Assembly: GCA_024195265.1 (NCBI GenBank)
Contig: JAJLRJ010000013.1
Span: forward strand, 19,533,431-19,597,430
Reading direction: 5' to 3'
DNA from: Dendrophyllia cribrosa
Lineage: Eukaryota; Cnidaria; Anthozoa; Scleractinia; Dendrophylliidae
DNA length: 64,000 bases
In this document: positions 1 through 64,000 of the stretch, one piece after another
Numbering within the stretch: position 1 is the first letter of the stretch
How the letters are laid out: the number at the start of each line of letters is the position of its first letter
The notes under the pieces: generated by a model
The model's input: only the letters and a program-made list of their open reading frames with translations
Told to the model about the DNA's origin: nothing
Database searches by the model: none
Translations under genes and position numbers: made by a program

Positions 1-472
1 GTACTTAAGCTTTTTTCGATTCCTACGCAGCTACTGGCGCAAATAAAGGGAATACGACAGGGAGTGTGCAAAGGGAGTAGCAGGCTTTTCCGCGATTCCA
101 CAGTATCGAATTCCTGATCCTCTTTGACGATGCTCTTACAGGCCGTCATACTCGTACCACCCGACCTGTGTTACCAGCGCTGAAGGCAGGCACATTGCTG
201 ATTTAAAATGACCATCTCCATAATAATAGTAACTCCAGTCAGTGACAGACTTCTGAAACTCGCCCATTTCTTGACAGAATGTCAACGTTAATTTTAATAT
301 TAGTTTTTCTGACTTCTCTGCAAGAATATTTTTATGCATATCGTGTTTGCAAGCAATATATTTTGTCTTTTCAGGCCCTGCAAACATTTTTTTTTTTCAA
401 AATTCCCCCTCCAGAAAAATAATGGTCCGTCCCTTATAGAATATAGTTTATTTAATAGCAGTTGTTGATCTG
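1..472. other. Non-coding flank, no recognisable feature
   Basis: AT-rich sequence with only short chance open frames. I see no gene, RNA or repeat boundary here. Confidence 0.5.
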
Positions 473-475
473 TCA

Positions 476-711
476 GGCCCCGTTTACACGGGTCCGGACA
501 AATTTTTGCACGGACGAATTTTGTTCCTAGACCACGTGTTTACATGGATCCGTGCAAATTCTGTTACAGATTGCAGTGGTGTTTACACGGAACTTGCACA
601 CTTAGCCGTTCAAAAATTCGTCCAGTTCCGCCGGTCCCGTGTAAACGCAAGGTGGAACCGTGCAAGTTTTTGTCCGTGCAAAAATTTGTCCGGACCCGTG
701 TAAACGGGGCC
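476..711. mobile_element. Palindromic MITE with 3-bp TSD
   Basis: The element starts GGCCCCGTTTACACGGGTCC and ends with the reverse complement of the same run, and it contains repeated GTGTAAAC/CGTGCAA units. It is flanked by TCA on both sides (473-475 and 712-714), read as a 3-bp target-site duplication. It carries no coding capacity. A 3-bp TSD fits PIF/Harbinger or CACTA-type non-autonomous elements, but the family is inferred. Confidence 0.75.
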
Positions 712-727
712 TCAGTTTCAAAATTAG

Positions 728-3573
728 CATCAATAATGATTATATTTAAAGAATACCTCTATCGATCCGACAAATGTCATGCACTAAACTGAAGAATTAA
801 AAAAAAACACACGAAGACGTGGTACGGTGTTTTTAAGCCAGGACGTGCTTCCGACGTAGCTCAACAGAATATTGTTGGAAGTTGTTAATAACTTCATAAA
901 GAAATTCGCACGAGAGGAAGACATCAATTCTTAAATACCGATAATTTATTTTAAATTTCTGCTCTGAACTCCGGTGTGGAGGAGGCGGCGAGAGCAATTC
1001 GGTTTCAAATTTGACAAGAATTAAAGTTCAAGGACGTTTAAACATTTACGCTAAAAATTGATACCTTTTCTCAAAAAAACCCAATCATATGCCATTTTTA
1101 CGAGGTTCAGTTCTTTTTAGTCCCCCACAACATATCATTGCGTGATACAACATAGCACTGATCTCCCCCCCCCCTCCTTAGCATACAAACATCTGAAAAA
1201 TGTCCGACTTAGGGTTCGGCACGTGTAAAGATCGACGTATGAATCGAAGTCGATCTTTTGCCGCTCTATTCGACAAGCTCAGTCGAATAGAACGGCAGAG
1301 TTGACCCAAATACAAAAGTGTCAATCCCAATTGATTCATACGTACGTCGAACTTTACATGTGCCGAACCTAATAATTAGGTTCGGCACATGTCAAGTTCG
1401 ACGTTTGAACCGAGCCTTACTTTTATCATTAAATGTTTATCCCAAGCCACGCTGTTAAGACTAGTGTATTCGTTGAAACAATAGATTTTAAAAGTTGAAT
1501 AGTTTTTGCATCGATTGACTGAATTGTCAGTTGTTTGCAGCCAAAACGAAAGTTCGATCACATGTAGCCCGCTTAACAGGCGCCTTTGGGGATGCTCAAA
1601 CGGGTTCACAACATACGTTTTTGGGGTGCTCAAGCGGGTTCACAGAATGCGTTTTGGGGGTTCTCAAGCGGGGAAGTTGGGGCGCGAGCGCGGAGCGCGA
1701 GACACGCGAAGGGAGGGAGGCCAGATTACTTGATCCAGAAATTCCTACACAATAGGAGCTGACACATAATGCCGGCATAATAGTGCTATTTTTACGGCAT
1801 AATTATTATAGTGTTATTTTACCATAAAAGTGCTCTTTTGGCGGCATGAAAGTGCTATTTTTATGGCATAATAGTGCAGGCAGGAGCCACGAAGCTCTTT
1901 AGAACCTCTAATTTCATTGGCCCTGGGTGTCACGAAGCTCTATTGTTTTAGGTCTAGGAACCATTCTTCTGTTGTTTGTTCTATTGTTTTCTCAGCCAAT
2001 CCTGTGAGCCGTTCCGAGAGCTTCGTGGCGCTCCTAATGGCAGGAGCCACGAAGCTCTTTAGAACCTCTAATTTCATTGGCCCTGGGTGTTTTGACGGCA
2101 TAACAGTGTTATTTTGCAGGCATAAAAGTGTTATTTGGCGACAAAGCTATTTCCCTCATTTGAGTCAAAACTGTAAAATGTCTGTAGAAATCTGTTACAT
2201 TTCAATTCATGTTCACTTAATAGTTTTGCTCCAAATCCTTTGGATTAAACATGATATGTTATAAATTTGTTATGAACTGGAGGGCGGAAAGTACCCATGC
2301 TGATTTGAACGTTTATAACTTTAGAAGCATTTTACTGACTCATACTTAGCAAAATTCATGACTTTTTCTGTTACCATATTTTGAAAAGCATGATTAGCCA
2401 AGTGCTGAATTTTCCACTTAAATTGACGTTTAAACATAAAATGTTTAACTTTTCTGTAGTAAGTTTTACAATTTAAGATCATTTCTATCAGCATTTTCTT
2501 TTGATCTGATTAAGTTTGAACTAATTTTCGCGCTTTTTTAACGTGATGGAAATCCGTGACGGATCCAAGAAGACGGCCATTCGGAATGGTTACGTAATTC
2601 CCGCCTTAACTTAGACAGTTTTGGACATACTATGAACCCTCTAAGTTTCACTGCGATAGCTTTAAGCTTAGTCTGAACATGGTCCTCACGGGTCCTTCCT
2701 TCGTCTTGTTTTCTACGAACGTTTTGCACACATTCGCGCATAGTGACTTTTATTTTTTTTTTCAGCATCGGATCAAACAAAAAAATTTCTCATATTTTTA
2801 ACGCTTCATTTATGGCTAATTCAGTAGTATTCCAGCCCAGTTGTGCTCCGGGCGCTGTTGCGGCTGCCCAAAACAAACAAACTTAGCCAATGCTGTTTTA
2901 AAAAGCGCGTAAAGGTCAATTTGATGACACAAGTTGTTAAGTGGATTTTTACCGCTTTGTCGTCTCGCCTTGTTCATTGTTAGTGTTACCAGAGGGCTGT
3001 CAAAAAACCCTTCTTTAGCATTAAAATGTTAGAAAAATATAACTGCAAACTAACCTCTTCTATAACACTTGCCAGTATTCTTATGAAGCTGAAAGATTCA
3101 TCGTCTGGTACACTTTCTTCTTCTGAATATTCCATTGAAACCTCTTCTATGTTCTCCATTCTTAGCAGAAGCGAAAGACCGGAAGACCACCAAAAACTTC
3201 ATATTATTCAACTGACAACTTTTTAAATAGTCTTTATGACCAATTACAAGTTTGAACAATTAGACACAGTTCGACAATTTTAATTACAACACAACTCAAC
3301 TGCCACTGGGTTTAAGCCGCTATAATTACAGAAGGAACAGGTGGAAGGGAAGATAATTTTTAAAAGGATTCATACTGGGGGTTAAAAACAACATCAAATA
3401 AACTGACAATAAAGTGATTTGGGTGTATATTACTGGCAGCGATGTTTTACCCTAGCTTACCATTTTGTTTAGCAAATCAATGGCTCTTTGAGCCAAACTG
3501 TGAATACGAAACGCTCTAAATAAAATACTCTCCACTCAAAAATTCATGGTATATAGAGTTATATACACTTGAG
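728..3573. repeat. Long direct repeat, copy 1 (partner at 9684-13092)
   Basis: This stretch aligns collinearly with 9684-13092: shared blocks include the region around 820-960 (against 9780-9920), the tandem CGGCATAATAGTGC-type runs at 1770-2130 (against 11610-11770), and the block at 2540-3480 (against 12190-13040). On the minus strand both copies hold an acidic, ATG-started exon-like stretch ending at a GTTAG donor (here about 3157-3050, reading MENIEEVSMEYSEEES and on). This may be the first exon of a repeat-borne gene that I cannot identify. Copy 1 lacks the second acidic exon present in copy 2 near 11290-11390. It is either an old transposon family or a segmental duplication. Confidence 0.75.
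1209..1372. mobile_element. Palindromic MITE, TTAGGTTCGGCAC family, copy 1
   Basis: The ends are inverted: the left begins TAGGGTTCGGCACGTGTAAAG and the right ends CTTTACATGTGCCGAACCTAA. The internal GATCGACGTATGAATC and GATTCATACGTACGTC also pair. A half copy of the same terminus follows at 1376-1415. A second full copy lies at 10882-11040 inside the partner long repeat. Confidence 0.75.
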
Positions 3574-3779
3574 CAACAAATCCATATTAAAGTTGACTTT
3601 TAGCGGCGTCATCGAGGAAAATAACTTTAATGACAAAAATCGAGTCAGGTTTTCAGAGTCGAATGCTTCGGGGTCGCAATTATAAAAATAAAGTAATTAA
3701 ATGAAGAGTTTCGCCGAAAGATTGCCAACTTCATCAAATTTCCTTTTAAAGATAAAAGAAAGAAAAAAAAAAAACGATG

Positions 3780-3868
3780 TCAGTCACCGAGATTCGAACA
3801 TGGGCAGGCCGCCACCAGGAGCCCTTGCTGATAAGTACAAGGCACTACACCACTGCACCAGCAATACT
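3780..3868 (-). ncRNA. tRNA-like sequence, probably a SINE head
   Basis: On the minus strand there is an A-box-like run (GTGGTGTAGTGCC, about 3856-3844) followed about 50 bp later by a good B box (GTTCGAATC, about 3799-3791), the internal promoter arrangement of RNA polymerase III genes. A clean cloverleaf with a defined anticodon cannot be drawn with confidence, so this is more likely a tRNA-derived SINE or tRNA pseudogene than a functional tRNA. Confidence 0.45.
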
Positions 3869-4008
3869 AGTACGGTTAAATTTTAATATTTAACCTGTGT
3901 TTATGTTGAAAAATCTATTAGAAGTCCTTTGATCGAGTTTAATTTTCCATCAAAGACTCCAAACGCGAAACAGCAATACCGAGTCACGTTAATAATGTCC
4001 TCTCTTTC

Positions 4009-4168
4009 GGCGGTCAAGTAGACTAAGAGCAGTCTCTCTTTCCCAGCTTAGTCCGTCGAGCGAGAAACGAAAAAACATTAGCGAACGGATAATGGCCGCG
4101 CGAAACTTTCGTTTCTCGCTCGACGGACTAAGCTGGGAAAGAGAGACTGCTCGTAGTCTAGCGGTCGA
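4009..4168. repeat. Near-perfect snapback palindrome
   Basis: Two arms of about 60 bp (4009-4070 and 4107-4168) are inverted copies containing CTCTCTTTCCCAGCTTAGTC and its complement, separated by about 35 bp. This is the architecture of a small foldback MITE, with no coding content. Confidence 0.75.
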
Positions 4169-4256
4169 GTATTCCCAATCTATATCTCTTTGCATTTGGA
4201 ACGGGTAAAAGGCCGCACTGGTCAGAGGAATTACTGATACGCTTACAGCCGATGGA

Positions 4257-4311
4257 TGGAAGGAAGGAAGGAAGGAAGGAAGGAAGGAAGGAAGGAAGGA
4301 AGGAAGGAAGG
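4257..4311. repeat. (GGAA)n microsatellite
   Basis: About 13 tandem GGAA units. They create a serine/proline-rich open frame on the opposite strand that is not a gene. Confidence 0.95.
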
Positions 4312-4604
4312 AGTGTAAATTTGCATTAGTCCCCGTGTGCAAAAATATTACTCGTTCATTGCGCTTCTCGCGTATTCACGTGTTAAAAAGTAAGAAACAG
4401 ACTACAGAACTGACATTAAGCTGATCTGAGTGACATTATATGTATTGCACAAGTTATTTTTAACATTTTTATTTACTTGTGGGAGCCTATTGTAATTTAT
4501 GAATTACAAAACAAATGAGTGGTGAACTGCTGGCGTTTCGCTAAATTATAATTAGCCTGCCCTCAGTCTATTGAGCCAACCTCAAACGTGCTTGAAATAG
4601 ATAA

Positions 4605-4640
4605 GCCCCCCCCCCCCCCCCCCCCCCCCCCACCCCCGGG
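4605..4640. repeat. Poly(C) tract
   Basis: A C homopolymer of about 30 bases followed by a short G run (CACCCCCGGGGGG). It may form a hairpin or i-motif; the exact length is likely to be unstable or mis-assembled. Confidence 0.9.
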
Positions 4641-5810
4641 GGGCTTAATAAAAAATTTATGGCAATAAATGTTTTAATTGAACATTTCCCTCCAGGAGTT
4701 AACTTTGATGGCGCGTTGTTTTCTTTTTCTATTCAGTAATATGTTATGGACGTTTTACAAAATATTTTGAGCTCCAATTTCAATTCGTTTAGCAAACTAA
4801 ACTTGATTTGGCTGTTTTTAACACTCGAGTTGTAGCATTGGGGTAGAAAATTCACTCGATTGCCCGATCCGTTGCTCGATCGGCTGTAAACATTGAGCCC
4901 GCGATATGTAATGGTCACCTGCCTTACCCATGGGGATGGCGTTGGAGGAAGGGGAGGGTGGGGAGCGTTAGTTCGTCTTGTTGAGCGAATCCGTAGTTTG
5001 TCTTGTATAAAGATGGGAAAAACACATTCAGATAGCCCATCAGCTACGCGAGTCCACATAATAGTGATCAACTTTAAATTTCTCCTTGTAATATCAATGT
5101 GTAATCAAATATACAGGTATGAAAATTAAGTAAATGATCACCATAGTAACTGTCTTGATATCAAAACAACTTCTCGTAACTAGTCTTATAAGAAATACAA
5201 GGAAGGACATCAGTGAATAGAATTTGTCAGTTGACACTAAACGAAATAACTCCAGTTGCCCAAGTTCGTTCCAGACGGAAAATCGTCTCTAGCATAAAAA
5301 CCTACTGCGCCTTCGTTAGGAACTTGAAATAATACTGAAAACCTTTCATTTGCATGTGTAAAATTTCATTGGAGATTCCATCCACCAACTTAGTTTAAGG
5401 CGGGTGTAAACATGAATTTCAATGACATTTTAAGAGGTTTAAAGGAGGGATAGAAGAAAGAACGTGATTTTTGGAACACCAGCAGACAGTTGATACCCAC
5501 ACAAGAGCACCCCAGGTTGATAGTGGCCGGACTATTTTGGTGTCCATCTACTAATTTTTAACTTCAAATTCTAACTGTTAAACTACATTAAATCTTCAAC
5601 ATTTCTTATTTCCCTAAATTTTTCAAATCCTTTGAGAAAAACAGTAGTCATCCCGCCTCGTTCGCTTGGGGAGAGGCGGGCAAGTATTCTATAAAGGCTC
5701 CGTTGGGGTGCACAAATACTTATTTGAGGTGTCCCCGGATGCACCCACTCCCTATACTACACACTAGGGTGTTGCCGGATCACCCACCACACTAGGCGTG
5801 GTATTGCTAA
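4641..5810. other. Non-coding spacer
   Basis: There is no convincing gene. A short hairpin-like GCCTCGTTCGCTTGGGGAGAGGCGGG lies near 5655-5680. The open frames at 4733-5129 on both strands lack recognisable domains or codon bias. Confidence 0.5.
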
Positions 5811-7543
5811 TTGAACATTTATGCTTCCCCTTATATATCCACCATGGATGCTACACTCCAGTTTCATCTGAGAAATCAGGCCTTTCAAGGCTGGCTTCAC
5901 AGCTATAAGATGGTCGTCCCTGAACACCATCCCACGAAAGACCTCACATTGTTCTACCAAGTGAACAAACCCACAATCGTTCGAACGATTGGGGAAGAGA
6001 CTGCGGAACTGGGTCCTGTTAAAGTGAATTTCACGCTTGAAATTCGTTTGACAAAGGAAAGAGTAAATGGCACAGATACAATCAGCCATTACTTCAGGCT
6101 GCCCAACTTATTAATAGTAACACACTTCAGTCAATCTGAAGTTACCAAACAAACGGACGCCGTTATCAACTCGAAAATGGAAAAAGTAGCAAGGTGGGTA
6201 AATATGGGATCAGGTTGGGTCATTGAAAAAGTCAATACTGTTTATCTTGACTTAAGTAGATATCAACCTATCAGAGGTGGCGCCTACATACCTCTTCCTA
6301 AAAAGGTAAAAGATAAGCAGGCCATCATAAACATAAAAAACAGAGACGATCAATGCTTGCGTTGAATTGGGCTTTACGCGCTGCGTTGTTTCCTGTTCCT
6401 GACGGAGTACGTGCAGACAGACCAAGCAAGTACCCAACAGACGACGGCTTGGTCGACTTCACTGGGATTTCTTTCCCAACACCCTTAGATCAGCTCTCAA
6501 GAGTTGAAAGGTAGCACAACCTAGCCTTAAACGTCTTTGGGTGGAAAAACGGCAAGACAATCGTCTATAGAGTTAGTGGAGTAGAGGATCAGAGCGTAAG
6601 ACGAGTAAATCTTATGCTGATAGCCAACGAAAGCAGCACCCACTACTGCTACATAAAAGCCTCAGCAGGCTTTTTCACAGCAACTACTAGGCAGGCAGAA
6701 ACAACCATTTCTGCGAGAGGTGCCTTCAAGGGTTATCATCGCAGCTTGTTCTCGACGATCACCTGGTCTACTGCAGAGGTATCAATGGCCGGCCAGTTCG
6801 CGTCGAAATGCCGAAGGAGGGTGAAAACATCCTGCGTTTTGAGAACTATCAGAACCAGATGAAAGCACCCTACATCATCTACACAGACGTTGAAAGTCTT
6901 GTAACAAACGTCCACGGTTGCAAGCCAGACACCACAGAAAGCAGTACAACCAAGACAGAAGTGCACACACCTTGTGGATTTGGTTACACGACCGTTTGCT
7001 CCAGCGGCGAATCATGGGGTCCCGTTGAATACAGGGGTGTGGATACATTGAGAGTATTCTTGCAGTGCATCCAATCAACGGAGAGGGCTATTAGCGACAG
7101 GCTAAGGTTGAAGAAGCCCCTTTTCCATAACAAGGGAAGACTGGGTAAACTACAACAAGGCTGATGAGTGCAAAATCTGCCACGGAAGTCTGTACAAAGA
7201 AAACTTCAAGGAATCCGTTGAAGTTTACAATCCGCACACTGGAGAATACGCAGGCCTGGTTCTGTATCACTGGAAAACCAACAAGTGTTACTCCAACGCA
7301 CACAAGACGGTACATCCAAGATGAGGAAACAGGTGAGCTGGAAACATTTAATTTCCCTCTGTACGTTAGTCCAAGGAACGAAAGGAAGAAAAAAGAAGGC
7401 TTTAAAATTCACTTCCAACAGGATGATTGCCTCTTCTGCGGCGAGTCTTTAGTCAGAAAGCGTATAAGAGACTCTGTCAAAGGTCACTGCCACATAACCG
7501 GCCAATATCGAGGCGCCGTTCATAGGGCTTGCAATCTGAGCTA

Positions 7544-7954
7544 CAGTAAAAACCCGCATATAAGAACCTAAAGATTTACAGTGTAAGAACCTACAGGCTG
7601 AAATTTGGCATTTTAATACTCAATTTTATAAGAACCTGTTCAGGATGGCGAGGAAAAAGAGGTTCTTATGCAAAAGATCACTCCAATTTCGATTATCATG
7701 TGAAACCTCTAACAACATTCTGACTGTTGTTATTTAGCTAGGCAAGCATCTGTTTGTTATTTAAACTAGTTCTAAACCATTATGTACTAGTAGTGTAATA
7801 TTTCTGTAAATGATTATGCTACGACAAACTCTGAAAAATATAAGAACCTTTTAAGAACCTAATCAGCCTGATTTGACAAAAAGTACCCTGAAATATAAGG
7901 ACCTGTTCAGCCTGATCTCGAAAATTCTCGGTTCTTATATGCGGGTTTTTACTG
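7544..7954. mobile_element. MITE inserted into the polymerase relic
   Basis: Terminal inverted repeats begin CAGTAAAAACCCGCATATAA at both ends (7544 onward, and inverted up to 7954). The interior is AT-rich and non-coding, with repeated TATAAGAACCT motifs. It interrupts the polymerase reading between the ACNLSY block and the SDEV..VVFHNLKGYDAH block that resumes at 7955, so it arrived after the polymerase gene was in place. Confidence 0.85.
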
Positions 7955-8019
7955 CACTTCAGATGAGGTAATCCCAGTTGTGTTTCACAACCTGAAAGGC
8001 TACGACGCACACTCAGGTA

Positions 8020-8438
8020 ATTTAAGGCAAGGGCCACTAGTCAGTTTTAACGCCCAAAAGCTACGGGGGTGAGGCTTTAGTCATGAGAACTCAATACTTT
8101 AAAAGAGTAAACAGTTAGCAAACCGTGGTCCTTTTGTCAAGAATAACATATGCAAATTAGGTCACGTGACTTAATACGGCCACAAAATCCAGAAAAAACT
8201 TTGAGCAAAGATGGCAACAGTTTATACCGATCATAATCAAATGTTATTGCTACCAGATAAGTCCCAAGAACAACAACAAAAAATCTGCGCTTGGCCTTTG
8301 TTGATTATTTCATTAAGTTTGAAAATAAACGATAATTTGTACTAGTACCCAGTCCCCCGTAATAGTAATTTATTATTTTTCCTGTAATAAAAAGGCCAAG
8401 CGCAGAAATGAAGTACATAATAGCAAACCTCGTTCTCA
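8020..8438. mobile_element. Non-coding insertion in the polymerase relic
   Basis: The coding similarity stops after GYDAHS (about 8017) and resumes near 8440 with a region leading to YPYEYMDSWERF. In between is AT-rich sequence with an inverted pair, CTGCGCTTGGCCTTT (8286-8300) and AAAGGCCAAGCGCAG (8391-8405), and a GGTCACGTGAC palindrome near 8161. The exact borders and family are unknown. Confidence 0.5.
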
Positions 8439-9202
8439 GGGTCTCTTCTTCCAAAGCTTCTACTGCAGAAGGGAATCTATCCATACGAGTACATGGACTC
8501 TTGGGAACGATTCACTGAGGAGGCGCTGCCAGAAAAAGATGCATTCTTTAGCAAGCTCAAAATGGAACATGTCAGCGTCGCAGACTACAAGCACGCGCAG
8601 GCAGTGTGGAAGGCGTTGGAGTGCAAAAACCTTGGTGACTATCACGACCTATACCTCAAGACGAACGTGCTGCTTTTGGCGGATGTTTTCGAAAACTTCA
8701 GAACAACCTGCCTGACGCATTACAGCCTCGACCCAGCGCATTACTACACAAGTCCAGGTCTCAGGTGGGACGCTCTCCTAAAACACACAGGCGTCAATCT
8801 GGAACTCCTCACAGATTACAATATGCACCTATTCGTCGAAAAGGGCAGGCGTGGCGGCATTTCAAGGGAGAGCAGGCGCTACTGCAAGGCGAACAATCCC
8901 TATCTTGAAGACTACAACCAAGATCAGGAGACCAGCTACATCATGTATCTGGATGCGAACAACCTCTACGGTTGGGCTATGAGTCAGCACCTCCCCGTTG
9001 GTAAGTTTGTCTGGTGTAGAGTGATACCAACAGAACACCAAATCAGGAAGTGGTTCCCAACCAGAAAGTGGGGTTACATCTTCGAGGTGGATCTGGAGTA
9101 TCCCAAGGAGTTGCACGACGAGCACAACGCCTACCCTCTAGCACCAGAAAAACAAAAAGTCCAAACGGCAGATGCCCGACTACCAAAGGTTCCGTTAAAT
9201 TA

Positions 9203-9683
9203 GTGCAGGATCAATGTCAGCTGTCAAATTTAACGAATAACAAAAAACTCATACGCAAAGACATAAAACCATGTTTTTACCAACCGCTATGCCACGGGGA
9301 TTTTGTCGTTTTTGGATCAAAACTTCCCCCAAATAAAAACTAAGTACCTTTAACGATAATCTAAGTTTTGGCGAGTTTTCCGAGACACAATGTTTACAAC
9401 CGATCGAGCGATCGATCGAATAAAATTTCTACCCAAATGACATGAAAACCATTCACTTCTTGTGATAAAAAACGATCATTCATTTATCTGATATCATCGA
9501 AACTATGTATTTATATACAAATCATATATTTTTTTTTCAGTTAGTTAGGAGATATCGAATTGTTTTTTCGCAGTCAAATCACAATCTGAGACTTCATGTA
9601 AGCAACTTCTGAGTGTCCCTGGCGTTTTGGTGGTCGCTTTTGACACTGATTAGAAGTTACGTTGTCGATCCGTCGGCTTCAAT
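9203..9683. other. Non-coding spacer
   Basis: AT-rich, with a short GATCGAGCGATCGATCGA palindromic run near 9401-9419. No gene seen. Confidence 0.5.
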
Positions 9684-10538
9684 AAATAGCATCAATAACG
9701 ATTAAAGAAATCAATGCATCTATCGGCAGGACAAATGTCGCTTACAGAAGAAAGCACTCCTGCACGAAGACGAAGTACGGTGTTTTTAAGCCAGGACTTG
9801 CTTCCGACGTAGCTCAATAGAATCTTGTTGGAAATTGTTAATAACTTGATAAAGAAATTCGCACGAGAGGAAGACATCAATCCCTAAATACCGATAATTT
9901 ATTTTAAATTTCTGCTCTGAACTCCGGTGTGGGGGAGGCGGCGAGAGCAATTCGGTTTCAAATTTGACAAGAATTAAAGTTCAAGGGCATTTAATTTACG
10001 CTAAAAATTAACACCTTTTCTATTTCTAAAAAAACAATGCCGTTTTTACGAGGTCCAGTTCGTGATACAACTTAGTCCCTTCCCCCCTCCTTAGCATACA
10101 AACATTTGAAAAGTGTCCGACTTTGAGGATCTATGTTTCTTAAACTTGCCGTGTTTTTTTAGCGAAATAGTTTACATATTTAATAATAAAACTAAGCGAA
10201 CCTAGACGACTTTTCGATGTCATGAACGTGAAAAAGAAATTTGACAGTAGATAGTGCAGTGAAACTGAATGACAGAATGACATCAAAACGTACTAACGCT
10301 TTCTTTTATCATTAAATGTTTATCCCAAGCCACCCTGTTTAGAATAGTGTATTCGTTGAAACTCAATATATTTTAAAAGTTGAATACTTTATGCATAGTT
10401 TGACTGAATTGTCAGTATTGTTAATCAAGATAGGCTGTGAAGCAAACGTCCTAAGGCCCGGTTCAAACGTCGAACTTTACATGTGCCGAACTTAATACCT
10501 ATTTGGGTCGACCCAAATAATTAATTTCGACAATTGAT

Positions 10539-10824
10539 TAGAGCAGTTTTCAATTGAATATCGAAAGTAATTACACAATTGCTTTGGTTTTGCATTGCTT
10601 CGCTTTGTGATTGGCTAAAAAATCTCGCGCCACTTTCTCGACCAATCAGAAATAAAACCAAAACCAATCGTGACTTGCTCGCACTCGTTTTCCCGCGCTT
10701 GGCGCCGCCGACATGTAATTGCTTCGAGCTCTGATTGGTTCATTGGATTGTTTACGACTGCTGTGATTGGTCACAGTAATTACTTTGGTTTTGGTTTTAC
10801 GACACTCAATTGAAAACTGCTCTA
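10539..10824. mobile_element. TAGAGCAGTTTTCAATTGA MITE, copy 1
   Basis: Inverted ends TAGAGCAGTTTTCAATTGA and TCAATTGAAAACTGCTCTA surround about 250 bp that is also partly self-complementary (CTTTGGTTTTG near the left, inverted near the right). The other copy at 23829-24113 is nearly identical, so the family was active comparatively recently. Confidence 0.85.
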
Positions 10825-10881
10825 AGACGTCGAACTTAATTGGGAAAAAATTATTAATTTAATGTATGCATAATGTATGCA

Positions 10882-11040
10882 TTAGGTTCGGCACGTGTAA
10901 AGATCGACGTATGAATCGAAGTCGATCTTTTGCCGCTCTGTACGACAAGCTCAGTCGAATAGAACGGCAGAGTCGACCCAAATACAAAAGTGTCAATCCT
11001 AATTGATTCATACGTCGAACTTTACATGTGCCGAACCTAA
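10882..11040. mobile_element. Palindromic MITE, TTAGGTTCGGCAC family, copy 2
   Basis: Begins TTAGGTTCGGCACGTGTAAAG and ends CTTTACATGTGCCGAACCTAA; it corresponds to 1209-1372 in the partner repeat. A solo terminus follows at about 11043-11080, and another terminus without a visible partner lies at about 10453-10492. Confidence 0.75.
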
Positions 11041-13160
11041 TAGTTAGGTTCGGCACATGTAAAGTTCGACGTTTGAACCGGACCTTACTTTTATCATTAA
11101 ATGTTTATCCCAAGCCACCCTGTTTAGAATAGTGCAGTATTCGTTGAAACAATAGATTTTAATAAAGTTGAATAGTTTATGCATAGTTTGATTGAATTGT
11201 CAGTTTAATATGTACTTGGTATTGTTAATCAAGCAGTGTGAAGCAAACGTCCTAAGCCGTTATAACGTTAGAAAATGAAACTAAATAGCTAACCTCTTCT
11301 ATATCGGATTCGTGTTGTTTTATGAAAGCTAAATACTCTTCTTCGTCACTGGTCACCATCGTAGCCGAAATTTCGAGATTGGGATCCATGTTGTTTGCAG
11401 CCAAAACGAAAGTTCGTTCACATTTAGCCCGCTTAGCAGGCGTTTTAGGGGGTGCTCAAACTGGTTCACAACAGGCGCTTTTGGGGTGATGCTCAAGCGG
11501 GTTTTGGGGCGCGAGCGCGAAGCGCGAACAACGAGCGCGGAGCGCGAGACACGCGAAGGGAGGGAGGCCAGATCACTTGATCTAGAAGTCCTACACAATA
11601 GGAGCTGACACACAATGCCGGCATAATAGTGCTATTTTGACGGCATAAATATTATAGTGTCATTTTACCATAAAAGTGCTCTTTTGGCGGCATAAAAGTG
11701 CTATTTTTATCGCGTAATAGCGCTATTTTGACGGCATAACAGTGTTATTTTGCGGGCATAAAAGTGTTATTTGGCGACAAAGCTGTTGACCTCATTTGAT
11801 TCAAAACTGTAAAATGTCTGTTGTATAGACAACTGTGGAAATCTGTTATATTTCAATTCATGTTCACTTGATAGTTTTGCTCCAAATCCTTTGGATGAAA
11901 CATGATGATCTCTTATAAATTTGTTATGAACTGGAGGGCGGAAAGTACCTATGCTGAATTTGAACGTTATAACTATAGAATAATTAATTGACTTATACTC
12001 ACCAAAATTCATGACTTTTTTCTGAAATTTACCATATTTTGAGAAGCATGATCAGCCAATGCTGAATTTTCTGCTTAAATTAACGTTTAAACGGAAAATG
12101 TTTAACTTTCTTGTAATAAGTTTTACAACTTAAGATAATTTTAGCATTTTCTTTTGATCTGATTAATTTTGAACTAATTTTGGCGCTTTTTTGACGTGAT
12201 GGAAATCCGTGACAGAAGACGGCCATTCGGAATGGTTACGTAATTCCCGCCTTAACTTGGACAGTTTTAGACATAATATGAACCCTCTAAGTTTCACTGC
12301 GATAGCTTTAAACCCAGTCTGAACATGGTCCTTACAGGTCCTTCCTTCGTCTTGTTTTCCACGAACGTTTTACACATATTCGCACTTAGCGACATTTTTT
12401 TTCAGCATCGGATCAAAAAAAAAAAATCCTCATTTTTAACGCTTCATTTATGGCTAATTCAGTAGTATTCCAGCCCAGCTGTGCTCCGGACGCTGTTGCT
12501 GCTGCCCGAAACAAACAAACTTAGCCAATGCTTGATGACACAAGTTATTAAGTGGATTTTTACCGCTTTTTCGTCTCGCCTTATTCATTGTTAGTGTTAC
12601 CAGAGGGCTGTCAAAAAACCTTCTTTAGCATTAAAATGTTAGAAAAATATAATTGCAAACTAACCTCGTCTGTAACACTTGCCAGCAGTCTTCTTATGAA
12701 GCTGAAAGATTTACAGTCGTCTGATACACTTTCTTCTTCTGAAAATTCGGAAACGGCCTCTTTGTTCTCCATGGCGTTAGCAGAAGCGAAAGACCGGAAG
12801 ACCACCAAAACCTTGATATTATTCAACTGACAAATTTTAAAATAGTCTTTATGACCAATTAAAAGTTTGAACATTTAGACACAGTTCGACAATTATAATT
12901 ACAACACAACTCAACCGCCACTGGGTTTTAGCCTTTATAATTACAGGAGGAACAGGTGTAAGGAAAGATAATTTTAAAAGGATTCATACTGGGGGTTGAA
13001 AACAACATCAAATAAAGTGATTTCGGTGTTTATTACACGGCGATGTTTCTCCACCCAAAAATTCATGGTATTTAGAGATATATACACTTGATATTTTGAG
13101 ACTCTCTTTTTACATGTCAGCTGTTTTCTGTTTAGATCCCCTTGAACGGTTTAGGAGATA

Positions 13161-13620
13161 TGCCCGGTGGAAGACTCCCTTATAAAAATGACGGGGGTGC
13201 TCGTCGTACCTATTAGGGGTCACAATTTGTAGATTGGTGCCGCTTAGGGTTCTAAAATCTTAAATGACCACCGTCAGAATTATTGCACTGAGTACCTTTC
13301 AGGGTATTGACCCGAAAAATATGACAGAATATGACATGTGTTGTTTTTGAATAAGTACCTCTAGGGGTAAAAATCCATTTGAACCACGCCCATCATGCAA
13401 ACGCAATTCTGGTACCGTTTAGGGTGTTTTTCGAAAATTTTGGGTGTTTCTTGGTGTTGCGAAAACTATTGTTGGTTAGCTTTTGTGTTGTGGTGTGGGT
13501 ATTGTTTACTTTCTTTTGAATCTTTTGTTTTACGTCATTTGGTGATCGCAACACCAAGAAACTGCCAAAATTTTCGACGAACACCCCCGTCATTTTAATA
13601 TGGGAGTCACCCGGGGGCCG
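13161..13620. mobile_element. Palindromic non-autonomous element
   Basis: The left arm (13161-13206, with AATGACGGGGGTGCTCGTCG) is inverted at the right (13574-13620). A second inner inverted pair (CGAAAATTTTGGGTGTTTCTT near 13433 and its complement near 13553-13575) makes most of the element foldable. Open frames inside it are by-products of the palindrome. Confidence 0.65.
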
Positions 13621-14303
13621 ATACGTTCCTTTGGTGTGTTTTAAGTATGTTTTGTTTACTAATCGAGACCAAGGTAGCGCTAGGAGTCTATAACCCACTT
13701 ATTGAAGCTTATTGAGTGAGTTGGTATCGAGAACTTCTTCCCTGCTCTATAATTCAAGAGTCAAAATGTCAAAATGAAGAGTGATATTCTGATTCTCGCT
13801 CAGCTCAAACATCATCCGTTATTGACCTCCAAGAAAGTCTATAAGTACCTCTTTATACTCCTGCTTCTGAAGTATAAAAACGTTGATAATTGTGTCGTAA
13901 CAATAAGGCCGGATGTTTGTTTACACATTTCTTTGTTTTGCATTCTGAGTGCTATCTTCCCATAAACGAACTGAGGATGAATAAATTCTTAGAATGCGGG
14001 CAGTTTCTACCCATTCCGCATGTTCTAGCGATTCAGACCGCCGGAAAGCTACTGAGCTGCAAAAAATGGCATTCAAATACATTTTTTTCTGATGGATTTT
14101 TGTTGTCATATGGCGATTTTTGGCCAGAGATTATAGATGATTACAAGAAGATAATGGGGAAATCAGAACAGAGATACAAATCACATTAAACTAAGCTAAG
14201 GACAGTGTCCCGCCTGATATATCGTATTTTCATGTTGATGGCCAGTTATTAATGCAAGAAAAGATTCTAAAAGTGGAAAAGTAAACGCAAAGAAACATGA
14301 ACT
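13621..14303. other. Non-coding spacer
   Basis: No gene seen. A solo GGACAGTGTCCCGCC-like terminus near 14198-14215 resembles the end of the neighbouring TIR element. Confidence 0.5.
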
Positions 14304-15203
14304 TAAAGGGACACTGTCCCGCCGAAAAAGCAAAATTTCGCTTAGCTTATTTCCACGCTATATCGCCAAATTCCAACAAATATACAACTTAGTTGAATAA
14401 AAATATTCCACAGAGCAAACCAAAAGTAGTACATTTGAGATAAAGTGCAGGATTACAAGGATTGAGGTGGATTACAGTTCATGAAATTTGATTTCTTGCG
14501 GACCGCCTGTCAATAAATCAAACTCAAGCATGTTTAGGCATGGGCTGTCCTTTGATCTTAGACCCCCCGCGAAGAAAACTATTTTTTCTAGTAGAAGTAA
14601 TGTTCTTTTGGTCTTAACGACCATTAAAAGTGCAAAGCAGAAATATTTCAACGTCCTTAAACCTTTTGAGTGTTAAAATCTGTGGTCACGTGACTGATGA
14701 CGTCATAATTAAGGAAAAAAGAGCAATCTGAAACGGGCCAAGGATGGTTTATTGTGGCGGCCAAAAAACCATGCGGTATTTATTGACTTGATACATAGAT
14801 ACAATCCGTGTCCTGAATGGAGAAATATCTTCTTTCATTAAGAAGTTATTAAAAGAATAAAAGGGTCACGTGACCTATTTTTGAAAATTACTCTTTAACG
14901 GTTAAACGCAGTCAGCCATTCAGGACAGATTCTTAAAGGGGGAAAACCACAGAATTACGTTGGTGTTTCAATATATACCTATTATATGTCATATCGGCGG
15001 CCCATTTTCACTTTTCTCTTCGCGTAAGAAAACTGTTATAACAGGTCACGTGATGCAAACATTCCACACATAAAGTAAACACTAATTTAAGGACATCAAG
15101 GAGTTTTATGTTTTTACCAAGTTTGAGGATGTTTATGTATATCTTTTTAAAGAAATGACTCTTGACGGATTTTATGCAAATTAGGCTCTGGGTCATGCCT
15201 TAA

Positions 15204-15918
15204 GGTTACAGTGTACCTTCAGATCGAAAATTTATTGAATTTTTTTTTTTGGCGTCAAAATAAAGTTTACAGAATGAACTTTCATCCAAAAAAAATTATC
15301 AAAAAATAGTGAAAATTGACGGAGAAATGACAGTATAACTTTTGTGGGCGGAGTTTGTTTTAATAGCGATATGTTTTTCTAAGCGCTGTTTTCTCAAAGT
15401 TAATTTTTCGCTTGTAGGGGACACTTTAAAGAGCTACAACTCAAAGGGAATTCGTTCGATTTTCCTCAAATTTGGACAGATGCTAGGCTAACATATAGTC
15501 AACAAAAATATTTCGGCGAATTTCTTATTTCCGAAAACTTTTTCGTCAAGAGCCATTTCCGTGCGATCACTCCAATTTTTTCTCCCTTTTTCGAAAATAT
15601 TCTGTAACTTTTCACTGCAATTGAATATGGGAAATCGCCAACACGTTTTTTAGCGCTTCGTGTCCGAAAATCCGAGAACAAATCAAATTAGCAAAATACA
15701 ATAATCGCTTTGAGTTATAGCGTTTTAAAGCTGATTCGGACGTTCGAATTTAGACGTCGTAAAAAATTCGACAATTCATTTTATTACCAAATGATTTCCA
15801 TATTTAGATAGCCAGCTCTATAAGCTTTAATTTGATATCTGGGTTTAGGTATATTAAGTGTAATCTAAAGACGCTAGAGCTGTTTTACTGGAGACACCCC
15901 CGAAGGTACACTGTAACC
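15204..15918. mobile_element. TTAA-flanked MITE, copy 1
   Basis: Flanked by TTAA at 15200-15203 and 15919-15922. Its ends are inverted: GGTTACAGTGTACCTTC and GAAGGTACACTGTAACC. TTAA target duplications are typical of piggyBac-type elements. It is non-coding, and the second copy is at 25394-27520. Confidence 0.85.
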
Positions 15919-16164
15919 TTAACATGCTTGAGAACTTGCCATTCTTGTGCAATTTTGACTTTTTCTAGCCATTATTTTGTCTGGTTTAGTTCATATTTCT
16001 TGCTTCTATCACTTTTGGCGATGGTTTCTTCCAATTTCAAGATGAAGTAAGCTGAAACTAAGCTCCTGGCCATAGTTATGAAAACACAATATTTTAGCCA
16101 GGACAGTGCTCCTTTAAGAGACAAACGAACGGATCAGAGAAAACGCAAATTTCCACCAGAATGT

Positions 16165-16364
16165 CAATAGGCCATTTCCGAGTTGCCCTTAGCCTCTCTA
16201 TCAAAGCAAGGCTAGGTGCGAAACCTTTCATATAAGAATGAGTTTTCATTCATATACAAATAAGTTTTATTTGCATGTGAATGAAAACCATTTACATATG
16301 AAAGGTTTCGCACTTAGCCTCGCTTTGATAGAAAGGCTTAAGGCAACACGGAAATGGCCTATTG
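16165..16364. mobile_element. ATAGGCCATTTCCGAGTTGC MITE, copy 1
   Basis: A foldback element of about 200 bp: left AATAGGCCATTTCCGAGTTG, right inverted copy ending GGAAATGGCCTATT, with long inner arms (GGTGCGAAACCTTTCATAT and its complement). The second copy at 36695-36895 is nested in the LINE. Confidence 0.85.
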
Positions 16365-16531
16365 TGATGTCTTGACCGCCTGTCACAAAATCTGCTGTCT
16401 GTATTCCACTTTCATCCTTGTAATCCTGCACTATGTCTGAAAACTAATGCTTCTGTTTTGCTCTTTTTAATCAATTTAGTTGTCGTATATTTGGCGTCAT
16501 TTGGCGATCGATATAACCGGACTGGAACTTA

Positions 16532-16933
16532 GGTCCCGTCCACACTAATGCGTTTTTGAAAACCTCCGTTTTTGGTTCCCCGAAAACGGATAAAAAGATT
16601 TGCGTCCACACCAGGAGCTGAAAACCGATGATCCAAAGATGCGTTTTCATCACGTTTTCCTGTTCAGTACGCATGCTCCAATAGCGTCAGCAATACTATG
16701 CGTTACTAGTTGTGACGTAAGCGTTTTTGAAAAGCTCCGTTTTTGCCGTCCACACTAAAACGATAGACCTGCGTTTTCAAAAGTCTCCACTTTGAAAAAT
16801 TAAAGCGTTTTTGAAAACCTCCGTTTTCATCGATTTCATTCTCCGTTTTTGATCGTTTTAGTGTGGACGATGGGTGAAAACGCATAAAAAAGTATGCGTT
16901 TTCAACCGAAAACGCATTAGTGTGGACGGGGCC
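16532..16933. mobile_element. Harbinger-like MITE with TTA TSD
   Basis: Inverted ends (left GGTCCCGTCCACACTAATGC; right GCATTAGTGTGGACGGGGCC) with TTA on both sides (16529-16531 and 16934-16936). The interior repeats CGTTTTTGAAAACCTCCG-type units. The 3-bp TTA duplication fits PIF/Harbinger derivatives. Confidence 0.8.
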
Positions 16934-16979
16934 TTAAATAAGCAAAATGCGTTATTTCGGCGGGACAGTGCCCCTTTAT

Positions 16980-17531
16980 CGTTTCTCTTTTAGTATACCT
17001 TGTCCAGACCTTGTCTCTAATTGCAGTTATTTTAAATTTGACTCCTGTCCCGGCGGGGTGGGTGGGGTCGGTTGTTTTGCCATGAATCATGGCTTGGAAT
17101 TCGACAGGGGCACTTTTTTATATGTGAGGTTTGATTGACGATTTTTAGGGGAGGTAGGAGTAACCTTATCGGGACCCTTGCAAGTATGGATGCAAGGAAA
17201 ATAAAAATTGAACCAAGGATAAAATTGAACTATAGCAGATACATCTTTTTGATACGCCGGCTTGTATACATGATCATCCCGCCTGATGCTCTGCAGAGTG
17301 GGCCCATTTCAGACATTCTAATAATTCTAGTGACGATCCTCGCAGCATGTTGCTGCAGTTTTCTAGCGACGTTTTATTATATTACACACTCCACAGCAAT
17401 TCCATACAGCATCACAGCCATTCCATGACATGTTTATGACTATATCAAACCAGTCTGATAAACTCTTAGACTTCATTGTCTATATAGTAACCTATAAATA
17501 TAAGTAGTTGCCAGACAAGTTATTAATATCC
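16980..17531. other. Non-coding spacer
   Basis: The 97-codon open frame at 17135-17428 has a hydrophobic stretch but no recognisable family and no clear gene structure. I do not call it a gene. Confidence 0.45.
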
Positions 17532-17540
17532 ACGTTAATA

Positions 17541-17983
17541 TAGCCTGCGAGCAGGCTCACTTGTTTGGGGTATCACGCGAGAGCCGGCAAAGCCGGCGAG
17601 AAGAATAGGGCAAGGAAAAGTGAGCCTGCACGCGGGCTATTGATTTTTGAATTCCGCCCCTTGCGAGGTGTCAAGTCGGCATTTGACCTGTATCAGATAA
17701 CTATTTAATAGGAGCAAAGCAAAATGTAAACAAACATGACAGAAAGTTGCACGTGAAGATTTTCGCGGCAGATAGCAAAATATTATCATGAAGAATGTCA
17801 TTTTTAACCAATCGGATCGCCCCGTTCGTCGGCGAACGCGGTGAATTCAAAAATCAATAGCCCGCGTGCAGGCTCACTTTTCCTCGCCCCATTCTTCTCG
17901 CCGGCTTCGCCGGCTAGCTTTGGCGGCTTCGCCGCCAAGATACTCGCGCGATACCCCAAACAAGTGAGCCTGCTCGCAGGCTA
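17541..17983. mobile_element. Foldback element with 9-bp TSD (Mutator-like)
   Basis: Exact 9-bp duplications ACGTTAATA lie at 17532-17540 and 17984-17992. The termini TAGCCTGCGAGCAGGCTCAC and its complement are followed by further matching sequence (TTGTTTGGGGTATC..., CGCCGGC blocks, and GAATTCAAAAATCAATAGCCC against its complement), giving arms of about 120 bp. A 9-bp TSD with long arms fits MULE/foldback elements. It has no coding content. Confidence 0.9.
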
Positions 17984-18006
17984 ACGTTAATAAAAAGCCG
18001 TGAAAT

Positions 18007-18221
18007 TAACCCATTCACCCCCAAGAGTGCCAAAAATAAAAATTCAAGAAAAATCCCAAATTTCATTGCGTAAAATATTGAAAAACAAATTGTACTATGC
18101 AAAAGTACTGCCGAAAAGGTTTCATTTGAATGGTCACACCATAGGATTTTGATGACAGACTCAAAAGTTAGAACTACACTACATTTCTCCATATAAATGG
18201 GTTCTGGGAGTAAAAGGTTAT
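18007..18221. mobile_element. AACCCTTTCACTCCCA interspersed MITE (copy a)
   Basis: Begins AACCCATTCACCCCCAAGAG and ends CTGGGAGTAAAAGGTTA. It contains GGTTTCATTTGAATGGTCACACCA and the complement of GGTACCATTTGTTTT-type sequence shared with copies at 21140-21440, 30638-30817 and 51340-51550. The ends are short inverted repeats. It lies immediately upstream of the first Tctex1 gene. Confidence 0.75.
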
Positions 18222-18564
18222 TGTAATTAAATAACAGGTCGAAAATCGCTTATAATTGGATCCTGGCTGGGGTCATGTTATGTTTGTGAAATTTTTGTAT
18301 AGTCTTAAGAAACTCAACACCAAATACAATTGTGCGTCTGTTCTTTTTATGCTTGGAAGTTCTGTGTAATTGAGGATTTTACTACGGATATGATAAATCC
18401 CAGTTCAGCAGGAAGTGCTTTTCAGTGCTAAATAACTTTGCTGCCTTAAAACGACCTATCAGGACACCAGATTTCGTTAATACGGTTTAATAATAGATAA
18501 CAGTTGTTTCCGACGCCGCAGCGTCCGGACTCACGTGGTAGGCGATACGGGTTTTGAAGCCCAG

Positions 18565-18571
18565 TATATAA
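18565..18571 (+). promoter_or_regulatory. TATA box of the Tctex1 gene at 19368
   Basis: TATATAA about 800 bp upstream of the coding exon. It is followed at about 30 bp by a plausible start site and a leader ending at a strong donor (AAG/GTAAGTG, 18723/18724). Confidence 0.55.
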
Positions 18572-18594
18572 TGTTGCTTTGGTTTTGAAGATGA

Positions 18595-18723
18595 GAGCTT
18601 TAATTTGACTACCCAATTGTTTAGAAATTATAGCGAGATAACGGAGACAAGCAATTTTCCCTGCACTGTGGAGACTGTCGTGAGGACATTTTAGTCGCGA
18701 GCAACTGTGAACTTCTAGTGAAG
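18595..18723 (+). other. 5' untranslated exon of the Tctex1 gene at 19368
   Basis: A non-coding leader ending at the donor GTAAGT (18724). The matching acceptor is CTTTTATCCCAG at 19311-19322, so one 599-bp 5'UTR intron is predicted before the coding exon that begins at 19323. The start is estimated from the TATA position. Confidence 0.5.
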
Positions 18724-19367
18724 GTAAGTGAAGTAATGAGTAAAACTATATAACCTTGATCTAAGGGGATTCTCCTTCTAATGAGCTAAAAGCGATGACA
18801 CTTAAAATATTAGGTTCTGGATTTAATATCAAACCGATCACAATTTTTTTCTTCGCTCCTGGACGCCTTTTAGATGCCTTCCATTTTTGCTAGTTTCAAG
18901 TTTCAGATGTTTTCACAAAAGCCTATGAAGAAACTTGCAGATGAACTCTGTGAACCATGTCACGGCCTGTGTTGACGGAAAGCCGTTCTAGAGAAGTCTT
19001 AACGCTTTACATTTGACAAGGCTTTTCATGAATATTAAAGAAATATCAAAAAGGATTATTGTGTAATCCTCTTATTAGCAAAGACGGAGCATTTCATTTC
19101 AATGCACCGAGTGAAGCTAAAAACATACCTCGGTTGCTGACGCCTTTGATGGGCTTTCGCGGCATTTAATAAAGGCATGTTTTCACCAGCCCGATTTATT
19201 GTACATCATCCGTGTGACGCTGCTCACAAGGCGCGAAACAAAGCTGCTGTTAACTAAAAAACAGTGACATGCTAGCTCATATCAGGCAATAACCGTTGAT
19301 TTCTACCCTTCTTTTATCCCAGTGAACAGTTGGAAGTTTTGAAGCTTGTCACTAAGTTGTCTGGATC

Positions 19368-19952
19368 ATGAGCGCACCGAATGCGGTGAGGAAACGTTCT
19401 GTGACTCTGAACTCCCTGGAGCCTTTCTTGAGGAAGCAGAAGAGAGATCGCCTTCGCACAACGAGCATCAACTCCATCGCTTCTGGAATCGCGAGCTTTC
19501 CGGAACGCCAGCGTTCAATGACATGGCATGGCGTCGAAGACGAACTCGCGGGTCTTAGCTTAAGCTGCTCGCCTAAATTCACTCTACCGGTGAATGCATC
19601 TCACGACATCGCTGATTTGAAAGATTTTCACGATGATTTGGAATCGCAAGAGGTTATCAAGCACATCATAACAGAAGAGCTGGATAAATCTTTGCTTGAA
19701 AGTGATTACGATAGCGAAAGATGTGTGGCTCAGTGTGCAAATATCAGCCAAGCGGTGGAATCGAGAGTCAAGGAAATTACTTCTCAGGAGACAAAAGTAC
19801 TGGCCGTGGTATACATCGGCGAGATACGGGACCAGGGACTTGAGATCACCAGTCAATGCTTATGGGACCCAGAGACGGACAACTTCGTAACTGCAAGTTT
19901 CAGAAGCAAAACTTTGTTTGCAGTGTGTACTGTGTTTACGGTGCACTATTGA
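19368..19952 (+). CDS. Tctex1-domain (DYNLT-type) dynein light chain family protein, gene 1
   Basis: This encodes 194 residues. Tctex1 proteins are small dimeric light chains that link cytoplasmic or axonemal dynein to cargo or act in cilia. The C-terminal half (about residues 80-194) carries the family pattern: helix with YDSERCVAQCANI, strand VLAVVYIGEI, then SQCLWDPETDNFVTASF and the closing LFAVCTVFTVHY. The N-terminal 75 residues are basic and serine-rich (KRSVTLNSL, RTTSINSI) and specific to this group. The ATG at 19368 follows a spliced leader (acceptor 19322), which supports the start. The coding part is intronless. It is the first of four such genes here and, with the gene at 28618, forms a same-strand pair. 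The exact subfamily (TCTEX1D/DYNLT) cannot be fixed by eye. Confidence 0.85.
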   Translation: MSAPNAVRKRSVTLNSLEPFLRKQKRDRLRTTSINSIASGIASFPERQRSMTWHGVEDELAGLSLSCSPKFTLPVNASHDIADLKDFHDDLESQEVIKHIITEELDKSLLESDYDSERCVAQCANISQAVESRVKEITSQETKVLAVVYIGEIRDQGLEITSQCLWDPETDNFVTASFRSKTLFAVCTVFTVHY

Positions 19953-21136
19953 ACATCAAGAGGTTTATTTTTGCTTGTCATTTTATGTATTGGTTGCTCC
20001 TTTATACGTGGAGTACATAACATCTTTAAGCCTTTCGCTCACAAGCGCGTCCTCGTAATTAGTCAACTCTGGAAAAAAAATTGAAATTCCAACTCGCAAA
20101 TATTTGAAAAAAAATAACCAGTTGGTAAGAACGTACTGCATGCGTGATAGCTTTCACATGAATAATTACACTTTAACAGTTTATACATGTGCTGTGAGAC
20201 GTTATTGTAACTAAGGTTACATTACAGAAAAAACGGGTTTGGCTCATGCAGGGAAACAGCAGTGAAGAGAAACACTTCTGTATTTCGAAGGTAACATGCT
20301 TTGAAAAGGTCAATTAAGCAATCATAACTTGAGTACGATCACTTTCCTAAGTCAATTTTCGCTATCTTTGTGGCAATTGAAAGTGACCTCCTTAAATTAA
20401 GAGAGCGTGCATAATTATTTGTTAGCATTGCAAAAACAATTACCCAGTATTTATTCATTTTGATTCGCTGTAATTTGGCTAAGCAAACAAAACCCACTGA
20501 GCGCAAAAATTAGTTATTAAAGCGAGCAGATGTATAGTTCAATAAGTATTTCCGAATGTCGTTAGTAAAATAAATGACCCCACTTGAGAATCTTGAGAGA
20601 TAAGTTTGTATTAATATTCATCATTTACTCTTCAAACTGCTTTCAGTAATATTGCAATCATCATTAACGGTGGTCAGTGAACAAAGCTGATGAAGAAATC
20701 GCGTCGATGTGATTGTACCTTGAACCCCCCGGGCTTGAACCGTGCTTGAAGAGCTCCTTGGTTCTTTGGCTGATGTGTCTGAATACTTTATCACTTTGCG
20801 ATAGATCAGAATCAATTAAGCTCAGCTTATATTACACACATAAGGTAGTTATAACATGAGAGAGAACAAACTCGATCTACAATTGCAGAAATTTAGCTTC
20901 ATCGGCGTGCATGTTCACTGATGTCAGCCAATCATTTATTTGCACAGTCCAATATAGATTTTTCGTAGAACAAATAATGAATTAAAAAAGGTTTACTTAT
21001 TTGCAAACAAAACGGCCATAACAAACGTAACAGCCTGAATAAATCAAACACAATTAGTTAGTTCTTGAAATAATGACCCATTTCATTACTGCATCGATAA
21101 ACAAATGTAACTATAATGTCATACATTAATATTCCA
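19953..21136. other. Non-coding spacer
   Basis: Contains the 3' region of the first Tctex1 gene and AT-rich sequence; no further gene or clear repeat was seen. Confidence 0.5.
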
Positions 21137-21139
21137 TAT

Positions 21140-21440
21140 CCTTCCAAGAGTGCCAGAAATCGAAATTCAAGAAAAATTCCAAATTTCATTTTGTAAATAT
21201 TGGAGAGCAGATGGTACCATGCAAAAGTACTGCTGAAGAGGTTTCATTTGAATGGTCACACCACAGGATTTCATCAACAGACTCAAAAGTTAGAACAAAT
21301 GGTACCATGCAAAAGTACAGCTGAAGAGGTTTCATTTAAATGGTCACACCATTCATTTGAATGGTCACACCATAGAATTTCGTCCACAGACTCAAAAGTT
21401 AGAACTACACTACATGTCTCCATAATTGACTCCGGGAATG
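21140..21440. mobile_element. AACCCTTTCACTCCCA interspersed MITE (copy b, internally duplicated)
   Basis: Same family as 18007-18221. Here the internal segment ATGGTACCATGCAAAAGTAC...GGTCACACCA is duplicated (21210-21265 and 21298-21372), apparently by unequal exchange. Confidence 0.75.
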
Positions 21441-21930
21441 AAATAGTTAAAACTCTTTCGACGTGCTCTTCATGTAATCAACTCGATCGTAGTCCGACAC
21501 GAAAAAAAGATAGATTAAGACATAACGGAATCTTGTTAGGAAATTAAATAAAATAACAAAATTAATTTGCTACTCATTTAACTTCATTTAAATTTCTCCT
21601 CATGAGAGTTTTGCGTTTGTTTTCTTGGAGACTAACGTATTTGTTTTGGCTTGATGAGTATTGGATGACGTCTGACCTCAATGATCACAAGATAGGTGAC
21701 GTCTTATGCCATTTCAGTTTTGTAACATAGGTGCCTTCCGGAAACTGATGAAGGAGGGAGGGGGTGGGTGGGGAGAGTATTGACGCTTTGTTTATTATCA
21801 GTGGAACGCTTGTGTCAGTAGTTTGTTCGCTAACTTTATTTAATCGCTGCTTTTGTATTGTACAAGATCTTGTGAGCGTGAGTTTTATATTTTCCTTATG
21901 CATGCGTGAGTAGTGCGTTCGTTGCTTAGT
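21441..21930. other. Non-coding spacer
   Basis: The 84-codon minus-strand frame at 21685-21939 has no recognisable domain and is not called. Confidence 0.45.
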
Positions 21931-22383
21931 GCCTATCACCCCTAGAAAGTTATTTTCAGAATCAACTGTATGTTCATTGAATAGTTGAATGGTAGAATAT
22001 TTCTTGTTTTGAACGTCGCGTTTGTGAGTTATAGAGATTTGAATTTACAAAATGCTAATTACATGACGTCAACCCGGGAATTTGCCATTATTTCTACGCC
22101 AATTTACAATGCGCAGTTTACAGCTTGACGATAATTAATTTGATAAATACTAAAAATAAACAGTAGATAGTCAATTGATTCGTAAAAAAATATTACTTGG
22201 AGGTGAAAACAAGTAGTTATGTATAATAAATGATTCCCGGGTTGACGTCATCTAATTAGCATTTTGTAAATTCAAATCTCTATAACTCACTAACACGACG
22301 TTCAAAGCAAGAAATATTTTACCATTCAACTATTCGATGTACACAGAGTTGATTCTGAAAATAACTTTCTAGGGGTGATAGGC
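21931..22383. mobile_element. Long inverted-repeat (foldback) element
   Basis: Arms of about 150 bp (21931-22080 and 22231-22383) are near-perfect inverted copies, starting GCCTATCACCCCTAGAAAGT and ending with its complement, and including GAGTTATAGAGATTTGAATT and a CCCGGGTTGACGTCAT-type inner edge. The spacer is about 150 bp of AT-rich sequence. It has no coding content, and the TSD is unclear. Confidence 0.85.
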
Positions 22384-23828
22384 TCTTTAACGAATAAACT
22401 CTATGTAATTTGTAATCACCTTCGCTGTAAATCTTTCATCTGAGCACCCGTGCTGACCACCATTGCCGGATTAGCTAGCTATAGGCAATTATACTAATTA
22501 AAGATTAAAGAGGTAATTCGATCTTACATAAGTTATAGCAATATATTATTTTCTCTTGCTTATAGATAATGTTTTAGAGCCACGGTTTGGTCTGAAATAG
22601 GGTGTAGACGCTTGGTTAATATTAATGTATGTTGGTCTAATTTACTCGTATATAGCTTACAAATGGCATATGGGAGTATCTCCCCCCTCCCGGGATATAT
22701 TGCAATCGGACTTCGAACCACGCCAAAAGCGCCTAACGAGCGGAGGAGGCGTATGTTTCTCCGGGAATTTTTTTTAATAAGATCCTCGTAATCGCTATTT
22801 GCTGCGCTTTTCAAAACTGTTCTTTCTCATATTTAATAATATTTTGCTTCTGATCCGGGTAATGTATTTATAGCTGGAGTTTTGAAAAGGGGGTCCCAAA
22901 TTGTACAGTCGCAAGTCAAAAGATCAGTATGCGTCTATTGAACTTAACAGTGCGAGCCATGCATTAATTAAACCAGCTTGCACCTGCATAATGAAGTCCA
23001 GTGGAGAAGGAGTTCTTTTGCTGAAAATATGATCTCAATGTTGTGAGCAGGTGAATTATCTTGAGATAAACAGCTGAAATTTTGAAAACGAATCAATAAT
23101 TTGTTCTCCGCGAGCCGGGGTGAAATGGCTGCCTCGCAGCCATTTCACCCTGTCCCAGGAGACTATTTTCCAGGGGGGGCTCCGTCAAGGCATAGTGGGG
23201 GAAACTCTACGGGAGTATGACTAACTGAGGAAATGCATTTGGGTTCCCCCGGACTTAATCCAGGGGGGGAGGGGTTGCTCGAAACTCCCGTTTCACTCTG
23301 TGACGTGATATTTCTTAATAAGTCAAGTTCACTGAGACCAAGCTAGTCTTGGCTCTAGTGCACTCAACATAGATCTTTTAATCATTCTGATTTGCCCCCC
23401 TCAATCCCCTTGCCCTCCAAGACAGGTGACATGTCCAGCGGCAAACTGGAACTGGGCGTGGCGAGGAGGGGGTGTAGGGAAATAATTGATATTTTTTGTA
23501 ACTTTCTCCCTTATAATAATTATTGCAGGTGGTTTAATGGCTGAGAGTTTATTATTTTGAGGAATCTGAAATGGCCAGCAGCATTTTAAGAAGCAGGTGC
23601 ATTGTTCCACAGCATACGATGGTAAGAAATGTACAAATTTCTTGTGTTGGCCAGCAAAATTAGGTAGTTCAGCTGGACAAGTGTCATTTGTGCATAAGCC
23701 CGCTTTTCAAAAAATCAGGTATATTTATATACATTTCATTTCTTCGAGGTAAAGCTACCGAACTTTCCAAGGGGCTCAAAAACCGCCTAGTCATCCGGCA
23801 AGTGAAATATTGGGCATTATTATCAGTA
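22384..23828. other. Non-coding spacer with a perfect hairpin
   Basis: No gene was seen. A perfect 33-nt hairpin (GGGTGAAATGGCT...AGCCATTTCACCC) lies at 23118-23150. Confidence 0.5.
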
Positions 23829-24113
23829 TAGAGCAGTTTTCAATTGAGTATCGAAAGTAATTACACAATTGCTTTGGTTTTGCATTGCTACGCTTTGTGA
23901 TTGGCTAACAAATCTCGCGCCACTTTCTCGACCAATCAGACGTAAAACCAAAACCAATCGTGACTTGCTCGCACGCGTTTTCCCGCGCTTGGCGCCGCCA
24001 CATGTAATTGCTTCGAGCTCTGATTGGCTCATTGGATTGTTTACGACTGATGAGATTGGCCAGAGTAATTACTTTGGTTTTGGTTTTACGACACTCAATT
24101 GAAAACCGCTCTA
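23829..24113. mobile_element. TAGAGCAGTTTTCAATTGA MITE, copy 2
   Basis: Nearly identical in length and sequence to 10539-10824, with the same inverted termini. Both copies carry paired ATTGGCT/AGCCAAT-like (CCAAT box) motifs. Confidence 0.85.
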
Positions 24114-24219
24114 TACACCTAATTGCAGAAACGTTGTCATAGAAAATACCAAATAGGAATTAGCAATGCTAATTAAATAGCAAATAGCAATGCTCCGGTA
24201 AGCGGACACCCTCGGGACG

Positions 24220-24715
24220 CAGAAAAGTGTCCGCAACTTGAGCTGGTCGCTTACGGGAATATGTAAAGTACAGAGTTGGTATGAGCTAGAGTTCAAACGG
24301 GGTTTTGTAAAGGTGGCCGTAAGTAGAGCTGTCCGCTTACGGGAATGTGTGAAGTACAGAGTTTGTATGAGCGAGAGTTCAAACAAGGTTTTGTGAAGGT
24401 GGCCGTAAGTAGAGCTGGCCGCTTACGGGAATGTGTGAAGTACAGAGTTTGTATGAGCTAGAGTTTAAACGGAGTTTTGTGAAGGTGGCCGTAAGTAGAG
24501 CTGGCCGCTTACGGGAATGTGTGAAATACAGAGTTTGTATGAGCTAGAGTTTAAACGGAGTTTTGTGAAGGTGGCCGTAAGTAGAGCTGTCCGCTTACGG
24601 GAATGTGTGAAGTACAGAGTTTGTATGAGCTAGAGTTCAAACGGAGTTTCGTGAAGGTGGCCGTGCGCGTCATTAGAGTTGTCCGCTAACGAGAGTGTCC
24701 GCTCAGAGAGCTTCT
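24220..24715. repeat. 86-bp minisatellite
   Basis: Five-plus head-to-tail copies with a constant 86-bp period (GGCCGCTTAC or GTCCGCTTAC at 24331, 24417, 24503 and 24589). Each unit contains GGTGGCCGTAAGTAGAGCTG and CAGAGTTTGTATGAGC. There are no spacers, so this is not a CRISPR array. Confidence 0.9.
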
Positions 24716-24785
24716 ATTGTACTTTAATGATATTCGAAGAGGTGTTATTTTCATGGCATACATGATCTATTTAACAATTAGATTA

Positions 24786-24972
24786 TACACCTTATTCCAA
24801 AATGGTGGCCAATTTATTATTCTTTTATATGTATGTTAATTAGCCCTTGTTGCCTCGTCAGCATGTGCAAAATACAACAGAATTTTCACTCGAAAATGAG
24901 GCAAAGAGGGCCAATGAAATGCATACAAAAGAATAATAAATTGCCCGCCATTTTGGAATAATGTGTATGAGC
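24786..24972. mobile_element. Palindromic MITE
   Basis: Inverted ends ACACCTTATTCCAAAATGG and CCATTTTGGAATAATGTGT, with TTATTATTCTTTT on the left paired to AAAAGAATAATAA on the right. Non-coding. Confidence 0.8.
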
Positions 24973-25393
24973 TCGAAATTTCTATCACGCATAGAAATCA
25001 AGAGCGAATAATCTAACTGTTTTAGTATAAATCTACTAAACGTTCAACAAAACTTAACAGAAAGACAGGCTCGCGTTATTATTGAATAATGATATAAAAA
25101 CAACCGCACACTTACAACCGAACACACTCACTCTCTACAACAGGATGGATAGTAAGTAGCGTCGCAACAGCATTCGTGATAGAACGCTAGTAGATTTATG
25201 CTAACAACTGGGATATTTCTTCCATACAAATTTCTATCAAATAAATAAATAAATTTTTTATCTCTGTTAATTTTTTTTAACAGTTTCTCTTTAGTTTTAT
25301 CCTCTGTTAATTCCTATTTGGCATTTTGTATTTTATATGACAACATGCTTTTGTTTCTGTTTTATGCCGTAAGGTTTCGTTTGTTTCACTTAA

Positions 25394-27520
25394 GGTTACC
25401 GTGTACCTTCAGATCGAAAATTTATTGAATTTTTTTTTTTGGCGTCAAAATAAAGTTTACAGAATGAACTTTCATCCAAAAAAAATTATCAAAAAATAGT
25501 GAAAATTGACGGAGAAATGACGGTATAACTTTTGTGGGCGGAGTTTGTTTATGAAGCGATATGTTTTTCTAAACGCTGTTTTCTCAAAGTTAATTTTTCG
25601 CTTGTAGGGGACACTTTAAAGAGCTACAACTCAAAGGAAATGTGTTCGATTTTCCTCAAATTTGGACACAAGCTAGGCTAACATATAATCAACAAAAATG
25701 TTTCGGCGAATTTCTTATTTCCGAAAACTTTTTCGTCAAGAGCCATTTCCGTGCGATCACTCCAATTTTTTTTTCTTCCTTTTTCGAAAATATTCTGTAA
25801 CTTTTCACTGCAATTGAATATGGGAAATCGCCGACACGTTTTTCTTAGCGCTTCGTGTCCGGAAATCCGAGAACAAATCAAATTAGCAAAATACAATAAT
25901 CGCTTTGAGTTATAGCGTTTTAAAGCTGATTCGGACGTTCGAATTTAGACGTCGTAAAAAATTCGACAGTTCATTTTAGTACCAAATGGTTTCCATATTT
26001 AGATAGCCAACTCTATAAGCTTTAATTTGATGTCTGGGTTTAGGTATATTAAGGTTACTGTAAACCTTCGAGGGTGCCTTCCCGAAAATCTTTCGTACTC
26101 GCGCTATTTTTAACGAAACCCCAGAAAACTATATATCACTGTAAAGCTAATAAATTGTAGATTCCGAAAATAGAAATTATTTTTCTTGTTTTTCCTTTAG
26201 TTAAGCGTGCGCGAGCCTTAAACGCAAAGCCGACGGTGTTTGCTTCACTGAATTACCAGTCTCCGTGTTGGCGCGAAAATCAAAACAAACTGGTCCGTGT
26301 CACTCGAGAGTTAATGGCCTAACAAGTTGTGTGAGGCTTTTTCGATATTTTTATTGGTTCCCGAGTAAATCCACTTTGAAGTTGGACAATAGAAAATTGT
26401 TCTTTGCGTGTCACACTTTGGGGCGCCACGAGAAAAGTATTTGGAATTTCGTAAAAGCCGCACACGCTTTGGTGCATACATATCCAGCAAACATACTGGC
26501 CAAGTTTCGTGAAAATCTGACAAATTTACATACCCTATTAATTCATTTAAACAGAGGCCATTCTCGCAAAAACAAACCTCGAGTTTTTGGCCACGAAAGA
26601 TTTTCACTGTTTTCACACCTCATTTAAGCGGCTGTCACCGTGGTCGTGCCGCCAACCAATGAAATGAAACATAGAACCCCTTGAAGAGCATCGTCACACA
26701 GCAGTATATGTGAATTCAATTAACCGCCGATTAGTCAAGTTATTCAAAGGGAAAATTCAAAGGGAAAAATCTAAGAAAAAACGGCAAAATTTCGCGCAAC
26801 TGCAAACCCAAATAAGCGGAAAGAACGTAACGAAAACGCAGCAAAATTGTTGTGGAAACAAACGAGCGAAAAGGGCCAGTGAGAGTTTTCAAAGAAATGA
26901 AAACACAACAGACGTGGCCGCGGAAATTGACCGAAAACACGCGCTGGTATCAGCAGTAAATGCAGGCGAGTAAGCTATTTATTCATTTATTATTCTTTTA
27001 CTCTTCGCCGCGGTTCTTTTCACTCGTGATCTCTACAATTCTGCTAACCAAAAATTTCCAAATTGTAAGTCTTCAGGAATTGGAACAAGCATAGACGACG
27101 GTGTGAAACATGGAAAATGGCCGGGGAGAATACGCTATGACGCTACAATAGAATACGCTATGACGATGCGAATTACGCTCCGCATTGCGATGTAAACAAA
27201 ATATGCATAACATGTAATGCGAGATCCCCCGGATAAAGTTTAGCTGGAAAAGTACAAGAAGGCTCTGCACTCCGGAAAGATATTATCGGATTATCACACC
27301 TATAGCTACTTATCAACTATTCTCTTGAAACTCTTTTTTAAGAATATCTCGAGTTCTTTTAATGATTTTGCAAAACTTCTTTCAATATTTTCTAGATTAA
27401 TGTTATATCTTTACAGAAATTAAAAAAAAATAAAATTATGGAAAATGGGACCAATAAAGGTTTAATCTTAAGACGCTAGAGCTGTTATACTGGAGACACC
27501 CCCGAAGGTACACGGTAACC
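25394..27520. mobile_element. TTAA-flanked MITE, copy 2, split by a 1.4 kb insert
   Basis: Flanked by TTAA (25390-25393 and 27521-27524), with termini matching copy 1 at 15204-15918. Similarity to copy 1 runs from 25394 to about 26050, stops, and resumes at about 27462 with GACGCTAGAGCTGTTATACTG. The intervening insert (about 26053-27460) has a TTAAGGTTACTGTAAACCTT-like left edge related to the host MITE's own end. It holds an 87-codon basic frame at 26710-26973 without recognisable homology. Confidence 0.75.
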
Positions 27521-27524
27521 TTAA

Positions 27525-28617
27525 GCTTCAATAAACCCTATTTAGCTGGGCTTGTTTGGAGTTTCTGAGCCTTCGATTTATGATATTTCACGTCCAAAAC
27601 TCTTTCCTTTGTGGTCCGCAAAATTACTTCATTTAGATAGTTCTGACAGCCGCCATCTGAAATGTACCTGAGATCCGCCATCTTGGATTTCTGGATTTCT
27701 CCAAAACCTCAGAAAACCGTTCAAATTGACTTAAAAGTAAACAAAACCATTAATGTAACACCTGAGTAACGCTAAAAAGGCGTAAAAATGTAAAAGTTAC
27801 GACAACAAACTTATTTTTTCAGTAAAAAAGTCCAAATTTCGAAAAACAGCGCTGTCAAAATCTTGTTGTCATAGAAACAAAAGGTCACGTAAACTAACAA
27901 ACTGTCATTCCAAATTATTGCCAGATAAATTTTAAGAAAAGTCACGAAACTTTGGTGGCCTTTTCTTAAATATTAAAAAAGTGCTGAACGTTGAAAGTCA
28001 TCGCTAAATAGGGTTAAGTATTGATACTGATCTATAGGTCTGGAAACCCAGATCCGACCATTTTCAACGGTTTGTTGCAATGATCGTGCATTCTATTTGT
28101 TGTTTATCCGGCATCCGGCCGCAAAATCGACGTAAGGGTTCTCATTGGCTATAAAATAAAGTTTATTCAAATGTTATGCACATTTCGTTTGCGTGGAAAT
28201 ATATTTTCGATTGTTTATAGTGTGGTGGGTGGCTGTTGTCAGTGGGTTACAGTCTTAATAATCTTGTCATTAACATCCCTTATTAGCTACCCGGCAAAAG
28301 TGACACTTTATTTACACCCTAATCCCTACTTATTTTAATGTCTCATTTGTCACACGAAACCCATTGGAGCGGGTGATAAGTAATTGCTATATAACAGGCA
28401 ATACGGAAAACGTTGCTATTGTTACCGACAAAAGGTTGTATAACAAACGGAAATCAGCTCGGGATCACGTTTTACTGACGTGCTGGAAGTTAACATTCGA
28501 GTGGTTGGTCATTAAAAGGAACGTGAGAAGACTCACAGTCTTATCGACCTCTACCTGATCACTAAAGTAAGGAAGGTTTAGAATTGGAGCTGAGTTGTAC
28601 AACTTTTGTTCGGTTTG
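27525..28617. other. Upstream region of the second Tctex1 gene
   Basis: No gene was seen. A TATAAAAT (28150-28157) with an ATTGG/CCAAT box just upstream could be a promoter about 460 bp before the ATG at 28618. Confidence 0.35.
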
Positions 28618-29202
28618 ATGAAAGCGAATATAGCGATGCCAGCAAGTGAAGCATCAAGCCGTAGAAGTTCAATGGCCGTGACCGATGTACAGACTGCCAA
28701 AGCAGCAGTGAATCTACTCGATCCTGCCGCCACACAAAGCACAAATTCAGGTAATGTGCCCAAACGGCGAAAATCCGTGAGTTTGTACCCAAGGGCTTAT
28801 CAAGCCGGCGGGCAAAGCGATATCCCGCATCCCATGGCGCCGAAAATGGCCAATACTTACAAACTAGGACCGGATGAGGACAGACGGTTTCGATGCAAAG
28901 ATGTGAAGGATGTTATCGACAATGTATTGGAAAGCCGGCTCCAAGGTCTTCCTTACAATGCTGAAAAATGCAAGTTTTTACTACCGAGCATCGCTGACGA
29001 AATCAAGGATAAGGTGAAGTTGTTGGGATTTGACAGATTTAAACTTGTGTGTTTGGTGACGATAGGTAAATTGAACAACCAAGGAGTACGGGTAGCCAGT
29101 CGATGCCTCTGGGACACGGCTACTGACCGAATGGCTACATCTTCCTTCTGTGGTGAAGATCTATTTGCCTCGGCAGCCGTGTTTGGAGTTTATCGAGAAT
29201 AA
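28618..29202 (+). CDS. Tctex1-domain (DYNLT-type) protein, gene 2
   Basis: This encodes 194 residues from the ATG at 28618; an upstream in-frame TTG extension at 28606 is not a credible start in an animal gene. The Tctex1 core is at about residues 95-194: helix with PYNAEKCKFLLPSIADEI, strand FKLVCLVTIGKL, SRCLWDTATDRMATSSF, and the closing LFASAAVFGVYRE. The N-terminal part is serine- and arginine-rich (SSRRSSMAV, PKRRKSVSL), like gene 1 but poorly alignable, and ends before a degenerate linker. The coding region is intronless. It is on the same strand as gene 1, about 9 kb away. The role in dynein or ciliary transport is by family only. Confidence 0.83.
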   Translation: MKANIAMPASEASSRRSSMAVTDVQTAKAAVNLLDPAATQSTNSGNVPKRRKSVSLYPRAYQAGGQSDIPHPMAPKMANTYKLGPDEDRRFRCKDVKDVIDNVLESRLQGLPYNAEKCKFLLPSIADEIKDKVKLLGFDRFKLVCLVTIGKLNNQGVRVASRCLWDTATDRMATSSFCGEDLFASAAVFGVYRE

Positions 29203-30637
29203 ATTTGTTTGCGTGCGTTTAAGTGTATCCGGGGGGGGGAGTGAGGGTTGTAGCGGCTTGCGATAACTTTCAACTTCCGTTTTAACGGACGCTTTTGGAG
29301 AAACGATTTGGTGTCCGCATTTTGTAATTGCAGGGTGTGTATTTGTTCTGTAGTCTTTGAAGTAAACGTTCGCCAAGTGTTCAGCTTTCGGTTCGGCAAA
29401 ATAATCGCGGATTGGCGTCCAGAGGTTGACTACATTTCGCAACTGTATTTAGAATTCAAAGAGTTCAGTATAAATGCTTCGAGCTAGGCTGCAAATTGCT
29501 TGCTATTCTCACAAGCAAACGGCGATTTTATTAATAATTTTCCATAGTTAATGCTGAAAAGTATGTGCCAGATAGTTTTATAACTATGTAACGAATGCAT
29601 GGAGTCAGTCTCAAAAATAAATGTAAACCTCGTCTGACGCTAAACTGTTAATTTAAGACACGACAATCGCAACTGCTTTTGATAAGAGACGCCGGAATTA
29701 TTTATTCTCTTCTACTCTAGTTTCGTTACACATTAACAAAAAGATACTTGAATTAAGTTCTGCATCTAACTTTTGAGACTGAGAAAGAAATTTCAGCTGC
29801 CCGGAAATGAAAATTCCAAAGGCAACTGAGGTTTATCGAGCAGTACTTATGGTTCTATATACAATATAAGTTGTTTGTTTTCCAATATCGTGCAAAACGA
29901 ACCTTTTGTCAGTTTGAACTTGAGAAGTCTGGATACAAAACCTTGTTTATACCAGTTAGCCAAATTTCATGATTTAGACAGTTTAACAAAGCATTTAAAT
30001 ACTACAGTATTAGCCCAAATCCCCCCCCGGTCTCTCTAGAGTGTGTCTGATGTACGTGAGTGTGAATAGCCTGATATTTAATGCACGAAAAGTCGTTAAA
30101 AGGGATTATTTGTCATTTATTTTATGGTGTGGTGTTTGGAGTGTTTTTAGCGGTATTCTTTTATCTTGGTCTCAAGTTTATTTAGTTGAACTCTCCATGA
30201 GCTTGTGTTTGCTCAATTTCACGGAAAATGTCAAGAAAATAGAAAGCCGGAACTTCTGTTCCGCTGTAGACAATAGTTTGAGGCCAAATCACGCCATGTG
30301 TGTTCCCATGGAAACCAAATGGACTTTATACTGTAATGCAAACATAATTTTGGAAACGCATTCAGGCATTTTGTTTACGCAATTGCTGTCAATTTAAACA
30401 ATTATTAAAAGCACATGAAATTATATTTCATAAGGGGAAAGAAGAAGATTGTATTATATAGATAATAAAGAGGGATTTTTATAAGTAATAAAATACAGGG
30501 TTCCTATGGTAACGTGTGGTTTGTTGTGCAACGAATTCTCCGGAAATCTAAGAAGTGAACTCAAAAGTCGCGAGTGATATAAATATACAATCACATATAG
30601 ACAGTTCTCTTTGTTTTCATCAAACTTGGTTAAACCT
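29203..30637. other. Non-coding spacer
   Basis: Includes a short poly(C)/poly(G) run near 30020 and 29230 and chance frames (30041-30397) without domains. Confidence 0.5.
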
Positions 30638-30817
30638 TTCACTCCCAGAGTCAATTATGGAGACACTTAGTGCAATTCACTATGCTGTGACCATTCAAAT
30701 GAAACCTTTTTGGCAGTACTTTTGCATGGTACCATTTGTTTTAAAATATTTTGCAAAATGAAATTTGGGATTTTTCTTGAATTTTGATGTTTGGCACTCT
30801 TGGGAGTTAAAGGGTTA
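30638..30817. mobile_element. AACCCTTTCACTCCCA interspersed MITE (copy c)
   Basis: AACCTTTCACTCCCAGAGTC at the left and ACTCTTGGGAGTTAAAGGGTT at the right form the terminal inverted repeat; the interior matches the other copies (GCAGTACTTTTGCATGGTAC). Confidence 0.8.
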
Positions 30818-31341
30818 AAGTTTAGAGTAAACTTGGACAAGGATTTTCACCCAATTAGTTTCTTTGTCTCTTGAACACGTGAGCAGGAGTTTATTTTTAA
30901 ATTAGTCGGTTCCTCTAACATGACCTTGACTGATGAACAAAGCACACGCGACGTGCTTTGACGCGAAAAACGTCACGCCGATTGAAGAAAAAACATGGAA
31001 ATTTTCACCCAAATCTCCAGTTGTTATATAATTCTCGATTTGTCTTTTTGCGGTCAGTAGCAGTAAGATATAAGCTAGGAACTGTTAATGCTGTCATCAA
31101 CTCTCTTTTCATTAATCGGATCTTATCGTGAGGTCTCATAAAGACGTTTTGCGGTTTTAGTTGTTATTAATCATCGGTCCCCTCAACCTCGTTCCCAGGA
31201 TCCTCCTCTTAAGAGAGACCCTGGGGACGAGTTTGTCGGTCCCGTCTGCTCAATTCCGATAAGTTTATTATTCTCCGGGGCTTTCATCGCTTTACAATAG
31301 CGGGAAGGGCATAGAAACCCCCTAAACATGATTATACAAAA

Positions 31342-31607
31342 TACCGTATTTTCTCGATTAAACGCCGGATCCCGAATAAACGCCGGGTATAATAGAGGAC
31401 GGTTGTAAGTAAGCCCCTCAAACGTTCATTTGTGGTATCATAAACTTAAGATTTAAGGGCAAGGTACACGGCTGCCAAGAAAAACGAATAATAGCCCTTT
31501 CTTAAAAAATGGCGGGCCAGAAAAAACTGCAGATTCAAAGAAATACCGGGTTCACTAAGCCAAGATTGAAATAAACGCCGGGGGCGTTTAATTGAGAAAA
31601 TACGGTA
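31342..31607. mobile_element. TACCGTATTTTCTCGATTAA MITE
   Basis: Inverted ends TACCGTATTTTCTCGATTAA and TTAATTGAGAAAATACGGTA, plus inner AACGCCGG repeats facing each other. The terminal TA pair could be a mariner-type TA target site. Non-coding. Confidence 0.85.
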
Positions 31608-32280
31608 CTCCAAAACTCCTAAGGTATTTTTTCGCGTAAAACATGATGACATGTCTTCGTTTCTCAACCTCGTTCCCAGGGTCTATCTTCTTCCCGACCC
31701 AAGAGCCTCTAAGAGCCGTTTCATCGTGTGTCACGTGAGAAAATACTCCAGGATTCTTCTGAGTATTCTTTGAGTTATTTTCACAGCCTTGTCCAGTGGC
31801 TTCCACTCCCGCCCCGCCATTTTGAATTGAACAAAGCGGAGAAGGTCCTAGGTAGGCCTTTTCCGATTATGTTAGTAAAACTGGCAATGTATGCTCCTTG
31901 CAATTCTCGTTTTACGCCAAAAAAATGTTCAAATTATTCTCGATGGGCCTTTATCACGCCCCGCCATTTTGTATAAAAGCAAAAGATTTGCCCCCCAAAG
32001 CCTCGCAGTGAAAAAGTTGAGAACGAGGTTAAGCGGGGGAAAACAAAGCATTTTATTCTCCTGGGAATCAACATGGCCGCCGCGTGATAAAGGCCCATTC
32101 TCAAAATAATGCTACTTTGGTTCCAGCCAATGCTTTGTTTTATTTCAAGTGAAACGTACAACTCAGGCATCATGTGTGCTCATCAGCAACCGGAATAAAG
32201 TGAAAAGTGCTCAATTGTTTGTTTATAAAACTCAGCCAAAACTTGTCCAATGATAAACAGTTAATTAATGTTCGAAGTCC

Positions 32281-32460
32281 TTAACGCTTGTTGTACTGTG
32301 ACATGACGCTGGCCTGGATGTAGTCAACAAGAGCCAATTCTGTTGCTCGTTGAAGGACGCCCTCATTATTGAAAATACTCTTTCAATCTGCCGTAGCAGA
32401 CGATGGTTGGACAAGGAGAACTTGCTTCACTGCTGAAGCCCAACGAGGAAGTTGCTCCTC
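32281..32460 (-). pseudogene. hAT transposase C-terminal relic
   Basis: On the minus strand, the dimerisation region characteristic of hAT transposases can be read in two frames: VLLVQPSSATA, then ERVFSIMRASFNEQQ, then ELALVDYIQASVMSQYNKR followed by a stop at 32281-32283. At least one frameshift breaks it between the first and second blocks and another near QQN. The N-terminal catalytic region is not seen. Confidence 0.75.
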
Positions 32461-32754
32461 GTACCCACACCACCACCATCTGCAAGTTTCGAGAAGATGG
32501 CGTGGCACTGGCCGACGCCATCTTGTTTGAGCAAGCCCGTGAACGGCCTCTGAAAGTTAACCGCTGACCAGCTAGGTCCAGACTTCTTTCGAGTCAGTTC
32601 AGATGCATTCAGTTCATACTTCAGTTACAGAAATCCTTTTCTCAAACACAAAAGGAAATCATCACAATGCTTATGAATTCTAAAATTTAACATTTAAAAT
32701 CTTTTGAGTGCTGAAATCTAGATCAAAGTTATGCAAAATGCTAAATAATGCTAA

Positions 32755-33590
32755 AAAAAGCAAGTGATACACTCGAAAGCCTACCCCGTGGCCTGGCCAG
32801 TACCTTATGCATGCGCACAGCCATATCACCCTGGCAGTGGCAGCCATGGACAGCTGTTTCGTCCTAGTTAGGACTCATCAGCATGGCATAGCCAGGCAGA
32901 GTCTCACACAAAATCATCGACTCCGCCACTTTACTGCCAAGGCGGATACAAGCATCCCTTTAAGGGCCAGCTACAGACGACACATGTGGTAGCTGTTGGC
33001 TGGGGACAGCACGGCCGTCCTCCCACGGCATGCGTATGGAGAGGTGGATCAGCATTTTCGCCGATCGGTGCGTCAGTAAATTTAAGTAAAAATACGTAAA
33101 AAGCAAGTGACACACTCGAACACCTACCCCGCGGCCTGGCCAGTACCTTATGCATGCGCACAGCCATATCACCCGAGCCGTGGCAGCCATGAACAGCTGT
33201 TTCGTCCTAGTTAGGGGTCATCACCATGGCATAGCCAGGCAGGGTCTCACACAAGATCATCGACCCCGCCACTTTACTGCCAAGGCGGATGCAAGCATCC
33301 CTTTAAGGGCCAGCTCCACACGACACATGTGGTAGCTGTTGGCTGGGGACAGCACGGCCGTCCTCCTACGGCATGCGTATGGAGAGGTGGATCAGCATTT
33401 TTGCCGATCGGTGTGTCAGTAAATTTTAAGTAAAAATACAAAAAAGCCTGGCTATGCCATGCTGATGAGTCCTAACTAGAAGGAAACAGCTAGGAAACAG
33501 CTGTCCATGGCTGCCACTGCCCGGGTGATGTGGCCGCGGGGTATGTGTTCGAGTGTGTCAGTTGCTTTTTTCGTATTTTTCGTATTGCTT
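32755..33590. repeat. Tandem 343-bp repeat plus inverted third partial copy
   Basis: Two direct copies (about 32755-33097 and 33098-33440) share CTGGCCAGTACCTTATGCAT and AGCTGTTTCGTCCTAGTTAG. A third partial copy lies inverted at 33446-33570 (GCCTGGCTATGCCATGCTGA). A poly(T) run of about 20 follows. The frames in both copies are repeat artefacts. Confidence 0.85.
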
Positions 33591-33888
33591 TTTTTTTTTT
33601 TTTTTTTAAATAATGCTAGCAATACTTTTTACAGAAAAAGTGTGAAAAAATTACTTTTAACCAAATAATGCCAACAAAAATGCTAGCATAATCGGGAAGG
33701 GCCTAGTCCTAGGGACGAGGTTGCTTTATTGTTTTTGAGCACACAGGGAGTAGCCTGTAGTTAAGCAAGATCTGAAAACTGCTCTTATAAGATTCCCGTG
33801 CGCATTATGGCGGCGACATGGTGTTCTCTTCGCTCCGCCAAGATGTTGGAATAAGATAATTCTTTGAGTCCTCGAAGCATTATTAACA

Positions 33889-34786
33889 ATGGCAGATGAA
33901 AGCAAAGCTATAAACAACTTGCAGGGAGAACCAAAACGAAAACGACAAAGAGAGGCTAGTTCGCAAACAGACGAAGAGGCGAATGACTCGCTTATCGATG
34001 AACAAGATGGTGACTACGTTGAATCGCCTTCTCACAGTTGCTGGCAAGAGGACATAACAAGTAAAATTAACAAGCTACTAAGTATTCTTCCTATGTTTGA
34101 AGAACTCAAACAACAATTTAAGGAATTAAAAGAACAAAACAGGCAGCTACGCGAATCTCTCGCAACTAAAACGCAGGAGGTGACAAATCTGAAGGTGACA
34201 TACGACAAACTCGCTGAAGACCTGAAGGAAACCAATAATACATTGACGAAAACAAAATTAGAGCTTAATTCACAGAAAATGCGTAATATCAACCTAGAAG
34301 CCCACTCCAGAAGAAACAATATAAAAGTTTTCAACGTACAAGAAACCGAAAAGGATGGAAGCGCTCAAGAAACAGAGAGGGTGTTAAAACATCTTCTGCG
34401 AATTCAGAAGTCAACTTAAAATGCCTGACCACGCAGTTGACCGTTTGGAATTTGAAAGAGTGCATCGCATCCCTACTCGATTTAACCATGATTCCACTGA
34501 AAACAAACCTCGCCCCATTGTCGCAAAGCTATCTTTCTTCAAAGATAAAGGCCGCATCTTTAAACATGTCAAAAACATCAACAAAGATCTTAAAATTGGT
34601 GTGGCGGATGACTACCCGAAGGAAGTAGAACAAATGAGGAAAGCACTGTTGCCTGTTCTCAAAAAGGCCAAACAGGAGAAAAAGCAAGCTTCTTTTAGCG
34701 TTGACAAACTGATCATTGATGGACAGGTTTACCGTGGTCCCGAAACCAGAAAGCTTCCCTATTACGGCAAGATTATGATAAGCTAA
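33889..34786 (+). pseudogene. LINE ORF1 (L1-type RNA-binding protein), frameshifted
   Basis: The ATG at 33889 starts an acidic and then coiled-coil region (about residues 60-140, heptad-rich ELKQQFKELKEQNRQLRESL). This is followed by the Transposase_22/RRM-like start NNIKVFNVQETE and, in another frame from about 34395, the C-terminal domain with DRLEFERVHRIP, ADDYPKEVEQMR and VYRGPETRKLPYYG. One single-base frameshift near 34390-34400 separates the two. ORF1 proteins coat LINE RNA to form the retrotransposition particle. Confidence 0.88.
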
Positions 34787-35833
34787 GTTCTTCGCGTATT
34801 AATATAATATGTAATTAGAGAAACAAGTTTGCTTTGAGAGCTCTTGCACGGTGAGCTATTATATTCGAGGAAGTTCTTATTTTAGTTCACCTGACAGGTC
34901 GACTTCCTTGCCTTTCCTTTACTTTAATAGTAAAGTAGTATGGTTCCAGTTGAAATATTTTACCATCGTTCAAATTATTGCAATCTGGAACTATTAGTTC
35001 CTTCATGTATGTTTGTGTTTGTAATTCTTTTCACGTCGGTTAGTTTTTTTTTATATTTTCTTTATTGTTTGCTCAAAACTTCGCATTTTAAATCGCTTAT
35101 ATTTTCATACCAATGCAAATATATTCTCCTCTCCGCAGTTAAATTGTAAACAGCATTATCATTCAAATTATCTACGATATCCCTAAATGCAAGGGGTTTA
35201 AACATGGGACTGAAGCGGAGACAGGTTTTCCGTTGGGCACACAATAACAAAGCTGATATAATTTTTTTACAAGAAACGTACTCTTCGAAAGATGTAGAAG
35301 AAAAATGGAAATCTGAATGGGGAGGCAAATTTTTTTACAGCCACGGATCCACTCACTCCAGAGGCGTTATGATTCTTTTTAACCCAAAACTTGATTTTCA
35401 AACTTCCAATGTAGTTGCAGATAAAAATGGGAGATTTTTGATACTTGAGGTCACCGTCGACGAGTCCAGACTTTTGTGTTATGTAACGTGTACTCGCCTA
35501 ATGACAATTGTCAACAAAAATGTTTCTATGCAAATTTAAACAATGCTCTTCGACTTCATTTGGATAAGCAAATTATCATGGGAGGCGACTTTAATTGCGC
35601 CCTCACAGCGCTAGATAAAATAGGTGGAAAGCCAGTTGATGCAAAAAAGACGGTAATTCAAGAAATAAATAATTTATGCAATAATTTGAAACTGAAAGAC
35701 ATTTGGAGACATAAGCATCCTAATCAAGCTCAGTACACTTGGCGCAACAAGTCGTTAAAATTTCAATGCCGGTTGGATTATTGGTTAATTTCCAAAGATC
35801 TTTTATATGTTGTTTCTAAGATAATATATATAG

Positions 35834-37320
35834 TTAGGCTTAGCCTAACAGCGGCGCCCTCTGAAGACCCTCTGAACAAGCTTAACTAAGATGAAACTTA
35901 ACTAATAGGTGAAAGGTCGGAAGCACAAGAATTAAGATTAATATTGACGACCGGGCTATTTTTCAATTTTAGCAATTCTCAAAAACAGTATTACCCGACC
36001 GTCTGCACAGTACATTTAGACCGTACAAAAGTTCACAAAAACAACTTTTTCTCCGTCTAGAATAACTATTACGACTACTGTTAAAAAATACAGTTGTAGC
36101 TTGTCAAAAAATGCCTGAGAAACTGATTTGGAAATCAAAATTGCCAAAAATACAAACATATTTGCATACGGCCACGCGAGTGAAGTTAGAACTATAATAA
36201 AATTCAAGTCTTGTTTTGTTTACATAAAATCGCTTTTCAACCTATGTAATGAATGAACAAACACATAAAAATGGACAACACAATCTTCTTTCGATAAATT
36301 TTATTCAAATCTCCATTAGTTTATGTTGAAAAGCAAAACGCAAAACGCGCATCGAGGCCGAGCCGTGTCTTCGATGAAATTCAAGAAATTAATACAACTG
36401 AATTTAAGCTACACGTTTAAAAACAATTCTCCAAAACTAACGAGAACACATTAACAAAAAGTCAATCACAGATTGATATCTAGATAAATTTCCATCGAAA
36501 AATGTAATTTGTTTTACCTTTAAGTCCCTCCGGCGACTACTGTGCTTGGAAATTCTTTAAATCTCCGCTTTGGTGCTGAAATCCGTAAAACGAACCCATC
36601 TCTCGCATTGCTAAAAACGTATATAGTTCCTCGAAGCAAGATTTTATCCCTGAAAGCTCTTCTTTTTCCACTAAAGCGGCTCCTGAGTATCCCTTAATAG
36701 GCCATTTCCGAGTTGCCTTTAGCCTATCTATCAAAGCGAGGCTAGGTGCGAAACCTTTCATATGAAAATGAGTTTTATTCACATGCAAATACGTTTTATT
36801 TGCATGCGAATGAAAACTCATTTTCATATAAAAGGTTTCGCACCTAGCCTCGCTTTGATAGAGAGACTAAAGGCAACTCGGAAATGGCCTATTAACATCC
36901 CTGTCTTGAGTAGCAAACCACGAAAAAATGCAGGAAAATAACGACTTTAATTTAAACCGGTTTCTCCGCTCAGTAAACACAGCAAAACATCAAAGTGTTT
37001 TCCCAGCTGACGTGACATTCGGCCGTGTAACCGCGCGAAAAAAAAGCCTCGCTTTGGTTTCAACATGACGTCGTACGCACATATTTTGCGACGTCATACG
37101 CGCCCGCGAGCTAGTCCTCCGCTAAGATCCCAGATGTTGTGTGGCGTCATACGCGCATGCGCGCTAGCCTTGCGCGACACACATCTCCGACACACATGTT
37201 TTTGTTGCAGACAGCGCCCGCGAAACATTCCGCTAGCCATGACCATGAAAAATGAGGGCATAGGTTCTATGAGTATGGGGCTCCGCAGCCGGGCCTTCGG
37301 CCCGGCTAGTGCTCCGCTAG
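35834..37320. mobile_element. Helitron-like non-coding insert in the LINE
   Basis: It interrupts ORF2 between the codons for YI and EITNPTFSDHS, in a way that restores the frame on removal. The right end is a strong hairpin GCCGGGCC-TTC-GGCCCGGC (37289-37307), then 10 nt, then CTAG at 37317-37320. This resembles a Helitron 3' terminus. The left end starts TTAGGCTTAGCC rather than the canonical TC, so it may be a Helentron/Helitron2 type or a different element. There is no Rep/helicase gene. A MITE is nested at 36695-36895. Confidence 0.5.
36695..36895. mobile_element. ATAGGCCATTTCCGAGTTGC MITE, copy 2
   Basis: Full palindromic copy of the element at 16165-16364, with the ends TTAATAGGCCATTTCCGAG and its complement. 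It sits inside the Helitron-like insert, which sits inside the LINE. Confidence 0.88.
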
Positions 37321-38816
37321 AAATAACAAACCCTACATTCTCTGATCATTCAGCAGTTATTCTCGCCCTACAATCGGAAGAATATGCTAAACGTGGTCCA
37401 GGATTCTGGAAATTAAACAATTCCTTGTTAAAAGACGAAAATTTTATATCTGAACTTCCGGACAAAATTCCTGATTTCAAAGCAAAGCATAGCTATCTAG
37501 ATGACAAAGGTCTTTACTGGGATATGATCAAGATGGAAGTAAGAGGTTTTTGTGTTCAATATTCAAAGCGAATGAATAAAAAACGAAGAAATAGGGAAAA
37601 AGATTTACAAAAACAAATCGACCGTTTAATGAACGAGTTAAAAAATAATAGATCCAAGCAAAATATTTCACAGCTCTATTGCCTCCAATCAGAACTGAAT
37701 AAGATTATTGAATACAAAACAAAAGGCGCTATTATCAGGAGTAGGACACGCTGGCACGAGGAAGGTGAAAAAAACACCAAGTATTTTTAAACTTAGAAAA
37801 ACGGCAATACTTTAAAACACATATCACAAAACTCAAATGTAATGGCAGAGGAGAAATTACCGATCCCGATGAAATATTGAATGCACAGAAATCATTTTAT
37901 TCCACATTATATACTGCTCCCCCCTGTAGTGCAACGGAAGATACATTTCAAGAATTCTTTGGAGACACCAATTTGCCAAAACTCGATCAAATTGAACAAG
38001 ATAAGTTAGAAGGTCTTCTCCTCAAAGAGGAATGTTATACTGTTTTGAAACAATGTGCGAAAGGGAAGTGTCCAGGAAGCGATGGCCTCTCTGTCGAATT
38101 TTATTTACAATTTTGGCATCTCATAAGCGAAGAGATGGTCGAAAGTTTTAATTACGCCCTTCTGCGAGGCCAAATGAATATAACTCAGAGGCAAGGAATC
38201 ATTAAAGTTATACCGAAAAAGAAAAAAGATAAGTTCTATCTTGAGAATTGGAGACCCCTTTCCTTGCTAAATGTGGATAACAAGATTGCTACTAAAACTA
38301 TTGCTCACAGAATTGCTACGACTCTGCCTAAATTAATTAACGAGGACCAGACAGGTTACGTTAAGGGACGGTATATTGGACAAAATGTCAGACTTATTCT
38401 CGACCTTATGAAAGTTACAGAGATTGAAAATATACCAGGTATAGCTTTATTCATTGATTTTAAAAAAGCATTCGATACGGTAAATTGGAATTACTTATCA
38501 AGGACTTTACAAATGTTTAATTTTGGGCCTCTGATTCAAAGTTGGATAAAGGCCTTTTATAACAACTGTTCAAGTTGTGTAATGAACAACGGATATGCGT
38601 CAGAATTTTTCGAATTAGAGCGAGGCGTTCGACAAGGATGCCCGCTTTCCGGTGCGCTCTTTGTTCTGTGCGCAGAAATACTAGGCAACGCTATCAGACA
38701 AGATACGAGTATTCGTGGAATACAGATTTTTGATAAAGAATTTAAAGTGTCTCAATATGCAGATGATACTACCGTACGGAAGCTTTTAAGGGACATCTGT
38801 AAACATCTCAAAATCT

Positions 38817-39274
38817 GAGTTCGAGTTCGAGTTGCAGTTCGAGTTCGAGTTCGAGTTCGAGTTCGGGTTCGAGTTCGAGTTTGAGTGGCAGTTCGAGTTC
38901 GAGTTCGAGTTCGAGTTCGAGTTCGAGTTCGAGTTGCAGTTCGAGTTCGAGTTGCAGTTCGAGTTTGAGTTTGAGTTCGAGTTCGAGTTGGAGTTGGAGT
39001 TTGAGTTGCAGTTCGAGTTCGAGTTTGAGTTGCAGTTCGAGTTCGAGTTTGGGTTGCAGTTCGAGTTCGAGTTCGAGTTCGAGTTCGAGTTCGAGTTCGA
39101 GTTCGAGTTCGAGTTCGAGTTCGAGTTCGAGTTGCAGTGCGAGTTCGAGTTCGAGTTCGAGTTCGAGTTTGAGTTTGAGTTCGAGTTTGAGTTCGAGTTT
39201 GAGATCGAGTTTGAGTTGCAGTTCGAGTTCGAGTTCGAGTTTGAGTTGCAGTTCGAGTTCGAGTTGCAGTTCGA
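38817..39274 (+). repeat. Left terminal GAGTTC hexamer array
   Basis: About 76 hexamer units, mostly GAGTTC with interspersed GAGTTT, GAGTTG and CAGTTC variants. It forms the inner part of the left terminal inverted repeat. It gives rise to long serine-only or Phe-Glu frames that are artefacts. Confidence 0.95.
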
Positions 39275-39466
39275 ATGCCACGTGCCCGCTCAATGTACGT
39301 GTGTTCAAGATGTGTTGTGAAGTCTTTGGTTTATTCCTTTTGATTGCTCATTGTATCAGGGTTGCCAAGGGTGTTTTGCCTCCCTATGTTCCGGGTTTGC
39401 AGGTTAATTTTGAACCTACATCGCGTATCCTTTTACATTTTTAAGTATTCCTGGTCGTTTTATTAA

Positions 39467-39660
39467 GGGCGCGTTCGTTTGGGATCAATCCGGTATAAGA
39501 AAAGTTGGAATAATGCAAGTAAACGTTCGTTTGGGAGCTATTCTCATTCCGGAATACTTGGATTCCATTTCCGCTATTCTGCTCCCAAGAGCAGAATAGC
39601 GGGAACATATTCTAAGAATATATTCCAATTCCGGATTGATCCCAAACGAACGCGCGCCCT
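39467..39660. mobile_element. GGGCGCGTTCGTTTGGGATC MITE
   Basis: Inverted ends GGGCGCGTTCGTTTGGGATC and GATCCCAAACGAACGCGCGCCC, with a central GAGCAGAATAGCGG/CCGCTATTCTGCTC pair. It is nested in the transposon between the left array and the transposase gene. Confidence 0.85.
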
Positions 39661-40051
39661 CAATGTTATTATGCTGGAGCCCATAACGTAAATATCTTGT
39701 TTCGACTTGTCTGCAGATTAATATTTTATATTATTGTGTTTCTAAACCGTTAGCATTGGTTTTATTGGTAGAAAATATAAGATGTTTAAGTTAAGAGTTT
39801 TTATATTCTGAACATGACTAAAAAGTTACGAAGGGGAGGAGCGTTGCGTGACGGACCCAATTAACGGCTGCGTAGGAGACTACGAAACATATTTAATGTT
39901 ACACGATGTGTTTGTGTGAATTGAAATATTACGTTCGCTAACTTATCCAGGCTTTAAACTTCCAAAAATCCTGCGATAGGCTTAAGTTTGGCTGAACTTA
40001 GTTTTATTTAAAGCGTTCCGTAATTTTCCTGAACGACCTGAACGTTATCAG

Positions 40052-43000
40052 GAAATGATCTAATTGAAGATTACTTCAGCCTTGGTTACACATACCCAGA
40101 GATAGTGGCGTTTCTGTGCCTTGTTCACGGAATAGTTATCAGGTTAGTGTTTTCATCATTCACTTTGACAGCAACAACGTTTTTTAAACCTTTTTTTGCC
40201 GGAAAGTTTTATTTTTATTTCTTTTGTTTGTCCAGCCTTCGCCAAGTCAAGCGAATTATTAGGCTGAAGGGGTTACGGAGAAGACGACAACCAAGTGACA
40301 TCAGGGACGTGGTTGCTGCAGTAGAAGTGAGCAGAGATTTGTTCAATGGTTTATACGTATGTATTGTGGCAGTGACATGGCAGTCACAACGATTGAGGAT
40401 TTCATTCTGTTTCATTGCTTGTCCTCCACAGAAAGAACTAGCTGGTAGTGGTAGCTGTGTTGGCTATAGACAAATGCATCAGAGATTGAGGGATGATCAC
40501 AGACTTGTTGTAAACAGGTACCAAGACACGGTCAAAGCTTATCATAACTAAAAACTTACACGTATCTCTCCCTTCTTCCTGTGATCTAGACATAGGGTTG
40601 TTCAGACCGATTTCCCAGGGCCATTCCATTTAATATCCACACCTCCCCCCTATAGATGAGGCAAGTCAAAATTTACCCCATACGAATCAAAATATCATAG
40701 TGCAGACATGATACCCCCCCCCCCCCCCCCCCCACAGAAATAATACAATTTTTCTTTACCCTTCAGAAATATTCAAAAGACTAAAGATGCCGACACACCT
40801 ACCCCCCTAAGAAATGACTTTTGAGAAACCCTCGGAAAATGTCATCCATAGGGGGAAAGGGGCCAGCAGATATTAAATGGAATGGCCCCCAAAATCATGC
40901 AAGTTCGTATATTTAGTAGTACGAAACTGCTTAGACTGAAATTTTTCCCGAAAAGAAGATGTGAAAGTTGATGTTTGTATCTTACAATTTGCGAAGAAAC
41001 GCGAAAATCCAGTTCTTAATTTTGCTTTTTTGCGTTGCTGACGTAACAAAACTCGAAAAACCAACATTTTAAGTCTGAGCTCGAGGAACTTTTCTCAGTT
41101 TAGCTCGCGTTATGAACATATCATAGTTCTGAATTGATATCAGCCACCCTTCAGTGTACTGACGCCAAATCCATCAAGAAAGCCAAACTCTCACAAGCTC
41201 TCTGGTTTCTTTTAGGCTTCGTATCTCGCGGGTCCTCGCGACTCTAGTTTGTTTCGATTTATTGCTATTATATTTTATATATTAGATATTCTGCTTTTCT
41301 TTTTTCAGTGTATAATGTTGTTGTTGTGAATAAGTATACTCATTTAGATTCAATAAACATATTTGAATCTCACCAGGGAAACCACAAGAATTGTGTTAGG
41401 GGTTCTAGACCCTGAGGGAATATCTGATAGAAGGAAGGGAAGATTACAAAGGAGAAGATACCGATGTAAGGTAAGATAAAATGTAACTTCTACACACAGC
41501 AGGATCTCGAAAGTAAAACATGACACGTGACAAGAAATTTAATTAGCATATGCAATCAACCCCACCATTAACTATTAATATATATTCTTATGGTCTTCTT
41601 GATCTTTCATTGAAAACCAGTCGTAGACATGTCAAGTAAACAAAAACTCCGCGGGCAATGGATTTGCTGAATGCTTTATAAAAAGGGATTTATTTACTGC
41701 GACTTCTTTGGACTTAAAATGGCCTGTTTTAACACAGATAGTAGGGAGCGAAGAAAAGATGGCGCAATTGCGAGTAAAAAATGCGAGGGCTGACTCATTC
41801 TTCATTCACTCACCGCTTTATCGCTGCTCTCCACAACCTAAAAAGACCTCCCGCAAGACTCCTTACGTACTCCTTGATTAACGCAAAATATCATCTGTTT
41901 TACTCATCAGGGGCCCAATTATATCTGGCACATCGATGGTTATGATAAATTAAAACCTTACGGATTTTGTATTCATGGTGCTATTGATGGGTAAGTGTTT
42001 CAAAATATAGAGTTTTTAATCCTATAGCTATTGTGTTTGCTGATAATCAGGGATTATGCGAGGGCTGACTACTGCGAGTGCTTTTAAAACCCTAGCCTCT
42101 TTTGCAGGCAACTCCGGAGTCTGGGGCAAAAGGACGGGCAATGGACGGGGTGAAGTGGGAAGGAGTTGGCAACTTCTGTTTATCTCTGTGTACACCCCCT
42201 TCTTACTCGGTCAGGTTTTTGTCCTCATTGTTCCGCGGAGGAGGCTAGCTTAACCCCAAATACAATTTTATTCAGAGATACTTCTTTCATTTCTTTTTAT
42301 ATCTCGCTTTTTTGTGACAGATACTCTCGTCGTATATTGTGGTTGGATGTTACTTCCACAAACAACGATCCAACTATCATTGCGCAGTACTATGTTGACT
42401 GTGTAAATCAACTTGGTGGTATGTTTTCCCTGTATATATGATTATATTATGTCATAAAATTAATACAAATTCATCATAATTGAAGACAAAAACCTTGTCT
42501 TCATTTGTGATGAATATCTATATTATATATAAATTCTACAGGGTTCCCTATATAGTACTGATATGATATATGCATTTTTGGTTTTCAGGTGCTCCGCGCA
42601 TTGTGAGGGCGGACTGCGGAACAGAGAATGTCATTGTTGCTGGCCTACAAAGGTTTTTCCGTTCTGAGGCTACTGATGACTTTTCAGGCGATAAAAGTTT
42701 CCTTTACGGAAAGTCCACAACTAATCAGGTGGGAAATTTAACCGCTTTCATTGCGTGACTTGTCCAGCAAACAGTCTTGTGTTTGGGTCATTTAATGTTT
42801 TCCTTTACCCTTTTCATTATAGAGAATAGAAGCCTGGTGGTCATTGCTGAGAAAATCTAATGCAAACTGGTGGATAAATTACTTTAAGGTTCGTGTTTCA
42901 CGATTTTCAAACGTTCACACCTCGCCTTCCCGAATATACAAAGAAAATCAACAAATTAACTAATAATTAAATTAATAAACATTACAATTTAAGCCTGGTG

Positions 43001-43117
43001 CAGTTTCGTATTTTGTCCTTTCGTACAAAAAGTCTCCAATCCTGAAGTGTTGATTGTCGTCCCTAGGATTTACGCGATGCTGGCGTTTTCGTGGACGATG
43101 ACCCTGTTCAACAGTGA
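40052..43117 (+). CDS. IS3-type DDE transposase/integrase, nine recognisable exons
   Basis: Exons: 40052-40142, 40236-40326, 40432-40517, 41377-41470, 41911-41990, 42321-42418, 42589-42728, 42823-42888, 43067-43117. All junctions are GT-AG with matching phases, giving about 264 codons. The N-terminal helix-turn-helix part has DYFSLGYTYPEIVAFL and LKGLRRRRQPSDI, followed by an IS3 OrfB-like second HTH (VGYRQMHQRLRDDH). The integrase core has the catalytic triad: Asp in WHIDGYDKL, Asp in VRADCGTEN, Glu in NQRIEAWW (41 residues between the last two). The frame ends at TGA 43115-43117. Relatives normally continue with a further conserved block (FCFxxLIQxELD-like, then WNxHRIR), which I do not find. 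The starting Met and first exon, between 39275 and 40051, are unresolved. It is convergent with the SAM gene, with 82 bp between the stops. Confidence 0.82.
40711..40735. repeat. Poly(C) tract in intron 3 of the transposase gene
   Basis: About 22 C residues, within the 859-bp intron between 40517 and 41377. Confidence 0.9.
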
Positions 43118-43199
43118 GTGTATTATATGTTACTTTCACGTAGAAATACGAGTTGAATTTGCTTTAAAGGAATATTTTCGAAAAAACTCCTACCAAACA

Positions 43200-46100
43200 T
43201 TAGTTAAAGTTGGTGCTTTTCAATAGAAACGTAATACCGCTACAGACTTCGACCGGTTCTTTGCACAGCGAGCCAACCCAATCATAAATGCCTTGAATAC
43301 TTCCTTCAGGATCGAACACTCTATTTACTACACCCAAAGTAGTATGACGTACAGAGATCTTTACTCGGGGATCGTTTATGTTTGGTTCCGGGGGAGAACG
43401 TTGCTCGCGGACCTGACGAAGTATTTCAAGTGAATCTGTTTTGTCACAGGTCAATTCAGACACCGACTTACTTTCGTCTCCGGCTCTACTCTTTTCTTTA
43501 GCTTTATCAGCATCAAGGGAGGCCCTCAGTTCCTGTTCAATGTTCTCAAAATATTGCAGACGCTCAAGAGATGTTCCAATGAGCCCATCATTCTTTGGAC
43601 GAGAAGAACTTGAGGTACCAAATAATGACGCTTGATCACCGAATGCTGGTGGCAACGAATCTACATCATCGTTCTGGGAATCATCATCCTCATGTGTCGT
43701 CAACAAGTACAGGCGTGGAATTGTCAAGCTTGTGAACTGTTTGTACCTCTCGGCAGAAAACTCAAATGGCTTGCCATTTTCTTCCATTAAAATAATGAAG
43801 TCACCGCTGAAGTTGCCCATTGCAGTAATCATTTTCCCCAATTCACCAACTGGACTCATCCTATTCGGGAAAAAAAGATTTTCTGCAATATCTTGACACT
43901 CTTGAAGGGATGCTTGGCGAGGTACGTGGAATGTACGAGTACCGCCACCGACATTCTTTTTCTGCTGGACAAAACCACGCCCAGGCTTCCAATGCTTCCA
44001 GCCGAACTCAAATTTAAGAGTGGCTGTTTTTGCCGATTTTGCTGTTGAGTTACCAGCTTTACCAGGCGTTTGAGCTTGACGTTTCCTTCCTCTGCCTTGC
44101 CCAAGGATTTGTTTTATTTTGGCTATCTTTTCTTCCCGGTCTGAAGAGATGCTTGTTTTGCAAAATGACTTCAGCTTAATTCTGTCTCCCTTTGCAACTA
44201 AACCAAGTTCTATTAGGTCGTCTTCGTCCATTACATTGACGGCATCTTTATCAATCTGAAAGTTCGATCAACAGCACAAGAATAAGACGCACAATATAAT
44301 GACCAATATGAGGTGGATTGAATGCTCTACCTCTTGTTACTGAGGCTAGGTTTTCGAGAAGCACAGCTAAGAAATTACTCGGGTGAAATTGTCTTGCGAG
44401 GAGACCCTTTTTGGATATACAGCAACTCAACTTCCCCTAAGGGACTGGTCAAAACGTATAGGGAGGAGAGGGGTGGGCCAGAGCGTTTGAAAATATGGTA
44501 GATCAAAAACACACAACCCACCCCATATACCCATATACTTTTTGACCAGTCCCTAAACATGTTTTACTAAAAATTATCAGAAAAAGCAAAGACAAGGACG
44601 TTTCAAACGGTGGGAAGGCTGCAGTTGCAAATTTTGTAGAAAAACCCAGTATCTAACTAAACTGTTTTACAATGGTATGTAATGTGTAATTTTTTTTCAC
44701 ATCCATGGTTAATTAAAAAATCAATAAAGCCTCCTTAAAGACTATCACAAATACCGGTATTTGTTTCTTGTTATTTTAAAAATGAAATTTGATATTGTTT
44801 TTTTCGTTTTGATGTTGGGCACTCTTGGAAGTGAAACAGTTAAGAATGATTCTACTGTAGATGAATTGGGCAGTGATTCTGGTGTGCAAACTCCAAAGAA
44901 CAACAAGATCAATGAATACAGAATATAGTCAAGTTAACAGGATAAATTTGTGTTATCAGGCTGAGAACAAAGGACATATTTGCCAGCTTTCCAATAGGAA
45001 ACAGTTTGAAATTGATAAAAAAAAGATTCACATGAGCCACACAAGATGTGAAATTTTAATAACAGTCTCAATGTGCTCATTAGAACTAGCTATATACTGC
45101 TGAGGTTGTTACTTTTGTAAAAAATAACAAGTAAAAAAGCTGACTGCCTACAATCAATTGAGCAATCAGTTAATTGACATGGATATAGAAAACTCTGAGA
45201 ACTAATAAAGATCAATTAATGTTTACCATATTTTTCCTTTTTACCTTTTTTACCTTTACTGCGCCTTTCAATAACATGCGGAATTTGAAATTCAAATCTC
45301 GACAACGGTTGCGTTATTCTCTGCCGTCAATCATAATTAATATGAAAGCCAACGGACCATGTAAAAAAGAAACAAACAAAATGGATCGAAATCTACCAAT
45401 CATAGTGAAGATCTGTTTCCTGAGATGTAAGCTAAGATGATTGACGGCAGTGTAAAACGCAACCGTTGCTGGTGATTTGAATTTCAGATTCCACGTGTTA
45501 TTGAAAAGCGCAATAACTATGTAAAGGTTGGCAGAGAGAGGGATATAGAAAGGAAGTCTGAGACTGAATAAAGTTTCTCTCACAGCTTCCAAAGCAGTCT
45601 ACCATATTTATTCTAATAAATGCCCTGTGCCTAATAGAGACCTTTATCTTCCTTTTGTTTTGGTTTTTTTGTATGCTAATATATGTTATCAGGCATGATA
45701 ATGTTATCGATTTGATGATGAAAATTACGGGTAGAATCATATTTAAGACAACTTAACGTTTCGGTGTTAATTAATTTAAAACAAAGGAAGATAAAAATTG
45801 AACCAGGTGACCCAAAATGGGTACTACCACAGTGGTCAGCATAAAAACAAGAGAAGAAGTTTTAAAGTTTTATTAAATCTAAAATAAAGTAAAATTAAAC
45901 TGGTTAAACCTCATGCAATTACTACTGTAACTCAATTGGTATTGTTAATTTCATGGCTAATAAATTTCTGGATCAAACTACGGTTATGTATTTTTGCACT
46001 GGAGAGGAGAAATTTGTTCACATTTGACTTCATTGTTGTAACTACTTCTTTAGGTACAAATAACAACACACACTTCTATAAGGCTTTTTAATAAAAAACT

Positions 46101-46577
46101 ATTCCGAAATGTATGAAAAATGCTACTTAATTAAGTTAACAAGCTTACAATTATTGTACATGTAGGTATTAAACTAATGTTGACGTCTAGAATCGAAGGT
46201 AGAGAAAGGTTTAACTGTGGTCAAACAACGGTCACAAGTACAATTTTTGCTATTTGTTACATGAACTTAAGTGAAACCATTATTTTAGTGTCCTTATCGT
46301 AATCGAAGATTCCTTAAAGACTTAAGCTATGCTCACCTTTTCATGTTGAAACTTTTGCAGTATGGCCTTCTCGACTCCAATAGCTTTCAAAAAGCTTGAC
46401 ACTTTTTCAACCTAAAAAATCATTGTGAGGTGGTCAAAGTAAAAAAAGGAAGTTCCCCTATCTACAAATTGCAATATTTGCTCATAAGATGAAATCAGGA
46501 GAAGTAAACAGTGAGAAAATGGCTCTTACCTCGTTTGACTCGCTAGCGCTGGTTTCCGCCATTTTGGTGATAACCAT
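43200..46577 (-). CDS. SAM-domain protein with ubiquitin-like tail, three exons (transposon cargo)
   Basis: Exon 1 is 46577-46530 (ATG, MVITKMAETSASESNE), exon 2 46411-46337, exon 3 44255-43200. All introns are phase 0 with GT-AG ends; the total is 392 residues with no internal stop. Residues about 17-75 form a complete SAM domain split over exons 2 and 3 (VEKVSSFLKAIGVEK, then MDEDDLIELGLVAKGDRIKL). Residues 100-200 hold a GGGTRTF...LFFPNRMSPVGELGKM block, which accompanies HECT-type G2E3-like ubiquitin ligases in fish and cnidarians. Residues about 335-385 look like a UBX/ubiquitin-like fold (VKISVRHTTLG, IYDWVGSLCKEPVE). The HECT catalytic domain itself is absent. The ATG lies only 34 bp from the right hexamer array, so the array or TIR probably holds or abuts the promoter. 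Confidence 0.8.
44440..44554. mobile_element. GGGACTGGTCAAAA MITE in intron 2 of the SAM gene
   Basis: Inverted ends GGGACTGGTCAAAACGTATA and TATACTTTTTGACCAGTCCC, flanked by TAA on both sides. Non-coding. Confidence 0.8.
45261..45511. mobile_element. GCGCCTTTCAATAACA MITE in intron 2 of the SAM gene
   Basis: Ends GCGCCTTTCAATAACATG and CGTGTTATTGAAAAGCGC pair, as do inner CAACGGTTGCGTT and AACGCAACCGTTG. The inner CCGTCAATCAT pair extends the fold. Confidence 0.75.
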
Positions 46578-46610
46578 GGGACCGCGATACTTTTGCACTA
46601 AAAACCGCGG

Positions 46611-47030
46611 GAACTCAAACTCGAACTCGAACTCGAACTCGAACTCGAACTGCAACTCAAACTCAAACTCGAACTCGAACTCGAACTCGAACTCGAACTC
46701 GAACTCGAACTGCAACTCAAACTCAAACTCGAACTCAAACTCGAACTGCAACTCAAACTCGAACTCGAACTCGAACTCGAACTGCAACTCGAACTCGAAC
46801 TCGAACTCGAACTGCAACTCAAACTCAAACTCGAACTCGAACTGCAACTCAAACTCGAACTCGAACAGCAACTCAAACTCGAACTCGAACAGCAACTCAA
46901 ACTCGAACTCGAACTCGAACTCGAACTCGAACTCGAACTCGAACTCGAACTCGAACTCGAACTCGAACTGCAACTCAAACTCAAACTCGAACTCGAACTC
47001 AAACTCGAACTGCAACTCGAACTCGAACTC
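46611..47030 (-). repeat. Right terminal GAGTTC hexamer array (GAACTC on the + strand)
   Basis: About 70 units with the same variant types as the left array, in inverted orientation. The outermost hexamers match the left array exactly, then the variant order diverges, showing independent shuffling since the ends were last identical. Confidence 0.95.
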
Positions 47031-48923
47031 AGATTTTGAGATGTTTACAGATGTCCCTTAAAAGCTTCCGTACTACCGCCTTTGTGGCAGACTTGCAATC
47101 TGCGGAAAACTTGTTTAAATTATTGCATAATTTTCAGAAATGTTCTGGCCTCGAAGTGAACCTTAGTAAAACTGAAGGAATGTGGTTAGGCGCTAATCAA
47201 TCAAACGAGACAAAACATTTTGGAATTGCATGGCCTTCTGAACCCGTTTTTGCGCTTGGGATCCATTTTTCGAATAATGATACTGTTTCCTTTCAGAAAA
47301 ACTTTGATCAAAGGCTTACGTCAATGCAAACCCTATTAAATTTATGGTATCCAAGGAATCTAACGTTATACGGCCGCATAACCATTTTGAAAAGTCTTGC
47401 ACTGTCCAAACTGGTCTACAATACGTCTATGCTTTCACTTCCTATAGTATTTATCAACAGAGTAAATCAAGTTATCAAAAATTTTCTCTGTGGAAAAAAA
47501 GTCAAAATAAAGCATAAAACTATGATAGGGCCTAAAGAAAGAGGAGGACTCGACATGCCTGATTTTAAAATCATCAATAATTCTCTCAAAGTAATGTGGA
47601 TCAAACGGTTAAATGATAGCACTGCAGACGCTAGCTGGTGTCATATTCCTATGGAATACCTATAAAATCTGTAGGCGGTCGTTTTTTATTTGGGTGCAAC
47701 TTCGACTTAAAATATCTCCCAATTGATTTACCACTATTATTCTATAAGGAAACTCTAGAATCTTGGCAAAAAATCAACTGTACTAATCCTGAAACGAAAG
47801 AGCAAATCCTAGATGAAATAATATGGAACAACAGGTTCATTAGAATTGAAAGTTGCTCTGTCTATTATAGGCAGTGGCATGAGGCAGGCATTACTAAAAT
47901 TAATCATATCTTCCAAGATGGCTCTTTCTTAACTTTTTATGATTTTTCTTCTAAGTTTCCTATAAAGACGAACTTCTTAAGATATCATGGCCTGTGCCAT
48001 GCAATTCCTAAAAAATGGATTAAAAAATTAAAGGCGCAAAACGTACATGCGCCAGTGGTTTTACAAGCAAACGATCATAGCGGAATGTCAATAGATAAAA
48101 TTTCTTGCAAGTCAGCTGGCCAAATGTATGTGAAGATGGAATTCGAAACACCTACAGCTGAAAAAAGAATGAAAAATGCTGGCCTTAACGAAGAAACAAT
48201 ACATCATATCTACAGTATCGCTTTTAAAGTGACAAAAGATACTAGACTTGCTATTTTCCAATTTAAAATCATCCATCACAGTCTGCCTACAAACGCTACA
48301 TTATTCAGGGATTTAATTATTTTAAGCGAACAATGTCATCTTTGCACCGAGAAACAAACTCTAAAACATCTTTTTGTAACTTGTTCCCACGTGATGTCCT
48401 TTTGGACACGTTTCACCGATTGGTGGAATGAAAAAAATCAAGAAGTGTTGACTCTTTCGGAGACAAATATCATTTACGGTATCACTAATAATCTCCCTCT
48501 TCGTCTTGGTTTAAACCTCTGCATAATTTTAGCCAAATATTATATTTACAACGCTTCAAGGAGAGAAGAAGAATATATCTGGGAAGCTTTTTTCGCCTTT
48601 ATGAAAAATCATCTGGATATGGAAAAACATAAATGTAAATTGGAAGTTAAATTTTGAGCTTTTTTATGTATTTTTTTTTTGTTGTTGTTAGTGTTTGTGA
48701 CATGTCCTTTTTGGTTTATTTTAGCTCGTTTAGCTTGTACTATGTTGTCATACATTTAAAAACTATTTTTGTAAGTTAATACTAATCCCTAGTTAGTATC
48801 GTAGTCTTTTGTATCGTAAAAATCGAACATATTGTAAATAGTGTAAGTAGTTGTGGAGTCGTAAGTATTGTTGATTTCAATAAAAAAAAAATTAAAAAAA
48901 AAAAAAAAAGTTAAGCAAGATCT

Positions 48924-49269
48924 TGTCCAGTGGTTCATGTTTGCGCGTTTGTCAAAAAAGGCTTGGAGCGAGTGGCGAATAAAAAAAACATCGATGCCTT
49001 GAACGTAGACTGCAAAACAGTCGTATTTTTTGCGTTGGTCATACGAATGCGCGCGGTCTTCGAACGAAAGGTCTGAAGCGAGTGGGAATATGGAGAGTGG
49101 GACTGGGGAGAGACGCTAAAAAATACTACTGTCGCCTTTCCATACAACGAATTCGTTGAGATTTCCCTTTTCTCCAGGAAAGAGAAATTCCCATTGGTTG
49201 AATAATTACGCTACCTGTCAAAAAAGATGTCATCACACCTCGTCAGAAGATATTCGAAGCCCTGTAGTA
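48924..49269. other. Spacer between the LINE 3' end and the helicase relic
   Basis: No gene seen; a 70-codon minus-strand frame lacks recognisable features. Confidence 0.45.
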
Positions 49270-49745
49270 AAGCGAGCTCTTCGCGGGAAAATGAAAGACG
49301 TGGATTTGGATGCGCTTGCCAGAGATTTGGGATTTGTTTTAAAATAAGAACAAAAGAAGGCAGTTCGTTCGCTTCTTAGTGGAAGAGATATTTTTGGTGT
49401 GCTACCAACCGGCTGTGGAAAAAGCCTAATTTATCAATTGTTTGTTTTAACAAAGAATTCGGTTTCGCCAAATGCTGTAGCTTCTTCGTTTAATACCGGT
49501 CGAACGGCCAACAATTATTGTCATCTGCCCACTAAAGAGCTTCATTGATGAGCAGATAACGTCGAATGAATTCAACCTTTCCCGCTTGCCGAACTAAAGT
49601 TTGAAGGAGATACGTTAAATACTGTTCGGAATTGTGAAATCCAGGTCGTTTATGCTGCTGCGAACAAACGAGAAGTTTACATCAATGTTGAAGGATGAAA
49701 ACTGTCCTTTCGTCGCTCGTTGTCACATAAAAGGTGACAGGCCTA
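49270..49745 (+). pseudogene. RecQ-like DEAD/H helicase N-terminal relic
   Basis: Readable pieces are DLDALARDLGFVLK then a TAA, KKAVRSLLSGRDIFGVLPTG with the Walker A motif GVLPTGCGKSLIYQLF, and after further stops LKFEGDTLNTVRNCEIQVVYAA and LKDENCPFRR-like sequence. Multiple stops and frameshifts interrupt it, and the DEAH and later motifs are missing. RecQ helicases unwind DNA in repair; in cnidarians such copies are often dispersed by transposons, so this may be transposon cargo. Confidence 0.75.
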
Positions 49746-51269
49746 ACACAAATCCTGCTCGTCGCTAAAAGCATTTTAGCCCAGCTTTAGAATAAGTCTA
49801 TCCCAACAGTACGTGCCTGAGAGATTTTTCCCTTTGGATCAAAATAGAGATATAACAGGCCTGTTGTTCTAAATGTTGTCGTTTCTTTAATCTTAGGAAA
49901 AAATCTCTAGTTGTGATACTGACAGGAGAAATTTACGCTTTCCAGAGCCGTTTAGAATATTTAGTTATGCGTCGTTTGTTTGCTAGCTCTTGGCATAACA
50001 ATGGAGTTTTCTTGGCTCACTTTGAAAGAGTTGCAAGATCAGTAGTAGTCGCTTAAGTAGGAATTATTTGTTGCTTAGGATCAGTTCATTTCTCAGTCCG
50101 TGATTTAATGTGAGCGCAAGTCTGCGGTTAGCATAACTCGCGAGATAGTGTTTCTTCATCTCACGGCTAAAAGAGTCTATAAAGATCCAAGTATTATGCG
50201 ATAGCCACGGTCTATATTGGAATAGTGGCATCTTGCAATTGTTTTTAGCTCCTCGGAGTTTATTCTGCGTTTAAGTTGTCGTGTTTCTCGAGGCTAGGCA
50301 GTACCTCCATGAGGAGATGAATGGCGTCATTGCATATGGTTTGAAATATTTGAATCTCCAGGATGTTAGCTGTTTTGTAATTCTTACGGATGCAAGTGGT
50401 TACTTTTGTATACTCTTTAAGCAAGATTCGCGTTTCGCTTCTTTAGTGAACCTCAAACATACATTTCGGTTGAGCCGAACGCGCTTACATTTTGGAGAAC
50501 CAAAACGCTAAAACTCAAAAGCCAAAACTCTGAAGCCCTCGTTGAAATCGACACGCTACAATGTATTTTCCCGCGAAAATAAGACATCGAGCCGTATCAA
50601 ATTTACAATGTGGGTGGAGCTGTCAAGCAATTTTTGACATCTCAGCGATAATTTTGATAGAAGAATTCAAAGAATTGTCCAAACTATTCATTCTAAAATT
50701 ATAACAGACGATTGATTGGTTGATGTATTCTTATATTATCTACATGCTTGAATCTGGGAGAAATCAGATACTGATCACATTTAGGGCTAAAACATTTAAC
50801 GATGGTTTTGCCAGTTGCGTGAAGCCATGAGCAAAAACAACAAGATAATTTTCTGTAAATATTCTTCTTTATTTATGATCAATGTAATGATAAATATAAC
50901 GTATAGAAGATTGTGATAAAATAAAGAAATTTATTTTTATTATAAGTACAATTTACTTTTATAAACATTTTTTCCTTATTTATGAATTATGTGTTAGTTT
51001 TATAAAGTTCTTAAAATTATTGTCAAATTAACTGTAGCTGTTTATGTATATTAATTTCGGCTTGGTATAAGCTGTCTAAGCACTAATTCAGCAACAAAAC
51101 AAATATTACTTTGATAAATCTTTACGTGGTACAATGAACAAGTATTTATATTTTCGAATTTCACGTTAAAATGAGTTTGGACTAAAAGTTACAAAAAGTA
51201 CAGGCGCTAGAAACTAAGTTTACCTATTATATATATAATTAGGAATGGTTTACTTAGTTACTAAGTCCT
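49746..51269. other. AT-rich non-coding spacer
   Basis: No gene or repeat boundary was recognised; 50860-51160 is extremely AT-rich. Confidence 0.5.
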
Positions 51270-51790
51270 TTAGATAGTTTTCAGTTAGTTATAGTTAGTT
51301 GTTACTAGTAGGCAGTCAGTCAGTCACTGGTAATTAACCCTTTCACAGCTTTCACGCCAGAGTCAATTATGGAGACATGCCTGGTTCTCACTTTTGAGCA
51401 TGTTAACGAAATCCGATGGTGTGACCATTCAAATGAAACCTCTTCAGCAGTACTTTTGCATGATACCATTTGTTTTTTAATATTTTACAAAGCGAAATTT
51501 GGGATTTTTCTTCAATTTTGAGATTTGGCGCTCTTGGGAGTTCAAGGGTTGTTTTTATAAGTAAGTTTAATTAGTTAATTATCAGTTAGTCCTGGTTATA
51601 GTAAGTTCTAAGTCAGTCAGTCAGTTAGTCGGTTAGTCTGTTAGTCAGTTAGTCGGTTAGTCAGTCAGTGATAAGTAAGCCACTAGTTACTTAATTAGCT
51701 ACCTACCTACCTACTCGGTTAGTTGCATTGGTTGATTGGAACCTTCGTTGGTCAGTTAGTATCGTTAGTTAGTGTAAGTACTGACTGAGT
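51270..51790. repeat. Degenerate AGTT/AGTC microsatellite split by a MITE
   Basis: Runs of GTTAGTTA, CAGTCAGTCAG and GGTTAGTC occur at 51270-51335 and 51590-51670, with a decayed tail to about 51790. Between them (51340-51550) lies an AACCCTTTCAC-type MITE copy. Confidence 0.75.
51340..51550. mobile_element. AACCCTTTCACTCCCA interspersed MITE (copy d)
   Basis: AACCCTTTCACAGCTTTCAC at the left, CTCTTGGGAGTTCAAGGGTT at the right; the interior GAAACCTCTTCAGCAGTACT is shared with the other copies. Confidence 0.8.
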
Positions 51791-52763
51791 TTACAACTTC
51801 TACTATATACACAAACATATTTTTACACCAGTAACATCAGTTTTGTTATCAATACGTATACAATTAAATCATTGTTCCGTGGTAGAAACTAATATGCAAA
51901 TTGATCTCCACTAAATAGCTCATGTGTGACTTATGGCATGACCACTTAGTCACGAAATGATTAATAACATTTAATATTCGTCGCCCTTCGACATGATATG
52001 ACCTGTTATGTCAATTTAACGGATCGATTATAAAAAAAATATAATCATATGCTGATGTGCGGCCGCCGCGCACGCAAAATGTTTATATGTGGTTTCGTCC
52101 TAATTTCCGCCACCTGTAATTAACGAGAAAAAACTTCTCTTTTTCTCTTACAAATTAACATGGTTGTTAAAATTGCTATGTATATTTTCGATGTTGGATG
52201 GTAATTAGTTACATAACCGGTTATGAACTTGGTCTATATGATATGTTTATGATTAATGACCAATTACTATTATGATTATACCATATCGCTACAAAATGCT
52301 CTAATTAATCTGCCGACCTTGTAAGTTGGTAGGCAAGATTTTTGCCACGTCTTTCATAAGTAAAAGTTACTTTTAGATCTTTCGAAGTATATTGAACGGT
52401 TAACTCTAAAACAACTGACCAAACTTGAAAAACTTGACAAAAGTTTCGCAAAATGTTTTAGTAAAAAAATTGTCGCTCAAAAGTTTTCATTTGAATTGTC
52501 ACATTTTAGAATTCCATTCAAAGAATCAAAAGTTATTTATGGCTTTTTCATATGACTCAAGGGTTGACACTGTAACTTGGCAAGGGTTAACAAAACATTC
52601 ACAATGTTGTCGATGTAAGCAGCTCAAGTTAACACCTATTGTTAAGTTAATAACGTGGTTATTTTTGTCTTGTGATATACAATAACACCATTACCATTTC
52701 TGTTTATTATGAGGTATAACTTACGCCTAGCCTGCATTCTCAGTTCTTCGATGTATAATAAAC
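51791..52763. other. Non-coding spacer
   Basis: AT-rich. A weakly related fragment of the same MITE family (AAAGTTTTCATTTGAATTGTCACA) lies near 52480-52505. Confidence 0.45.
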
Positions 52764-53390
52764 TTACTCTGGGATAGGAGAGTGAATAAAGTCTTTGATT
52801 GCTTTGATGTACTTCTCCCTCTCTGACTTGCTCTCCGCGTAAATGCCGTACACCGTAGCAACGGCAATAAGTTCATCGCTCTTGTAAATATACTCTGCAA
52901 AACCGTCTTTGTCCACCCCGATCGCTCCCTCGTCCCAAGCGCAGCCACTCTGCATGGAGGGAGGGGGTTTCAGCCTCTTCGTGACATAACACGTACAAAC
53001 GAACTTATACTTCTTCATTTCCAGCGCGGAAACTTTATCGCGTAGCGTGTTTACAAGTTGCTTCGTGAGCGCAGAACATTCACTTGCGTCATATCTCTTT
53101 CCTTTGAGTTTAGTCTCCAACACTTCTTGGACCATCTTGCTTACGTTGTCTTTAATAAACCCACTCGGGATCTTCACTTTTTCTGGATCAACAGGAAGCG
53201 ATCGAGAGCGGCTTCGCAGCGGATAATCGGCATGTGTCATAACAGCGATCCCGCGATCCTCATCTCGTGCCTTGGGCCGCTCTTTGGCATCGAATAATGA
53301 GGTCTTTCTGTATCTTGATGCAGTGTTCTTTGCGAGAGTTATTCCCTCGAGTTCATGAATCGCTTTCTTCATAGAAATTTCTGAATCCAT
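52764..53390 (-). CDS. Tctex1-domain (DYNLT-type) protein, gene 3
   Basis: This encodes 208 residues from the ATG at 53388-53390; an 11-residue upstream extension begins with GTG and is not credible. The Tctex1 core is at about residues 85-190: helix RYDASECSALTKQL, strand FVCTCYVTKRLKPPP, SGCAWDEGAIGVDKDGF, and the closing LIAVATVYGIYAE. The N-terminus holds a block shared only with gene 4: SLFD, MTHADYP and RSRSLP. A WDEGAIGVDKDGF loop longer than in genes 1 and 2 places genes 3 and 4 in a separate subgroup. A TATA-like TATTTAAA lies upstream at 53507-53514. Family role: dynein light chain or adaptor; not specific. Confidence 0.85.
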   Translation of the reverse strand: MDSEISMKKAIHELEGITLAKNTASRYRKTSLFDAKERPKARDEDRGIAVMTHADYPLRSRSRSLPVDPEKVKIPSGFIKDNVSKMVQEVLETKLKGKRYDASECSALTKQLVNTLRDKVSALEMKKYKFVCTCYVTKRLKPPPSMQSGCAWDEGAIGVDKDGFAEYIYKSDELIAVATVYGIYAESKSEREKYIKAIKDFIHSPIPE

Positions 53391-53506
53391 TTCAAAAGTT
53401 TCGCGCGGTGAACAGACCTGCACCCGCCTCCTTCACGCCTTCTTTCAGACTGACTGTTCAACTCGTTCGCTTTGCGCTGATTTAGCTCGAGTCCTACTAG
53501 TTACTG

Positions 53507-53514
53507 TTTAAATA
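53507..53514 (-). promoter_or_regulatory. TATA-like element of the Tctex1 gene at 53390
   Basis: TATTTAAA on the minus strand about 120 bp upstream of the ATG, at a spacing that would allow a leader of about 90 nt. Confidence 0.4.
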
Positions 53515-55709
53515 CTTTTTCTGTTTCCGTTCGTGGTTCGTGATCCCTCAGAATGGGTGTCTCACGTAAGGAAATGAGTGGAACAAAGACTCACGATTGT
53601 CGCGTCGAACACGCAAACTGTGCATTTGTTTTGCTTCGCTGGCAAAAGTTGTAATAAGGGTAGCGGCCCTCTTCTGACCAAATTAACACAATACGTTGTT
53701 TACGACGTTTGAATGTCAACAAAATTCTTTTAGAGATTAGTGAAACGTATAGCCGCTCTCGTGACGCATAATAAGCAGTTTGGCCCCAGGGCACCAACCG
53801 ATCAATTCAAATCGTAAATCAACCGATCAAATCACGCGGGTTCGTTCGTTTGACGTGTTTTTACACGGATTTGTTTCACTCGAAAGTTAGTTTCCTTCAT
53901 AACTTTATTGTTTTAAGGAGAGAAAAGCGGATATAACCTGAAAGGACTATCGAACTATGTACTGTATTTCTTTTAGGTTAAATTCCCGTGACTAATGCCA
54001 TGATTAATGCTGACCCACCCGTGATCTTAATTATCGCAGAAACACGGATTTAATTCTAAAGGTCTTAAAAGTTCAACTTGCATGTGGAAGTCAGCAGCTC
54101 AGTAACTTTCTTTTAAGTGATCAGCTTTTGAAATTCATCCACGAACTTTAAAATTAGTATTGAACTTTGTTAAACGACTCGAGAAGGTTTTACTTGTTAA
54201 AAGCACATTAGCCACCAGCGCCACAATTAATGTCATTTTGCGACTCTGATCAACTTTAATTAATCTTCAAACCTGATACTGACAGCAAATCATGGTTTTC
54301 TCTTGATGCAACAGATGCAACTTAACGTAATACAATTAAATCTATTTACAATGCCTCCTTCACGCAGAATTTGCTTGCTATGGCCGTAGAGATAAGGCCT
54401 TTATATGGGGAGGTTCATAATGATACAAGTGGATTGCTCAGCTGTACAGGTACGTTAAGGCATGAAATCGTATAGCTATTGTCACTGAGAGGGGTCCTGT
54501 GAGGTGCTCGTTTAGGGGTGGTGGAGTAGTTGTGAGTGGAGGTTTGTTTCGTATCTGGCGTATCTGACTCCCAGTGTCAGCCTGTTTTTTAAAAGGCTTC
54601 GGAATACAGGTGGAACTTCACTTATTTTGATTTTTATAAGATCTAAAACCACATAATTTGTTATCAGCAAAGTATAGGAAACAATTAACTCGTGGGTGTT
54701 TATTGTTTCTGATTGTTTATCGATTTACATACGTAAGTACTTACAGCTTTCGTGTCGGTCTCTGCAAAAAACTCAGCATTTAATCAGTATAACAACAGAA
54801 GAAAATTGCATGACAGCGTTCAAATGAAACTGTAGTTATGGAAAAGAATTGGAAATCGGTAAGCTTGTTTGTAATTAAAGTCTAACTAATCAGGAATTGG
54901 TGTCACGGTTTTCCTCGCAACAGTCCGTAACTGACAAGATATACCTATAGCGAGCTTTCCGCAAGTTGATTGTATATTTGTGCCATCAGTAAAGTGCGAC
55001 GAATATATTTTACGACCATAACTTCAAAAGATGATGGATCGATATCAGTACCGCCACAGAACAAAAATTGTACATTATTGATAACTATGATCATCTTCCC
55101 GCAATGACATTCCTTTTAAAAACGTAAATTATGATTGCCATCGCAGTTTAAATAGCCTACTAATAAATCAGTCGTTATATGCTGAGCAATACCCAGAGCT
55201 CTTAATCACAGTTACATACTTGGACACGTTGCCTATTAGTAATCAATGACGGTCCAGTGAATGTGGTTGCGTGTAGCACTGAAGAGCGAAGAGGCGGAGG
55301 TGGGCACGCGCAACATGCACAAGCGCGGCTTAACCACCGCAGGCAAAAGCCTGTGTAAATGGCGGGATTATGCGCACTCAGCAGTCTGATTGGATCAACA
55401 GACGCCGTCTATCGATCAATATACGGCCCTCGCATAATCAATTACACTGTGAACTAGCCTGTGTTGTAGGCGATATTATTAACAGAATCCGTGCAATAGC
55501 AAAATCATCCTCTTCCCCGGATCCGTATGTTCTCTCTCGGAAACCGACCTGTTCTCGTCGGGTCTCGTGCTCAAGCAGTTTAAGGCCTGGGTTTAAAGTC
55601 TGTTCCGAAAATGTGGTTGACACTTATCTTCGGCTAGATTGCCTAAACCAGGTTGAAATTTTCCCTGAATGTAAATCTTGACGTCTTCTTCTGCCTTAAC
55701 GCATAAGTT
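53515..55709. other. Non-coding spacer
   Basis: AT-rich with no recognisable gene. The frame at 55370-55681 lies in an element-like block and shows no domain. Confidence 0.45.
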
Positions 55710-56097
55710 TGGTCACGTGACAAGTCACGTGATCAAAATTTAAAAATTAAGCAAATCGTCGATATGCCAGCGAATTTTCTTTGTATAGTTGAATAAATTA
55801 GCTTTTCCGATGGGGGTTTAACATATCTAACCTTCTACGTTTGGAATGATTGGCCTCGAGTTTTAAAATTATAGTTATAGAAAATCAAAGGTTGCATTTT
55901 GGACTTAAAAATGACTTTTGTCCTCACAAAATGTTTTTGGAGAAAAATGGACGATCATTCCAAACGTGAAAGGCTGGAAATATTTAATCTGCATCAGAAA
56001 AGCGTTTTTATTTAATGTTTTCTCTTAAACCCGTCGGCAATTCGTCAAATATTTGCTATTTTAAGAAAAATGACCACGTGACATGTCACGTGACTTA
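55710..56097. repeat. Inverted structure bounded by double TCACGTGA palindromes
   Basis: TCACGTGACAAGTCACGTGA lies at the left edge (55714-55733) and CACGTGACATGTCACGTGAC at the right (56075-56094). Loosely inverted sequence lies just inside (for example CCTTCTACGTTTGGAATGAT at 55830 against ATCATTCCAAACGTGAAAGG near 55952). This looks like a palindromic non-autonomous element whose ends are paired E-box motifs. Confidence 0.6.
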
Positions 56098-56901
56098 TGA
56101 GAAAGCTTATTATACTTAAAAATGTTAAGGACGATAAGACCATTCCATGTGCTAAATTTCGATTCAGTTCCATGCCCTGTGTTAAATTTGTCAGGAATAA
56201 ACTGTTTTTCCTGATTCAAGCCTTTGACCCAGGCCTTAAACTACTTGAGTGTTTCAAGTGCGAGTTGTCCTCGCTAGCTAACAATTCAATATGACAGGCG
56301 GCTGTGGGGGCAAGAATAGGGCAAAACTGTAACAGATGAAACCGTTATTCGCTCGACAAAGGGTTATATTCGTGTTTCATTTCCCCGCCGACTCAGCACC
56401 ACAGTTTCTTTGAGAAATTAACCGCTTTACCTGCGTGCAACCCTCCTCCCCCAACCCCGTCTTATCTGCGTGCAAGCCAAGTATAACGCAAATTAAAGGC
56501 AGGCTTAATATTGGTCAATATTTCGACTGGAGAACCCATAGTCTCCTACACTGGTTACACTCGCGAATTTCAGTATCGCGCGCCAACAAAACCGCCAGCT
56601 ACGCAGGCTATTGAATTGTCTGATCTACACTTTATTAAGTGACGTGTAGTACAACATCCCTTCTCTAAGGAGATCCGGATAGAAAGTAACCGTGAAATTT
56701 ATTGTAGTGTTGAGTGGTCCTCTGTATTTTCAAACAATTAACATTACTCTGACTAGTGTGTAGCCAATGTAGATTTTAAAATTATAGAAGCAGGGTTATG
56801 TGACAAAACCTATGAAATTGACGGCTTTGTCTTATTGCAAATTTCTCCCAAACGCTAGGAATTAAAATAAGCAGGGGCCGAGCGGCTCCTGAAATAAGGC
56901 A

Positions 56902-56955
<54 letters not shown>

Positions 56956-57595
56956 CATTTCTTTTATTTACTTTTAAGTAATGTGTGTTGTCTTCCTGTG
57001 CCGTTTGTGTTCTTTAATAATTTTGCGCAAATTTACAACGTTGCAAAGATCACAAGTGATCTTGCTTCCATGGATACATATACATAAAAAAAGTTGAGTA
57101 AAAAAGAAGTTTGCATTTTTCTTAACTTTGGCTCCTGCTTTGGCCTAATAAGTATTACTTCGTTATCTCTATTTTACTAGGTTTGTTTGTCTCTTTTACT
57201 AAATATCTATAGTATATAAATTATAAACTACCCTGTGTGCAACGGGTTTCTATAATATAATCCTATATAATCAACATTTTATAAGTGTTAATTTTAAGAG
57301 GACCATCACTGGTCAGTGTAGGGCCATCACTTATCACTGTATATCCTCGTTTTACTTTAATTTATATCTACACGTGCGAATATATCTCAGTTTACAAATC
57401 ACACCCTATGAGTATTAAAACAATTACATTTTTAAAATAAACATGCCATTGTTGCGTGCGTGAATAAAATCCTAAATAACCAAATGAATTATTCAATTAT
57501 TCAACTAACAACAATTTGTATGTACAACTGATTGTTTGGCCAAGTCCCACCGGGAAAACAAATTGAGCCTTAAGTGGTTCATTTTGGGCGCTTAC
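56098..57595. other. Non-coding spacer with a (TA)n microsatellite
   Basis: Includes (TA)n at 56903-56952. No gene recognised. Confidence 0.5.
56903..56952. repeat. (TA)n microsatellite
   Basis: About 25 TA units. Confidence 0.95.
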
Positions 57596-57806
57596 CATTT
57601 GTCAGAACTGATCGGCCAGACCGGTCTGTCTGTAACTAGAATGCATCTTTTTCACCCTTTTTGAAGACGTGTTCCTACAAGTCCGTCAAAAGGGTGCATA
57701 CTATTTCCAAATTTACCAGTCTGGCCGACCAGTTCTGGCAAATAATGGAATAATATTTACGAATTGAGCGGTCCGGCCGGCCAGTTTTGACAAAAGGTAA
57801 GCACCC
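57596..57806. mobile_element. Palindromic MITE
   Basis: GGGCGCTTACCATTTGTCAG at the left pairs with TGACAAAAGGTAAGCACCC at the right; the inner GGCCAGACCGG and CCGGCCGGCC blocks also face each other. Non-coding. Confidence 0.7.
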
Positions 57807-58281
57807 TTAAACAAAACATCTTTTCATCTTCCAGAGAACAAAAGACTACTAATTGTAGTCAGCTCACGTACGCGTCTACGCACTCAAGTAAAATTGTAAT
57901 AAACAGCATTCTCACTCCAGTGAAGCCATAATCATTCTTGTTAATTAAACTTCAAAAAGTGCTAAAATCGCGCTTAAAAGAAAGCAAAATTTGCCACACA
58001 CTGAAGAACAAAAAACACTACGGGAACTGAAGTGCTCAGTATTCATGAGCATTCTTTTGAATGTGACACCTTTACTGTTCAACCGAAAGTTTCAAAAGTT
58101 AGAACCACTTTTCAACTCTCCTAAAATCCAGTTATGAGACATTTAAAATAGTGTTGGGATTCTTAACCGTGACTCAAATTGGAACGATTTCCAGTGGTGA
58201 AAGTTACTTTGTCACAATTTTTCAAGTACCTTTAAGTTCGAGTTTTCAACCATTCTACGCATCATTTCATCATAACTGCAA

Positions 58282-58989
58282 CTAAAGCATGTTGAAGAAA
58301 ACGCCACCCTCCTTTCGCTTTCGCGCTGGCTCAGATATTGAAGCGCTTCTTGCCTTAGGCAGCGATAAACTTCTTGGAACTTCTAAGGGGTCAATTCCCG
58401 TTTTCTTTGAACCAAAACTCTGGCACTGTATTACAAACACGGAGGCAACTGCTACAATGTCCTGGTTCTTGTACACATAATCCACAAAAGCATCCTTGTC
58501 CACGGTGCTTTTGAGGTCGTCCCAGGCACAACCACTGTCGATCGCAAGCGAGGGCTTGACGCGTTTTGTAATGTAGCACAAACAGATAACCTTGCAACCT
58601 GACAGCTCAAACGTGCTACAGATCTTCTCTTTCGCCATTTTTGCGATCTTGTTTGAAGAAGTAGAGCATTCTTTGGCATCGTACGTCTTGAACGACAACT
58701 CCATGTTCATTGTTTGTTCAAGGATTCTGTACGTCGCTTGTTTATCGAACACTTGTTTTCTCTCGCGGCCCAACGCAGACAGTGATTTCGTGCGGATTTT
58801 AGGAATGTCTGCGTGTGTCAGAAACGCGTTTCCGACGTCGCTTTCGGATCGTTGCGGATCGAAGAGGGAGTGTCTGCGTCTACGTGCCCAGAGTTTAGCA
58901 CCGACGACTCCTCTCAATGACAATTGAGATTCTTCGTTCGATTCGGTGACTGGTACCAACGCTGCTGGACTCAAATTCGACTGATCCAT
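58282..58989 (-). CDS. Tctex1-domain (DYNLT-type) protein, gene 4
   Basis: This encodes 235 residues from the ATG at 58987-58989 (the upstream TTG extension is not credible). The Tctex1 core is at about residues 80-195: helix TYDAKECSTSSNKIAKM, strand KVICLCYITKRVKP, SGCAWDDLKSTVDKDAF, and the closing IVAVASVFVIQCQ. The N-terminus shares SLFDPQR, LTHADIP and TKSLSALG with gene 3. Unlike the others it has a C-terminal tail of about 40 residues, rich in Ser, Arg and Lys (RSLSLPKARSASISEPARKR), which could be phosphorylated. It is single-exon, tandem with gene 3 on the same strand, about 4.9 kb away. Confidence 0.85.
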   Translation of the reverse strand: MDQSNLSPAALVPVTESNEESQLSLRGVVGAKLWARRRRHSLFDPQRSESDVGNAFLTHADIPKIRTKSLSALGRERKQVFDKQATYRILEQTMNMELSFKTYDAKECSTSSNKIAKMAKEKICSTFELSGCKVICLCYITKRVKPSLAIDSGCAWDDLKSTVDKDAFVDYVYKNQDIVAVASVFVIQCQSFGSKKTGIDPLEVPRSLSLPKARSASISEPARKRKEGGVFFNML

Positions 58990-59141
58990 GAAAACGTCCA
59001 AGAACTTATTACGAGTGAGTTGATCAGATCATATGTCAGCTCATTCCGCGGAAGACAGTTAGGGTCAGTTTCTTTCGCAACTCTTCCAAAGGCACCCTTC
59101 TTTTTGACGCTGAGAGAACTGTGTATCTTTTTGGCAATTCC

Positions 59142-59147
59142 TTTATA
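59142..59147 (-). promoter_or_regulatory. TATA box of the Tctex1 gene at 58989
   Basis: TTTTTATAAAGG on the minus strand about 155 bp upstream of the ATG, the best TATA match among the four genes. Confidence 0.55.
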
Positions 59148-59150
59148 AAA

Positions 59151-59692
59151 ACATGTCAAACTGAAATGAGATTAGAAACTAAGTTTGAGGATTTGCGCGT
59201 GCAAGTTCAAGTGCTGGACAAGTGAAAACGGAAAAACACTATCAAAGATTCAAAATTGAACCTTTTGCGTCTCAGTGTGCTGTTACTTTGATGGAACCTT
59301 TTTTTTTCGCAGTGCCAGGAAATTTAACAAGTATTTTTCTATATGATGTGCTTGCGTCTTTCGTGAAAATCAAGCTATCCTGTTCTACACTGAATGTTGT
59401 TGTTGTTATGACATGATTATTCTTGACGCAAATAAACTTCTTGGCTTACTAGTGTCTAGCCAAGTGAGCCGTTACCTTTTTGAAGTTCTAAAGCTTCTAT
59501 TATTAGTTAAGTATCTGCAATCGTTAGCTTCCAGTTGCAAATTGAATGACACTAATGACTTGAAGCGTGGTTCCAGTGTTGTACGAAACTCAGAAACAGA
59601 ACTGAACACAATGACAGTTCCCTTGAAATGAATGGCTGGTCATACTTTGATGTTCCACTTAACGACTTTGGATAAAGGAGAGCACATTAGAA
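59151..59692. other. Non-coding spacer
   Basis: Short frames only; no gene recognised. Confidence 0.45.
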
Positions 59693-59864
59693 TACACCTA
59701 ATTCAAAAAAGGTTGCTTTGGTCATTGGTAATTGGACATTGGGAAGCTATTGTTTGGCGATCACTCAAGCAAAGCATTGTATTGTGTTCCGTATGCCCAA
59801 ATGCCAATGCCCAATTACCAATGACCAATTCCCAAAGCAACCTTTATTGAAATAGGTATATACA
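59693..59864. mobile_element. Palindromic MITE
   Basis: TACACCTAATTCAAAAAAGG at the left pairs with CCTTTATTGAAATAGGTATA at the right, and inner GGTTGCTTTGG and CCAAAGCAACC match. Tandem ATTGGTAATTGGACATTGGG and its complement fill the arms. Confidence 0.75.
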
Positions 59865-60121
59865 TATACGAATCAGTTAGTGTGAAATTCCCATGTGTGG
59901 CTTTTCGTCATTGTCATCCAACAAAGAGTGCCACTCCAAATATTAAATAACGCGGAAAGAATGAATGGGAGTTTGTTTATTGTAATGTTTAGTGGCTGTG
60001 GAAACTAGATTAAAGGAGTTAATACGTAGTTAATAGTAGTTGAACACCGACAATAACAGCATGATGTAAGTAGCATGTAGTACAAGCCTTTTTGCGTCGA
60101 CGAAGGAGACGCTACCTAATC

Positions 60122-60310
60122 TTGTCGGCTAGGCGGAACGAATCGAGGAAAGTGTCGGTACCAAATCTGCGCCATCTTGAAACGTCACAACAGTATCCAG
60201 CATTCTTAGCGCGTCGTCTAGGCTAAGCGGAACGAATCGAGACAAGTGTCGGTACCAAATCGTCGCCATCTTGAAATGTCACAATAGTATCCAGCATTCC
60301 CAGCGCGTGG
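60122..60310. repeat. Two-copy tandem repeat of about 100 bp
   Basis: GCGGAACGAATCGAG, AAGTGTCGGTACCAAATC, GCCATCTTGAAA and GTATCCAGCATTC occur twice in the same order with a period of about 100 bp. Confidence 0.85.
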
Positions 60311-60417
60311 AAATCAGGCATCATCCTGGGGAGCTGGGGTTCCGAAATGTCACATGTGAATAATCCATTTGTCTTGATTTAGTTTCGGATATTTTCCCGA
60401 TTTTGGAATCGTACGGC

Positions 60418-62035
60418 TCAATATTTCAATGCCTGGTAAAAGTACGCAGTGGAAAAATTGGACGAAGGTTCTTCTCCGGACCAAGTAAGTTGTTGGGTCT
60501 CTTTGGAATCAAGCAAGAAGTTACAGATTTTCCTCGCTACCGTTCTGGTATGTTTTGAATGTTCTATCTTGATTTTGCTGTGGTTCTCTGCCTGATTTGG
60601 GAAGCTTTCGCCTAAATACCGACGTCGTTCTTCGCGATGTTCTACGGTACGGTGCAATTCGCGTATGTCTTGTAGCAATAATTCACTGACCGGCCGCGCC
60701 AGGCGAACGCAGATTAACTTTACAGTGCTCGAAATTGCGCCTGTATCGGGAGCATTTGCGACTAAAGATTTCGCAATTTTGTGACTAAAATTTGTCTAGC
60801 TAATAAAGGAATTATATTCAACAGTCTTGTGTCTTACTTGCAACTGGTAGTTGTAATTTTATTCGAAAAATCCTGCGAAATTCACGTTGAATGTTGTGTG
60901 ACTTAATCGTCGGTGTCCAAGAAGTTTATCACGGGAGCACTTTTTCAGGCTTTTCTCAGAAATTTCTCATTTCCGGTTCCGGTATTAGTACATGTACTGA
61001 GGAGTATGATTTCAGAATCGGAGAAATAACCGAAATGAAATCAAGACAAATATACCATTTATATGTCGTAAAAATCTGAGACCTTTCGGAGTACACAGCA
61101 CGGCAGGATTTTGCCCGATCCCACGGCGATATCGTGAATTTGTTTGATGTCGGCCGGACGCTTATCTCGCGACAAATCCCTTTTAAACAGTGGCTGAATT
61201 AATTCATGAAACTAAGGTACTAGGTCAAGACGAGGTGCCACGGGATAAGGAGACGCACTATAATCTATGATTACTACTAGTATATAACTGTAGTTAGTAT
61301 AGAAGAGACATAACAATAGAGAGTCAGTGGAAAATTTAAAAGCGAAATTTATATAACTGCTTCTTTTTACCTCCTGTTTTGCATTTTCAAGGACTTTGAT
61401 CTCGCTTTGTAATATTGTGATGTAGGCAGGCGTGATAGTTACATGAGAATGCAAACTATGTAAATTTAATATGTCCTGTAACGAGTTTGCTTTGTCATGA
61501 AACTGCCTTGCCTGACTGCGGTGTCACTAGACAGCTCTCAGTGCTACGATATTTTTATCCTGCAGTTTGTGAAGGCTGCTCACTGTCCATTGCCAGCTGC
61601 AATTGTCCAGCTCAAAACACTGATTCTCCAGCTCATCAAAAAGGTTTAATTAAAAACACCCAAGCTGATGTGAAGTCCAGGAACACAAACCCGTAAAAGA
61701 CATTGGTTTATTGTGTAAAAAGATAGGTTGACAATGAAGCCTTGACAACAAACCGAGCATAGTCCTCTTGGATTTTCTAAGCAAACGAATTCTTACTTTG
61801 TACAAGTTCAATGTCAAGCAGTTCCTCATTAATGGTATTGTGATAAAACTGACGACTAGTACCGAAGTGTAGTGCAGGAACCATCTGCAATAAACGGTCG
61901 GTCATAGTCCTCTTGGATATTCTGCAGGCTCCTTTTAATTTTTTCCATGTGGCTACGGCACTGCGAGGAAGTGGCATCATTTGAGATGTTATCAGGCACC
62001 AGGGGCGTGGTTACTTGCCTGCAAAAAATGAAAAG
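60418..62035 (-). other. Possible multi-exon gene, unidentified
   Basis: Exon-like pieces on the minus strand: about 62020-61855 (after a TTTTTTGCAG acceptor; NDATSSQCRSHMEKIKRSLQ), about 61640-61555 (DELENQCFELDNCSW), about 61454-61383 (PAYITILQSEIKVLENAKQE, then a GTAAAAAG donor) and 60678-60418 (RTVARKICNFLLDSKETQQL). The character is polar and helical, with possible coiled coil. I recognise no domain, and the exon phases were not proven. A partial internal duplication (CATAGTCCTCTTGGAT at 61759 and 61903) complicates the reading. Confidence 0.2.
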
Positions 62036-62526
62036 AAAAAGCATGGCAGTGAAATATCTCTTAGTGAACAGTTTAAGACAAAAAAAAACAGACGCCAATC
62101 CAAGATGGACACCAAAAGTTGGTCTGTAACAGCAGTATACACTCATGTATAATGAAATTAGATCTTTGTGTCTGTCATTCAGTTTCAGGATACGTTCAGT
62201 GTGACATATTGATTTGTATGTACATGTATCAGGAAAGTATTTTAAACTCGCCTGAGGCTCCAACTATCCCGAAAGTTGCGGCACCTTACGGCGTAAGGCC
62301 TGCTAATTTCGAAAGTTGCGGAGGCCGCTTCTTTTGGAACACTACGGTATTCCCAGTGGAGATTTGTTATAGTGCAGAATAGTATAGCTGTTGCACTTTT
62401 TAAACAAGATTGTTAGTTCCTTCCATTTCCTTGAATTTGTCAAAACTATCGGACTTCCGGTCGCGATCCTTTCGCCACAGGAAGTTGCCTTTGAGTGACA
62501 TTGTTTGTCATGTTCGCGCGCTTCTC

Positions 62527-62563
62527 GACCGCCCCACCCCCCCCCCCCCCCCCCCCCCCCCCC
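62527..62563. repeat. Poly(C) tract
   Basis: About 33 C residues; it gives poly-Pro or poly-Gly frames that are not genes. Confidence 0.95.
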
Positions 62564-63540
62564 ACCGGGTTCTAGACCGTTTGCATGATGACCTTCATGG
62601 GGAATACAATAACACAAATACTTCTTTATAAACATTCCAGGAGCGTTTTATCGAGAGCTGGAGAAAAATGTTTAGTTGGCTGTGTGTAACAAAACCGGTT
62701 AAAAACAACTGTGAGTTTCCTTTGCGGCGTGACTTTCCTTAACTATGATGACGTCACCAGCTCAAAATTCACCACCAAGCCTCGTTTGTACGAAATTCCT
62801 TGCAAACCTTTAACAAGTTCATGTTGTTTTTGAGTGGGTATTCTTTTCGACATTGCTCCTTTGAGAATACATTGAGATTGTCACAGGTTTACACTTCGAA
62901 AGCGAGGCTTGTTGGGGTGAAATTAGCTAGTCTGACGTAAATAAGCATAAGGGCTATTATCGGACAAAAAAAGGGAGTTTAGAAACAATCGATCTTTATT
63001 CCTAGCGGGGAGGGGGTGGGGGCAGTCTCTAAAATAGAATGGACGTTGTGGTCGTCACACCGCTTTATAGGCTTACAATATTTTTCCGGTTTCTTAACAG
63101 TTTCAAGATGCTCGCAGTTGTAACCAGCTGTTGTGGTACATTTCAAGGTTATGACTTAGGCAAAACGTAGACTTCTAAGATGCAAATTATCTCATTACTT
63201 CTCCTCCTGCCCCTTTCATGAATCCATTTGATTATATTAAAAGATGATTCTGTCGGAGCCCCATGAATTCCACTTTCGCTAGTTCTTTTAGGGAAGGAGT
63301 TAGAAGAGCGAATCCTCTTGCATGATCATTTTAACATTGGTAAATTGTGTAATTTGAGGATTGAAATTGTTATTAATGTCATATTTTTTCAGGCAAACTT
63401 TTGTTGATTTGCATGAGTTGTATATGGGATTCCACTCTATTAAACTGGCAACCAACAAACCTTTGATAAACAGAGATGTTACTGAAAACTGTGCACTTTA
63501 TAGCAGGCAAACCTTTGTTCAAATAGCCTGTGAATTCTCC

Positions 63541-63596
63541 CCCCCCACCCCCCCTTCCCCTTCCCCTTCCCCTTCCCCTTCCCCTTCCCCTTCCCG
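63541..63596. repeat. CCCCTT hexamer microsatellite
   Basis: About seven CTTCCC units after a poly(C) lead. Confidence 0.9.
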
Positions 63597-64000
63597 GCCA
63601 CGCAGGCTATTGTTCAAATGAAGTCAGAGTTTTTAAAAAATAAAATACAGGATCTTTACTGTCACGCTTTATTCGTTTTGACGCCACTGGGCGTAAAACA
63701 ATCTTCCAGTTAAATGGCATCTGTCCCTCTGATTTACGCATTCCTAGATTTATAAATTAGTCTTCATTGAAGCATTTCCTTTCTGGTCTAGAATTTGATT
63801 CCGTTTTAACGTGGCACTCTTGAAAGCCGCGCTTCAGGCGCTCATGAATTTACAAAGTTTACCTTCCCTTTAAGAACTCGGAACTGAACTTTAAGCACAC
63901 AGCACCTCATGATCAATTAATGAACGCCACCAAAATTGTCAGTCAACAAGGATCCATGAACAGTGTACGAGTGAACAGTGAACTTTATGATTTACACAAT

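Follow-up and report, generated by a model that had tools for sequence, protein, structure and literature searches.

An IS3EU-type transposon of Dendrophyllia cribrosa with hexamer arrays in its terminal inverted repeats

The element and its insertion site

The window analysed here is a stretch of 64,000 nucleotides of contig JAJLRJ010000013.1 of Dendrophyllia cribrosa, and all positions refer to it. It carries a transposon of 8,298 bp (38775..47072, + strand) with the termini TACGG..CCGTA, which splits a LINE reverse transcriptase (37769..48657, + strand) in its YADD motif. The LINE part to the left of the element matches RVT_1 in a profile search (E 3.3e-28) and the part to the right corresponds to zf-RVT. 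As anticipated by the original prediction, removal of the element restores the reverse transcriptase frame. Indeed, when the flanks are joined with one target-site duplication (TSD), a single open frame runs through ...YADDTTAFVADLQSAENL..., and the other two frames contain several stops each in the stretch shown.

The 7-mer ACTACCG is present at both borders of the element, and the duplicated ACTACC proposed at first is thus really present twice. Taken as the TSD, however, it would leave the asymmetrical ends GTACGG..CCGT, and we rejected it on this ground and because it is contradicted by a second copy of the family at the C18 locus. The borders of that copy read GGAATT-TACGG...CCGTA-GGAATT, with a 6-bp TSD of its own. 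Because the border TACGG..CCGTA is symmetrical and is fixed by the C18 copy, we assign the TSD to CTACCG (38769..38774 on the left, 47073..47078 on the right), the C18 copy also confirming the 6-bp length. The span of the element is essentially the one predicted, with its start one base further inward (38775, not 38774).

Two other repeats are nested in the element. The first is a MITE-like repeat of about 190 bp with inverted ends (39463..39655), also present in a truncated copy of the family (C17); 10 further loci match all or part of it at 87-90% (query 183-376). The second, a MITE-like insertion (45257..45515), is found neither in the C18 copy nor in L016.

Two convergent genes

The transposase gene lies on the + strand (40042..43113). 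We found nine exons (40042-40142, 40236-40326, 40432-40517, 41377-41470, 41911-41990, 42321-42418, 42589-42728, 42823-42888 and 43067-43113) that splice with GT-AG introns into one open frame of 267 aa; the start exon was not identified and the C-terminal part is apparently absent. The spliced protein matches Pfam rva_4 well above the cutoff (E 1.5e-25, 90.5 bits, cutoff 26) over profile positions 2-133 of 194. The matches to the NCBIfam IS3 (E 2.3e-7) and IS481 (E 1.9e-5) models stay below cutoff. An IS3-type DDE transposase gene with introns is thus present as predicted, and of the Pfam profiles checked on the spliced protein rva_4 passes its cutoff, while HTH_21 and rve match below their curated cutoffs. 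The catalytic residues, assigned by motif, are D133, D192 and E233. No HHCC zinc pattern was found in the 267 aa recovered, of which the N-terminus is incomplete, and a sequence search against the PDB matched 0 chains.

The cargo gene is encoded on the - strand, so that the two genes are convergent. Its first exon, with the ATG, lies at 46530..46562, its second exon, with the first half of a SAM domain, at 46337..46411, and its third exon, with the remainder of the domain onwards, at 43254..44255. Once the three exons are spliced the SAM domain passes its cutoff (E 2.6e-6, 28.0 bits, cutoff 20.5), whereas the unspliced sequence reaches 14.1 bits, below it. A SAM-domain cargo had been predicted; this is correct as far as it goes, but the gene holds more than a SAM domain. 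Indeed, the C18 cargo gene runs on past the SAM domain, through a middle piece of 271 aa with no Pfam match, into a HECT-domain match that spans only profile positions 210-293 of 306. The HECT-like piece gave 0 matches in a sequence search against the PDB. The HECT part was not found in the window copy, where homology with the C18 copy stops at 43254 and the two copies differ beyond. In the literature searched, we found neither a SAM-HECT cargo next to an integrase-like transposase nor IS3EU together with HECT.

Judged from these gene models, the window copy seems to have no C-terminal parts of either convergent gene, which an internal deletion may have removed. The element had been described as complete. 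Both ends are present, but its coding capacity seems incomplete, and the copy is now probably non-autonomous. Having moved into the LINE, it carries the catalytic core of the transposase and, of the SAM-HECT cargo gene, the SAM half.

Tips and hexamer arrays of the terminal inverted repeats

The outermost part of each terminal inverted repeat (TIR) is a unique tip of 45 bp (left, 38775..38819, + strand; right, 47028..47072, - strand). The left tip is identical to the right one and to both C18 tips, and has 1 mismatch to the tip of the C17 copy. Directly inward of the tips lie arrays of the hexamer AGTTNN, with about 76 units on the left (38817..39274, + strand; TRF period 6, 76.3 copies, score 629) and about 69-70 units on the right (46611..47030, - strand; TRF period 6, 70.0 copies, score 581). 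The two TIRs are identical over 71 bp, with the first mismatch at position 72. Both the perfect inversion over some 70 bp and the arrays of 420-460 bp inward of the two ends are therefore as predicted. The count of GAGTTCGAGTTC in the window outside the element is 0.

Other copies had been asked for as a check, the element being in doubt if none shared its termini or if their borders were shifted. The prediction withstood this check: at C18 the tips are identical, an array follows each of them and the 6-bp TSD is a separate one. The truncated C17 copy retains one tip, with TACTG, and its array. Since the same tips and arrays recur at C18 and C17, the arrays belong to the family. As far as searched, this family is low-copy, with both ends found at two loci. 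Arrays adjoin 5 of the 5 tips found and comprise about 76 and 69 units in the window copy (C5), 60 and 39 in the C18 copy, and 24 in the C17 copy. We thus showed that the arrays are a heritable trait of the family, whose length varies between copies and between the ends of one copy. Slippage alone would equally give arrays of variable length.

Short-period arrays are difficult to assemble, which raises the question of an assembly artefact or of a collapse at simple repeats. The units are imperfect (84-85% matches by TRF), their order differs among the five arrays at three loci, and matching TSDs are found at two loci. We rejected an artefact in view of these differing, imperfect arrays, and consider it extremely improbable.

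The variation within the units is unevenly distributed. In 268 in-phase units of the five arrays (the parse discards units whose core is changed more than once; 2 shifts), the four positions of AGTT account for 13 deviations and the two N positions for 166. AGTT is thus nearly constant, and the variable dinucleotide is mostly CG, TG or GC. Since the units are in tandem and not independent, this core conservation may partly reflect amplification. For C5 and C18 together, whose four arrays hold 244 units, we counted 54 cases of C>T at N1 and 0 of G>A at N2; in the 24 units of the C17 array the counts are 5 and 2. Moreover, AGTT does not occur in the outermost 43 bp of the tip, so that the hexamer is not obviously derived by multiplying the terminal sequence.

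These data bear on a neutral origin, in which a chance hexamer or an existing GAGTTC satellite was expanded by slippage and by gene conversion between the inverted ends, with no role in transposition. The wide range of array lengths, the indels and shifts of the C18 left array and the lack of AGTT in the outer tip agree with such an origin. It accounts less readily for arrays at every tip found, for variation that falls mostly at the two N positions, even if the units are not independent, and for an excess of C>T at N1 in the C5 and C18 arrays that is unlike symmetrical CpG decay. We regard a neutral origin as rather unlikely.

The arrays could also be putative promoters, enhancers or insulators of the two convergent genes and take no part in transposition. 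On its inner side the right array stops about 48 bp short of the cargo ATG, 768 bp separate the left array from the first transposase exon found, and the CpG observed/expected ratio is 1.35-2.37 across the five arrays. An array inside the TIR fits a role in transposition equally well, however, and the two roles are compatible; as the sole function of the arrays, gene regulation appears improbable to us. Because the right array adjoins the cargo start codon, it may double as an element of the cargo promoter. A promoter and terminator scan, with bacterial consensus sequences only, gave nothing useful. The single-strand fold of the left TIR has a z of -2.45, but for such a simple repeat the score says little.

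IS3EU membership and foldback-like ends

IS3EU, of the IS3EU/GingerRoot superfamily in Repbase, is a known but little-studied class of transposons. The original reading of the element as a DNA transposon with an IS3-type DDE transposase is upheld, and we assign it to this class by its termini, its 6-bp TSD, its rva_4 core and the opposite orientation of the cargo gene. In the sections of the publications cited, IS3EU elements have TA..TA termini and TSDs of usually 6 bp (PMC10045372), TET-carrying elements of rust fungi have TAYGG..CCRTA ends, a 6-bp TSD and a kinase gene opposite the transposase (PMC12730594), and Styx, a related fungal element, has a TIR of 36 bp (PMC10853768). Both ends are present at 2 loci, and both of these have TACGG..CCGTA termini and 6-bp TSDs (CTACCG at C5, GGAATT at C18). 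The element also shares with the class a TIR of over 30 bp (PMC10045372, PMC12730594) and a DDE integrase-like core without HHCC, above cutoff for rva_4 and below it for IS3 and IS481, and a second gene opposite the transposase is likewise described in the TET-carrying fungal families. It differs in that its TIR goes on as hexamer arrays of 420-460 bp, the sections of the IS3EU publications searched making no mention of repeat arrays in the TIR, and in that its cargo is SAM plus HECT, while the fungal elements are described with alpha-kinase or TET/JBP cargo.

As characterized in PMC10045372, in its parts on these groups, three other assignments can be discarded. Bacterial IS3 elements have TSDs of 3-5 bp and TG..CA ends; the present element resembles IS3 and IS481 in its DDE core, with model matches below cutoff, but it has introns, a long TIR, a 6-bp TSD and TA..TA termini. 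In IS481EU the termini are TNT..AYA and the TSD measures about 4, 15 or 25 bp, against TAC..GTA and 6 bp here. Ginger1 has an HHCC zinc domain and a 4-bp TSD; here the TSD is 6 bp long, and the 267 aa recovered, with their incomplete N-terminus, show no HHCC pattern.

It had also been claimed that no described element has this terminal design. This is too strong, since internally repetitive foldback TIRs occur in several superfamilies according to the sections cited (PMC3169594, PMC3573991, PMC3688188, PMC4079207), Foldback-type Tm1, Galileo and Mcmar among them. As described there, Tm1 (Phantom/MULE, 13-15-bp units), Galileo (P superfamily), Mcmar (Tc1/mariner) and Tetris (unclassified) have tandem repeats in long TIRs, with unit numbers that vary between ends and copies in Tm1 and Galileo. 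Our element likewise has long tandem-repeat TIRs of variable unit number (about 76/69, 60/39 and 24 in the three copies), whereas the transposases of these foldback elements belong to other superfamilies. Their units measure about 14 bp in Tm1 and up to about 210-220 bp in Galileo F and Tetris; the 6 bp found here lies below all foldback unit lengths compared from these descriptions. The Tetris repeat has been proposed to be multiplied terminal sequence (PMC4079207, section cited), unlike the hexamer, whose core is missing from the outer tip. Thus, the hexamer-array ends are foldback-like, of a design known in other transposon classes and, as far as the sections searched cover it, apparently undescribed in IS3EU. 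In the literature searched, IS3EU and foldback occur together only in a table and a reference entry, and no relevant report of hexanucleotide repeats in TIRs was found.

Altogether, we consider it fairly probable that this is an IS3EU cut-and-paste family with convergently evolved foldback-type TIRs, in which the arrays are putative multiplied recognition sites. Of the explanations offered at first for the arrays, multimerised transposase-binding sites thus remain the best candidate mechanism. The transposase would cleave the conserved 45-bp tip, and the array would be a multiplied secondary recognition or enhancer site, bound by the helix-turn-helix region of the transposase or by a partner protein. 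In Galileo, the TIR repeats carry THAP-domain sites and repeat binding was shown for the Galileo THAP domain (PMC3688188, section cited). As proposed there for Galileo, binding to the array could raise end specificity and synapsis. The array would lengthen and shorten through slippage and unequal exchange. A more far-reaching reading, which we hold to be doubtful, would make this the first foldback-type IS3EU, in which an integrase-like transposase changed from a short TIR to a long array of 6-bp units with a restricted dinucleotide code, recognised in a cooperative, polymer-like manner over about 400 bp; the cargo, a SAM-HECT ligase, may then alter host control of transposons.

If this explanation is correct, IS3EU would join the unrelated transposons that have evolved foldback-type ends, lending weight to the view of repeat-multiplied ends as a solution reached by convergence. 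With a near-fixed AGTT and a restricted dinucleotide, the idea of multiplied binding sites could be tested with one domain and one short oligonucleotide.

Insertion site and class of the element

The window (C5:19533431-19597430) lies in a genome searched at 627 Mb on 22 contigs, and the window copy occupies positions 38775-47072 (8,298 bp), with CTACCG on either flank. The original prediction had described duplicated ACTACC. This hexamer is likewise repeated, since the 7-mer ACTACCG is present at each border, but the TSD proper is CTACCG: the border lies one base further inward because the termini are symmetrical (TACGG..CCGTA) and because the C18 copy, a second locus with both tips and arrays, has GGAATT on both sides. 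Removal of the element was also predicted to restore a LINE reverse-transcriptase frame and, indeed, when the flanks are joined with a single TSD, one open frame runs through YADDTTAFVADL. The left flank matches RVT_1 (E 3.3e-28) and the right-flank frame zf-RVT (1.8e-7). From the joined frame and these matches, the insertion site is placed within the YADD motif of the LINE.

The termini, TSD and transposase core of the element are those of the IS3EU class. Complete IS3EU families are described as always having TA..TA ends, with 6-bp TSDs in most cases (PMC10045372); the window element has TACGG..CCGTA and CTACCG. In rust fungi, the TET-carrying IS3EU combine TIRs longer than 30 bp with TAYGG..CCRTA ends and a 6-bp TSD (PMC12730594). 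Styx, an IS3EU-related fungal element, has a 36-bp TIR (PMC10853768), whereas the window element has a 45-bp tip followed by hexamer arrays.

Elsewhere in the window, four separate open frames match Tctex-1, a dynein light chain (E 4.6e-14 to 9.2e-28), at 19356-19952 (+), 28594-29202 (+), 52764-53432 (-) and 58282-59028 (-); they may form a local cluster of genes that each have one long exon. There are also a tandem repeat with an 86-bp unit (24240-24664; 4.9 copies, 94%) and a 343-bp unit present twice in tandem (32754-33447, 93%).

Transposase and cargo genes

The predicted IS3-type DDE transposase gene with introns was recovered at 40042-43113 as nine GT-AG exons, whose splice gives 267 open residues. 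The product matches Pfam rva_4 at 90.5 bits (cutoff 26), while rve (25.1 bits, cutoff 32.6) and HTH_21 (23.8 bits, cutoff 28.1) stay below their cutoffs, as do the NCBIfam models for IS3 (E 2.3e-7) and IS481 (1.9e-5). Placed by motif, D133, D192 and E233 would form the acidic triad. No start exon was identified. At the other end, the window copy seems to lack the C-terminal part, because the frame stops at the splice donor that follows DPVQ, and only positions 2-133 of the 194 of the rva_4 profile are matched; related transposases extend further C-terminally. A tblastn search (E up to 1) gave no transposase match in the C18 copy.

The cargo gene lies on the strand opposite to the transposase (exons 46562-46530, 46411-46337 and a third from 44255), and its SAM domain, also predicted, scores 28.0 bits against a cutoff of 20.5. 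Homology of the window copy to the C18 cargo ends at 43254; the C18 gene, at 4754-3543 of L009, the sequence holding this copy, extends into a HECT match (24.8 bits, cutoff 23.9; profile 210-293 of 306). The frame leading to this match contains a stop codon and also shifts, the shift being alternatively an unrecognised intron. Pfam gives no match for the 271-aa piece that precedes the HECT match. A UBX-like stretch scores below the Pfam cutoff, and L009 2161-3540 has no BLAST match to the window. The C18 cargo is a broken gene. Probably, the family had both a transposase gene and a SAM-HECT gene convergent with it, and every copy found keeps parts only. TET-carrying IS3EU families have a kinase gene opposite to the transposase (PMC12730594). 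Among largely open-access papers, without Repbase entries, on IS3EU with foldback, IS3EU with HECT, HECT with transposons and hexanucleotide TIR repeats, no description of the combination of IS3EU, hexamer arrays and HECT was found; this is weak evidence of absence.

Copies in the genome

With an 87-bp terminus query, at least five tips were found at three loci: two belong to the window copy, two to the C18 copy and one to the truncated C17 copy, these counts being lower bounds. The interior adjoining the left array is present at the same three loci; this query gave 61 matches, and scoring covered 40 of its 925 first-look candidates, which leaves room for a missed copy. Its remaining matches fall on parts of the query repeated elsewhere in the genome, mainly 183-376 and 444-542. 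The cargo region was located at C5, at C18 and in one more C5 fragment, where the search gave no tip. Outside the arrays, identity between the window and C18 copies is 99.2% over a 2.0-kb stretch and 97.9% over one of 1.1 kb, which suggests fairly recent activity of the family. The C17 copy loses homology at a poly-C tract, and the 14.9 kb downstream of its tip contain no second one.

Two MITE-like repeats with inverted ends are nested in the window copy. That at 45257-45515 (inverted ends 43 bp, 88% complementary) is absent from the C18 copy and from L016, another sequence compared; that at 39463-39655 is matched wholly or partly by 10 other loci at 87-90%.

Tips, hexamer arrays and their possible role

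The window and C18 copies share the same outer 45 bp at all four ends, and the C17 tip differs from these by one base. Left and right TIRs are identical over 71 bp in the window copy and 46 bp in the C18 copy. Inward of the tips, TRF reports 76.3 and 70.0 hexamer copies in the window copy; parsed in phase as AGTTNN, units number 76 + 69 there, 60 + 39 in C18 and 24 at the one C17 end. Over the 268 units of these five arrays, 13 changes fall at AGTT positions versus 166 at NN positions, the former count being somewhat low because units in which two or more core bases differ are left out of the parse (2 shifts). At NN, CG, TG or GC predominate, with GG in a few units. C>T at N1 and G>A at N2 number 54 and 0 in the four C5 and C18 arrays (244 units), and 5 and 2 in the C17 array (24 units), given without probability because tandem units are non-independent. 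The left arrays of C5 and C18 share GAGATC and, after it, a similar series of units towards the inner end, and those of C18 and C17 a GAGTGG-CAGTGC landmark. Since landmark units keep the same order, this suggests that left arrays of different copies descend from a common array.

The original prediction that no described element has this terminal design was too broad, since repetitive TIRs are reported for Tm1 and Mcmar (PMC3169594), Galileo F (PMC3573991) and Tetris (PMC4079207). Mcmar has 355-bp TIRs with direct repeats and palindromes. Tm1 TIRs are mostly made of ~14-bp tandem units, unequal in number between ends, as are the 6-bp units of the window element (76 versus 69); in Galileo F copies and Tetris the TIR repeats are of ~210-220 bp.

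By inference from the family, the DDE enzyme would act on the tip in a cut-and-paste reaction. For the arrays, the main rival to a binding role is that they arose from neutral slippage, and the lack of AGTT in the outermost 43 bp of the tip counts against multiplied secondary sites. The right array might also act as a promoter, since it stops ~48 bp short of the cargo ATG. If the arrays are multiplied secondary sites, the candidate binder is the part of the transposase that resembles a helix-turn-helix (HTH_21 match below cutoff). Galileo is the best precedent: its THAP domain binds at ~70 bp from the end and also within the tandem repeats of the TIR, and the authors of that study suggest that binding specificity comes from the repeats (PMC3688188); another Galileo paper treats multiple binding sites as a trait on which different superfamilies have converged (PMC3573991). 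By this analogy, the AGTTNN arrays are best read as putative multiplied secondary recognition sites.
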